From Axinella damicornis (lineage: Eukaryota > Porifera > Demospongiae > Axinellida > Axinellidae), in contig OZ007510.1 in the NCBI GenBank assembly GCA_963931865.1, forward strand, positions 13,354,471-13,418,470: a stretch of DNA of 64,000 nucleotides, in the 5' to 3' direction. Both the position numbers and the translations under genes were made by a program. Shown here one piece after another: positions 1 to 64,000 of this stretch. Within the stretch, counting starts at the first letter, position 1; each line of letters opens with the position of its first letter. Under the pieces are notes generated by a model. The model was given only the letters and a program-made list of their open reading frames with translations. It did not search any database and had not been told where the DNA came from.

Positions 1-1828
1 CCCTAACCCTAACCCTAACCCTAACCCTAACCCTAACCCTAACCCTAACCCTAACCCTAACCCTAACCCTAACCCTAACCCTAACCCTAACCCTAACCCT
101 AACCCTAACCCTAACCCTAACCCTAACCCTAACCCTAACCCTAACCCTAACCCTAACCCTAACCCTAACCCTAACCCTAACCCTAACCCTAACCCTAACC
201 CTAACCCTAACCCTAACCCTAACCCTAACCCTAACCCTAACCCTAACCCTAACCCTAACCCTAACCCTAACCCTAACCCTAACCCTAACCCTAACCCTAA
301 CCCTAACCCTAACCCTAACCCTAACCCTAACCCTAACCCTAACCCTAACCCTAACCCTAACCCTAACCCTAACCCTAACCCTAACCCTAACCCTAACCCT
401 AACCCTAACCCTAACCCTAACCCTAACCCTAACCCTAACCCTAACCCTAACCCTAACCCTAACCCTAACCCTAACCCTAACCCTAACCCTAACCCTAACC
501 CTAACCCTAACCCTAACCCTAACCCTAACCCTAACCCTAACCCTAACCCTAACCCTAACCCTAACCCTAACCCTAACCCTAACCCTAACCCTAACCCTAA
601 CCCTAACCCTAACCCTAACCCTAACCCTAACCCTAACCCTAACCCTAACCCTAACCCTAACCCTAACCCTAACCCTAACCCTAACCCTAACCCTAACCCT
701 AACCCTAACCCTAACCCTAACCCTAACCCTAACCCTAACCCTAACCCTAACCCTAACCCTAACCCTAACCCTAACCCTAACCCTAACCCTAACCCTAACC
801 CTAACCCTAACCCTAACCCTAACCCTAACCCTAACCCTAACCCTAACCCTAACCCTAACCCTAACCCTAACCCTAACCCTAACCCTAACCCTAACCCTAA
901 CCCTAACCCTAACCCTAACCCTAACCCTAACCCTAACCCTAACCCTAACCCTAACCCTAACCCTAACCCTAACCCTAACCCTAACCCTAACCCTAACCCT
1001 AACCCTAACCCTAACCCTAACCCTAACCCTAACCCTAACCCTAACCCTAACCCTAACCCTAACCCTAACCCTAACCCTAACCCTAACCCTAACCCTAACC
1101 CTAACCCTAACCCTAACCCTAACCCTAACCCTAACCCTAACCCTAACCCTAACCCTAACCCTAACCCTAACCCTAACCCTAACCCTAACCCTAACCCTAA
1201 CCCTAACCCTAACCCTAACCCTAACCCTAACCCTAACCCTAACCCTAACCCTAACCCTAACCCTAACCCTAACCCTAACCCTAACCCTAACCCTAACCCT
1301 AACCCTAACCCTAACCCTAACCCTAACCCTAACCCTAACCCTAACCCTAACCCTAACCCTAACCCTAACCCTAACCCTAACCCTAACCCTAACCCTAACC
1401 CTAACCCTAACCCTAACCCTAACCCTAACCCTAACCCTAACCCTAACCCTAACCCTAACCCTAACCCTAACCCTAACCCTAACCCTAACCCTAACCCTAA
1501 CCCTAACCCTAACCCTAACCCTAACCCTAACCCTAACCCTAACCCTAACCCTAACCCTAACCCTAACCCTAACCCTAACCCTAACCCTAACCCTAACCCT
1601 AACCCTAACCCTAACCCTAACCCTAACCCTAACCCTAACCCTAACCCTAACCCTAACCCTAACCCTAACCCTAACCCTAACCCTAACCCTAACCCTAACC
1701 CTAACCCTAACCCTAACCCTAACCCTAACCCTAACCCTAACCCTAACCCTAACCCTAACCCTAACCCTAACCCTAACCCTAACCCTAACCCTAACCCTAA
1801 CCCTAACCCTAACCCTAACCCTAACCCT
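1..1828. repeat. Telomeric repeat (CCCTAA)n, chromosome end
   Basis: An uninterrupted run of CCCTAA hexamers, about 304 copies, with no variant noticed by eye. The C-rich strand reads 5'->3' from the window start, so base 1 lies toward the chromosome tip and the window runs centromere-ward. TTAGGG is the usual animal telomere repeat. The last hexamers merge into the 32-bp repeat through a CCCTAG variant. Confidence 0.98.
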
Positions 1829-2457
1829 AGCAAACCTAAAAATAACTTAAAGCTAACCCTAGCAAACCTAAAAATAACTTAAAGCTAACCCTAGCAAACC
1901 TAAAAATAACTTAAAGCTAACCCTAGCAAACCTAAAAATAACTTAAAGCTAACCCTAGCAAACCTAAAAATAACTTAAAGCTAACCCTAGCAAACCTAAA
2001 AATAACTTAAAGCTAACCCTAGCAAACCTAAAAATAACTTAAAGCTAACCCTAGCAAACCTAAAAATAACTTAAAGCTAACCCTAGCAAACCTAAAAATA
2101 ACTTAAAGCTAACCCTAGCAAACCTAAAAATAACTTAAAGCTAACCCTAGCAAACCTAAAAATAACTTAAAGCTAACCCTAGCAAACCTAAAAATAACTT
2201 AAAGCTAACCCTAGCAAACCTAAAAATAACTTAAAGCTAACCCTAGCAAACCTAAAAATAACTTAAAGCTAACCCTAGCAAACCTAAAAATAACTTAAAG
2301 CTAACCCTAGCAAACCTAAAAATAACTTAAAGCTAACCCTAGCAAACCTAAAAATAACTTAAAGCTAACCCTAGCAAACCTAAAAATAACTTAAAGCTAA
2401 CCCTAGCAAACCTAAAAATAACTTAAAGCTAACCCTAGCAAACCTAAAAATAACTTT
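1825..2457. repeat. 32-bp telomere-associated tandem repeat
   Basis: About 19.8 near-identical head-to-tail copies of a 32-bp unit. The unit begins CCCTAGCAAACCTAAAAA, continues through TAACTTAAAG and closes on CTAA, so each junction recreates a telomere-like GCTAACCCTAG. Copies start at 1825, 1857 and every 32 bp to 2433; the last one decays at about 2455. The array shares its first hexamer with the telomere, which suggests it arose by amplification of a degenerate telomere edge. Confidence 0.95.
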
Positions 2458-2703
2458 ACGTCTAACACTAGCTAACCTAACAATCATTGGCTAGGAAAAA
2501 ATTCTCATCCCTGGCCTTGAACTTGCAACCTACAGTTTACTAGTTCCACTCCTAGTCAACTACACCACATACCCACCACCCACCCTATGCAACAATAACT
2601 TGCTATTTGAACCTCAAGCTAGGTAGCAGAGGTCAGCAAAAACCCTTTCCTGTGATGTTTTGATGCTGTTCCCTGCTTGCTGAAATGGTTCTCTTGCAAT
2701 GAT
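2458..2703. other. Non-repetitive spacer between subtelomeric repeats
   Basis: Short unique stretch. It begins with a degenerate continuation of the 32-bp unit (CTAACACTAGCTAACCTAAC), holds a tRNA-like remnant on the minus strand at 2502-2573, and then gives way to the 22-bp satellite at about 2704. No supportable coding region. Confidence 0.7.
2496..2573 (-). mobile_element. tRNA-derived SINE head (remnant)
   Basis: On the minus strand, from 2573 downward, the sequence reads GGTATGTGGTGTAGTTGAC with an A-box-like TGGTGTAGTTGA. About 35 nt later is a B-box-like AGTTCAAGGCC, then TTTTTT at 2501-2496, a possible Pol III terminator. Box spacing fits a tRNA, but the arms pair poorly, so a tRNA-derived SINE head or tRNA pseudogene is likelier than a working tRNA. 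Confidence 0.45.
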
Positions 2704-5700
2704 CAATGATCACCATCCCGGGATGGTGATCATTGCATCCCGTGGAGATCTCGAGATGCCCATCGATGCATCCCGGGAAGGCGATCGCAGTATCCCTGGA
2801 TGGCTATCGTTTTCATCCCGGGATGGCTTCTTGGGATGGCGTCGCAGCATCCCCTGATGGCGATCGCTGCATCCCGGGATGGTGGTCATTAATCCCAGGT
2901 GGCTATCATTGCATCCCGGGATGGAGGTCGATACATCTCGGGATGGCATCCAAGGATGGCGATCGTTGCACCCGGGGATGGCGATTGCAGCATCCCTGGA
3001 TGGCGATCGTTTCGTCTTAGGATGGCGATCGATGCATCCCGGGATGGCTATCATTGCAACCCGGGATGGAGATCGATGCATCCCGGGATGAAGATCGATG
3101 CATCCCGGGATAACCATCGATGCATCCCGGGAAGGCGATCGATGCGTCCTGGGATGGCGATCGCAGCATCCAGGGAAGGCAATCGATGCATCCCGGGTTG
3201 GCGATCAATGCACCCGGGATGGCGATCACAGCATCCCTGGTTGGCGATCAAGGATGGCAATCGATACATCCCGGGATAGCGATCGGTGCATCCCGGGATG
3301 GCAATCGATGCACCCGGGAAGACGATCGCAGCATCTCTGGATGGCGAGCAATGCATCCCGTGATGGCGATCGATGCATCCCGGGAAGGCAATCGCAGCAC
3401 ACCTGGATGGCATCGACGATCGCAGCATCCCGGGATGGCATCCGGGGATGGCGATCACAGCATCCCTGGATGGCGATCAAGGATGGCATACAGTGTACCG
3501 GATTGGCGATCGATGCATCTCGAGATGGCGATCGATGCACCTGGGATGACGATTGCAGCATCCCTGGATGGCGATCATTTCCTCCCGGGATGATGATCGA
3601 TGCATCCCAGGATGGTGATCGATGCATTCAGGGGTGGAGATCGATACAGCACGGGATGGCGTCGCAGCCTCCCAGGATGGAAATATATGCATCCCCGGAT
3701 GGCGATCGATGCATCCCGGGATGGTGATCATGCATCCCAGGATGGCTATCATTGCATCCCGGGATGGAGATCTCGAGATGGCGATCGATACATCCCGGGA
3801 TGGCGATCGATGCATCCCGGGATGGCAATCGATACATCCCGGGATGGCGATCGATGCATCCCGGGATGGAGATCATTGCATACCGGGATGGAGATCTCGA
3901 GATGGTGATCGATGCATCCCGGGATGGCGATCGATGAATCCCGGGATGGTGATCATGCATCCCAAGATGGTTACCATTGCATCCCGGGATGGAGATCTCG
4001 AGATGGCGATCGATGCATCCCGGGATGGCGATCGATGCATCCCGATATGGTGATCATGTATCCCAGGATGGTTACCATTGCATCCCGGGATGGAGATCTC
4101 GAGATGGCGATCGATGCATCCCGGGATGGCGATCGACGCATCCCGGGATGGCGATCGATGCATCCGGGATTGCTATCGATGCATCCCGGGATGGCGATCG
4201 ATGCATCCCGGGATGGCGATCGATGCATCCCGGGATGCTGATCATTGCATCCTGGGATGGAGATCTCGAGATGGCGATCGATGCATCTTGGGATGGCGAT
4301 CGATGCATCCCGGGATGGTCATCATTGCATCCCGGGATGGAGATCTCGAAATGGCGATCGATGGATCCCGGGATGGCGATCGATGCACCCCGGGATGGTG
4401 ATCATGCATCCCAGGATGGTTACCATTGCATCCCGGGATGGAGATCTCGAGATGGCGATCGATGCATCCCGGGATGGCCATCGATGCCTCCCGGGATGGC
4501 GATCGGTGCATCCGGGATGGCAATCGATGCATCCCGGGATGGCGATCGATGCATGCCGGGATGGCGATCGATGCATCCCGGGATGGTGATCATTGCATCC
4601 CTGGATGGAGATCTCGAGATGGCGTTCGGTGCATCCCGGGAAGGCGATCGATGCAACCCGGGATGGCGACCATTGCATCCCGTGATGGAGATCTCGAGAT
4701 GACCATCGATGCATCCCAGGATGGCGATCGCAGTATCCCTGGATGGCTATAGTTCTCATCCCGGGATGGCTTCTTGGGATGGCGATCGCAGCATCCCTGG
4801 ATGGCGATCAATGCATTCCGGGTTGGCGATCGATGAATCCCGGGATGGCGATCGATGCATCCCTGGATGGCGATCGATACATCCCGGGATGGCGATCGAT
4901 GCATGCCGGGATGGTGATCATTGTATCCCGGGATGGAGATCTCGAGATGACCATCGATGCAACCAGGGATCGATGGCGATTGCAGTATCCCTGGATGGCT
5001 ATCGTTTTCATCCAAGGATGGCTTCTTGGGATGGCGACCGCAGCATCCCTGGATGGCGATCGATGCATCCCGGGATGGTGACCGATGAATCCCGGGATGA
5101 TGATCGATGCATCCCGGGATGGCGATCGATGCATCAGTGGATGGCAATCGTTACACCACTGGATGGCGTCGCAGCATCACGGGATGGCGACCGATGCATC
5201 CCGGGATGGCGTTCGATGCATCCCGGGATGGCGATCGATGCATCCCGGGATGGTGATCATTGCATCCCAAGATGGAGATCTCGAGATGGCGATCGATGCA
5301 TCCCGGGATGGCGATCGATGCATCCCGGGATGGTGATCATGCATCCCACGATGGTTACCATTGCAACCCAGGATGGAGATCTCGAGATGGCGATCGATGC
5401 ATCCCGGGATGGCAATCGATGCATCCCGGGATGGCGATCATTGCATCCCGTGCTGGAGATCTCGGGATGACCATCGATGCATCCCAGGATGGCGATCGCA
5501 GTATCCCTGGATGGCTATAGTTTTCATCCGGGATGGCGATCGCAGCTTCCTTGTATGGCGATCGATGCATCCCGGGATTGTGATCGATGAATCACGGGAT
5601 GGCGATCGATGCATCCCGGGATGGCGATCGATACATCCCGGGATGGCGATCGATGCATCCCAGATGGTGATCATTGCATCCAGGGATGGAGATCTCGAGA

Positions 5701-8700
5701 AGACCGTCGATGCATCCAGGGATCGATGGCGATTGCAGTATCCCTGGATGGCTATCGTTTTCATCCCGAGATGGCTCTTGGGATGGCGATCGCCGCATCC
5801 CTGGATGGCGATCGATGCATCCAGGGACGGTGACCGATGAATCCCGGGATGACGATCGACGCAGCCCGGGACGGCCTTCGATGCATCCGTGGATGGCGAT
5901 CGTTACACCACTGGATGGCGTCGCAGCATCCCGGGATGGCGATCGATGCATCCCGCGTTGGCGATCGATGCATCCCGGGATGGCGATCATCGATCCCAGG
6001 ATGGTTACCATTGCATCCCGGGATGGAGATCTCGAGATGGCAAGCGATGCATCCCGGGATGGCGATCGATGCATCCCGGGATGGTGATCATTGCATCCAG
6101 GGATGGAGATCTCGAGATGACCGTCGATGCATCCAGGGATCGATAGCGATTGCAGTATCCCTGGATGGCTATCGTTTTCATCCCGGGATGGCTCTTGGGA
6201 TGGCGATCGCCGCATCCCTGGATGGCGATCGATGCATCCCGGGATGGTGACCGATGAATCCCAGGATGACGATCGACGCAGCCCGGGACGGCCTTCGATG
6301 CATCCGTGGATGGCGATCGTTACACCACTGGATGGCGTCGCAGCATCCCGGGATGGCGATCGATGCATCCCGGGTTGGCGATCGATGCATCCCGGGATGG
6401 CGATCATGGATCCCAGGATGGTTGCCATTGCATCCCGGGATGGAGATCTCGAGATGGCAAGCGATGCATCCCGGGATGGCGATCGATGCATCCCGGGATG
6501 GTGATCATTGCATCTTGTGATGAAGATCTCGAGATGATCAACGATGCATCCCGGGATGGCGATCGCAGTATCCCTGGTTGACTATCGTTTTCATCCCGGG
6601 ATGGCTTCCTTGGATGGCGATCCCAGCATCCCTGGATGGCGATCGACGCATCCCGAGATGGTAATCGATGAATTCCGGGATGGCGATCGATGCATCCCGG
6701 AATGGCGATCGATGCATCCGTTGATGGCGATCGATACACCATTGGATGGCGTCGCAGTATCCCTGAATGGCGATCGATTAGTCCCGGGATTGTGATAATG
6801 TATCCCGGGATGACTTTCATTGCATCCAGGGATGGAGATTGATGAATCTCGAGATGACGATCGATGCATCCCAGGATGGCGATCGCAGTTTCCCTGGATG
6901 GCTATCGATGCATCCCGGGATGGCTTCTTGGGAAGGCGTTCGTAGCATCCCTGGATGGCGATCGATGCATCCGGGATGGTGATCGATGCATCCGGTGGTG
7001 GCGAACGATACACGACGGGATGGCGTCGCAGCATCCCTGTTTGGCCATCGATGCATCTCGAGATAGTAATCATCTATCCCGAGATGGCTATCATTACATC
7101 TCGGGATGGAGATCGATGCATCTCGGGATGGCTATCTATGCACCCGGGATGACAATCACAGCATCCCTGGATGGCGATCGTGTCATCCGAGATGGCGATC
7201 GATGCATCCCGGGATTGCGATCCATGCATCCGTGGGTGGCGATCGATACACGACTGGATGGCGTCGCAGCATCCCGGGATGGCGATTGATGCATCCCGGG
7301 ATGGCGATCGATGCAACCTGGGATGGCGATCGATGCATCCCGGGATGGCGATCATAGATCCCAGGATGGTTACCATTGCATCCCAGGAGGGAGATCTCGA
7401 GATGGCGATCGATGCATCCCGGGATGGCGATCAATGCATTCCGGGATGGTGATCGATGAATCCCGGGATGGCGATCGATGCATTCCGGGATGGCGATCGA
7501 TACATCCCAGGATGGCGATCGATGCATCCCGGGATGGTGATCATTGCATCCTGTGGTGGAGATCTCGAGATGACCATCGATGCATCCCGGGATAGCGATC
7601 GCAGTATCCCTGGATGGCTATCGTTTTCATCCGGGATGGCTTCTTGAGATGGCGTTCACAGCATCCCTGGATGGTGATCATGCATCCCACGATGGTTACC
7701 ATTGCATCCCGGAGTGGAGATCTCGAGATGGCAATCGATGCATCCCGGGATGGCGATCGATGCATCTCGGGATGGTGATCATTGCATCCCGTGATGGAGA
7801 TCTCGAGAAGACCATCGATGCATCCCGGGATGGCAATCGCAGTATCCCTGGATGGCTATCGTTTTCATCTCGGGATAGCTTCTTGGGATGGCGATCGCAG
7901 CATCCCTGGATGGCGATCGATGAATCCCGGGATGGTGAAATATGAATCCCGGGATGACAATCGATGCATCCCGGGATGGCGATCGATGCATCAGTGAATG
8001 GCGATCGTTACACCTCTGGATGGCGTCGCAGCATCCCGGGATGGCGATCGATGCATCCCGGGATTGGGTTCGATGCATCCCGGGATGGCGATCGATACAT
8101 CCCGGGATGGTGATCATTGCATCCCGGGATGGAGATCTCCAGATGGCGATCAATGCATCCCAGGATGGCGATCGATGCATCCCGGGATGGTGATCATGCA
8201 TCCCACGATGGTTACCATTGCATCCCGGGATGGAGATCTCGAGATGGCGATCGATGCATCCCGGGATGCCAATCGATGCATCCCGGGATGGCAATCATTG
8301 CATCCCGTGCTGGAGATCTCGGGATGACCATCGATGCATCCCAGGATGGCGATCGCAGTATCCCTGGATGGCTATAGTTTTCATCCCGGGATGGCTTCCT
8401 TGTATGGCGATCGCAGCATCCCTGGATGGCGATCAATGCATTCCGGGGATGGTGATCGATGAACCCCGGGATGGCAATCGATGCATCCCGGGATGGTGAT
8501 CGATGCATCCCGGGATGGTGATCATTGCATCCCGTGATGGAGATCTCGAGAAGACCATCGATGCATCCCGGGATGGCGATCGCAGTATCCCTGGATGGCT
8601 ATCGTTTTCATCCGGGATGGCTTCTTGGGATGGCGATCGCAGCTTCCCTCTATGGCGATCGATGCATCCCGGATTGTGATCGATGAATCCCGGGATGGCG

Positions 8701-9750
8701 ATCGATGCATCCCGGGATGGTGATCGATACATCCCGGGATGGCGATCGATGCATCCCGGGATGGTGATCATTGCATCCCGTGATGGAGATCACGAGATGA
8801 CCATCGATGCATCCCGAGATGGCGATCGCAGTATCCCTGGATGGCTATCGTCTTCATCCCGGGATGGCTTCTTGGGATGGCGAACGCAGCATCCCTGGAT
8901 GGCGATTGATGCATCCCGGGATGGTGACCGATGAATCCCGGGATGGCGATCGATGCATCGGTGGATAGCGATCGTTACACCACTGGATGTCGACGCAGCA
9001 TCCCGATCGATGCATCCCGGGATGTTGATCGATGCATCCTGGGATGGCGATCATGGATCCCAGGATGGTTACCATTGCATCCCGGGATGGAGATCTCGAG
9101 ATGACGATCGATGCATCCCGGGATGGCGATCGATGCATCTCGGGATGGCGATCATGGATCCCAGGATGGTTACCATTGCATCCCGTGATGGAGATCTTGA
9201 GATGACCATCGATGCATCTCAGGATGGCGATCGCAGTATCCCTGGATGGCTATAGTTCTCATCCCGGGATGGCTTCTTTGGATGGCGATCGCAGCATCCC
9301 TGGATGGCGATCAATGCATTCCGGGTTGGTGATCGATGAATCTCGGGATGGCGATCGATGCATCCCGGGATGGTGATCATGCATCCCAGGATGGTTACCA
9401 TTGCATCCCGGGATGGGGATCTCGAGATGGTGATCGATGCATCCCGAGATGGCGATCGATGCATCCCGGGATGGCGATCGATGCATCCTGGGATGGCGAC
9501 CATTGCATCCCGTGATGGAGATCTCGAGATGACCATCGATGAATCCCAGGATGGCGATCGCAGTATCCCTGGATGGCTATAGTTTTCATCCCGGGATGGT
9601 TTCTTGGGATGGCGATCGCAGCATCCCTGGATGGCGATCAATGCATTCCGGGATGGTGATCGATGAATCCCGGGATGGCGATCGATGCATCCCGGGATGG
9701 CGATCGATACATCCCAGGATGGCGATCGATGCATCCCGGGATGGTGATCA
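2704..9750. repeat. satA: 22-bp palindrome-rich satellite
   Basis: Tandem repeat with a 22-bp period whose common core is GATGGCGATCGATGCATCCC followed by GG. Nearly every part of the unit is a palindrome: CGATCG, ATCGAT, ATGCAT and ATCCCGGGAT. Variants insert AGATCTCGAG (GATGGAGATCTCGAGATG) at roughly regular spacing, giving higher-order units; a block at about 5761-5973 recurs at 6178-6390 (417 bp later, about 19 units). Open frames here are by-products of the repeat; 22 bp is not a codon multiple, so peptides repeat every 66 bp. The array ends abruptly at the (TTA)n tail of the retrotransposon. Confidence 0.95.
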
Positions 9751-10234
9751 TTATTATTATTATTATTATTATTAAATTTTAATGACAAATAAAGGCCAGG
9801 AGGGCCTATTAGTCAGGAAAATTGCACAAACAGACGTCTAGCTAGCTAGTGGATAGATTCACAGTGAGGGGCTCTTGACAGAAAGCCTTGCTGTACTGTG
9901 TGGGCTAGCAGTGGCAGCAGTTTGGAGTCCGTGCTAGTCATTATGAAGAGGAACTTGTCCGTAGGAGACTTGTGCTCAAATGGTGGTAGTATTTTAGAGC
10001 AGTGTTGAAATAGTTTTTGCCTGCTGAGCAATGGACAATTTATTAAGAAATGTTGTTCATCTTCTAATACTCCACAGAGGTCGCACTGTCTCTCCTCCAC
10101 TGGGGTTGGAGTTGGGACAGTGTAGCGGCCAGTCTCGATTTTCAGGCCATGGGCACTACATCTGAAACGTGCGAGAGGGACTCTGAGGTATGGAGGTAGG
10201 TCGAGGTAAGGCTCATACTCCAAGGTGTTTTTAA

Positions 10235-10474
10235 CTCTTTGCACGCCACGGGCACATTTATGTGCCCGTGGCGATTTTGAACGGTTAGCTTTTAAATACC
10301 TGTATGCGTTAAAGAAGGATAGTACGGCGATTTGGTGTAGTCGGCAGTGCGCTTGCGTTGTTAATGCGGACATCGGCGGTTCGAATCCGGAAAGAGGAAG
10401 TCTTTTTTTTATCTTCCATTTTGGTTTTTCTAACTCATTAATTATTCATAAGTGCATATCCCGCGTGCAAAGAG
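10235..10474. mobile_element. TTAA-flanked 240-bp TIR element carrying a tRNA-like unit
   Basis: Flanked by TTAA at 10231-10234 and 10475-10478, with terminal inverted repeats CTCTTTGCACGC / GCGTGCAAAGAG. Just inside the left end is a strong hairpin, CGCCACGGGCACA and its complement with a TTTA loop (about 10245-10273). The TTAA target duplication and CYCTTT terminus match the other TTAA elements in this window and piggyBac-type MITEs in general. It interrupts the LINE reverse-transcriptase frame, so it is younger than the LINE. A tRNA-like unit fills its middle. Confidence 0.85.
10326..10410 (+). other. tRNA-Asn-like sequence with Pol III boxes (pseudo-tRNA/SINE)
   Basis: A-box-like TGGTGTAGTCGG at 10333-10344, exact B box GGTTCGAATCC at 10378-10388, and a run of eight T at 10403-10410 as a possible Pol III terminator. 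An anticodon-arm-like stretch TTGCG-TTGTTAA-TGCGG would place GTT (Asn) in the loop. The acceptor stem (10326-10332 against 10392-10398) has at least four mismatches and the T stem only three pairs, so a working tRNA is unlikely. It lies wholly inside the TTAA element. Confidence 0.55.
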
Positions 10475-11402
10475 TTAAAGAGCCTGTATGTTCTTAGCTT
10501 GCTTGAGGCCGTCAGTGACCCATTCCATTTCTGCAAATATTGGTCAGACAGTCTTCGACGGAGATTGCTGAGTAGCTCTGTTGGATCGACTCCTAGAGGG
10601 TTGGGCCATGCGTAGGAGAAACCTGTTTCATTTAATATTCCCTGGATCTCTCTTAACCAAGTGTTGGATGGATCGTCGGAGATCAATTCATAGACCTCTC
10701 CCAAGAGGGGACTAATATTTTGGGAAGTGGAGATTCTTACCCAATATTTCAGGAGAGTCAGTTTGTACCTGATGGATAGGGGTACCCTACCAATGTCACC
10801 ATAGGCAGCAATGTTTGTGGCAGATGTGGGCAAGCCAAGAGCGAACTTGCAGAATCTCCTGTGGATCACTTCCATTTCTTCTGCACTGGAGGGAAACCAA
10901 ACTTCGCATGCATACTCTGCAATTGGTCTTACTAGCGTGTCAAAGAGGTGGGACAATATACGTGGAGAGGGATATTTTAGGCGAGCAGCCGATCTCATGA
11001 GTGAGAACAATGCTTTATTGGCTTGTGCTGCGAGAGTGCGAATGGCTGGTTTGAGTGAGCCGTTGGCGGACATAAGTAAGCCCAAATACTTGTATTCTTT
11101 GGTGACTTGGATCTCAACTCCATTAAGAAAGATGTGTACAGGGTTCATTGATCTCCTGGGGCTGGTAAAGGGGATTATCTTGGTTTTAATGAGGTTGATG
11201 TTTAAGTCCCACGTGGCACAGTATTCGCTCAGTAGGTCAACTGCGAGTTGTAAGTCTTGGGTGGATTCAGATAGAAGAACTAGATCATCGGCGAATAATA
11301 ACAATCGGAGTTTGGAATAAACAAGATTTACTCCTTCCATCTCTCCGCCTTCCAGGGACACCTCAAGATCTGCCAGAAATAAACAGAACAGGAGAGGACT
11401 GA

Positions 11403-11697
11403 AACCTACTCACAGCAACTAATACGAGAACGACCGAGAAACGTAACGTTGAGTTTCAAGAGGAGTACAGGCAGCCAGTTGAGGCCTGAGGTTGGCAACC
11501 GCAGTCGCTACAACCCCCGGTGGGTGAGACTCGCCATACGGCAACTGCGTCAGACACCGGCTACTACAGTGCCCAGTTGGTTCTACACGGGAGCATCGCC
11601 ACGGGAAGGCAAGAGTGAGGTTAAATACAAGTGAGCCAAAAATTCAAGTGTCCTGCTAGGTAGCTAGCTATTTGGGGGTTGCTGCAAATAAATAACT
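11403..11697 (+). other. LINE 5' leader / inversion junction
   Basis: Non-coding stretch between the two opposed halves of the LINE. From about 11440 it is probably the element's 5' UTR, ahead of the ORF1 start at 11698. A short open frame at 11449-11634 has no recognisable domain. The inversion breakpoint lies near 11402, where the minus-strand RT frame stops matching RT motifs. Confidence 0.55.
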
Positions 11698-12813
11698 ATG
11701 GCACTCAGCAGCACAGCTTCAATGTCTCAAACTAATGAAACGGAGCAAGATACCACCCAAGTAGTACCGGTCACCTGCAACAACAAGAAAGCAGAGCTGT
11801 ACGTGTCCAAAATGAAGACCACAGGGAAATCTGTGGGGAAATGCATCTGGTTTGAGTCGAGATGGCTAAGCCCTCCAGAGTTTGAAAATGTTTCAGGCAT
11901 GCAAGCAGCCAGAAAATGGCGAAATAGCATCAAATACAATGGGAAACCTGTAGGGGATTGGCTTGCCACGAGAGACCCAGATTTGAGCATCAACCCATTC
12001 CAGGGAAGCCAAGAAGGAGACAATGGTGCCAAAAACCAAACACCTGACAATGAAAACAATGACCCACCAAGCATGTTGACACAGATGGCCCACATGGCCC
12101 ACATGATTGACAAGATGCAGGCCTCAATAGAAACACTAAGTCAAGAGGTGAAGGACCAAGAGACTCGTCACAAGAATACTACCAAAGAACTGCGGCAAAC
12201 AATACAACAGCAAAATGCAAGAATAGAGGAGCTTGAAAAGCAAGTCAACACTGGAGAAACTGTGGACGCCCAACCTAACCGACAGGATGAGATGATAAGC
12301 CTTCACCGTAAGGTGGAAGCAATGGCAACCACTGTGACGAATCAACAGAAAGTGCTTGAGATAAGTGAGAGATCCAGCAGAGCCCAGAATATTATCATAG
12401 TGGGTCTGCAAGAGGAGAAAGAGAACGAAAACATCGGTGATAAAGTGCAGCACCTCCTTAAGGATAGGCTCGATCTGCAGGACATCACTATCGCAAATGC
12501 CAGGAGGCTTGGAAAGACAAGGCAGAACCTGCAGCAGAACCCACGTGCCATCCTAGCTCAACTGGGGTCCAGGAGTGAGAAAGAAAGAGTAATGAAAAGC
12601 AGAGCGAAGCTGTCTGGATCAAGAATCTTCATCAACAATGACTTGACTCCGGATCAACAGAAGGCAGAAAAGAAACTTCGTGATTCCAGAAGTAAGCTCA
12701 GAAAGTTGCCAGAGTATGCTAACAAAAAGATCACGATTTATCGAGGAAAACTTCACGTGGACCGTGAACCCATCTCTGACGTGCTCCTCCAGGATCTGCT
12801 GGACTCCGCATAG
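11698..12813 (+). CDS. LINE ORF1 protein with SAND-like domain
   Basis: A 371-codon intact frame from ATG 11698 to TAG 12811-12813. Residues about 23-90 resemble a SAND DNA-binding domain: VTCNNKKAELYVSKM, then GKCIWFESRWLSPPEFE, then the basic patch AARKWRNSIKYNGKPVG. Residues about 125-235 are rich in Gln, Glu and Lys and likely form a coiled coil. From about 222 the protein reads SSRAQNIIIVGLQEE, the start of the RRM-like / C-terminal nucleic-acid-binding region seen in many LINE ORF1 proteins. The known role of such proteins is to coat the element RNA and act as a chaperone. A SAND module in place of the more usual zinc knuckle or PHD is the odd feature. ORF2 follows in the same frame right after the stop. 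Confidence 0.8.
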   Translation: MALSSTASMSQTNETEQDTTQVVPVTCNNKKAELYVSKMKTTGKSVGKCIWFESRWLSPPEFENVSGMQAARKWRNSIKYNGKPVGDWLATRDPDLSINPFQGSQEGDNGAKNQTPDNENNDPPSMLTQMAHMAHMIDKMQASIETLSQEVKDQETRHKNTTKELRQTIQQQNARIEELEKQVNTGETVDAQPNRQDEMISLHRKVEAMATTVTNQQKVLEISERSSRAQNIIIVGLQEEKENENIGDKVQHLLKDRLDLQDITIANARRLGKTRQNLQQNPRAILAQLGSRSEKERVMKSRAKLSGSRIFINNDLTPDQQKAEKKLRDSRSKLRKLPEYANKKITIYRGKLHVDREPISDVLLQDLLDSA

Positions 12814-14500
12814 GAGCTAGGCCAGGAGGTCCATCAGCAAATAACTATCTGCTCATGGAATGTCAATGGCCTCACTGTCAACAAACTGATTAGTTTATCT
12901 GAGATAATCAACAGATATGATATCATTTTTCTTTGCGAAACGTGGCTAAAACCCAATTACCCTTTCGATCTCAACCTTCAAGGTTACAAATCATATTCGG
13001 TGTGCCGTTCACAGAGGAATCAAAAAGCAAAAAGAGGCTCCGGTGGTTTATTTTGTTACATTAAAGAAGAGATTACAAATGGGATTGATCGAGTAAATAC
13101 TGTATCCCATTCTGAAGATAGACTTTGGTTAAAGCTAGATTCCCAGTTTTTCGGGCTTGAGCAGAGTATCTTTCTATGTCTTACATACATCACCCCTGAA
13201 AACTCCTGTCACCAATCATCAAGAAACAATCTTTGGAACCTAATTCGACATGAAATTGCTGACTTCTCTTCAGAAGGCCATATAATGCTGATAGGGGACT
13301 TTAATGCACGGACAGGATCACTTCCAGACTATGTAAGTTTTGATTCTAATGACCATATACCTTTTCCTCCAGACTACATTGTGGATACAGAGCTTCCACG
13401 CTCTTCAAAGGATAGCATGTGCAATAACTATGGTAGAGAGCTCCTGGACTTATGTAAAGCCAGCAATCTTAGGATGACTAATGGGCGTTTTGGGGAAGAT
13501 AGGGGAATTGGATCCTTCACATGTTTCACTTCCCGTGGGCAAAGCACCGTTGATTACCATATTCTTTCTGAGTCGCTTTTGGGCCGGATAAAGAACTTTG
13601 TAGTTGAGCCGCCCTCTGACATCTCCGATCACTGCCCCTTAATAACCACCTTATACGAGAGCAGCTATTCCACTCATGAATTTGTAAAATTAAGAAACTC
13701 TTCGTCAGTACTCCTTGAGGATATAATGCTCCGAGAAACCCCTGGTTATATTGACCAACCTCCATCCCCCCAACAAAATACTGCTGGACTCCCGAGTCAG
13801 ATAAGGAAGTGACTGCAGTGTTTACGTCCTTGGATTTTAGACAATCTCTTACCCATCTTACAACAGGAATCCAATCCAATTCTGTGGACCAAAATATTTC
13901 CCAATTCACTAACCTACTACAGACAAAGTTATCAGAATGTCCCTCCCTCACTCCAAAGAGAAAACGGAAACCAAACAAGTTTCCAAGAAATGCCTGGTTT
14001 GACCGCGAGTGCAAAGAGCTAAAGAGGAAAGTAAAGAAAGCTGGCAAAGATCTGAAGAAAACCCCCAACACAGATGTTATCAGGCAACAGTTCTGGGCAC
14101 TGAGAAAGCAGTTGAAGACCCTCACCCGCAAGAAGAAAAGGCAGGCAACTCGTGACATTCATAAGAAGCTCGAGGATTTCAGAACCAAGAACCCACGTGC
14201 ATTCTGGCAGTATCTTAAGAAAACTTCTGACCTTGATAAGGTTGAGACAATCCATATCCCCCTAGACAGGATGACAGATCATTTCAGAGGTCTGAACGAT
14301 GGGCCTCTCCCAAGCCCCCTCGTAAGTGCCATCCCAGGACACGAATTTAATGAAGTGACGGATGATGAGATATCGGTAGAGGAGGTGAAGAGTGCCATCA
14401 ATAGGCTAAAGAAACACAAAGCACCAGGAATTGACGCGTTGGGATCCCCAGTCTACAAATCTTTCACAGAGCCTTTAATTAACCAATTAATCAATTAACT
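12814..14500 (+). pseudogene. LINE ORF2, endonuclease and start of reverse transcriptase (frameshifted, truncated)
   Basis: Directly after the ORF1 TAG and in the same frame, the sequence encodes an APE-type endonuclease: ICSWNVNGL, then FLCETWL, GDFNA and SDHCPL, the motifs holding the catalytic Asn, Glu, Asp and His. No ATG precedes the endonuclease in this frame; the first is inside it, at IMLIGDF. The frame ends at 13810-13812 and coding continues one base back (WTPESDKEVTAVFTS), so an indel is likely near a run of six C at about 13766-13771. The second stretch (to about 14498) is basic, then reaches RT motif 1 (INRLKKHKAPGIDAL) and stops where satB begins. A sequencing error in the C run is possible. 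The rest of the RT is in the inverted piece at 9846-11402. Confidence 0.8.
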
Positions 14501-17500
14501 TATAATGCAGTCATTAAGGAATCAATTAACTTATAATTGAGTCATTAAGAAATCAATTAACTTATAATTGAGTCATTAAGGAAACAATTAAATTATAATT
14601 GTCATGAAGGAAACAATTAAATTATAATTGTCATGAAGGAAACAATTAAATTATAATCTGTTTCTAAGGAATCAATTAACTTATAATTGAGTCATTAAGG
14701 AATCAATTAACTTATAATTGGGTCATTAAGGAATCAATTAACTTATAATTGAGTCATTAAGTAATCAATTAACCTATAATTGGGTCATTAAGGAATCAAT
14801 TAACTTATAATGGAGTCATTAAGGAATCAATTAACTTATAATGAGTCATTAAGGAATCAATTAACTTATTATTGAGTCATTAAGGAATCAATTAACTTAT
14901 AATTGAGTCATTAAAAAATCAATTTGCTTATAATTGGGTCATTAAGTAATCAATTAACTTATAATTGAGTCATTAAGGAATCAATTAACTTATAATTGAG
15001 TCATTAAGGAATCAATTAACTTATAATTGAGTCATTAAGGAATCAATTTATTTATAATTGAGTCATTAAGGAATCATTTAACTTATAATTGAGTCATTAA
15101 GGAAACAATTAACTTATAATTGAGTCATTAAGGAAACAATTAAATTATAATTGTCATGAAGGAAACAATTAAATTATAATCTGTTTCTAAGGAATCAATT
15201 AACTTATAATTGAGTCATTAAGGAATCAATTAACTTATAATTGGGTCATTAAGGAATCAATTAACTTATAATTGAGTCATTAAGTAATCAATTAACCTAT
15301 AATTGGGTCATTAAGGAATCAATTAACTTATAATGGAGTCATTAAGGAATCAATTAACTTATAATGAGTCATTAAAGAATCAATTAACTTATTATTGAGT
15401 CATTAAGGAATCAATTAACTTATAATTGAGTCATTAAAGAATCAATTTGCTTATAATTGGGTCATTAAGTAATCAATTAACTTATAATTGAGTCATTAAA
15501 GAATCAATTAACTTGTAATTGAGTCATTAAGGAATCAATTAACTTATAATTGAGTCATTAATGAATCAATTTATTTATAATTGAGTCATTAAGGAATCAA
15601 TTAACTTATAATTGAGTCATTAAGGAAACAATTAACCTATAATTAGTCATTAAGGAATCAATTAACTTTTAATGGTGTCAGTAAGGAATCAATTAACTTA
15701 TAATGGAGTCATTTAGGAATCAATTAACTTGTAATGGAGTCATTAAGGAATCAATTAACTTATAATTGAGTCATTAAGGAATCAATTAACTTGTAATTGA
15801 GTCATTAAGGAATCAATTAACTTATAATGGAATCGTTAAGGAATCAATTAACTTATAATGGAGTCATTAAGAAATCAATTAACTAAAATTGAGTCATTAA
15901 GCAATCAATTAACTTATAATTGAGTCATTAAGGAAACAATTAACTTATAATGAGTCATTAAGGAATCAATTAACTTATAATTGAGTCATTAAGGAAACAA
16001 TTAACTTATAATTGGGTCATTAAGGAATCAATTAACTTATAATTGAGTCATTAAGGAATCAATTAATTTATAATTGGGTCATTAAGGAATCAATTGACTT
16101 ACAATTGAGTCATTAAGGAAACAATTAAATTATAATCTGTTTCTAAGGAATCAATTAAATTATATTTGAGTCATTAAGGAATCAATTAACTTTTAATTGG
16201 GTCATTAAGGAAACAATTAACTTATAATGAGTCATTAAGGAATCAATTAACTTGTAATGGAGTCATTAAGGAATCAATTGACTTATAATGGAGTCATTAA
16301 GGAATCAATTAATTATAATGGAGTCATTAAGGAATAAAATAACTTATAATGGAGTCATTAAGGAATCAATTAACTTATAATGAGTCATTAAGGAATCAAT
16401 TAACCTGTAATGGAGTCATTGAGGAATCAATTGATTATAATGGAGTCATTAAGGAATCAATTAACTTATAATGGCGTCATTAAGGAATCAATTAACTTAT
16501 AATGGAGTCTTTAAGAAATCAATTAACTTATAATGGAGTCATTAAGGAATCAATTAACTTATAATGGAGTCATCACGGAATCAATTAACATATAATGGAG
16601 TCATTAAGGAATCAATTAACTTATAACTGAGTCGTTAAGGAATCAATTAACCTATAATTGAGTCATTAAGGAAACAATTAAATTATAATTGTCATGAAGG
16701 AAACAATTAAATTATAATCTGTTTCTAAGGAATCAATTAACTTATAATTGAGTCATTAAGGAATCAATTAACTTATAATTGGGTCATTAAGGAATCAATT
16801 AACTTATAATTGAGTCATTAAAGAATCAATTAACCTATAATTGGGTCATTAAGGAATCAATTAACTTAAAATTGAGTCATTAAGGAATCAATTAACTTAT
16901 AATGGAGTCATTAAGGAATCAATTAACTTATAATGGAGTCATTAAGAAATCAATTAACTTATAATGGAGTCATTAAGGAATCAATTAACTTTTAATGGAG
17001 TCATCACGGAATCAATTAACATATAATGGAGTCATTAAGGAATCAATTAACTTATAATTGAGTCATTAAGGAATCAATTAACTTATAATTGAGTCATTAA
17101 AGAAACAATTAAACTATAATTGTCATGAAGGAAACAATTAAATTATAATCTGTTTCTAAGGAATCAATTAACTTATAATTGAGTCATTAAGGAATCAATT
17201 AACTTATAATTGGGTCATTAAGGAATCAATTAACTTATAATGGAGTGATTAAGGAATCAATTAACTTATAATGCAGTCATTAAGAAATCAATTAACTTAT
17301 AATGAAGTCATTAAGGAATCAATTAACTTATAATGAGTCATTAAGGAATCAATTAACTTATTATTGAGTCATTAAGGAATCAATTAACTTATAATTGAGT
17401 CATTAAAGAATCAATTTGCTTATAATTGGGTCATTAAGGAATCAATTAACTTATAATTGAGTCATTAAGAAATCAATTAACTTATAATTGAGTCATTAAG

Positions 17501-19117
17501 GAATCAATCAACTTATAATTGAGTCATTAAGGAATCAATTTATTTATAATTTAGTCATTAAGGAATCAATTAACTTATAATTGGGTCATTAAGGAGTCAA
17601 TTAACTTATAATTTAGTCATTACGGAATCAATTAACTTATAATTGAGTCATTAAGGAATCAATTAACTTATGATTGAGTCATTAAGGAAACAATTAACTT
17701 ATAATGAATCATTAAGGAATCAAATAACTTGTAATGGAGTCATTAAGGAATCATTTGACTTGTAATGGAGTCATTAAGGAATCAATTAAATATAATGGAG
17801 TCATTAAGGAATCAATTAACTTATAATGGAGTCATTAAGGAATTAATTAATTATAATGGAGTCATTAAGGAATCAATTAACTTGTAATGGAGTCATTAAG
17901 GAATCAATTAACTTATAATGGATTTATTAAGGAATCAATTAACTTATAATGAGTCATTAAGGTATCATTTAACTTGTAATGGAGTCATTGAGGAATCAAT
18001 TGACTTTTAATTTAATCATAAAGGATTCAATTAACTTATAATTGGGTCATTAAGGAATCAATTAACTTATAATTGAGTCATTAAGGATTTAATTAACTTA
18101 TAATGTAGTCATTAAGGAATCAATTTATATTTGAGTCTAAAGGAATCAATTAACTTATAATTGAGATCATTTCACTTATAATTGAGTCATTCAGGAATCA
18201 ATTAACTTATAATTGAGTCATTAAGGAAACAATTAACTTATAATGAGTCATTAAGGAATCAATTAACTTTTAATGGTGTCAGTAAGGAATCAATTAACTT
18301 ATAATGGAGTCATTAAGGAATCAATTAACTTGTAATGGAGTCATTAAGGAATCAATTAACTTATAATTGAGTCATTAAGGAATCAATTAACTTATAATTG
18401 AGTCATTAAGGAATCAATTAACTTATAATGGAGTCATTAAGGAATCAATTAACTTATAATGGAGTCATTAAGAAATCAATTAACTTATAATTTAGTCATT
18501 CAGTAATCGATTAACTTATAATTGAGTCATTAAGAAAACAATTACTTATAATGAGTCATTAAGGAATCAATTAACTTATAATTGGGTCATTAAGGAATCA
18601 ATTAACTTATAATTGAGTCATTAAGGAATCAATTTACTTGTAATTGGGTCATTAAGGAATCAATTAACTTATAATTGAGTCATTAAGGAATCAATTAACT
18701 TATAATTGGGTCATTAAGGAGTCAATTAACTTATAATTGAGTCATTAAGGAATCAATTAACTTATAATTGAGTCATTAAGGAATCAATTAACTTATGATT
18801 GAGCCATTAAGAAAACAATTACCTTATAATGAGTCATTAAGGAATCAAATAACTTGTAATGGAGTTATTAAGGAATCAATTGACTTATAATGGAGTCATT
18901 ATGGAATCAATTAATTATAATGGAGTCATTAAGGAATCAATTAACTTATAATGGAGTCATTAAGGAATTAATTAATTATAATGGAGTCATTAAGGAATCA
19001 ATTAACTTGTAATGGAGTCATTAAGGAATCAATTAACTTATAATGGAGTCATTAAGGAATCAATTAACTTATAATTGAGTCATAAAAGAATCAATTAACT
19101 TATAATTGGGTCATTAA

Positions 19118-19719
19118 CCCTTTAAGCCCCATTGACGTCTATAGGCGTCATTTAGACCCTATGCACTTGTAGGGCTTCCCGCCAGTCCAAAAAGAGACCA
19201 AAAAGTCTTCAGAGGGCCTAGGGACGACTTTAAGGCACGAACTCAAAAATTTGGTCAGATTTCGGCGCGCCTCCCCCACTAAACGTAAAAGCGGGGGGGT
19301 TTAGAAGGGGGGGCGGCAGCCCCCCCTTCGGCCTGTCGTGGGCGTCTTTTGATTTTAATGAGATTCATTGACCCGAGAATTTTTGATTCTAATGATATTC
19401 ATAGACCCCACCCAGGGCCTCAAGAAAACCTGCAAATTGGTGGTGTAAGGTGTGCCATCAGTCAGATCTGGCCCAAGTTTAGGGAAATGCTGGGCGAAAA
19501 TCCGGCTGACATCCACCTTTGACCTCCGATTGCTGGCCTTGTGGGGGGTCATGAATATCATTAACGGTATTGCCAGAGGGGTCTCTCCATGTGTGCGGGC
19601 CCCACCAAGTTTGGCCGCTGAGGAGCGAATGCTGTGGGAGAGGAGTACCTACGAAAGTGGTGTGCGCTGAATGCATGAAAATGTGTTGTCTTGGTGGGAA
19701 GAATTCGGTGGTTAAAGGG
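19118..19719. mobile_element. TTAA-flanked TIR element (family 1, copy A), 602 bp
   Basis: Flanked by TTAA (19114-19117 and 19720-19723), with inverted ends CCCTTTAA. A subterminal hairpin (TGACGTC...GCGTCA) lies just inside the left end. A near-identical copy is at 47332-47934 in the opposite orientation. It contains a GGGGGGG/CCCCCC-rich hairpin around 19285-19325. No transposase-like frame: a non-autonomous piggyBac-style element. Confidence 0.9.
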
Positions 19720-19852
19720 TTAAGGAATCAATTAACTTTTGAGTCATTAAGGAATCAATTAACTTGTAATGGAGTCATTAAGGAATCAATTGACTTATAA
19801 TGGAGTCATTAAGGAATCAATTAATTATAAAGGAGTCATTAAGGAATCAATT

Positions 19853-20500
19853 GTGACCCGCTGAGCGAAAACCCGGCACATCCCGCATTTTGAAAAAATT
19901 GAGTTAACACCGGAAATCATAACAGCTACCTTTCATCTTGCCGTATAGCAAATATCAAAGCGATCGGTTATCCAGTTGCCGAGATACAGCTCAAAACGCG
20001 CGCGGAATACGCAAAACTACTTTCCGTGTAAATGCAATTTTCGACGTTGCTATGGTATGTGATTATTTTCCGTATACTATCCGTGTTACGTGTCGTCCAT
20101 TGTTAAGTAGCTGGACGCGTTTAGTTCGTGCTGAAGCTAGCTAGCCATGTTTTTCGCGACTCATCCGGTAGATAGGTAGGTCAGACGGAGTGAAAATGGA
20201 CAGAATAAACCAGAGGACAGCGTGAAATGACACCATTTGTGGTAAGTAGTTCGTTCTGTGTGCTTAGCAACGCCTTCCGTATACTAATTTATGCACGACG
20301 ATATAGCTTGAGTTTGGGCTTATAACGCCGGAATGGAAGTAGATCCAGGCTTTATACTCTGATATCTTGTAGTCCATGGGTCTGCTGACCCGTTGCTGTA
20401 ATAACCGCGTCTTCGCCGAAATGTTGCTTTGTGACTATAATTGCCTCTAACACGAAATCAATAATTGCGGGATGTGCCGGGTTATCCCTCAGCGGGTCAC
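19853..20500. mobile_element. TIR element with GTGACCCGCTGAG ends, 648 bp
   Basis: Terminal inverted repeats of about 34 bp with a few mismatches. Both ends start GTGACCCGCTGAG and share AACCCGGCACATCCCGCA further in. satB is split as CAATT / AATTAAC, so AATT is duplicated (4 bp; exact ends ambiguous because AATT is palindromic). No coding frame of note, hence non-autonomous. Superfamily not recognised. Confidence 0.85.
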
Positions 20501-23500
20501 AATTAACTTATAATGGAGTCATTAAGGAATCAATTAACATGTAATGAGTCATTAAGGAATCAATTAACTTTTAATGGAGTCAGTAAGGAATCAATCAACT
20601 TATAATGGAGTCATTAAGGATCAAATAACTTATAATGGAGTCAATAAGGATTCAATTTACTTATAATGAGTCATTAAGGTTTCAATTAACTTGTAATGGA
20701 GTCATTAAGGGATACTTGACTTTTAATGGAGTCATTAAGGAATCAATTAACTTATAATTGAGTCATTTAGGAATCAATTAACTTATAATGGAGTCATTAA
20801 GGAATCAATTAACTTATAATGGAGTCATTAAGAAATCATTTAACTTATAATGGAGTCATTAAGGAATCAAGTTATAATGGAGTCATCACGGAATCAATTA
20901 ACATATAATGGAGTCATTAAGGAATCAATTAACTTATAATTGAGTCATTAAGGAATCAATTAACTTATAATAGAGTCATTAAGGAAACAATTAAATTATA
21001 ATTGTCATGAAGGAAACAATTAAATTATAATCTGTTTCTAAATAATCAATTAACTTATAATTGAGTCATTAAGGAATCAATTAACTTATAATTGGGTCAT
21101 TAAGGAATCAATTAACTTATAATTTAGTCATTAAGGAATCAATTAACCTATAATTGGGTCATTAAAAAATCATTTAACTTAAAATTGAGTCATTAAGGAA
21201 TCAATTAACTGATAATTGAGTCATTCAGGAATCAATTAACTTATAATTGAGTCATTAAGGAAACAATTAACCTATAATGAGTCATTAAGGAATCAATTAA
21301 CTTTTAATGGTGTCAGTAAGGAATCAATTAATTTATAATGGAGTCATTTAGGAATCAATTAACTTGTAATCGAGTCATTAAGGAATCAATTAACTTATAA
21401 TTGAGTCATTAAGGAATCAATTAACTTATAATTGAGTCATTAAGGAATCAATTAACTTATAATGGAGTCATTAAGGAATCAATTAACTTATAATGGAGTC
21501 ATTAAGAAATCAATTAACTTATAATTGAGTCATTAAGGAATCAATTAACTTATAATTGAGTCATTAAGGAAACAATTAACTTATAATGAGTCATTAAGGA
21601 ATCAATTAACTTATAATTGAGTCATTAAGGAAACAATTAACTTATAATTGAGTCATTAAGGAATCAATTTACTTATAATTGGGTCATTAAGGAATCAATT
21701 AACTTATAATTGAGTCATTAAGGAATCAATTAACTTATAACTGAGTCATTCAGGAATCAATTAACCTATAATTGAGTCATTAAGGAAACAATTAACTTGT
21801 AATGGAGTCATTAAGGGATACTTGACTTATAATGGAGTCATTAAGGAATCAATTAACTTATAATTGAGTCATTAAGGAATCAATTAACTTATAATGGAGT
21901 CATTAAGGAATCAATTAACTTATAGTGGAGTCATTAAGAAATCAATTAACTTATAATGGAGTCATTAAGGAATCAATTAACTTATAATGGAGTCATCACG
22001 GAATCAATTAACATATAATGGAGTCATTAAGGAATCAATTAACTTATAATTGAGTCATTAAGGAATCAATTAACTTATAATTGAGTCATTAAGGAAACAA
22101 TTAAATTATAATTGTCATGAAGGAAACAATTAAATTATAATCTGTTTCTAAGGAATCAATTAACTTATAATTGAGTCATTAAAAAATCAATTAACTTAAA
22201 ATTGGGTCATTAAGGAATCAATTAACTTATAATTGAGTCATTAAGGAATCAATTAACTTATAATTGAGTCATTAAGGAAACAATTAAATTATAATTGTCA
22301 TGAAGGAAACAAATAAATTATAATCTGTTTCTAAGGAATCAATTAACTTATAATTGAGTCATTAAGGAATCAATTAACTTATAATTGGGTCATTAAGAAA
22401 TCAATTAACTTATAATTGAGTCATTAAGTAATCAATTAACCTATAATTGGGTCATTAAGAAATCAATTAACTTAAAATTGAGTCATTAAGGAATCAATTA
22501 ACTTATAATTGAGTCATTCAGGAATAAATTAACTTATAATTGAGTCATTAAATGAACAATTAACTTATAATGTGTCATTAAGGAATCAATTAACTTTTAA
22601 TGGTGTCAGTAAGGAATCAATTAACTTATAATGAAGTCATTAAAGAATCAATTAACTTGTAATGGAGTCATTAAGGAATCAATTAACTTATAATTGAGTC
22701 ATTAAGGAATCAATTAACTTAAAATTGAGTCATTAAGGAATCAATTAACTTATAATGGAGTCATTAAGGAATCAATTAACTTATAATGGAGTCATTAAGA
22801 AATCAATTAACCTATAATTGAGTCATTCAGGAATCAATTAACTTATAATTGAGCCATTAAGGAAACAATTAACTTATAATGAGTCATTAAGGAATCAATT
22901 AATTATAATTGAGTCATTAAGGAAACAATTAAATTATAATTGAGTCATTAAGGAATCAATTTACTTATAATTGGGTCATTAAGGAATTAATTAACATATA
23001 ATTGAGTCATTAAGGAATCAATTAACTTATAATTGAGTCATTCAGGAATCAATTAACCTATAATTAAGTCATTAAGGTAACAATTAACTTATAATGAGTC
23101 ATTAAGGAATCAATTAACTTTTAATGGTGTCATAAAGGAATCCATTATAAGTTAATTGATTCCTTAATGACTCGAGTATAAGTTAATTGAATCCTTACTG
23201 ACTCCATTATAAGTCAATTCATTCCTTAATCACTCAATTATAAGTTAATTGATTCCTTAATGACTCCATCACAAGTTAATTGATTCCTTTATGACTCATT
23301 ATAAGTTAATTGAGTCCTTAATCACTCAATTATAAGTTAATTGATTCCTTAATCACTCAATTGTAAGTTAATTGAATCCTTAATGACTCAATTATAATTT
23401 AATTGATTCCTTAATTACACATTATAAGTTAATTGAGTCCTTAATCACTCAATTATAAGTTAATTGATTCCTTAATCACTCAATTGTAAGTTAATTGAAT

Positions 23501-23978
23501 CCTTAATGACTCAATTATAAGTTAATTGATTCCTTAATGACTCAATAATAAATTAATTGATTCCTTAATAACTCCATTATAAGTTAATTGATTCCTTAAT
23601 GACTCCATTGTAAGTTAATTGATTCCTTAATGACTCCATTATAAGTTAATTGATTCCTTAATGACTCCATTAAATGTTAATTGATTCCTTAATGACTCCA
23701 TTACTTGTTAATTGATTCCTTAATCACTTAATTATAAGTTAATTGATTCCTCAATCACTCAATTATAACTTAATCACTCAATTATAAGTTAATTGAATCT
23801 TTAATGACTCAAATACAAGTTAATTAATTCCTTAATGACTCAATAATAAGTTAATTGATTCCTTAATGACTCAATTATAAGTTAATTGATTCCTTAATGA
23901 CTCCATTATAAGTTAATATATTCCTTAATGACCCCATTATAATTTAATTGATTCCTTGATGACTCAATTATAAGTTAA

Positions 23979-24613
23979 CCGATTATAAGCGAAATTTAAT
24001 GGAATGCAATTACTCCCAAAGCGGATATAATTAATGTCACGTGATGTGTATTTTTATAAAGGCTTTTACTGTGTTTTATAAGCTTCAGAGAAGTCAAACA
24101 GAACTCTACAGAGTGAACAAGGGATAGAGAAAGGTTCTGTGCTGTAAATTTAAACTTGTGTATGTTCTTTAGAAGCGTTACAGTACCGTTTATACTGAAC
24201 GCTTACCGCTACTTGTGTCTCTGTGCCGTCTTTAGCTTTTCTCGTTGACAGCAAGGTGCAGCTCTAGAAGTGTCTCGACATTTATGAAGCCTAAGGTCCG
24301 CTGCACCTCCGTAGTTAGTGCTGAATTTCTACATCCAAGCGTTCAGAAGAAAACGTGGCCAATAACTCGGTTTCTCGATCGAGGCGATCGACGACCATCT
24401 TGGCTTCTGGCACTCATCACGCTCCGCCCGTTGATTGCCTCCGGACAAAACCACATAATTAGTAGGGGGAGGCCCCAACCTAACCACAGACCGGATACAA
24501 GAGCTGTGGCTATTTGGCCGTGGGCTTTGTAAAGCTAAAGCGTATTCATGACGCGTATATGCGTCTATCGCGCTTCGCGTAGTGCGCGCGCATGATGCAA
24601 TAATGCGTCTATC
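23979..24613. mobile_element. Unidentified 0.63-kb insertion in satB
   Basis: Unique sequence replacing satB between AAGTTAACCGATTATAAGCG and CTATCGCTTATAG. Holds a TATAAA at about 24055, an E-box CACGTG at about 24037, and a GC-rich right end with GCGTCTATCGC twice. A 95-codon frame at 24245-24532 has no recognisable domain. A solo LTR (TATA box, no coding) or a degraded TIR element are both possible; I found no clear terminal repeats or target duplication. Confidence 0.4.
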
Positions 24614-26425
24614 GCTTATAGTTAATTAATTCCTTAATCACTCAATTATAAGTTAATTGATTCCTTAATCACTCAATTATAAGTGAATTGATTCCTTTAC
24701 GACCATTATAAGTTAATTTATTTCTTAATGACTCCAATATAAGTTAATTGATTCCTTAATGACTCCATTGTAAGTTAATTGATTCCTTATTGACTCCATT
24801 ATAAGTTAATTGATTCCTTAAGGACTTCATTAATTGATTCCTTAATGACTCCATTACAAGTTAATTGATTTCTTAATCACCTAATTATCAGTTAATTGAT
24901 TCCTTAATCACTCAATCGTAAGTTAATTGATTCCTTAATCACTCAATTATAGTTAATTGATCCTTAATCGCTCAATTATAAGTTAATTGATTCCTTAATC
25001 ACTCAATTATAAGTTAATTGATTCCTTAATGACTCAATTATAAGTTAATTGATTCCTTAATGATTCAATAATAAATTAATTGATTCCATAAAAACTCCAT
25101 TATAAGTTAATTGATTCCTTAATGACTCCATTGTAAGTTAATTGATTCCTTAATGACTTCATTATAAGTTAATTGATTCCTTAATGACAGTATTATAAGT
25201 TAATTGATTCCTTAATGACTTCATTAAATGTTAATTGATTCCTTAATGACTCCATTACTAGTTAATTGATTCCTTAATCACTTAATTATAAGTGAATTGA
25301 TTCCTCAATCACTCAATTATAAGTTAATCACTCAATTATAAGTTAATTGAATCCTTAATGACTCAATTATAAGTTAATTGATTCCTTAATGACACAATAA
25401 TAAGTTAATTGATTCCTTAATGACTCAATTATAAGTTAATTGATACCTTAATGACTCCATTATAAGTTAATATATTCCTTAATAACCCATTATAATTTAA
25501 TTGATTCCTTGATGACTCAATTATAAGTTAATTGATTTCTTATAGTTAATTGATTCCTTAATTACTCAATTATAAGTTAATTGATTCCTTAATCACTCAA
25601 TTATAAGTGAATTGATTCGTTTTTGACTCCATTATAAGTTAATTTATTCCTTAATGACTCCAATATAAGTTAATTGATTCCTTAATGACTCCATTATAAG
25701 TTAATTGATTCCTTATTGACTCCATTATAAGTTAATTGATTCCTTAAGGACTTCATTAAATGTTAATTGATTCCTTAATGACTCCATTACAAATTAATTG
25801 ATTTCTTAATCACTTAATTATAAGTTAATTGATTCCTTAATCACTCAATCGTAAGTTAATTGATTCCTTAATCACTCAATTATAGTTAATTGATTCATTA
25901 ATCGCTCAATTATAAGTTAATTGATTCCTTAATCACTCAATTATAGGTCAATTGACTCCTTAATCACTCAATTATAAGTGAATTGATTCCTTTATGACTC
26001 CATTATAAGTTAATTTATTCCTTAATGACTCCAATATAAGTTAATTGATTCCTTAATGACTCCATTGTAAGTTAATTGATTCCTTATTGACTCCATTATA
26101 AGTTAATTGATACCTTAAGGACTTCATTAAATGTTAATTGATTCCTTAATGACTCCATTACAAGTTAATTGTTTTCTTAATCACCTAATTATAAGTTAAT
26201 AGATTCCTTAATCACTCAATCGTAAGTTAAATGATTCCTTAATCACTCAATTATAGTTAATTGATTCCTTAATCGCTCAATTATAAGTTAATTTATTCCT
26301 TAATCACACAATTAAAAGTTAATTGATTCCTTAATCACTCAATTATAAGTTAATTGATTCCTTAATCACTCAATTATAAGTTAATTGAACTCTTAATGAC
26401 TCAATTATAAGTTATTTGATTCCTT

Positions 26426-26483
26426 AAGGGTTTAGGGTTTAGAGTTAGGGTTAGCGTTAGGGTTAGGGTTAGGTTAGGGTTAG
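26426..26483 (+). repeat. Interstitial telomeric sequence (TTAGGG-like)
   Basis: About 58 bp of degenerate TTAGGG repeats within satB: GGGTTTAGGG, GTTAGGGTTAGCG, TTAGGGTTAGGGTTAGG. The G-rich strand is on the plus strand, opposite in orientation to the terminal telomere. It could be a healed break or a captured telomere fragment. Confidence 0.9.
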
Positions 26484-27608
26484 TTAATTGATTCCTCAAT
26501 GACTCCGTTAAATTTTAATTGATTCCTTAATGACTCCAGTACAAGTTAATTGATTCCTTAATCACTCAATTATAAGTGAATTGATTCCTTAATGACTTCA
26601 TTATAAGTTAATTGATTCCTTAATGACTCCATTATAAGTTAATTGATTCCTTAATGACTCGAGTATAAGTTAATTGAATCCTTACTGACTCCATTATAAG
26701 TCAATTCATTCCTAAATCACTCAATTATAAGTTAATTGATTCCTTAATGACTCCATTAATTGTTAATTGATTCCTTAATGACTCCATTATAAGTCAAGTG
26801 CTTCCTTAATGACTCCATCACAAGTTAATTGATTCCTTAATGACTCATTATAAGTTCATTGAGTCCTTAATCACTCAATTATAAGTTAATCGATTCCTTA
26901 ATCACTCAATTGTAAGTTAATTGAATCCTTAATGACTCAATTATAAGTTAATTGATTCCTTAATGACTCAATAATAAATTAATTGATTCCTTAATAACTC
27001 CATTATAAGTTAATTGATTCCTTAATGACTCCATTGTAAGTTAATTGATTCCTTAATGACTCCATTATAAGTTAATTGATTCCTTAATGACTCTATTATA
27101 AGTTAATTGATTCCTTAATGACTCCATTAAATGTTAATTGATTCCTTAATGAATCCATTACTAGTTAATTGATTCCTTAATCACTTAATCATAAGTTAAT
27201 TGATTCCTCAATCACTCAATTATAAGTTAATCACTCAATTATAAGTTAGTTGAATCCTTAATGACTCAAATACAAGTTCATTGATTCCTTAATGACTCAA
27301 TAATAAGTTAATTGATTCCTTAATGACTCAATTATAAGTTAATTGATTCCTTAATGACTCCATTATAAGTTAATATATTCCTTAATGACCCCATTATAAT
27401 TTAGTTGATTCCTTGATGACTCAATTATAAGTTAATTGATTCCTTATAGTTAATTAATTCCTTAATCACTCAATTATAAGTTAATTGATTCCTTAATCAC
27501 TCAATTATAAGTGAATTGATTCCTTTATGACTCCATTATAAGTTAATTTATTCCTTAATGACTCCAATATAAGTTAATTGATTCCTTAATGACTCCATTG
27601 TAAGTTAA

Positions 27609-27752
27609 CTCATTACCTACCACTGCACACAGCTTAAAGAAGCAGAAGAACATGTACAAAGTATTAACGCCTAATATTAAACCCCCTATATAAATTCCTA
27701 TGGGCTTATGGGTATCCTTCGGGCTCATTTGGCTGCTACGGGGTGCAATGGG
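27609..27752. mobile_element. TTAA-flanked 144-bp insertion
   Basis: Unique DNA bounded by TTAA at 27605-27608 and 27753-27756, with short imperfect inverted ends (CTCATT / AATGGG). The termini resemble the CYCTTT ends of the larger TTAA elements. Probably a deleted TTAA element; the very short terminal match keeps this tentative. Confidence 0.5.
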
Positions 27753-28952
27753 TTAATTGATTCCTAATTGACTCCATTATAAGTTAATTGATTCCTTAAG
27801 GACTTCATTAAATGTTAATTGATTCGTTAATTGATTCCTTAATCACTCAATTATAGTTAATTGATTCTTAATGACTCAATAATAAGTTAATTGATTCGTT
27901 AATGACTCCATTATAAGTTAATTGATTCCTTAATGACTCCATTATAAGTTAATTGATTCCTTAAACACTCAATTATAAGTTAATTGATTCCTTAATCACT
28001 CAATTATAGTTAATTGAATCCTTAACCACTCAATTATAAGTTAATCGATTCCTTAATCACTCAATTATAAGTTATTTGATTCCTTAATCACTCAATTATA
28101 AGTTAATTGATTCCTTGATCACTAAATTATAAGTTAATTGAATCCTTAATGACTCCATTATAAGTTAATTGATTCCTTAATGACTCTATTATAAGTTAAT
28201 TGATTCCTTAATCACTCAATTATATGTTAATTGATTTCTTAATCACTCAATTATTAGTGAATTGATTCCTTAATGGCTCCATTATAAGTTAATTGATTTC
28301 TTAATGACTCCATTATAAGTTAATTGATTCCCTAATCACTCAATTATAAGTTAATTGGTTTCTTAACCACTCAATTATGAGTGAATTGATTCCTTAATGG
28401 CTCCATTATAAGTTAATTGATTCCTTAATGACTCCATTATAAGTTAATTGACTCCTTAATCACTCAATTATAAGTTAACTGATTCCCTAATCACTCAATT
28501 ATAAGTTAATTGATTCCTTAATGACTCCATTAAATGTTAATTGATTCCTTAATGACTCCATTACAAGTTAATTGACTCCTTGATCACATAATTGTAAGTT
28601 AATTGATTCCTTAATCACTCAATTATAGTTAATTGATTCCTTAATCACTCAATTGTAAGTTAATTGCTTCCTTAAGACTCCATTATAAGTTAATTGATTC
28701 CTGAATGACTCCATTATAAGTTAATTGATTCTTTAATCACTCAATTATAAGTTAATTGATTCCTTAATGACTCCATAATGAGTTAATTGATTCCTTAATG
28801 ACTCCATTATAAGTTAATTGATTCCTTAATGACTCCATTATAAGTTAATTGATTCCTTAAAACTCCATTATAAATTTATTGATTCCTTAATGACTCCATT
28901 ATAAGTTAATTGATTTCTTAATGACTCCATTAAATGTTAATAGATATTTTAA

Positions 28953-29544
28953 CCCTTTAGGGCCCATAGCGCCAAAAGGCGCATAATTAGCGTCCTTTCA
29001 CACTATGGCTTCTCACTTCGCGGGACGGACAGCCTTCGACTAGCACTGCTCCTGGAGTCTTGTCAGTAGTCCCCCTCTGTATAACTACAGAATTAAGGGC
29101 GCCAAGCGTCTGGGTTGGCAGCTGTTACAGGCAAAAACAAGGCCGCCATTGTAAGTTGATCGAACGGTAAGCTAAAAAGGCTTATCTCGCCGTCAGTATA
29201 TGCTTAATTGCAATAACGCTCCTGCTTTGACTTACTGTTGGTCTGCCCTCTCCAGCAATAAAGTAAGTAGCGATGGTCCTCCGCGTGCGGCAAGACAACA
29301 GTCGAGTTTTAGCAGCTGGTCGAACGGCGCGATAACCAGACAGCTAGCTTAGTTATCGGCTCCACCCAGTGCCTCCGCCCCTTCCTGCCTTGGTCAACGG
29401 TGAGTGTAATCATTGCTGTTAACAGCCAGGGGCACCCTCCCGAGTTTTGTTGGACGCTGCGTGCCCTGGGCAACGCTCAACGCTGCATGCAGATGCCATT
29501 TTATGCTGTGGGGGAGATTTCAATATATTTTGGACCCTAAAGAG
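28953..29544. mobile_element. TTAA-flanked TIR element (family 2, copy A), 592 bp
   Basis: Flanked by TTAA (28949-28952, 29545-29548); left end CCCTTTAGGGCCCATAGCGC, right end CTAAAGAG, with hairpin GCGCC-AAAA-GGCGC just inside the left end. It is the inverted counterpart of the copies at 32751-33358 and 33980-34572, sharing long internal stretches such as CTCGAGT-free CGAGTTTTAGCAGCTGGTC. No transposase. Confidence 0.9.
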
Positions 29545-30939
29545 TTAATGATTCCATTACAAGTTAATTGATTCCTTAATCACTTAATTATAAGCATATG
29601 GAGAAATCCAGGGACATTCACACCAAGTCACAACTTTTTAGGTCTCAGGGCCATTAAGGGCTGGGACCAGCAGTTCGGATGCTATATTTGGGCCGAGTTC
29701 AGATCAACATTTCAAGGAGTGAAAATGTATTTGAAACTTTTCATCACTATTGTTTGTAGCTCCACCCTTTATGTTTACAGTGACGTCACTTTAAGCCCCG
29801 CCCACCCAATTAGTTGGCTGCACCAGCCCCGCCTTCTACCTATACTAATTCACTAAACGCGTCATGCTGAATTCTAGCGAGCAAAATCACCGGATTGTTC
29901 CTGGACCAATATGAACTTTATCATCAGCTCCACCTTTTGGCTGTTGGGAATAGTCGATATCTCCTTCCAAGGGGCTGCTACTGGCAAATGTGCCACACCC
30001 ACTACCCATTTTATCCTCCAGTTTGCTACTTCAGCGGCAACATACGAACTTTTCCCAACGGCAAAATCCAAGACAATCGTACATGTTTTCCTTTGAACTC
30101 AACAGTAGCTTCCAACATCGTTCGGGCGAATTCCGCATGCTTTACTTCCGTGAAAGAGCCACTGTATGCGGCCATGATGAGCTATTAAGTACCTAGCACG
30201 TGCGACTATACGAGATACATGTGACTGTCACGCGCGTGAAAGTTTTCTGTACAACCGCACGAAACCGATAAGTGCTTGGAACGATTCTTGGAAGACTCCC
30301 GGTGTGAGATCTGTAGTGATGAAGCGCATGCAGTCCTCAACAAGCTCCCTTTTGCAAAGTAAGAATTTTAGCGTGTGACAGATCGCCTGACTTGCGGTTT
30401 ATATAATTTTGCCCACTTCCTCGTCGCTATAGTGAAATCGTTTACCGCAATCGCGTTCGTATGGTATCGGGAAGCGCGCGCACAACTGCTGGTCCCAGTC
30501 CTTACAAGGCCTGAGGTGTTGATAATGCAGAATTTGGCTACAATTCTACCATTTTTTGTGTGTTTCTTTGGATTACTTCCAAACTATTTGAGATATGAAA
30601 AAGCTGAAGTCTGCATCTATTACCTCTATCTCTGTAGATCCTTCTGATGTCAGACACAAGCCTGTACGGGAAATTCTACCACCGTCATTTTGGGGGAAGA
30701 TTGTGCAGTGTCCAGTACTAGTGCAATAGATAATGTATGGGGAGCCCCTGCCACTATGCGTTTTGATGAACATTTCTAAATATACGTACGCAATATCAAA
30801 AACCTGAACCCAGATTCTGAAAGCTTAGTGTGTGAAGATTCCGAAAAGCTATAGTTGTCAATACTTATTTTGAAGTTTACCACCGTCATTTTGAGGTAGA
30901 AAGTTGGTTGTTTTGATACAGAGAATATAGCTGCTGCTG

Positions 30940-31131
30940 ATGGCCAAGCTTGGTTGTTTTGCAGTAGTGCTAGCTTTGTTGGCGTTGATTCCAGCGAGCT
31001 CATCCGGTCCTGGAGACGAGGCAACACGTTCTTCAAAGTTACTTGTGAATGGAGTCGTGGGTCTTATGACTGAGAGGGACATAACCGTCTCACTTACAGT
31101 GGGGATAGATAAGACCACATGCATGGTCTAG
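30940..31131 (+). CDS. Hypothetical 63-residue signal-peptide-like ORF
   Basis: ATG 30940 to TAG 31129-31131. The N-terminus (MAKLGCFAVVLALLALIPAS) has a charged start, a hydrophobic core and small residues at a plausible cleavage site, as in a secretory signal. The remaining 40 residues are unremarkable with a single Cys. It may be a first exon or chance; no splice partner was found. Not recognised. Confidence 0.25.
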   Translation: MAKLGCFAVVLALLALIPASSSGPGDEATRSSKLLVNGVVGLMTERDITVSLTVGIDKTTCMV

Positions 31132-31299
31132 TATACTAGTACCCTCTAGCTAGCTCTATAATTATGTTACATGCATTGTATTTTGTGTTGTTTGTAAACA
31201 TGCTACTACATCGAATCTGATAATCATAACAAGTTGTTTGTAAACATGCTAATACATGGAATCTGAAACGTTCATAATAATCTTCAACATGCGCATTGT

Positions 31300-31965
31300 T
31301 TAATACATAATTCTACCTAACTGCCTCGGAACACCATCCATGCGTACAAAACGGAAAACTAAGACATTGCCACCAGGCACGTTGATAGCAGACCCTTCCT
31401 TGTCATAGTCCTTCAGGGATTGACACTTGTGGAGGTGATACTGTATAGTATCTACGTTGACGTAGCAGAAATCCTGGTTCTCCGAAAGAATGTGGATGTG
31501 CCATCTGTCACCCAATAGTGGCTTTAGGTCAGCATAACTATGCACTGTGTATACATCATGTCTATTTCGTCTGTGGAGAACTCGGCCACACTGCTTTAAG
31601 CCCCCTTCAAATAGCAGGCGATCAAATGGGAACTCTATTCTGACTTATGGTTCTCTCCTATTTCCAGAATTGAGAGAGAGTTTGATTTGGTAGGCTAGCT
31701 CTTGATGGGGATTGTATGGCTGATAGTCTTCTAATTGCTGCCCATCACTCCCGATGCTCACCAATTCACTGGGGTCCCGCCATTCATTGTGTCGATCGGA
31801 ATAGCCAATGTAGTGTATCTTGACACTATCCTCTTGCCTTTCGCTGATTTCAATAGGGTAAAGTTGAGTCGAGTCAGCCTTCTTTTGTCGGGTAGCGCGT
31901 GGAATCTTCGGCTCGGCTAGTCTTCTGTACTCCTTGCAAGGTCGGTTACGGAGGTTGTAAGCCAT
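31300..31965 (-). pseudogene. Chromo-barrel/Tudor-knot-like protein remnant, one in-frame stop
   Basis: Minus-strand frame from ATG 31965 to a stop near 31300, broken only by TAA at 31647-31645. Before the stop (106 codons) are AYNLRNRPCKEYRRLAEPKI and then KIHYIGYSDRHNEWRDPSEL, the pattern of chromo-barrel/Tudor-knot domains (aromatic residues plus HNEWR). After the stop the frame continues with VRIEFPFDRLLFEGG, then CGRVLHRRNRHDVYTV and DRWHIHILSENQDFCYVN. Because the frame persists for 115 codons beyond the stop, a single nonsense change in a roughly 220-residue protein is the simplest reading. Such proteins can read histone or other peptide marks, but the target here is unknown. It lies inside the 2.6-kb insertion. 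Confidence 0.55.
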
Positions 31966-32750
31966 TGCTTTCGTCTTCTTGATCCAATGCGCAGTTTGTG
32001 CTCTTCGTTCGAATCATTGTCTTTTATTGCAGGTCTGTATCAATCGCTGTCAAGTCGCTGCATGGGACGATTGGCCAAGAAATGAAATGACGTAACAATC
32101 ATTTCCAACATTCAAAAGTATACGGAAGTATACAACTATGGCAATAATTAGCACGCTAATTAGCACTCGGACGTAGAAGGTCCGATCTAGGCCAATATTT
32201 CTCCATACGTTAATTGATTCCTTAATCACACAATTGTAAGTTAATTGATTCCTTAATCACTCAATTATAGTTAATTGATTCCTTAATCACTCAATTATAA
32301 GTTAATCGATTCCTTAATCACTCAATTATAAGTTAATTGATTCCTTAATCACTGAATTATAAGTTAATTGATTAATTAATCCCTCAATTATGAGTTGATT
32401 GAATCCTTAATGACTCCATTAAATGTTAATTGATTCCTTAATGACTCCATTACAAGTTAATTGATTCCTTAATCACATAATTATAAGTTAATTGATTCCT
32501 TAAACACTCAATTATAGTTAATTGAATCCTTAATCACTCAATTATAAGTTAATTGATTCCTTAATCACTCAATTATAAGTAAATTAATTCCTTAATCACT
32601 CAATTATAAGTTAATTGATTACTTAATGACTCCATTATAAGTTAATTGATTCCTTAATGACTCCATTGTAAGTTAATTGATTCCTTAATCACTCCATTAT
32701 AAGTTAATTGATTCCTTAATGACTCCATTATAAGTTAATTGATTCCTTAA

Positions 32751-33358
32751 CTCTTTAGGGCCCAAATTTATTGAAATCTCCCCCCAGAGCATAAATTGGC
32801 ATTTACACACAGCGTTTAGCGTTGCCTAGGGCGCGCAGTGTCCAGCAAAACTCGGGGGAGTGCCCCTGGCTGTTAGCAGTAATGATTACACTTACCGTTC
32901 ACCAAGGCAGGAAGGGGCGGAGGCACTGGGTGGGGCCTGTAACTTAGCTAGCTAGCTGTCTAGTTCTCGCGCCGTTCGACCAGCTGCTAAAACTCGACTG
33001 TTGTCTTGCCATACGCAGAGGTCCATCGCTACTTACTTTATTGCTGGAGAGGGGAGACCAACAGTAAGTCGAAACAGGAGCGTTATTGCAAGTAAGCGTA
33101 TACTGACGGCGAGATAAGGCTTTTTAGCTTTACCGTTCGATCGACTTACAATGGCGGACTTGTTTCTACCCATAACAGCTGCCAGCTGAGACACTTGGCG
33201 CCCTTGATTCTGTTGTTATACAGAGGGAGATTACCAACAAGTCTCCAGGAGTAGTGCTGGTCCAAGCCCGTCCATCGCTAGAAAGTGAGAAGCCATAGTA
33301 CATCGTTCTGTAATACGCGTGACTTTTGGCGGATATATCCGCTATGGGCCCTAAAGAG
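32751..33358. mobile_element. TTAA-flanked TIR element (family 2, copy B), 608 bp
   Basis: TTAA at 32747-32750 and 33359-33362; ends CTCTTTAGGGCCC and GGGCCCTAAAGAG. Same family and orientation as 33980-34572, inverse of 28953-29544. Somewhat more diverged than the other two (for example near 33240-33310). Non-coding. Confidence 0.9.
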
Positions 33359-33979
33359 TTAATGACTCCATTAAATGTTAATTGATTCCTTAATGACTCC
33401 ATTACAAGTTAATTGATTCCTTAATCACTTAATTATAAGTTAATTGATTCCTTAATCACTCAATTATAAGTTAATTGATTCCTTGATCACTCAATTATAG
33501 TTAATTGATTCCTTAATCACTCAATTATAAGTTAATTGATTCCTTAATCACTCAATTATAAGTTAATTGATTCCTTAATAACTCAATTATAAGTTAATTG
33601 ATTTCTTAATCACTCAATCATAAGTTAATTGATTCCTTAATCACTCAATTATAAGTGAATTGATTCCTTAATGACTCCATTATAAGTTAATTGATTCCTT
33701 AATGTCTTTATTACAAGTTAATTGATTCCTTTATGACTCCATTATAAGTTAATTGATTCCTTAATGACTCCATTATAAGTTAATTGATTCCTTAATGACT
33801 CCATTATAAGTTAATTGATTCCTTAATGACTCGAGTACAAGTTAAATGAATCCTTACTGACTCCTATACAAGTTTATTGATTCCTCAATTACTCAATTAT
33901 AATTAATTGATTCCTTAATGACTCCATTGTAATTAATTGATTCCTTAATGACTCCATTATAAGTCAATTGCTTCCTTAA

Positions 33980-34572
33980 CTCTTTAGGGTCCAAAATATA
34001 TTGAAATCTCCCCCACAGCATAAAATGGCATCTGCAAGCAGCGTTGAGCATTGCGCAGGGCGCGCAGCGTCCAACAAAACTCGGGAGGGTGCCCCTGGCT
34101 GTTAACAGCAATGATTACACTCACCGTTGACCAAGGCAGGAAGGGGCGGAGGCACTGGGTGGAGCCGATAACTGAGCTAGCTGTCTGGTTATCGCGCCGT
34201 TCGACCAGCTGCTAAAACTCGACTGTTGTCTTGCCGTACGCAGAGGACCATCGCTACTTACTTTATTGCTGGAGAGGGCAGACCAACAGTAAGTCGTAGC
34301 AGGAGCGTTATTGCAAGTAAGCGTATACTGACGGCGAGATAAGGCTTTTTAGCTTACCGTTCGATCAACTTACAATGGCGGCCTTGTTTCTGCCTGTAAC
34401 AGCTGCCAGCCCAGACGCTTGGCGCCCTTAATTCTGTAGTTATACAGAGGGGGACTACTGACAAGACTCCAGGAGCAGTGCTAGTCGAAGGCTGTCCGTC
34501 ACCGCGAAGTGAGAAGCCATAGTGTGAAAGGACGCTAATTATGCGCGTTTTGGCGCTATGGGCCCTAAAGGG
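33980..34572. mobile_element. TTAA-flanked TIR element (family 2, copy C), 593 bp
   Basis: TTAA at 33976-33979 and 34573-34576; ends CTCTTTAGGG and CCCTAAAGGG, with the GCGC...GCGCT subterminal hairpin near the right end. Nearly the reverse complement of 28953-29544. Non-coding, piggyBac-style target site. Confidence 0.9.
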
Positions 34573-34617
34573 TTAAAGACTCCATTACAAGTTAATTGAT
34601 TCCTTAATGACTTATTA

Positions 34618-37600
34618 TACTGAGTACTGTGTCTCCGTGTCTGAGTACGGTGTTTCAGTGTCTGAGTACTGTGTCTCAGTGTCTGAGTACTGTGTCTCAG
34701 TGTCTGAGTCCTGTGTCTCAGTGTGTGAGTACTGTGTCTCAGCGTCTGAGTACTGTGTCTCAGCGTCTGAGTACTGTGTCTCAGTGTCTGAGTACTGTGT
34801 CTCAGTGTCTGAGTACTGTGTCTCAGTGTTTGAGATCTCGGTCTCAACGTCTGAGTATTGTGTCTCAGCGGCTGAGTACTGTGTCTCAGCGTCTGAGTCC
34901 TGTGTCTCAGTGTCTGAGAACTGTGTCTCAGTGTCTGAGTACAGTGTCTCAGCGTCTGAGTACTGTGTCTCAGCGTCTGAGTACTGTGTCTCAGTGTCTG
35001 AGTACTGTGTCTCAGCGTCTGAGTGCAGTGTCTCAGCGTTTGAGTACTGTGTCTCAGCATCTGAGTACTGTGTTACCGTGTATGAGTACTGTGTCTCAGT
35101 GTCTGAGTACTGTGTCTCAGTGTTTGAGTACTCTGTCTCAACGTCTCAGTACTGTGTCTCCGTGTCTGAGTACTGTGTCTCAGTGTCTGAGTACTGTGTC
35201 TCAGTGTCTGAGTACTGTGTCCCAGTGTCTGAGTCCTGTGTCTCAGTGTGGGATACTGTCTCAGCGTCTGAGTACTGTCTCAGCGTCTGAGTACTGTGTC
35301 TCAGCGCCTGAGTACTGTGTCTCAGTGTTTGAGTACTCTGTCTCAACGTCTGAGTACTGTGTCTCAGCGTCTGAGTACTGTGTCTCCGCGTCTGAGTACT
35401 GTGTCTCAGTGTCTGAGAACTGTGTCTCAGTGTCTGAGTACAGTGTCTCAGCGTCTGAGTACTGTGTCTCAGCGTCTGAGTACTGTGTCTCAGCGTCTGA
35501 GTACTGTGTCTCAGTGTCCGAGTACAGTGTCTCAGCGTCTGAGAACTGTCTCAGTGTGTGAGCACTGTGTCTCAGTGTCTGAGTACTGTGTCTCAGTGTC
35601 CGAGTACTGTGTCCCAGCGTCTGAGTGCAGTGTCTCAGTGTTTGAGTACTGTGTACACAGTACTCAGACACTGAGACATTGTACTCAGATACTGAGACAC
35701 AGTACTCAGAGGCTGAGACACAGTACTCAGACGCTGAGACACAGTACTCACACACTGAGACACAGGACTCAGACACTGAGACACAGTCGTCAGACACTGA
35801 GACACAGTACTCAGACACTGAGACACAGAACTCAGACACGGAGACACAGTACTCAGACGTTGAGACAGAGTACTCAAACACTGAGACACAGTACTCAGAC
35901 TCTGAGACAAAGTACTCATACACGGAGACACAGTACTCAGACGCTGAGACACAGTACTCAGACGCTGAGACACTGTACTCAGACGCAGAGACACAGTACT
36001 CAGACACGGAGACACAGTACTCAGACACTGAGACACAGTGCTCAGACGCGGAGACACAGTACTCAGACGCGGAGACACAGTACTCAGAAGCGGAGACACA
36101 GTACTCAGACGCGGAGACACAGTACTCAGACGCGGAGACACGGTACTCAGACGCGGAGACACGGCACTCAGACGCGGAGACACGGTACTCAGACGTGGAG
36201 ACACGGTACTCAGACGCGGAGACACAGTACTCAGACGCGGAGACACTGTACTCAGACGCGGAAACACGGTACTCAGACGCGGAGACACGGTACTCAGACG
36301 CGGAGCCACGGTACTCAGACGCGGAGACACGGTACTTGGACGCGGAGACACGGTACTCAGAAGCGGAGACACGGTACTCAGACGCAGAGACATGGTACTC
36401 AGACGCGGAGACACGGTACTCAGACGCGGGGACACGGTACTCAGACGCGGAGAATCCGTACTCAGACGCGGAGACACGGTACTCAGACGCAGAGACACGG
36501 TACTCAGACGCGGGGACACGGTACTCTGACGCGGAGACACAGTACTCAGACGCGGAGACACAGTACTCTGACGCGGAGACACAGTACTCAGACGCAAAGA
36601 CACAGTTCTCAGACGCGAAGACAAAGTAATCAGACGCGGAGACACAGTACTCAGACGCGGAGACACAGTACTCAGACGCGGAGACCCAGTACTCAGACGC
36701 GGAGACACAGTACTCAGACACGGAGACACAGTACTCAAACGCGGAGACACAGTACTCAGACGCGGAGACACATTACTCAGACGCGGAGGCACAGTACTCA
36801 GACACGGAGACACAGTACTCAGACGCAGAGACACAGTACTCAGACGAGGAGACACAGTACTCAGACGCAAAGGACAGTACTCAGACGCGGAGACACAGTA
36901 CTCAGACGCGGAGACAAAGTACTCTGACGTGCAAACACGGTACTCAACCGCGGAGACACGGTCCTCAGACGCGGAGACACGATACTCAGACGCAGAGACA
37001 CGGCACTCAGACGCGGAGACACAGTACTCAGACACGGAGATACGGAACTCAGACGCTGAGACACAGTAATTAGACACGGAGACACAGTACTCAGACGCAG
37101 AGACACATACTCAGACGCCGAGACACAGTACTCAGACCAGGAGACACAGTACTCAGACGTGGAGACACAGTACTCAAACGCGGAGACACAGTACTCAGAC
37201 GCGGAGACACAGTTCTCAGACGCGGAGGCACAGTACTCAGACGCGGAGACACAGTACTCAGACGGGGAGACACAGTACTCAGACGCGGAAACACGGTACT
37301 CAGACGCGGATATACGGTACTCAGACGCGGAGACAGTGCTCAGACGCGGAGACACAGTACTCAGACGCGGAGACACAGTACTCAGACGCGGAGACACCGT
37401 ATTCAGACGCGGAGACACAGTACTCAGACGCGGAGACACGGTACTCAGACGCGGAGACACGGTACTCAGACGCGGAGACACGGTACTCAGACGCGGAGAC
37501 ACGGTACTCAGACGCGGAGAAACGGTACTCAGACGCGGAGACACGGTACTCAGACGCGGAGACACAGTACTCAGACGCGAAGACACCGTACTCAGACGCG

Positions 37601-40600
37601 GAGACTCAGTACTCTGACGCGGAGACACAGTACTCAGACGCGGAGACACAGTACTCAGACGCGGAGACACAGTACTCAGACGCGGAAACTCAGTACTCAG
37701 ACGCGGAGACACAGCACTCAGACGCGGAGACACAGTACTCAGACGCGGAGACACAGTACTCAGACGCGGAGACACGGTCCTCAGACGCGGAGACACAGTT
37801 CTCAGACGCGGAGACACAGTACTCAGACGCGGAGACACAGCACTCAGACGCGGAGACAGTACTCAGACGCGGAGACACAGTACTCAGACGCGGAGACACA
37901 GTACTCAGACGCGGAGACACGGTACTCAGACGCGGAGACACGGTACTCAGACGCGGAAACACGGTACTCAGACGCGGAGACAGTACTCAGACGCGGAGAC
38001 ACAGTACTCAGACGCAGAGACACAGTACTCAGACGCGGAGACACAGTACTCAGAGGCGGAGAAACCGTACTCAGACGCCGAGACACAGTACTCAGACGCG
38101 GAGACACAGTACTCAGACGCGGAGACACAGTACTCAGACGCGGAGACACAGTACTCAGACGCGGAGACACAGTACTCAGACGCGGAGACACGGTACTCAG
38201 ACACGGAGACACGGTACTCAGACGCGGAGACACGGTACTCAGACGCGGAGACACGGTACTCAGACGCGGAGACACAGTACTCAGACGCGGAGACACCGTA
38301 CTCAGACGCGGAGACACAGTACTCAGACGCGGAGACACAGTACTCAAACGCGGAGACACCGTACTCAGACGCGGAGACACAGTACTCAGACGCGGAGACA
38401 CAGTACTAAGACGCGGAGACTCAGTACTCAGACGCGGAGACACAGTACTCACACGCGGAGACACAGCACTCAGACGCAAAGGACAGTACTCAGACGCAAA
38501 GGACAGTACTCAGACGCGGAGACACGTTACTCAGACGCAAAGACACGGTCCTCAGACGCGGAGACACAGTTCTCAGACGCGGAGACACAGTACTCAGACG
38601 CGGAGACACAGCACTCAGACGCGGAGACAGTACTCAGACGCGGAGACACAGTACTCAGACCCGGAGACACAGTACTCAGACGCGGAGACACGGTACTCAG
38701 ACGCGGAGACACGGTACTCAGACGCGGAAACACGGTACTCAGACGCGGAGACAGTACTCAGACGCGGAGACACAGTACTCAGACGCAGAGACACAGTACT
38801 CAGACGCGGAGACACAGTACTCAGAGGCGGAGAAACCGTACTCAGACGCCGAGACACAGTACTCAGACGCGGAGACACAGTACTCAGACGCGGAGACACA
38901 GTACTCAGACGCGGAGACACAGTACTCAGACGCGGAGACACAGTACTCAGACGCGGAGACACGGTACTCAGACTCGGAGACACAGTGCTCAGACGCGGAG
39001 ACACAGTACTCAGACGCGGAGACACAATACTCAGACGAGGAGACACGGTACTCAGACGCGGAGACACGGTACTCGGACGCGGAGACACGGCACTCAGACG
39101 TGGAGACACGGTACTCAGACGCGGAGACACGGTACTCAGACGCGGAGACACGTTACTCAGACGCGGAGACACGGTCCTCAGACGCGGAGACACAGTTCTC
39201 AGACGCGGAGACACAGTACTCAGACGCGGAGACACAGCACTCAGACGGGAAGACAGTACTCAGACGCGGAGACACAGTACTCAGACGCGGAGACACAGTA
39301 CTCAGACGCGGAGACACGGTACTCAGACGCGGAGACACGGTACTCAGACGCGGAAACACGGTACTCAGACGCGGAGACAGTACTCAGACGCGGAGACACA
39401 GTACTCAGACGCAGAGACACAGTACTCAGACGCGGAGACACAGTACTCAGAGGCGGAGACACCGTACTCAGACGCGGAGACACAGTACTCAGACGCGGAG
39501 ACACAGTACTCAGAGGCGGAGACACAGTACTCAGACGCGGAGACACAGTACTCAGACGCGGAGACACGGTACTCAGACTCGGAGACACAGTGCTCAGACG
39601 CGGAGACACAGTACTCAGACGCGGAGACACAATACTCAGACGAGGAGACACGGTACTCAGACGCGGAGACACGGTACTCGGACGCGGAGACACGGCACTC
39701 AGACGTGGAGACACGGTACTCAGACGCGGAGACACGGTACTCAGACGCGGAGACACGTTACTCAGACGCGGAGACACGGTCCTCAGACGCGGAGACACAG
39801 TTCTCAGACGCGGAGACACAGTACTCAGACGCGGAGACACAGCACTCAGACGCTGAGACAGTACTCAGACGCGGAGACACAGTACTCAGACGCGGAGACA
39901 CAGTACTCAGACGCGGAGACACGGTACTCAGACGCGGAGACACGGTACTCAGACGCGGAAACACGGTACTCAGACGCGGAGACAGTACTCAGACGCGGAG
40001 ACACAGTACTCAGACGCAGAGACACAGTACTCAGACGCGGAGACACAGTACTCAGAGGCGGAGACACCGTACTCAGACGCGGAGACACAGTACTCAGACG
40101 CAGAGACACAGTACTCAGACGCGGAGACACAGTACTCAGACGCGGAGACACAGTACTCAGACGCGGAGACACAGTACTCAGACGCGGAGACACGGTACTC
40201 AGACGCGGAGACACGGTACTCAGACGCGGAGACACGGTACTCAGACGCGGAGGCACAGTACTCAGACGCGGAGACACAGTACTCAGACGCGGAGACACGG
40301 TACTCAGACGCGGAGACACGGTACTCAGACGCGGATACACAGTGCTCAGACGCGGAGACACAGTACTCAGACGCGGAGACACAGTACTCAGACGAGGAGA
40401 CAGTACTCAGACGCGGAGACACAGTACTCAGACGCGGAGACACAATACTCAGACGAGGAGACACGGTACTCAGACGCGGAGACACGGTACTCGGACGCGG
40501 AGACACGGCACTCAGACGTGGAGACACGGTACTCAGACGCGGAGACACGGTACTCAGACGCGGAGACACGTTACTCAGACGCGGAGACACGGTCCTCAGA

Positions 40601-43600
40601 CGCGGAGACACAGTTCTCAGACGCGGAGACACAGTACTCAGACGCGGAGACACAGCACTCAGACGCGGAGACAGTACTCAGACGCGGAGACACAGTACTC
40701 AGACGCGGAGACACAGTACTCAGACGCGGAGACACGGTACTCAGACGCGGAGACACGGTACTCAGACGCGGAAACACGGTACTCAGACGCGGAGACAGTA
40801 CTCAGACGCGGAGACACAGTACTCAGACGCAGAGACACAGTACTCAGACGCGGAGACACAGTACTCAGAGGCGGAGACACCGTACTCAGACGCGGAGACA
40901 CAGTACTCAGACGCAGAGACACAGTACTCAGACGCGGAGACACAGTACTCAGACGCGGAGACACAGTACTCAGACGCGGAGACACAGTACTCAGACGCGG
41001 AGACACGGTACTCAGACGCGGAGACACGGTACTCAGACGCGGAGACACGGTACTCAGACGCGGAGGCACAGTACTCAGACGCGGAGACACAGTACTCAGA
41101 CGCGGAGACACGGTACTCAGACGCGGAGACACGGTACTCAGACGCGGATACACAGTGCTCAGACGCGGAGACACAGTACTCAGACGCGGAGACACAGTAC
41201 TCAGACGAGGAGACAGTACTCAGACGCGGAAACACAGTACTCAGACGCGGAGACACAGTACTCAGACGCGGAGACACAGTACTCAGACGCGGAGACACAG
41301 TACTCAAACGCGGAGACACAGTACTCAGACGCGGAGACACAGTACTCAGACGCGGAGGCACAGTACTCAGACGCAGAGACAGTACTCAGATGCGGAGACA
41401 CAGTACTCTGACGCGGAGACAGATCTCAGACGCAAAGGACAGTACTCAGACACGGAGACACAGTACTCAGACGCGGAGACAAAGTACTCTGACGCGCAGA
41501 CACGGTACTCAGACGCGGAGACGCGGTCCTCAGACGCGTAGACACGGTACTCAAACGCGGAGACACAGTACTCAGACGCGGAGGCACAGTACTCAGACGC
41601 GGAGACACTGTACTCAGACGCGGAGACACAGTACTCAGACACGGAGACACAGTACTCAGACGCAAAGGACAGTACTCAGACGCAAAGGACAGTACTCAGA
41701 CGCGGAGACACAGTACTCAGACGCGGAGACAAAGTACTCTGACGCGCAGACCCGATACTCAGACGCGGAGACACGGTCCTCAGACGCGTAGACACGGTAC
41801 TCAGACGCGGAGACACGGTACTCAGACGCGGAGACACGGTACTCAGACGCGGAGACACGGTACTCAGACGCGGAGACACGGTACTCAGACGCGGAGACAC
41901 GGTACTCAGACGCGGAGACACGGTACTCAGACACGGAGACACGGTACTCAGACGCGGAGACACGGTACTCAGACGCGGAGACACGGTACTCAGACGCGGA
42001 GACACAGTACTCAGACGCGGAGACACCGTACTCAGACGCGGAGACACAGTACTCAGACGCGGAGACACAGTACTCAGACGCGGAGACACCGTACTCAGAC
42101 GCGGAGACACAGTACTCAGACGCGGAGACACGGTACTCAGACGCGGAGACACGGTACTCAGACGCGGAAACACGGTACTCAGACGCGGAGACAGTACTCA
42201 GACGCGGAGACACAGTACTCAGACGCAGAGACACAGTACTCAGACGCGGAGACACAGTACTCAGAGGCGGAGACACCGTACTCAGACGCGGAGACACAGT
42301 ACTCAGACGCGGAGACACAGTACTCAGAGGCGGAGACACAGTACTCAGACGCGGAGACACAGTACTCAGACGCGGAGACACGGTACTCAGACTCGGAGAC
42401 ACAGTGCTCAGACGCGGAGACACAGTACTCAGACGCGGAGACACAATACTCAGACGAGGAGACACGGTACTCAGACGCGGAGACACGGTACTCGGACGCG
42501 GAGACACGGCACTCAGACGTGGAGACACGGTACTCAGACGCGGAGACACGGTACTCAGACGCGGAGACACGTTACTCAGACGCGGAGACACGGTCCTCAG
42601 ACGCGGAGACACAGTTCTCAGACGCGGAGACACAGTACTCAGACGCGGAGACACAGCACTCAGACGCGGAGACAGTACTCAGACGCGGAGACACAGTACT
42701 CAGACGCGGAGACACAGTACTCAGACGCGGAGACACGGTACTCAGACGCGGAGACACGGTACTCAGACGCGGAAACACGGTACTCAGACGCGGAGACAGT
42801 ACTCAGACGCGGAGACACAGTACTCAGACGCAGAGACACAGTACTCAGACGCGGAGACACAGTACTCAGAGGCGGAGACACCGTACTCAGACGCGGAGAC
42901 ACAGTACTCAGACGCAGAGACACAGTACTCAGACGAGGAGACACAGTACTCAGACGCGGAGACACAGTACTCAGACGCGGAGACACAGTACTCAGACGCG
43001 GAGACACGGTACTCAGACGCGGAGACACGGTACTCAGACGCGGAGACACGGTACTCAGACGCGGAGGCACAGTACTCAGACGCGGAGACACAGTACTCAG
43101 ACGCGGAGACACGGTACTCAGACGCGGAGACACGGTACTCAGACGCGGATACACAGTGCTCAGACGCGGAGACACAGTACTCAGACGCGGAGACACAGTA
43201 CTCAGACGAGGAGACAGTACTCAGACGCGGAGACACAGTACTCAGACGCGGAGACACAGTACTCAGACGCGGAGACACAGTACTCAGACGCGGAGACACA
43301 GTACTCAAACGCGGAGACACAGTACTCAGACGCGGAGACACAGTACTCAGACGCGGAGGCACAGTACTCAGACGCAGAGACAGTACTCAGATGCGGAGAC
43401 ACAGTACTCTGACGCGGAGACAGATCTCAGACGCAAAGGACAGTACTCAGACACGGAGACACAGTACTCAGACGCGGAGACAAAGTACTCTGACGCGCAG
43501 ACACGGTACTCAGACGCGGAGACGCGGTCCTCAGACGCGTAGACACGGTACTCAAACGCGGAGACACAGTACTCAGACGCGGAGGCACAGTACTCAGACG

Positions 43601-44297
43601 CGGAGACACTGTACTCAGACGCGGAGACACAGTACTCAGACACGGAGACACAGTACTCAGACGCAAAGGACAGTACTCAGACGCAAAGGACAGTACTCAG
43701 ACGCGGAGACACAGTACTCAGACGCGGAGACAAAGTACTCTGACGCGCAGACCCGATACTCAGACGCGGAGACACGGTCCTCAGACGCGTAGACACGGTA
43801 CTCAGACGCGGAGACACGGTACTCAGACGCGGAGACACGGTACTCAGACGCGGAGACACGGTACTCAGACGCGGAGACACGGTACTCAGACGCGGAGACA
43901 CGGTACTCAGACGCGGAGACACGGTACTCAGACACGGAGACACGGTACTCAGACGCGGAGACACGGTACTCAGACGCGGAGACACGGTACTCAGACGCGG
44001 AGACACAGTACTCAGACGCGGAGACACCGTACTCAGACGCGGAGACACAGTACTCAGACGCGGAGACACAGTACTCAGACGCGGAGACACCGTACTCAGA
44101 CGCGGAGACACAGTACTCAGACGCGGAGACACAGTACTAAGACGCGGAGACTCAGTACTCAGACGCGGAGACACAGTACTCACACGCGGAGACACAGCAC
44201 TCAGACGCAAAGGACAGTACTCAGACGCAAAGGACAGTACTCAGACGCGGAGACACTGTACTCAGACGCGGAGATAAAGTACTCTGACGCGCAGACA
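34618..44297. repeat. satC: 21-bp satellite, distal block
   Basis: Tandem repeat with a 21-bp period, core CAGACGCGGAGACACAGTAC. Orientation flips at 35654/35655 around TACTGTGTACACAGTA, so 34618-35654 is inverted against the rest. Units near the flip are of an ACTGAG subtype (ACACTGAGACACAG); from about 36050 onward ACGCGGAG dominates. Long higher-order copies occur: about 1.7 kb from 40410 recurs 2001 bp later. Shorter 19-bp units (GGAGACAGT) shift frame locally. Because 21 bp is seven codons, several frames stay open for hundreds of residues; these are not treated as genes. The last six bases (CAGACA, 44292-44297) are one copy of the target duplication of the 8.8-kb transposon. Confidence 0.95.
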
Positions 44298-44345
44298 TAT
44301 GGTGGCCGATAGGGGAAACCCGAAGCGGGCGCCCGACGCCCGATA
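44298..44345 (+). repeat. Left terminal inverted repeat (48 bp)
   Basis: Begins TATGGTGGCCGATAGGGG and ends in GACGCCCGATA, with an internal GGGCGCCC palindrome. Exact inverse of 53041-53088 and of the internal end 51890-51937; matched by 52053-52111 apart from an 11-bp insertion. Confidence 0.95.
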
Positions 44346-44978
44346 CCCGATGTATGTCGGCCAGTACCCGATGTATGTCGGCCAGTACCCGATGTATGTC
44401 GGCCAGTACCCGATGTATGTCGGCCAGTACCCGATGCATGTCGGCCTGTACCCGATGTATGTCGGCCAGTACCCGAACCGTGTCGGCTGTACCCGAACCA
44501 TGTCGGCCAGTACCCGATGCATGTCGGCTGTATCTATGGCTGTACCCGAACCATGTCGGCCAGTACCCGATGTATGTCGGCCAGTACCCGATGTATGTCG
44601 GCCAGTACCCGATGCATGTCGGCCAGTACCCGATGTATGTCGGCCAGTACCCGAACCGTGTCGGCTGTACCCGAACCATGTCGGCCAGTACCCGATGCAT
44701 GTCGGCTGTATCTATGGCTGTACCCGAACCATGTCGGCCAGTACCCGATGTATGTCGGCCAGTACCCGATGTATGTCGGCCAGTACCCGATGTATGTCGG
44801 CCAGTACCCGATGCATGTCGGCCAGTACCCGAACCGTGTCGGCTGTACCCGAACCATGTCGGCCAGTACCCGATGTATGTCGGCCAGTACCCGATGCATG
44901 TCGGCCAGTACCCGAACCGTGTCGGCTGTACCCGAACCATGTCGGCCAGTACCCGATGTATGTCGGCCAGTACCCGAA
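44346..44978 (+). repeat. satD array, left arm (about 30 units of 21 bp)
   Basis: Tandem 21-bp repeat, GTCGGCCAGTACCCGA followed by a variable pentamer (TGTAT, TGCAT, ACCAT, ACCGT). A longer unit (two GTCGGCTGTATCTATGGC copies, 44526 and 44701) shows a 175-180-bp higher-order period. It lies just inside the left terminus and recurs inverted inside the right terminus, the position expected of transposase-binding subterminal repeats (inference). Confidence 0.9.
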
Positions 44979-45142
44979 TTGTCAGCCGGCTGGCGCACTG
45001 CGCCAGCTAAATGTGGTTTTCGAGATTGCTACATGTGCTAGCTAGCTAGCTAGCTAGCTGAAGCGATTATGGATCCAACGTCACAGGACGGTAACGATGT
45101 AACGCTAAGGCTATAGCGTTGTGTCTGTTAACTACTGCCAGG
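44979..45142 (+). promoter_or_regulatory. Left-arm unique sequence upstream of integrase gene
   Basis: Unique DNA from TTGTCAGCCGGCTGGCGCAC through a (GCTA)n run at 45041-45059 to the integrase ATG at 45143. Its first part, to the GCTA run, is kept in the deletion derivative (52368-52426). It probably holds the integrase promoter; no TATA box is evident. An in-frame stop at 45092-45094, with no intervening ATG, supports the chosen start. Confidence 0.5.
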
Positions 45143-47053
45143 ATGTATTCACGTTGTATAGCACTCCTTGTGAAGTACTTCTACTCGTGGAGACGTTACA
45201 AAGACATAGTGGCCAGATTGAGCTACATCAATGGGCTTCAGAGAAGGTATATGTAAGATTCACTACTGTTCAGGATTAGTTGTGTGACCTTTAGTGATAC
45301 CTGGTGGCGTATTATATCACACACACAATGTACACTTTGTTTGATTAGTGTCCGCTGGTTAAAGAAACAGTACAAACGCCTGGGACTGAAGCGAAGGAAC
45401 TGCCGTCCTCCTGATGGCACACTACGGCTAATAATTCGAGTATGTTGTGAAGGTTTAGTATGGTGATGCATGGTATGACCTGTGTGTGTACAGAGTATGC
45501 ATGATTGATACAATACCCACATTAATTGGTTGCATTACAGCACCTTATTGAAACTTCTGATGGTCTCCGTGGATACCGGGCTATATGGAAGATCATAAGA
45601 GACCGATACCGTATTATTGCTCCCAGGTATATCGTGCATGTCCAATGATTGGACTGCTCTTAAATAGATTGCTTACCATTTTAAGGGATAAGATCATGAC
45701 TATTATGAGGGAAGTTGACCCTGAAAGAGTTTCTCGAAGGCGTCAAAGGCGATTGAAAAGAAGAGTGTACCAGAGCAAGGTGAGGAATTTATCATGTATA
45801 ATTATACTGCACATGCCAGGTTATGATTGTTGCATTCTAATTGAATCTGCAGGGACCAAATTTTATTTGGCATGCTGATGGATATGACAAGTTAGCCCCA
45901 TATGGAATGAGAATTCATGGCTGCATTGATGGGTATAAAACTAAAACACATGATGAGCATATATGCATGCTTCTAGTATGTAAGTTTTCTCCACTGTAGA
46001 TACTCCAGAAAGATTCTGTGGATGAAATTAGCCTCTACCAATCATGACCCAGCTGTTGTTGTTGGTTACTTCCTTGACACCGTGGCACAGCTAGGAGGTA
46101 TGCCATGCATACACCTGAGAAATGTATTCAAGTCACAATCATGAATTAATTATTGCAGGTTGTCCTACCATACTGCGCTGTGACTATGGCACTGAGAACA
46201 CCCATCTAGCCACTGTGCAGATTGCCTTCAGGCTAGAGCATGGTGATCGTTTGTCGAGAGATAAAAGTTTCATGTATGGTCCATCAACTGGCAACATAGT
46301 AAGTTATTAGGTTACAAACTTGACATTCATCAGTGGGTTAAAGACTGAAACTGACCTTTTCATTTGTTTCAGCGAATTGAGGCTTGGTGGTCTCAGTTTC
46401 GTCGTCATAAAAGTGAATGGTGGATTGATTTATTCAAGGTGTATAGCTATAAGTTCCATTTTCTTTTGACTCGGTTGACTTTTTAGTCATTTTCATTGTG
46501 GTTGCTAAATAATAGGGATTACAGATTGAGAGGTGGTTTGACCGCGACAACCAGCTACACAGGTACACTAACTGTGTATACTTAAATTCTATTCAAAGAT
46601 TATTTTTAAAAGTGTGACATCATTGATTTAGGTGGGCACTTGCATACGTGATGGTACCTCTGCTGACAAAGGAAATAAATGAGTTTGTTGAACACTGGAA
46701 TTCACACCATATTCGACCAAGCACATATGCCATCTGTCCTGGTGGGGTGCCTGAGGATCTGTTCGACATGCCAGAACACTATGGTATGTTGCTTTATAAA
46801 TGATTTGTATACAATAATCAGAGGATTTCTTGCAGGTGCTGAGGATTACCTGAAATCTGTGGATGGACAACTATGGGTTCAAGCTGTGATCGATAAATCG
46901 CAACCACCTCCACCGTTCTACTGTGTCGAGTTCAAGGATTGGGCAGATGCTGTATATGCAGACATGGGTTTAACACAAGCAAATGTTACACCATATAACT
47001 GCCGAGCAATTTACATTAAATTGATCCATTACATGTATCTTTGCAACTTGTAA
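45143..47053 (+). CDS. DD40E integrase-core transposase, 11 exons
   Basis: Eleven exons: 45143-45246, 45349-45439, 45541-45626, 45686-45779, 45853-45932, 46000-46097, 46159-46298, 46373-46438, 46516-46562, 46632-46784, 46837-47053. All introns are GT-AG, 52-102 nt; phases close to 391 codons plus TAA. Residues about 24-52 ([20 protein letters not shown]) look like a helix-turn-helix. The integrase core follows: WHADGYDKL (Asp134), RCDYGTEN (Asp193), RIEAWWSQ (Glu234), giving a DD40E triad with all three residues present. Similar cores (WHxDGYDKL...IHGxIDG) are known in animal integrase-core proteins of transposon origin. It sits inside the left terminus of the transposon pointing inward, so it is the likely transposase that cuts and joins the ends. 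GTAAGC at 47050 could be a further donor, giving an alternative C-terminus. Intact. Confidence 0.85.
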
Positions 47054-47265
47054 GCACTGAACATCGTTATTATTATCGTTAACACTTCACAGCATAATTA
47101 CATATTTCCGACATACAATCATGTATGGGGGAGTGGTGATGAAGCAATGAGAACTGAAGTATAGGCATAAAACTAACTGTTGAATAATATAGGAAACCAG
47201 CAGCTGAAAGATGCTTGTCCATATGTGAGCATAGCTATGCAGATATAGACGTAGAAAATCTCCAG
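47054..47265. other. Gap between convergent genes
   Basis: 212 bp between the integrase stop and the last kinase codon, presumably both 3' UTRs. No further coding signal apart from a possible extra integrase exon after CACTTCACAG at about 47082-47091. Confidence 0.6.
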
Positions 47266-50200
47266 TTAAAAGTTAGTTTCGTTCCACATTTGCAAGACCT
47301 ATTGTGAAAGAGGACTGTGATCATGACTTAACCCTTTAACCACCGAATTCTTCCCACCAAGACAACACATTTTCATGCATTCAGCGCACACCACTTTCGT
47401 AGGTACTCCTCTCCCACAGCATTCGCTCCTCAGCGGCCAAACTTGGTGGGGCCCGCACACATGGAGAGACCTCTCTGGCAATACCGTTAATGATATTCAT
47501 GACCCCCCACAAGCCCAGCAATCAGAGGTCAAAGGTGGATGTCAGCCGGATTTTCGCCCAGCATTTCCCTAAACTTGGGCCAGATCTGACTGATGGCACA
47601 CCTTACACCACCAATTTGCAGGTTTTCTTGAGGCCCTGGGTGGGGTCTATGAATATCATTAGAATCAAAAATTCTCGGGTCAATGAATCTCATTAAAATC
47701 AAAAGACGCCAACGACAGCCCGAAGGGGGGGCTGCCGCCCCCCCCTTCGAAACCCCCCCGCTTGTACGTTTAGTGGGGGAGGCGCGCCGAAATCTGACCA
47801 AATTTTTGAGTTCGTGCCTTAAAGTCGTCCCTAGGCCCTCTGAAGACTTTTTGGTCTCTTTTTGGACTGGCGAGAAGCCCTACAAGTGCATAGGGTCTAA
47901 ATGACGCATTTATGCGTCAATAGGGCTTAAAGGGTTAATCAGATTTGTGGTTTACATGTATCGACCTTACCTGAGCACTCGTTGGACGCTTGCTAAACTT
48001 GGTGATAGCACTTGTGATCACTCTGAGAAAAATCAATAGGAGGTATGGGGGAATTTCTTCAGCTCTGCGGTCCTTCATTGTTGCAAAGATGGATGCGGAC
48101 CCAAACTTGTCTTCCATGTGCTCTGTCTGTAATGCAGAATGAACCATGCATGGAGAACATAATATTATGCCAAGAATTTATATTACAAAAACTTACAAGC
48201 TTCCTGTCTTGTCTTTCTGCAGAATACGCTTTAAGACCGGTAAAGCACTCCAAGGCAACCTAATTAAATGGCAGCCACATAAAACTGTATGCAGAACAAA
48301 TCCATAATATTTACTTACCACTCCATAAGAATACACATCAGCTTTTGGAGAGATCTGCCCATGTGCCACTTCTGGAGCATAATAGCCCTCAGTTCTGGCA
48401 AATGCAGGTGCTGTTACAACAGTGCGACCCAGCTTGCACTCCGGGATTTGGTAGGCAAAACCGAAATCTCCCAACTTGGCATTCAGGTGATTATCAAGCA
48501 GGATGTTTGCTCTGCAAAAATACACTTGTAGTAAAGGTACTTGTGTAGCTACATGATGAGGCACATGCCATGTACTTACGACTTGATGTCTTGGTGTATC
48601 AGGGGTGGGGTGTTTTGGTGCAGCCAGGACAAGCCTCTGCACGAGTCCTTCAGGATCTTTCCCCTCTGGTTCCAGGTCAGTGGTTGCCGCTTCTGCAGTT
48701 AATGAACGTAGCTAGTGTATACAATGCTTCGATGCATGGTGTTGTGTTTAACTTACACATACCTTGTCATGAATGTGCTCTTTTAAACTGCCTTGCTCCA
48801 TATACTCAAAGAGCAGCATCGGCGGACTAACACAATATCCCATGAGGTCTACCACATTCTTGTGCCTGTACCTGAACATTCCGGCAATCATATATACATG
48901 CATTGTCACATAGAATGATGAAGCATACATAAATATTTACTTTGTCAAGGCAGTGATTTCAGACTTGAGCTGCACTGCACCTTCCTATAAGTGCAAAATG
49001 CATGCATGTTGACTGCAAGGCAATAGCTAACCGTTGCTAGCACATATTAACTTACCTCGGTCAACACTTTGATAGCAGCTTTGGTACCCCTAATGAGACC
49101 CCAGTACACTCTCCCAAATCCACCTTCCCCAATGACATGGTTGAGTGAGAAGTCTCCAGTAGACCGTTTCAGTTCACTGATGTCAAACTCAAGCACAGGG
49201 GTGACATCTGAATGTCAATGCATGCATGCAAATGCACTAATATTATGTGTGAGCAGGCATGCATTCATTGCTTCAACATCAAGGTAAATAAATACCTTGG
49301 CTGCTAAAGCCTTGCACTTGCAGAGACAATGGTGAACTCTCCTTTCTTGCAGATGTACTTGTAGGAAGCAACTGTGGCCTAGTGCTGGTCGAAGTGATAT
49401 TGGGCATGTCTGTGTGTTAAAAATCAATAATTACTTTTTGATGTGTTTAGTTTCCTGAGACAAAACATGCCTTCAGAACATAGTAGAAGTGGGAGATCAG
49501 GACCTTTGAAAGAAAATTAAGGAACCTCAATTTCACAATACTCATAATATTTACAACTAATATTCTTACTTGGTGTCACTTCCAATACCATTACCGCTGA
49601 ACAAATACTCTCTTCTCCACTCGTGATCCTGCACTGGTACAGCCCAACCTCATCAACATAAACCACAGGGGCCGAGGGGAAATGGGATACGGTACCCAGC
49701 TTCTCCCACTCGTAGGTTGAAATTGGATGATGTGACGAGACACACAACAGTGTCACAGACTGCTGAAGGCTGACTACATTTATGGCCGTCTTGCTCTGGT
49801 AAAGTATACTCAGTCCAGCTGTGAAGTGATAAGATTTAATGACAGTAGCTGATCAACACACAGTCCGAAAGCATACACCTCACCTTCTTCAGCTGTGATC
49901 ACTGCAACTGTTGACCGCGAATCTTCACGGAATGGAGCCATCAGTATTTCTCCCCCTGTTAATTCGACAGATGTTATGAGGGTTATGACAAATATTTGCT
50001 TCTTACTTACCTACTTCCACATAGCATACAGCATAGCCTTCTGATTCTGGCTGAAATGGACCCATTGCTTTCAACTGCCGCCCTCCCTTGCACCAAACTT
50101 CCTCTCTGGTTAACTGATTACGTCCCTCAAATTCCCTTGTTCCAGCAGTAGACACAGGAAGATACTTCACTACAACTGTTAACCCTTGAAAAAAAATTCA

Positions 50201-51428
50201 AGATTCAAGTTAAGTACAATACTATTAGCTGAGGCCTGCATACCCTTCTTTGGAGGAGCACTGGCACCCTTCAATTCCGTTGCAGTTCTCCTTGCTGCAT
50301 GCAGAAAAATATCTCCAATAGCCGGATGCAAATAGTCACGCTAATAGAATAATAGCAACTAGTGTTCATACACAGGTATGCTTTCTTCTGCTGTGAGGGC
50401 AGGGCTGAACCAATTCCAGAGTCCTTAGGCACAATAGATTGTGTGCCCCTGTCACCATTATCAGTCTATATACAAGAAACCAACAATCATTCAAATCAAT
50501 GAATATGCAAGAAGAAACCAATTCAAATTATGAATGAACATGCATGCACATTTGACACTCACTTCAGATAAGTCACTAGAATCCGATTGTGGCTCCTTTT
50601 CTGTCACCATTCCTACTCCTATTTTTACACGTGATGGAGACTTCTTCAGAAGTAGCTGCAAGTAGTTTCCTAGGGACCATGGCCTCTTGAAGCCCCCAGT
50701 ACCCGGAATGTCATCACTGCAAATGATCGCCCCATTCATCTTGAATAACTTCAACACCACGGTTTCCCCTACATCTCCTGCAGCTGGCAGCAGCTTTGTT
50801 GCACTGGCGGCTTTTTCAGCCAGTGACTGATAGCTGGCCCCTCGCTCCACAGCTATCTCAAGGTAAGTGGAATGGCGGACAAACAGTCCTGCATTCGTTC
50901 TTCTCATGGCACACACGGTGATCTGCATGCATGAATAATAAAGATGAGCTGGCCACACTTTATAATCCTATAATAATTGTACATGCACATGGCACCTCTT
51001 TCCAACTAAGAACATGCCCATACTGTAATAAGGTCATCCTTAGTAGACCTGTGCCCACGCCCACGATCCTTAGGCCTGCGCCCAGCTGCAGGAGAGCACT
51101 GGCTGGAGACTACAGGGGGATTCTTCAGAGCTTTGCTAAGCTTTGCAGCTTTTTGAAACAATTCTGTTGGTCAATTAAACAAATATAACGTTACACGCAC
51201 GGAGTTATGGCATAACCATTGTAAAAACGTACCGCGTGAACGTTTGCTTGATGATGCGGCTGCAGTCGCTTCTGGGTTCTTTTCCCTGGGACGCGAACTT
51301 CTTTGTGGGGGTGGTGGGGATGGCGAGCTGCTCTCACGCTCAGACTCCTCCTCATTTGCAAGCTTCAGGATATCATCTGCCTTGCTGCGAAGACTTTGAG
51401 AGAGTTTTATCAGCTTTCTCTTGGCCAT
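47266..51428 (-). CDS. Pelle/IRAK-like protein kinase with Ig-like domain, 18 exons
   Basis: Exons, 5' to 3': 51428-51233, 51163-51024, 50922-50563, 50465-50372, 50294-50244, 50184-50011, 49955-49884, 49818-49570, 49503-49471, 49409-49296, 49207-49056, 48984-48941, 48871-48763, 48692-48580, 48511-48319, 48259-48197, 48126-47971, 47298-47266. They total 2346 nt: 781 codons plus TAA. Introns are 55-101 nt, except the last (672 nt, holding a transposon); one uses a GC donor (49470). Residues 1-112 are basic and low-complexity. 113-232 is an unrecognised globular unit. 363-445 is Ig-like (Cys388, Trp400, Cys425 in GLYQC). The kinase spans about 505-775: GEGGFGRV, Lys541 in AAIK, HQDIKSANILL (Asp631), DFG 649-651, APE, and RPT near the end. 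All catalytic residues are present. No signal peptide, transmembrane segment or death domain seen, so probably an intracellular Ser/Thr kinase; substrate unknown. The gene lies wholly inside the transposon. Confidence 0.85.
47332..47934. mobile_element. TTAA-flanked TIR element (family 1, copy B) in last kinase intron
   Basis: TTAA at 47328-47331 and 47935-47938; ends CCCTTTAACC and GGGCTTAAAGGG, with a TGACGCAT-TTATGCGTCA hairpin near the right end. Near-identical inverse of 19118-19719. Removing it with one TTAA leaves a 65-nt intron, matching the other introns, so the insertion is confined to the intron and need not disrupt the kinase protein. Confidence 0.9.
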
Positions 51429-51521
51429 GGCTGCGCCGCACTATTGCTAAATAAAACACGTGGCTACTAGTATAATGACCATGCGGCCAATGACGTCATG
51501 TTAGCGTGGACCGAAAGGTTC
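51429..51521 (-). promoter_or_regulatory. Kinase 5' flank with CRE, CCAAT and E-box motifs
   Basis: Immediately upstream of the kinase ATG (minus strand). Holds CACGTG at 51457-51462, CCAAT at 51487-51491, and the palindromic CRE-like TGACGTCA at 51491-51498, all within 75 bp of the ATG. It lies between the gene and the right satD array. The same segment is repeated at 52431-52524. Promoter function is inferred from position and motif density. Confidence 0.55.
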
Positions 51522-51892
51522 GACATGGTTCGGGTACTGCCGACATACATCGGGTACTGGCCGACATGCATCGGGTACTGGCCGACATGCATCGGGTACT
51601 GGCCGACATACATCGGGTACTGGCCGACATGCATCGGGTACTGGCCGACATGCATCGGGTACTGGCCGACATGCATCGGGTACTGGCCGACATACATCGG
51701 GTACTGGCCGACATGCATCGGGTACTGGCCGACATGCATCGGGTACTGGCCGACATGCATCGGGTACTGGCCGACATGCATCGGGTACTGGCCGACATGC
51801 ATCGGGTACTGGCCGACATACATCGGGTACTGGCCGACATACATCGGGTACTGGCCGACATACATCGGGTACTGGCCGACATACATCGGGTA
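51522..51892 (-). repeat. satD array, inner right arm (about 17 units)
   Basis: 21-bp satD repeat in inverse orientation (CATCGGGTACTGGCCGACAT), ending at the internal terminus 51890-51937. Units here are almost uniform, with only TACAT/TGCAT alternation, unlike the mixed units of the left arm. Confidence 0.9.
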
Positions 51893-51937
51893 TCGGGCGT
51901 CGGGCGCCCGCTTCGGGTTTCCCCTATCGGCCACCAT
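51890..51937 (-). repeat. Internal copy of the transposon terminus (right-facing)
   Basis: Inverse of the left TIR, ending CCCCTATCGGCCACCATA at 51937. With 44298 it would delimit a complete 7.6-kb element, but the flanks here (CTGGTC) do not match CAGACA. Confidence 0.9.
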
Positions 51938-52052
51938 ACTGGTCTGCTAAATCTTTCTGGAAACCTAGGCCATAGATAATATAGCTATACTATCTATGCC
52001 TAGCCTAGGCGCAACGCCATAGCTTAGGCCATGGCGCCAGCGCATACGTGCG
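51938..52052. other. 115-bp palindromic spacer between internal termini
   Basis: Unique DNA between the two inward copies of the terminus. It has its own dyad: CCTAGGCCATAGATA and TATCTATGCCTAGCCTAGG around ATATAGCTATAC, then GCCATAGCTTAGGCCATGGC. It may be former target DNA between two neighbouring insertions. Confidence 0.6.
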
Positions 52053-52111
52053 TATGGTGGCCGATAGGGGATTCTAAGGGGAAACCCGAAGCGGGCGCCC
52101 GACGCCCGATA

Positions 52112-52367
52112 CCCGATGCATGTCGGCCAGTACCCGATGTATGTCGGCCAGTACCCGATGCATGTCGGCCAGTACGCGAACCATGTCGGCAAGTACCCGA
52201 ACCTTGTCGCCGGTACCCGACCCATGTCGGCCAGTACCCGAACCATGTCGGCCAGTACCCGAACCGTGTCGGCTGTACCCGAACCGTGTCGGCCAGTACC
52301 CGAACCTTGTCGGCAAGTACCCGAACCTTGTCGGCAGTACCCGAACCATGTCGGCCAGTACCCGAAT
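52112..52367 (+). repeat. satD array, left arm of the derivative (about 12 units)
   Basis: 21-bp satD units, mostly the ACCAT/ACCGT/ACCTT subtypes, with some 20-bp units (GTCGGCAGTACC). They are more heterogeneous than in the inner right arm. Confidence 0.9.
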
Positions 52368-52426
52368 TGTCAGCCGGCTGGCGCACTGCGCCTGTGGTTT
52401 TCGAGATTGCTACATGTGCTAGCTAG

Positions 52427-52524
52427 CCATGGCTGCGCCGCACTATTGCTAAATAAAACACGTGGCTACTAGTATAATGACCATGCGGCCAATGACGTCA
52501 TGTTAGCGTGGACCAAAAGGTTCG
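52427..52524 (-). promoter_or_regulatory. Second copy of the kinase 5' flank
   Basis: Matches 51424-51521 almost base for base, offset by 1002-1003 bp, including CACGTG, CCAAT and TGACGTCA (52493-52500). After ATGGC it continues into the GCTA run instead of the kinase, so it drives no recognisable gene. Confidence 0.8.
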
Positions 52525-53040
52525 GGTGCTACCGACAAGGTTCGGGTACTGCCGACATGGTTCGCCCCGACATGGTTCGGGTACTGCCGACATGGTTCGG
52601 GTACTGGCCGACAAGGGTCGGGTACTGGCCGACACGGTTCGGGTATAGCCGACAAGGTTCGGGTACTGCCGACATGGTTCGGGTACTGGCCCCGGGTACT
52701 GCCGACATGGTTCGGGTACTGGCCGACATGGTTCGGGTACCGGCGACAAGGTTCGGGTACTGGCCGACATGCATTGGGTACTGGCCGACATGCATCGGGT
52801 ACTGGCCGACATGCATCGGGTACTGGCCGACATGCATCGGGTACTGGCCGACATGGTTCGGGTATAGCCGACAAGGTTCGGGTACTGCCGACATGGTTCG
52901 GGTACTGGCCCCCGGGTACTGCCGACATGGTTCGGGTACTGGCCGACATGGTTCGGGTACCGGCGACAAGGTTCGGGTACTGGCCGACATGCATTGGGTA
53001 CTGGCCGACATGCATCGGGTACTGGCTGACATGCATCGGG
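52525..53040 (-). repeat. satD array, outer right arm (about 24 units)
   Basis: Inverse satD units of mixed subtype, with truncated units (GTACTGGCCCCGGGTACTGCC near 52684 and again near 52905). A roughly 220-bp block is repeated (52680-52790 resembles 52895-53010). Adjoins the outer right TIR. Confidence 0.9.
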
Positions 53041-53088
53041 TATCGGGCGTCGGGCGCCCGCTTCGGGTTTCCCCTATCGGCCACCATA
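53041..53088 (-). repeat. Right terminal inverted repeat (48 bp)
   Basis: Exact inverse of 44298-44345, ending CGGCCACCATA, immediately followed by the CAGACA duplication at 53089-53094. Confidence 0.95.
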
Positions 53089-56000
53089 CAGACACGATAC
53101 TCAGACGCGGAGACACAGTCCTCAGACGCGTAGACACGGTACTCAGACGCGGAGACACGGTACTCAGACGCGGAGACACGGTACTCAGACGCGGAGACAC
53201 GGTACTCAGACGCGGAGACACGGTACTCAGACGCGGAGACACGGTACTCAGACGCGGAGACACGGTACTCAGACACGGAGACACGGTACTCAGACGCGGA
53301 GACACGGTACTCAGACGCGGAGACACGGTACTCAGACGCGGAGACACGGTACTCAGACGCGGAGACACCGTACTCAGACGCGGAGACAAGGTACTCAGAC
53401 GCGGAGACACAGTACTAAGACGCGGAGACTCAGTACTCAGACGCGGAGACACAGTACTCAGACGCGGAGACACAGTACTCAGACGCGGAGACACAGTACT
53501 CAGAAGCGGAGACACAATACCCAGAGCGGAGAAAAAGTACTCAGACGCGGAGACACAGTACTCAGACGCGGAGACACAGTACTCAGACGCGGAAACACAG
53601 GACTCAGACGCGGAGACACAGTACTCAGACGCGGAGACACGGAACTCAGACGCTGAGACACAGTAATTAGACGCGGAGACACAGTACTCAGACGCGGAGA
53701 CACAGTACTCAGACGCGGAAACACAGTACTCAGACACGGAGACACAGTACTCAGACGCGGAGACACAGTACTAAAACGCGGAGACACAGTACTCAGACGC
53801 GGAGACACAGTACTCAGACGCAAAGGACAGTACTCACACGCGGAGACAGTACTCAGACGCAAAGATAAAGTACTCTGACGCGCAGACACGATACTCAGAC
53901 GCGGAGACACGGTCCTCAGACGCGTAGACACGGTACTCAGACGCGGAGACACGGTACTCAGACGCGGAGACACGGTACTCAGACGCGGAGACACGGTACT
54001 CAGACGCGGAGACACGGTACTCAGACGCGGAGACACGGTACTCAGACGCGGAGACACGGTACTCAGACACGGAGACACGGTACTCAGACGCGGAGACACG
54101 GTACTCAGACGCGGAGACACCGTACTCAGACGCGGAGACACAGTACTCAGACGCGGAGACACCGTACTCAGACGCGGAGACACAGTACTCAGACGCAAAG
54201 ACACAGTACTAAGACGCGGAGACTCAGTACTCAGACGCGGAGACACAGTACTCAGACGCGGAGACACAGTACTCAGACGCGGAGACACAGTACTCAGAAG
54301 CGGAGACACAATACCCAGAGCGGAGACACAGTACTCAGACGCGGAGACACAGTACTCAGACGCGGAGACACAGTACTCAGACGCGGAAACACAGGACTCA
54401 GACGCGGAGACACAGTACTCAGACGCGGAGACACGGAACTCAGACGCTGAGACACAGTAATTAGACGCGGAGACACAGTACTCAGACGCGGAGACACAGT
54501 ACTCAGACGCGGAGACACAGTACTCAGACACGGAGACACAGTACTCAGACGCGGAGACACAGTACTAAAACGCGGAGACACAGTACTCAGACGCGGAGAC
54601 ACAGTACTCAGACGCGGAGGCACAGTACTCAGACGCGGAGACACTGTACTCAGACGCAAAGACACAGTACTCAGACGCGGAGACACAGTACTCAGACCAA
54701 AAGGACAGTACTCAGACGCAAAGGACAGTACTCAGACGCGGAGACACAGTACTCAGACGCGGAGACAAAGTACTCTGACGCGCAGACACAATACTCAGAC
54801 GCGGAGACACAGTACTCAGACGCGGAGACAAAGTTCTCTGACGCGCAGACACGGTACTCAGACGCGGAGACACGGTCTTCAAACGCGTAGACAACGTACT
54901 CAGACGCGGAGACAGTACTCAGACGCGGAAACACAGTACTCAGACGCGGAGACACGGTACTCAGACGCGGAGACACGGTACTCAGACGCGGAGACACAGT
55001 ACTCAGACGCGGAGACACAGTACTCAGACGCGGAGACACAGTACTCAGAAGCGGAGACACAATACCCAGAGCGGAGACACAGTACTCAGACGCGGAGACA
55101 CAGTACTCAGACGCGGAGACACAGTACTCAGACGCGGAAACACAGGACTCAGACGCGGAGACACAGTACTCAGACGCGGAGACACGGAACTCAGACGCTG
55201 AGACACAGTAATTAGACGCGGAGACACAGTACTCAGACGCGGAGACACAGTACTCAGACGCGGAGACACAGTACTCAGACACGGAGACACAGTACTCAGA
55301 CGCGGAGACACAGTACTAAAACGCGGAGACACAGTACTCAGACGCGGAGACACAGTACTCAGACGCTGAGGCACAGTACTCAGACGCGGAGACACTGTAC
55401 TCAGACGCAAAGACACAGTACTCAGACGCGGAGACACAGTACTTAGACGCAAAGGACAGTACTCAGACGCAAAGGACAGTACTCAGACGCGGAGACACAG
55501 TACTCAGACGCGGAGACAAAGTACTCTGACGCGCAGACACGGTACTCAGACGCGGAGACACAGTACTCAGACGCGGAGACAAAGTTCTCTGACGCGCAGA
55601 CACGGTACTCAGACGCGGAGACACGGTCCTCAAACGCGTAGACACGGTACTCAGACGCGGAAACAGTACTCAGACGCGGAGACACAGTACTCAGACGCGG
55701 AGACACGGTACTCAGACGCGGAGACACGGTACTCAGACGCGGAGATACGGTACTCAGGCGCGGAGACACGGTAATCAGACGCGGAGACACGGTACTCAGA
55801 CGCGGAGACACGGTACTCAGACGCGGAGACACGGTACTCAGACGCGGAGACACAGTACTCAGACGCGGAGACACGGTACTCAGACGCGGAGACACAGTAT
55901 TCAGACGTGGAGACACGGTACTCATACGCGGAGACACGGTACTCAAACGCGGAGACACAGTACTCAGACGCGGAGACAAAGTACTCTGACGCGCAGACCC

Positions 56001-59000
56001 GATACTCAGACGCGGAGACACGGTCCTCAGACGCGTAGACACGGTACTCAGACGCGGAGACACGGTACTCAGACGCGGAGACACGGTACTTTGACGCGGA
56101 GACACGGTACTCAGACGCGGAGACACGGTACTCAGACGCGGAGACACGGTACTCAGACGCGGAGACACGGTACTCAGACACGGAGACACGGTACTCAGAC
56201 GTGGAGACACGGTACTCAGACGCGGAGACACGGTACTCAGACGCGGAGACACGGTACTCAGACGCGGAGACACCGTACTCAGACGCGGAGACACAGTACT
56301 CAGACGCCGAGACACAGTACTAAGACGCGGAGACTCAGTACTCAGACGCGGAGACACAGTACTCACACGCGGAGACACAGTACTCAGACGCGGAGACACA
56401 GTACTCAGACGCGGAGACACCGTCCTCTGACGCGGAGACACAGTACTCAGACGCGGAGGCACAGTACTCAGACGCGGAGACACTGTACTCAGACGCGGAG
56501 ACAAAGTACTCTGACGCGCAGACACGATACTCAGACGCGGAGACACGGTCCTCAGACGCGTAGACACGGTACTAAGACGCGGAGACACGGTACTCAGACG
56601 CGGAGACACGGTACTGAGACGCGGAGACACGGTACTCAGACGCGGAGACACCGTACTCAGACGCGGAGACACAGTACTCAGACGCGGAGACACAGTACTA
56701 AGACGCGGAGACTCAGTACTCAGACGCGGAGACACAGTACTCAGACGCGGAGACACAGTACTCAGACGCGAAGACACAGTACTCAGAAGCGGAGACACAA
56801 TACCCAGAGCGGAGAAAAAGTACTCAGACGCGGAGACACAGTACTCAGACGCGGAGACACAGTACTCAGACGCGGAAACACAGGACTCAGACGCGGAGAC
56901 ACAGTACTCAGACGCGGAGACACGGAACTCAGACGCTGAGACACAGTAATTAGACGCGGAGACACAGTACTCAGACGCGGAGACACAGTACTCAGACGCG
57001 GAAACACAGTACTCAGACACGGAGACACAGTACTCAGACGCGGAGACACAGTACTAAAACGCGGAGACACAGTACTCAGACGCGGAGACACAGTACTCAG
57101 ACGCAAAGGACAGTACTCACACGCGGAGACACAGTACTCAGACGCGGAGATAAAGTACTCTGACGCGCAGACACGATACTCAGACGCGGAGACACGGTCC
57201 TCAGACGCGTAGACACGGTACTCAGACGCGGAGACACGGTACTCAGACGCAAAGACACGGTACTCAGACGCGGAAACACGGTACTCAGACGCGGAGACAC
57301 GGTACTCAGACGCGGAGACACGGTACTCAGACGCGGAGACACGGTACTCAGACACGGAGATACGGTACTCAGACGCGGAGACACGGTACTCAGACGCGGA
57401 GACAGGGTACTCAGACGCGGAGACACGGTACTCAGACGCGGAGACACGGTACTCAGAAGCGGAGACAGTACTCAGACGCGGAGACACAGTACTCAGACGC
57501 GGAGACACAGTACTCAGACGCGGAGACACAGTACTCAGACACGGAGACACAGTACTCAGACGCGGAGACACAGCACTCATACGCGGAGACACAGTACTCA
57601 GACGCAAAGACACAGTACTCAGATGCGGAGACACGGTACTCAAACGCGGAGACACGGTACTCAGATGCGGAGACACGGTACTCAGACGCGGAGACACGGT
57701 ACTCACACGCGGAGACACGGTACTCAGACGCGGAGACACAGTACTCAGACGCGGAGACACAGTATTGAGACGCGGAGACACAGTACTCAGACGCGGAGAC
57801 ACAGTACTCAGATGCGGAGACACAGTACTCAGACGCGGAGACACGGTACTCAAACGCGGAGACACGGTACTCAGACGCGGAGACAAGGTACTCAGACGCG
57901 GAGACCCGGTAATCAGACGCGGAGACACGGTACTCAGACGCGGAGACACGGTACTCAGAAGCGGAGACAGTACTCAGACGTGGAGACACAGTACTCAGAC
58001 GCGGAGACACAGTACTCAGACGCGGAGACACAGTACTCAGATGCGGAGACACAGTACTCAAACGCGGAGACACAGTACTCAGACGCGGAGACACAGTACT
58101 CATACGCGGAGACACGGTACTCAGACGCGGACACACAGTAATCAGATGCGGAGACACCGTACTCAGACGCGGTGACTCAGTACTCAGACACAGTACTCAG
58201 ACGCGGCTACACAGTACTCAGACGCAGAGACACAGTACTCAGACGCGGAGACACAGTACTCAAACGCGGAGACACAGTACTCAGACGCGGAATCACAGTA
58301 CTCAGACGCGAAGACACAGTACTCAGACGCGGAGACACAGTACTCAGACGCGGAGACACAGTACGGAGACGCGGAGACACAGTACTCAGACGCGGAAACA
58401 CGGTACTCAGACGCGGAGACACGGTACTCAGACGCGGAGACACGGTACTCAGACGCAAAGACACGGTACTCAGACGCGGAGACACGGTACTCAGACGTGG
58501 AGACACAATACTCAGACGCGGAGACACGGTACTCAGACGCGGAGACACGGTACTCAGACACGGAGACACGGTACTCAGACGCGGAGACACGGTACTCAGA
58601 CGTGGAGACACGGAACTGAGACGCGAAGACACGGTACTCAGACACGGAGACACGGTACTCAGAAGCGGAGACAGTACTCAGACGCGGAGACACAGTACTC
58701 AGACGCGGAGACACAGTACTCAGACACGGAGACACAGTACTCAGACGCGGATACACAGTACTCAGACGCGGAGACACGGTACTCAAACGCGGAGACACGG
58801 TACTCAGATGCGGAGACACGGTACTCAGACGCGGAGACACGGTACTCACACGCGGAGACACGGTACTCAGACGCGGAGACACAGTACTCAGACGCGAAGA
58901 CACAGTATTGAGACGCGGAGACACAGTACTCAGACGCGGAGAAACAGTACTCAGACGCGGAGACACAGTACTCAGACGCGGAGACACGGTACTCAAACGC

Positions 59001-62000
59001 GGAGACACGGTACTCAGACGCGGAGACACGGTACTCAGACGCGGAGACACGGTACTCAGACGCGGAGACACGGTACTCAGACGCGGAGACACGGTACTCA
59101 GAAGCGGAGACAGTACTCAGAATGTGGAGACACAGCACTCAGACGCGGAGACACGGTACTCAGACGCGGAGACACGGTACTCAGACGCGGAGACACGGTA
59201 CTCAGAAGCGGAGACAGTACTCAGAATGTGGAGACACAGTACTCAGACGCGGAGACACAGTACTCAGACGCGGAGACACAGTACTCAGATGCGGAGACAC
59301 AGTACTCAAACGCGGAGACACAGTACTCAGACGCGGAGACACAGTACTCATACGCGGAGACACGGTACTCAGACGCGGACACACAGTAATCAGATGCGGA
59401 GACACCGTACTCAGACGCGGTGACTCAGTACTCAGACACAGTACTCAGACGCGGCTACACAGTACTCAGACGCGGAGACACAGTACTCAGACGCGGAGAC
59501 ACAGTACTCAAACGCGGAGACACAGTCCTCAGACGCGGAATCACAGTACTCAGACGCGAAGACACAGTACTCAGACGCGGAGACACAGTACTCAGACGCG
59601 GAGACACAGTACGGAGACGCGGAGACAGTACTCAGACGCGGAAACACGGTACTCAGACGCGGAGACACGGTACTCAGACGCGGAGACACGGTACTCAGAC
59701 GCAAAGACACGGTACTCAGACGCGGAGACACGGTACTCAGACGCGGAGACACGGTACTCAGACGCGGAGACACAGTACTCAGACGCGGAGACACAGTACT
59801 CAGACGCGGAGACACGGTACTCAGACGCGGAGACACAGTACTCAGACGCGGAGACACAGTACACAGACGCGGAGACACGGTACTCAGACGCGGAGACAAG
59901 GTACTCTGACGCGCAGACACGATACTCAGACGCGGAGACACGGTACTGAGACGCGGAGACACGGTACTCAGACGAGGAGACACGGTACTCAGACGCGGAG
60001 ACACGGTACTCAGACGCGGAGACACGGTACTCAGACGCGGAGACACGGTACTCAGACGCGGAGACACGGTACTCAGACGCGGAGACACGGTACTCAGATG
60101 CGGAGACACGGTACTCAGACGCGGAGACACGGTACTCAGACGCGGAGACACGGTACTCAGACGCGGAGACACAGTACTCAGACGCGGAGACACATTACTC
60201 AGACGCGGAGACACGGCACTCAGACGCGGAGACACGGTACTCAGACGCGGAGACACGGTACTCAGACGCGGAGACACGGTACTCAGGCGTTGAGACACGG
60301 CCCTCAGACGCGGAGACACGGTACTCAGATGCGGAGACACGGTACTCAGACGCGGAGACACGGTACTCAGACGCGGAGACACGGTACTCAGACGCGGAAA
60401 CACGGTACTCAGAAGCGGAGACACCGTACTCAGACGCGGAGACACAGAACTCAGACCCGGAGACACAGTACTCAGACGCGGAGACAAAGTACTCAGACGC
60501 GGAGACACAGTACTCAGACGCGGAAACACGGTACTCAGACGCGGAGACACACTACTCAGACGTGGAGACACAGTACTCAGACGCGGAAACAAGACACTCG
60601 GACGCGTAGACACGGTACTCAGACGCGGAGACACGGTACTCAGACGCGAAGACACAGTACTCAGACGCGGAGACACAGTACTCAGACGCGGAGACACAGT
60701 ACTCAGACGCGGAGACAAAGTACTCTGACGCGCAGACACGGTACTCAGACGCGGAGACACGGTCCTCAGACGCGTAGACACGGTACTCAGACGTGGAGAC
60801 AGTACTCAGACGCGGAGACACAGTACTCAGACGCGGAGACACGGTACTCAGACGCGGAGACACGGTACTCAGACGCGGAGACACGGTACTCAGACGCGGA
60901 GACACAGTACTCAGACGCAAAGACACCGTACTCAGACGCGGAGACATCGTACTCAGACGCGGAAACACAGTACTCAGACGCGGAGACTCAGTACTCAGAC
61001 GCGGAGACACAGTACTCAGACGCGGAGACACAGTACTCAGACGCGGAGACACAGTACTCAGAAGCGGAGACACAGTACTCAGACGCGGAGACACAGTACT
61101 CAGACGCGGAGACACAGTACTCAGACGCGGAGACACAGTACTCAGACGCGGAGACACAGTACTCAGACGCGGAGACAGAGTACTCAGACGCGGAGACACG
61201 GAACTCGGACGCGTAGACACGGTACTCAGACGCGGAGACACGGTACTCAGACGCGGAGACACAGTACTCAGACGCGGAGACACAGTACTCAGACGCAAAG
61301 GACAGTACTCAGACGCGGAGACACAGTACTCAGACGCGGAGACAAAGGACTCTGACGCGCAGACACGGTACTCAGACGCGGAGACACGGTCCTCAGACGC
61401 GTAGACACGGTACTCAGACGCGGAGACAGTACTCAGACGCGGAGACACAGTACTCAGATGCGGAGACACAGTACTCAAACGCGGAGACACAGTACTCAGA
61501 CGCGCAGACACAGTACTCATACGCGGAGACACGGTACTCAGACGCGGACACACAGTAATCAGATGCGGAGACACCGTACTCAGACGCGGTGACTCAGTAC
61601 TCAGACACAGTACTCAGACGCGGCTACACAGTACTCAGACGCGGAGACACAGTACTCAGACGCGGAGACACAGTACTCAAACGCGGAGACACAGTCCTCA
61701 GACGCGGAATCACAGTACTCAGACGCGAAGACACAGTACTCAGACGCGGAGACACAGTACTCAGACGCGGAGACACAGTACGGAGACGCGGAGACACAGT
61801 ACTCAGACGCGGAAACACGGTACTCAGACGCGGAGACACGGTACTCAGACGCGGAGACACGGTACTCAGACGCAAAGACACGGTACTCAGACGCGGAGAC
61901 ACGGTACTCAGACGCGGAGACACGGTACTCAGACGCGGAGACACAGTACTCAGACGCGGAGACACAGTACTCAGACGCGGAGACACGGTACTCAGACGCG

Positions 62001-64000
62001 GAGACACAGTACTCAGACGCGGAGACACAGTACTCAGACGCGGAGACACGGTACTCAGACGCGGAGACAAGGTACTCTGACGCACAGACACGATACTCAG
62101 ACGCGGAGACACGGTACTGAGACGCGGAGACACGGTACTCAGACGAGGAGACACGGTACTCAGACGCGGAGACACGGTACTCAGACGCGGAGACACGGTA
62201 CTCAGACGCGGAGACACGGTACTCAGACGCGGAGACACGGTACTCAGACGCGGAGACACGGTACTCAGATGCGGAGACACGGTACTCAGACGCGGAGACA
62301 CGGTACTCAGACGCGTAGACACGGTACTCAGACGCGGAGACACAGTACTCAGACGCGGAGACACAGTACTCAGACGCGGAGACACGGCACTCAGACGCGG
62401 AGACACGGTACTCAGACGCGGAGACACGGTACTCAAACGCGGAGACACGGTACTCAGGCGTTGAGACACGGCCCTCAGACGCGGAGACACGGTACTCAGA
62501 TGCGGAGACACGGTACTCAGACGCGGAGACACGGTACTCAGACGCGGAGACACGGTACTCAGAACCGGAGACACGGTACTCAGAAGCGGAGACACCGTAC
62601 TCAGACGCGGAGACACAGAACTCAGACCCGGAGACACAGTACTCAGACGCGGAGACAAAGTACTCAGACGCGGAGACACAGTACTCAGACGCGGAAACAC
62701 GGTACTCAGACGCGGAGACACACTACTCAGACGTGGAGACACAGTACTCAGACGCGGAGACAAGACACTCGGACGCGTAGACACGGTACTCAGACGCGGA
62801 GACACGGTACTCAGACGCGAAGACACAGTACTCAGACGCGGAGACACAGTACTCAGACGCGGAGACAAAGTACTCTGACGCGCAGACACGGTACTCAGAC
62901 GCGGAGACGCGGTCCTCAGACGCGTAGACACGGTACTCAGACGTGGAGACAGTACTCAGACGCGGAGACACAGTACTCAGACGCGGAGACACGGTACTCA
63001 GACGCGGAGACACGGTACTCAGACGCGGAGACACGGTACTCAGACGCGGAGACACGGTACTCAGACGCGGAGACACGGTACTCTTACGCGGAGACACAAT
63101 ACTCAGACGCGGAGACATAGTACTCAGACGCGGAGACACGGTACTCAGACGCGGAAACACGGTACTCAGACACGGAGACACGGTACTCAGACGCGGAGAC
63201 ACGGTACTCAGACGCGGAGACACGGTACTCAGACGCGGAGACACAGTACTCAGACGCAAAGACACCGTACTCAGACGCAAAGACATCGTACTCAGACGCG
63301 GAAACACAGTACTCAGACGCGGAGACTCAGTACTCAGACGCGGAGACACAGTACTCAGACGCGGAGACACAGTACTCAGACGCGGAGACACAGTACTCAG
63401 AAGCGGAGATACAGTACTCAGACGCGGAGACACAGTACTCAGACGCGGAGACACAGTACTCAGACGCGGAGACACAGTACTCAGACGCGGAGACACAGTA
63501 CTCAGACGCGGAGACAGAGTACTCAGACGCGGAAACACGGAACTCGGACGCGTAGACACGGTACTCAGACGCGGAGACACGGTACTCAGAGGCGGAGACA
63601 CAGTACTCAGACGCGGAGACACAGTACTCAGACGCGGAGACACAGTACTCAGACGCGGAGACACAGTACTCAGACGCAAAGGACAGTACTCAGACGCGGA
63701 GACACAGTACTCAGACGCGGAGACAAAGTACTCTGACGCGCAGACACGGTACTCAGACGCGGAGACACGATCCTCAGACGCGTAGACACGGTACTCAGAC
63801 GCGGAGACAGTACTCAGACGCGGAGACACAGTACTCAGACGCGGAGACAGGGTACTCAGACGCGGAGACACGGTACTCAGACGCGGAGATACGGTACTCA
63901 GGCGCGGAGACACGGTACTCAGACGCGGAGACACGGTACTCAGACGCGGAGACACGGTACTCAGACGCGGAGACACGGTACTCAGACGCGGAGACACGGT
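53089..64000. repeat. satC: 21-bp satellite, proximal block
   Basis: Continuation of satC in the same orientation as the distal block beyond 36 kb; runs off the window. The ACGCGGAGACACAGT and ...ACACGGT subtypes alternate. Higher-order copies: the marker AATACCCAGAGCGG recurs at about 53516, 54310, 55061 and 56799; GCGGCTACACAG recurs at 58203, 59451 and 61620 (spacing 1248 and 2169 bp). No gene seen; the long open frames follow from the seven-codon unit. Confidence 0.95.

What the first reader, a model, noticed from the sequence alone, without database searches (positions are those of the whole stretch)
44292..53094. An 8.8-kb TIR transposon carrying its own intron-rich integrase and a full protein kinase gene
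Identical 48-bp inverted ends, a 6-bp CAGACA duplication, and an undisturbed satC target sequence elsewhere in the window show directly that this block inserted as one unit. Inside, an apparently intact DD40E integrase and an apparently intact 781-codon kinase face each other. Animal DNA transposons normally carry little beyond transposition genes, so a Pelle/IRAK-like kinase with an Ig-like domain as resident cargo would be unusual. It could serve the element or be a captured host gene.
Basis: partly seen in the sequence, partly recalled or inferred. Interest (0 to 1): 0.92.

Follow-up and report, generated by a model that had tools for sequence, protein, structure and literature searches.

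The report
Sponge transposon with resident kinase gene
A jumping DNA element in what is likely a sponge genome carries, facing the gene for its own predicted integrase, a protein-kinase gene that recurs at the same facing position in related elements, so the kinase is likely a standing part of this kind of element and not stray cargo.

Summary
The block 44298-53088 is flanked by CAGACA and its empty 40-bp target occurs intact three times in the window: it entered satC as one unit. It is a composite: transposon A (44298-51938; 7,641 bp; 149-bp exact inverted ends), a 114-bp unique spacer, and B (52053-53088), a 1-kb deletion derivative. A holds a 407-aa HTH+DD40E integrase (PF24764) and a convergent 770-aa kinase (predicted ubiquitin-like domain, weak Ig match, protein kinase). 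TATGG..CCATA ends, 6-bp duplications and the transposase type fit IS3EU/GingerRoot. Two other copies with exact duplications keep the starts of both genes. A separate family (C4, 8,706 bp, 171-bp perfect ends, TGACTT) carries both genes convergent at 56% and 52% identity. Of 20 chosen integrase loci, 8 of 13 exon-rich ones (four families) have a convergent kinase; 0 of 7 single-frame ones do. So the kinase is likely an old resident, not a recent capture. Fungal IS3EU elements are reported with an alpha-kinase opposite the transposase; here another kinase superfamily sits there. Its function is untested; recent copies show no purifying selection, and some related elements lack it.

The parts
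44292..44297 (.). left copy of the 6-bp target site duplication CAGACA
44298..51938 (.). element A, 7,641 bp, IS3EU/GingerRoot-like transposon with two convergent genes
   Evidence: deletion derivatives L012 and L013 with own duplications
44298..44446 (+). left terminal inverted repeat of A (149 bp exact)
44344..44977 (+). left subterminal array of about 21-bp repeats (predicted transposase binding region)
45069..47053 (+). integrase/transposase gene, 12 exons, 407 aa, HTH_21-like + rva_4, DD40E
47266..51428 (-). kinase gene, 17 exons, 770 aa, convergent with the integrase
50563..50922 (-). kinase exon 3: predicted ubiquitin-like (beta-grasp) domain
49570..49818 (-). kinase exon 8: Ig-like region, sub-threshold
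47971..49207 (-). kinase catalytic domain exons (10-16); K, HQD, DFG and APE motifs present
47328..47938 (.). high-copy TTAA-ended insert inside the last kinase intron
51521..51892 (-). right subterminal array of 21-bp repeats, inverted relative to the left
51790..51938 (-). right terminal inverted repeat of A
51939..52052 (.). 114-bp spacer between A and B; one match in the assembly, itself
52053..53088 (.). element B, 1,036-bp deletion derivative: A's left end (to 45046) joined to A's right end (from 51424)
53089..53094 (.). right copy of the duplication CAGACA
53869..53908 (+). one of three exact copies of the empty target site (others at 56505, 57154)

Best explanation
Element A carries an integrase gene and, facing it inside one pair of inverted ends, a protein-kinase gene that recurs in related elements and is likely a resident accessory gene of this IS3EU/GingerRoot-type lineage, predicted to help the element by acting on host or transposase proteins. 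Shown by sequence: A lies inside 149-bp inverted ends; A plus spacer plus B inserted as one block with a 6-bp duplication; a sister family holds the same convergent pair, and two deletion derivatives of A hold the starts of both genes. Inferred: the DD40E integrase binds the inverted ends and subterminal repeats and moves the DNA by cut and paste; the block moved because the outermost ends of A and B were used together; the kinase is made from the opposite strand as a kinase with a ubiquitin-like head. My commitment on function is that it phosphorylates host signalling or repair proteins (or the transposase) so as to favour element spread; no call tests this step.
For: Outer duplication and three exact empty sites. 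39 termini genome-wide, control 0; 8 of 14 copies with both ends have exact 6-bp duplications. L012 (GCATAG) and L013 (GAATGC) join A's left end and integrase start to the kinase 5' part; L019 has kinase exon 1. Sister element L029: 171-bp perfect ends, TGACTT on both sides, integrase + and kinase - convergent, with matches to the N-terminal domain, Ig region and kinase; identity to A 135/241 for integrase, 96/185 for kinase. Kinase profile at E<1e-3: 8 of 13 exon-rich integrase loci (four families), each convergent, against 0 of 7 single-frame integrase loci and 0 of 28 other loci, mostly short. A, L029 and two proteins of other samples (Dysidea avara P0125; P0121) form one kinase clade, support 0.995; the integrases of A, L029 and Dysidea group at 0.90. 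Catalytic motifs kept in A and largely in L029.
Against: Kinase codons of L012, L013 and L019 differ from A by 10, 9 and 4 non-synonymous against 0, 4 and 0 synonymous changes (7, 7 and 2 non-synonymous once those at deletion junctions or misaligned ends are left out): no purifying selection in the recent family. The kinase domain is single-copy at DNA level. The other copy with a long integrase, L011, lacks the kinase. 5 of 13 exon-rich loci show no kinase, among them L030 with its own 92-bp inverted ends. The kinases fall into at least three lineages, and L034's kinase groups with L033/L036 while its integrase does not, so one unbroken line of descent is not shown for all. No transcript of A itself was available.
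Confidence: 0.72

Rival explanations
1. Recent capture: a Pelle/IRAK-like host gene was transduplicated into one element, as in Pack-type elements, and rides as cargo.
For: Kinase domain resembles IRAK and plant Pelle-type kinases; intron-rich; kinase domain single-copy at DNA level; L011 lacks it.
Against: Sister family L029 has the three-part kinase in the same place and direction at 52% identity; the Dysidea homologue is full length; a derivative with 90% identical sequence keeps kinase exon 1 (L019); no separate gene with the whole N-terminal architecture among the 25 exon hits, only five domain-alone matches.
Confidence: 0.1
2. Resident but idle passenger: the kinase lies in the lineage for long but no longer matters to the element and drifts.
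For: Non-synonymous excess among recent copies; families and copies without the kinase; L039-L041 kinases lack a normal HxD motif.
Against: Open 17-exon frame with catalytic motifs in A; repeated pairing and orientation in several families; fungal IS3EU elements also pair transposase with a kinase gene (PMC12730594).
Confidence: 0.22
3. Chance neighbours: the ends belong to separate insertions and the kinase is host DNA caught between them.
For: Four ends in the block, and the inner flanks do not match.
Against: Outer duplication and exact empty sites; L012 and L013 hold both ends of A with integrase and kinase starts at other sites with their own duplications; L029.
Confidence: 0.02

Closest known systems
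IS3EU/GingerRoot superfamily (PMC10045372: outline, introduction and section 3.3 seen)
   Same: 6-bp duplications, TA..TA ends (TAYGG..CCRTA in fungal members, PMC12730594 passages), long inverted repeats, integrase-like DDE transposase without an HHCC motif
   Different: the passages I saw do not describe an animal element with a eukaryotic-type kinase gene
Fungal TET+ IS3EU elements (PMC12730594, passages seen)
   Same: transposase and a kinase gene in opposite orientations inside one element
   Different: there an alpha-kinase, with a TET/JBP gene between the two; here a Pkinase-family (Pelle/IRAK-like) protein with a predicted ubiquitin-like head and no third gene between
Styx element of Zymoseptoria (PMC10853768, passages seen)
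   Same: described as likely derived from an IS3EU element encoding two proteins
   Different: the second protein is not described as a kinase in the passages seen
TBE elements of Oxytricha (PMC4724952, passages seen)
   Same: [quoted passage not shown] reported under purifying selection
   Different: Tc1/mariner transposase, ciliate germline, 3-bp target

Membership tests
IS3EU/GingerRoot | 6-bp target site duplication | tested here: met
   CAGACA for the block; 8 of 14 copies with both ends exact, six not; TGACTT in L029
IS3EU/GingerRoot | termini TA..TA, in fungal members TAYGG..CCRTA | tested here: met
   TATGG..CCATA; sister L029 has TG..CA, reported as occasional for GingerRoot (PMC10045372)
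IS3EU/GingerRoot | DDE integrase-like transposase with an N-terminal region lacking HHCC | tested here: met
   rva_4 PF24764, weak HTH_21, D150/D209/E250; no zinc-binding integrase family among the five listed; triad invariant in the 14 proteins aligned
IS3EU/GingerRoot | transposase falls in the IS3EU/GingerRoot clade of a reference tree | not testable with these tools
   Repbase transposases are not held; the superfamily is assigned from ends, duplication length and domain
Fungal TET+ IS3EU subgroup | kinase gene opposite in orientation to the transposase | tested here: met
   integrase + 45069-47053, kinase - 51428-47266
Fungal TET+ IS3EU subgroup | the kinase is an alpha-kinase | tested here: not met
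   Pfam hits are Pkinase and PK_Tyr_Ser-Thr; no alpha-kinase family listed at E<=1
Fungal TET+ IS3EU subgroup | TET/JBP gene between the two genes | tested here: not met
   only 212 bp lie between the two gene models; no TET/JBP profile was run
Ginger1 | HHCC zinc-binding N-terminal domain (PMC10045372) | tested here: not met
   no such family among the five listed for the integrase
Pack-type captured host gene | close non-element parent gene in the same genome | tested here: inconclusive
   N-terminal protein search found no full parent but five domain-alone matches; the kinase domain alone was not searched genome-wide at protein level

The most novel reading that the evidence does not exclude
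IS3EU elements are two-part machines across kingdoms: a transposase faces a second gene whose protein has a small ubiquitin-like head and an exchangeable signalling enzyme (Pelle-like kinases here, HECT-like ligases in single-frame sponge elements, alpha-kinase in fungi), and that enzyme rewires the host's response so that the element can move.
Probability: 0.3. Interest if true: 0.88.

Novelty: new variant of a known kind. Interest (0 to 1): 0.7.

Why it matters
Animal DNA transposons are usually treated as carrying little beyond a transposase. Here one genome holds several diverged families that keep a signalling kinase facing the integrase, in the slot where fungal relatives are reported to keep an unrelated alpha-kinase. 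If the pairing serves transposition, mobile elements repeatedly recruit kinases to manage their hosts, and some kinase genes annotated in sponge genomes would really be transposon genes. The question is directly testable by adding or removing the kinase in a transposition assay.

Tried and rejected
Rejected: a single 8.8-kb simple element (inner ends). Rejected: other cargo captures by this family. The 10.3-kb two-ended stretch on C3 (L009/L010) holds a RecQ-helicase-like gene, but it reads as a different inserted element with its own inverted ends, and the outer flanks do not match (gene labels by eye). L011's PHD-finger-like fragment and 20-bp satellite sit within its left repeats and its flanks do not match (label by eye); I could not tell insertion from capture.

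Literature: ten listings were seen, titles and abstract starts only; apart from PMC12730594 and the TBE paper I saw no kinase-bearing DNA transposon named there. The GingerRoot paper is not held.

Rows dropped: L032 and L040 from the kinase tree; L032 and rows with under 200 columns from the integrase tree; 12 comparison kinases chosen from the 120 listed. From the count of 14 copies I left out L009/L010, L014, L015, L019, L025 and the window; L009/L010 was shown apart (no match), L015 inner too (5 of 6 letters).
Full report
What was checked. The block at 44292-53094 is flanked by CAGACA on both sides, and the 40-bp site made by joining the flanks with one CAGACA occurs exactly at 53869, 56505 and 57154, with 14 sites at up to one mismatch. 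The insertion of the whole block into the 21-bp satellite as one unit is therefore direct. The window maps to C6:13354471-13418470 of an unnamed 226-Mb, 120-contig assembly. The top integrase relative is from the sponge Dysidea avara (51% identity). The Dysidea kinase P0125 is the named hit with the highest identity and coverage in the list (47% over 99%), although three plant kinases have lower E-values. A sponge is therefore likely.

Anatomy. The block holds four copies of the terminus: at 44298 (>), 51938 (<), 52053 (>) and 53088 (<). Element A (44298-51938, 7,641 bp) has ends identical over 149 bp. Then come a 114-bp spacer with no second match in the assembly and element B (52053-53088, 1,036 bp). 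B is A's left end up to about 45046 joined to A's right end from about 51424, next to the kinase start codon, at 85-88% identity, so it is a deletion derivative of this family. Only the outermost 6-bp flanks match. The simplest reading, which is inferred, is that A and B lay 114 bp apart elsewhere and moved together by the outer ends. Arrays of about 21-bp repeats lie inside both ends in inverted orientation.

Copies of the same family. 39 termini with up to 3 mismatches exist, and 0 for the control. Of 14 fetched copies with both ends, 8 have exact 6-bp duplications; the other six have 5, 4, 3, 2, 1 and 1 matching letters. L012 and L013 keep A's left end with the integrase start and the kinase 5' part (50457-51940 and 50073-51661), each with its own exact duplication; L019 keeps kinase exon 1. 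L011 keeps an integrase at 96% DNA identity, broken by a stop and frameshifts, and has no kinase. The kinase region 47960-50072 is found only in A at DNA level.

Related families. The integrase protein gave 114 exon-level matches in the genome. I chose 20 loci from that list by eye: 13 that match exon by exon and 7 that match as one open frame; many single-frame matches were not fetched. A kinase profile (built from the 120 proteins listed plus A) at E<1e-3 finds a kinase in 8 of 13 exon-rich loci (L029, L032, L033, L034, L036, L039, L040, L041), each convergent with the integrase, and in 0 of 7 single-frame loci and 0 of 28 other loci. The eight loci are four families, not eight independent cases: L032, L033 and L036 have like kinases, and so do L039, L040 and L041. 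Fisher p for 8/13 against 0/7 is 0.015, with that caveat. L030, L031, L035, L037 and L038 show no kinase; L030 has its own 92-bp inverted ends, so a TIR-bounded relative without a kinase exists.

The decisive relative is L029 (C4:16200500-16210400). It has 171-bp perfect inverted ends (530-700 and 9065-9235), TGACTT on both sides, its own inverted 24-bp subterminal repeats, an integrase (+) and a convergent kinase (-) with matches to the N-terminal domain, Ig region and catalytic domain. Identity to A is 135/241 for the integrase and 96/185 for the kinase. Two other places hold L029-like sequence of the kinase 5' part only, at 88% and 95%, as with A's derivatives. L034 also has about 120-bp imperfect inverted ends round both genes, without a matching duplication. 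A, L029, P0121 and P0125 form one kinase clade (support 0.995); L033, L034 and L036 form another (0.99); L039 and L041 a third (1.0). The integrases of A, L029 and Dysidea group at 0.90, but L034's integrase does not group with those of L033 and L036. So the slot is old, and its kinase has been exchanged or has diverged strongly.

A shared head. The motif W[ST][LI][GE]x[YF] of the ubiquitin-like domain occurs 5 times in the open frames of the 20 loci against a shuffled mean of 0.8 (maximum 4 in 50). Four of the five lie upstream of a kinase on its strand (L029, L033, L034, L036); the fifth is L035, without a kinase found. The profile itself is significant in the 20 loci only for L029, which helped build it, so this is a lead. 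Two further genomic matches, L049 and L050, carry the domain (E 8e-10 and 2e-15) without a kinase in the 5 kb read.

Another partner. In two single-frame elements with intact ends and duplications (L042, 8,208 bp, TCAGCT; L043, 7,571 bp, CCCACC, the outer of two solutions) the convergent second gene resembles HECT ligases. For one L043 frame, 15 of the 16 PDB rows at E<=10 are HECT proteins, best E 0.0039; Pfam HECT reaches only E 0.076, and for the L042 frames no HECT match was listed, so there the likeness is by eye. This is suggestive only.

Selection. Kinase codons of L012, L013 and L019 differ from A by 10, 9 and 4 non-synonymous and 0, 4 and 0 synonymous changes, with in-frame indels and no stops; 7, 7 and 2 non-synonymous remain without those at junctions or misaligned ends. 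This gives no sign of purifying selection in the recent family. The long-term evidence is the kept catalytic motifs: A has K, HQD, DFG and APE; L029 has K, HQD and DFG; the L039-L041 group lacks a normal HxD.

Placement. Published features of IS3EU/GingerRoot are 6-bp duplications, TA..TA ends and no HHCC (PMC10045372, introduction and section 3.3 seen). Fungal TET+ IS3EU elements of rusts end TAYGG..CCRTA, and TET+ IS3EU families contain transposase and alpha-kinase genes in opposite orientations (PMC12730594, passages seen). A meets the first set. It shares the opposed kinase with the second but not the kinase type. I did not place the transposase in a Repbase-based tree.

Verdict. It is best called an IS3EU-type element, moved as a composite with a deletion derivative, whose kinase is likely a long-standing resident gene. 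What the kinase does remains inference.

Noticed in passing
window 1-1829 (C6:13354471 on, contig length 15688314): A 1.8-kb perfect CCCTAA telomere-type array lies inside a contig, over 2 Mb from its nearer end, next to long satellites.
   Followed up: no
L042 4386-5423 and 6607-7200; L043 4440-5498 and 7191-7730: Single-frame IS3EU-like elements carry a convergent second gene; a L043 frame is weakly HECT-like.
   Followed up: partly
L009/L010 (C3:9246897-9257185): A RecQ-helicase-like gene with ubiquitin-like and B-box-like stretches lies in what reads as a separate inserted element with inverted ends (labels by eye).
   Followed up: partly
L011 290-2866: PHD-finger-like gene fragment and a 20-bp satellite inside the left repeats of a copy with a broken integrase (label by eye).
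   Followed up: no
L014 / L045 (C4:4490500-4507100): A lone left terminus stands next to a gene stretch that looks like a death domain (by eye); a NACHT match (E 9.8e-09) lies near the other end of L045, and a single-frame integrase stands about 1.4 kb from the terminus.
   Followed up: no
window 47328-47938: TTAA-ended 0.61-kb insert with 42 near-identical matches in a capped list; likely a recently active non-autonomous element.
   Followed up: no
L015 (C8:5471900-5475200): One copy inserted into the left terminus of another; flanks GAAACC and GTAACC.
   Followed up: yes
L049, L050: Ubiquitin-like head domain without a kinase within 5 kb; L049 has an equal-scoring partner place on C7.
   Followed up: partly
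L029 about 8000-9000: Possible third small gene between the kinase start and the right end (by eye).
   Followed up: no
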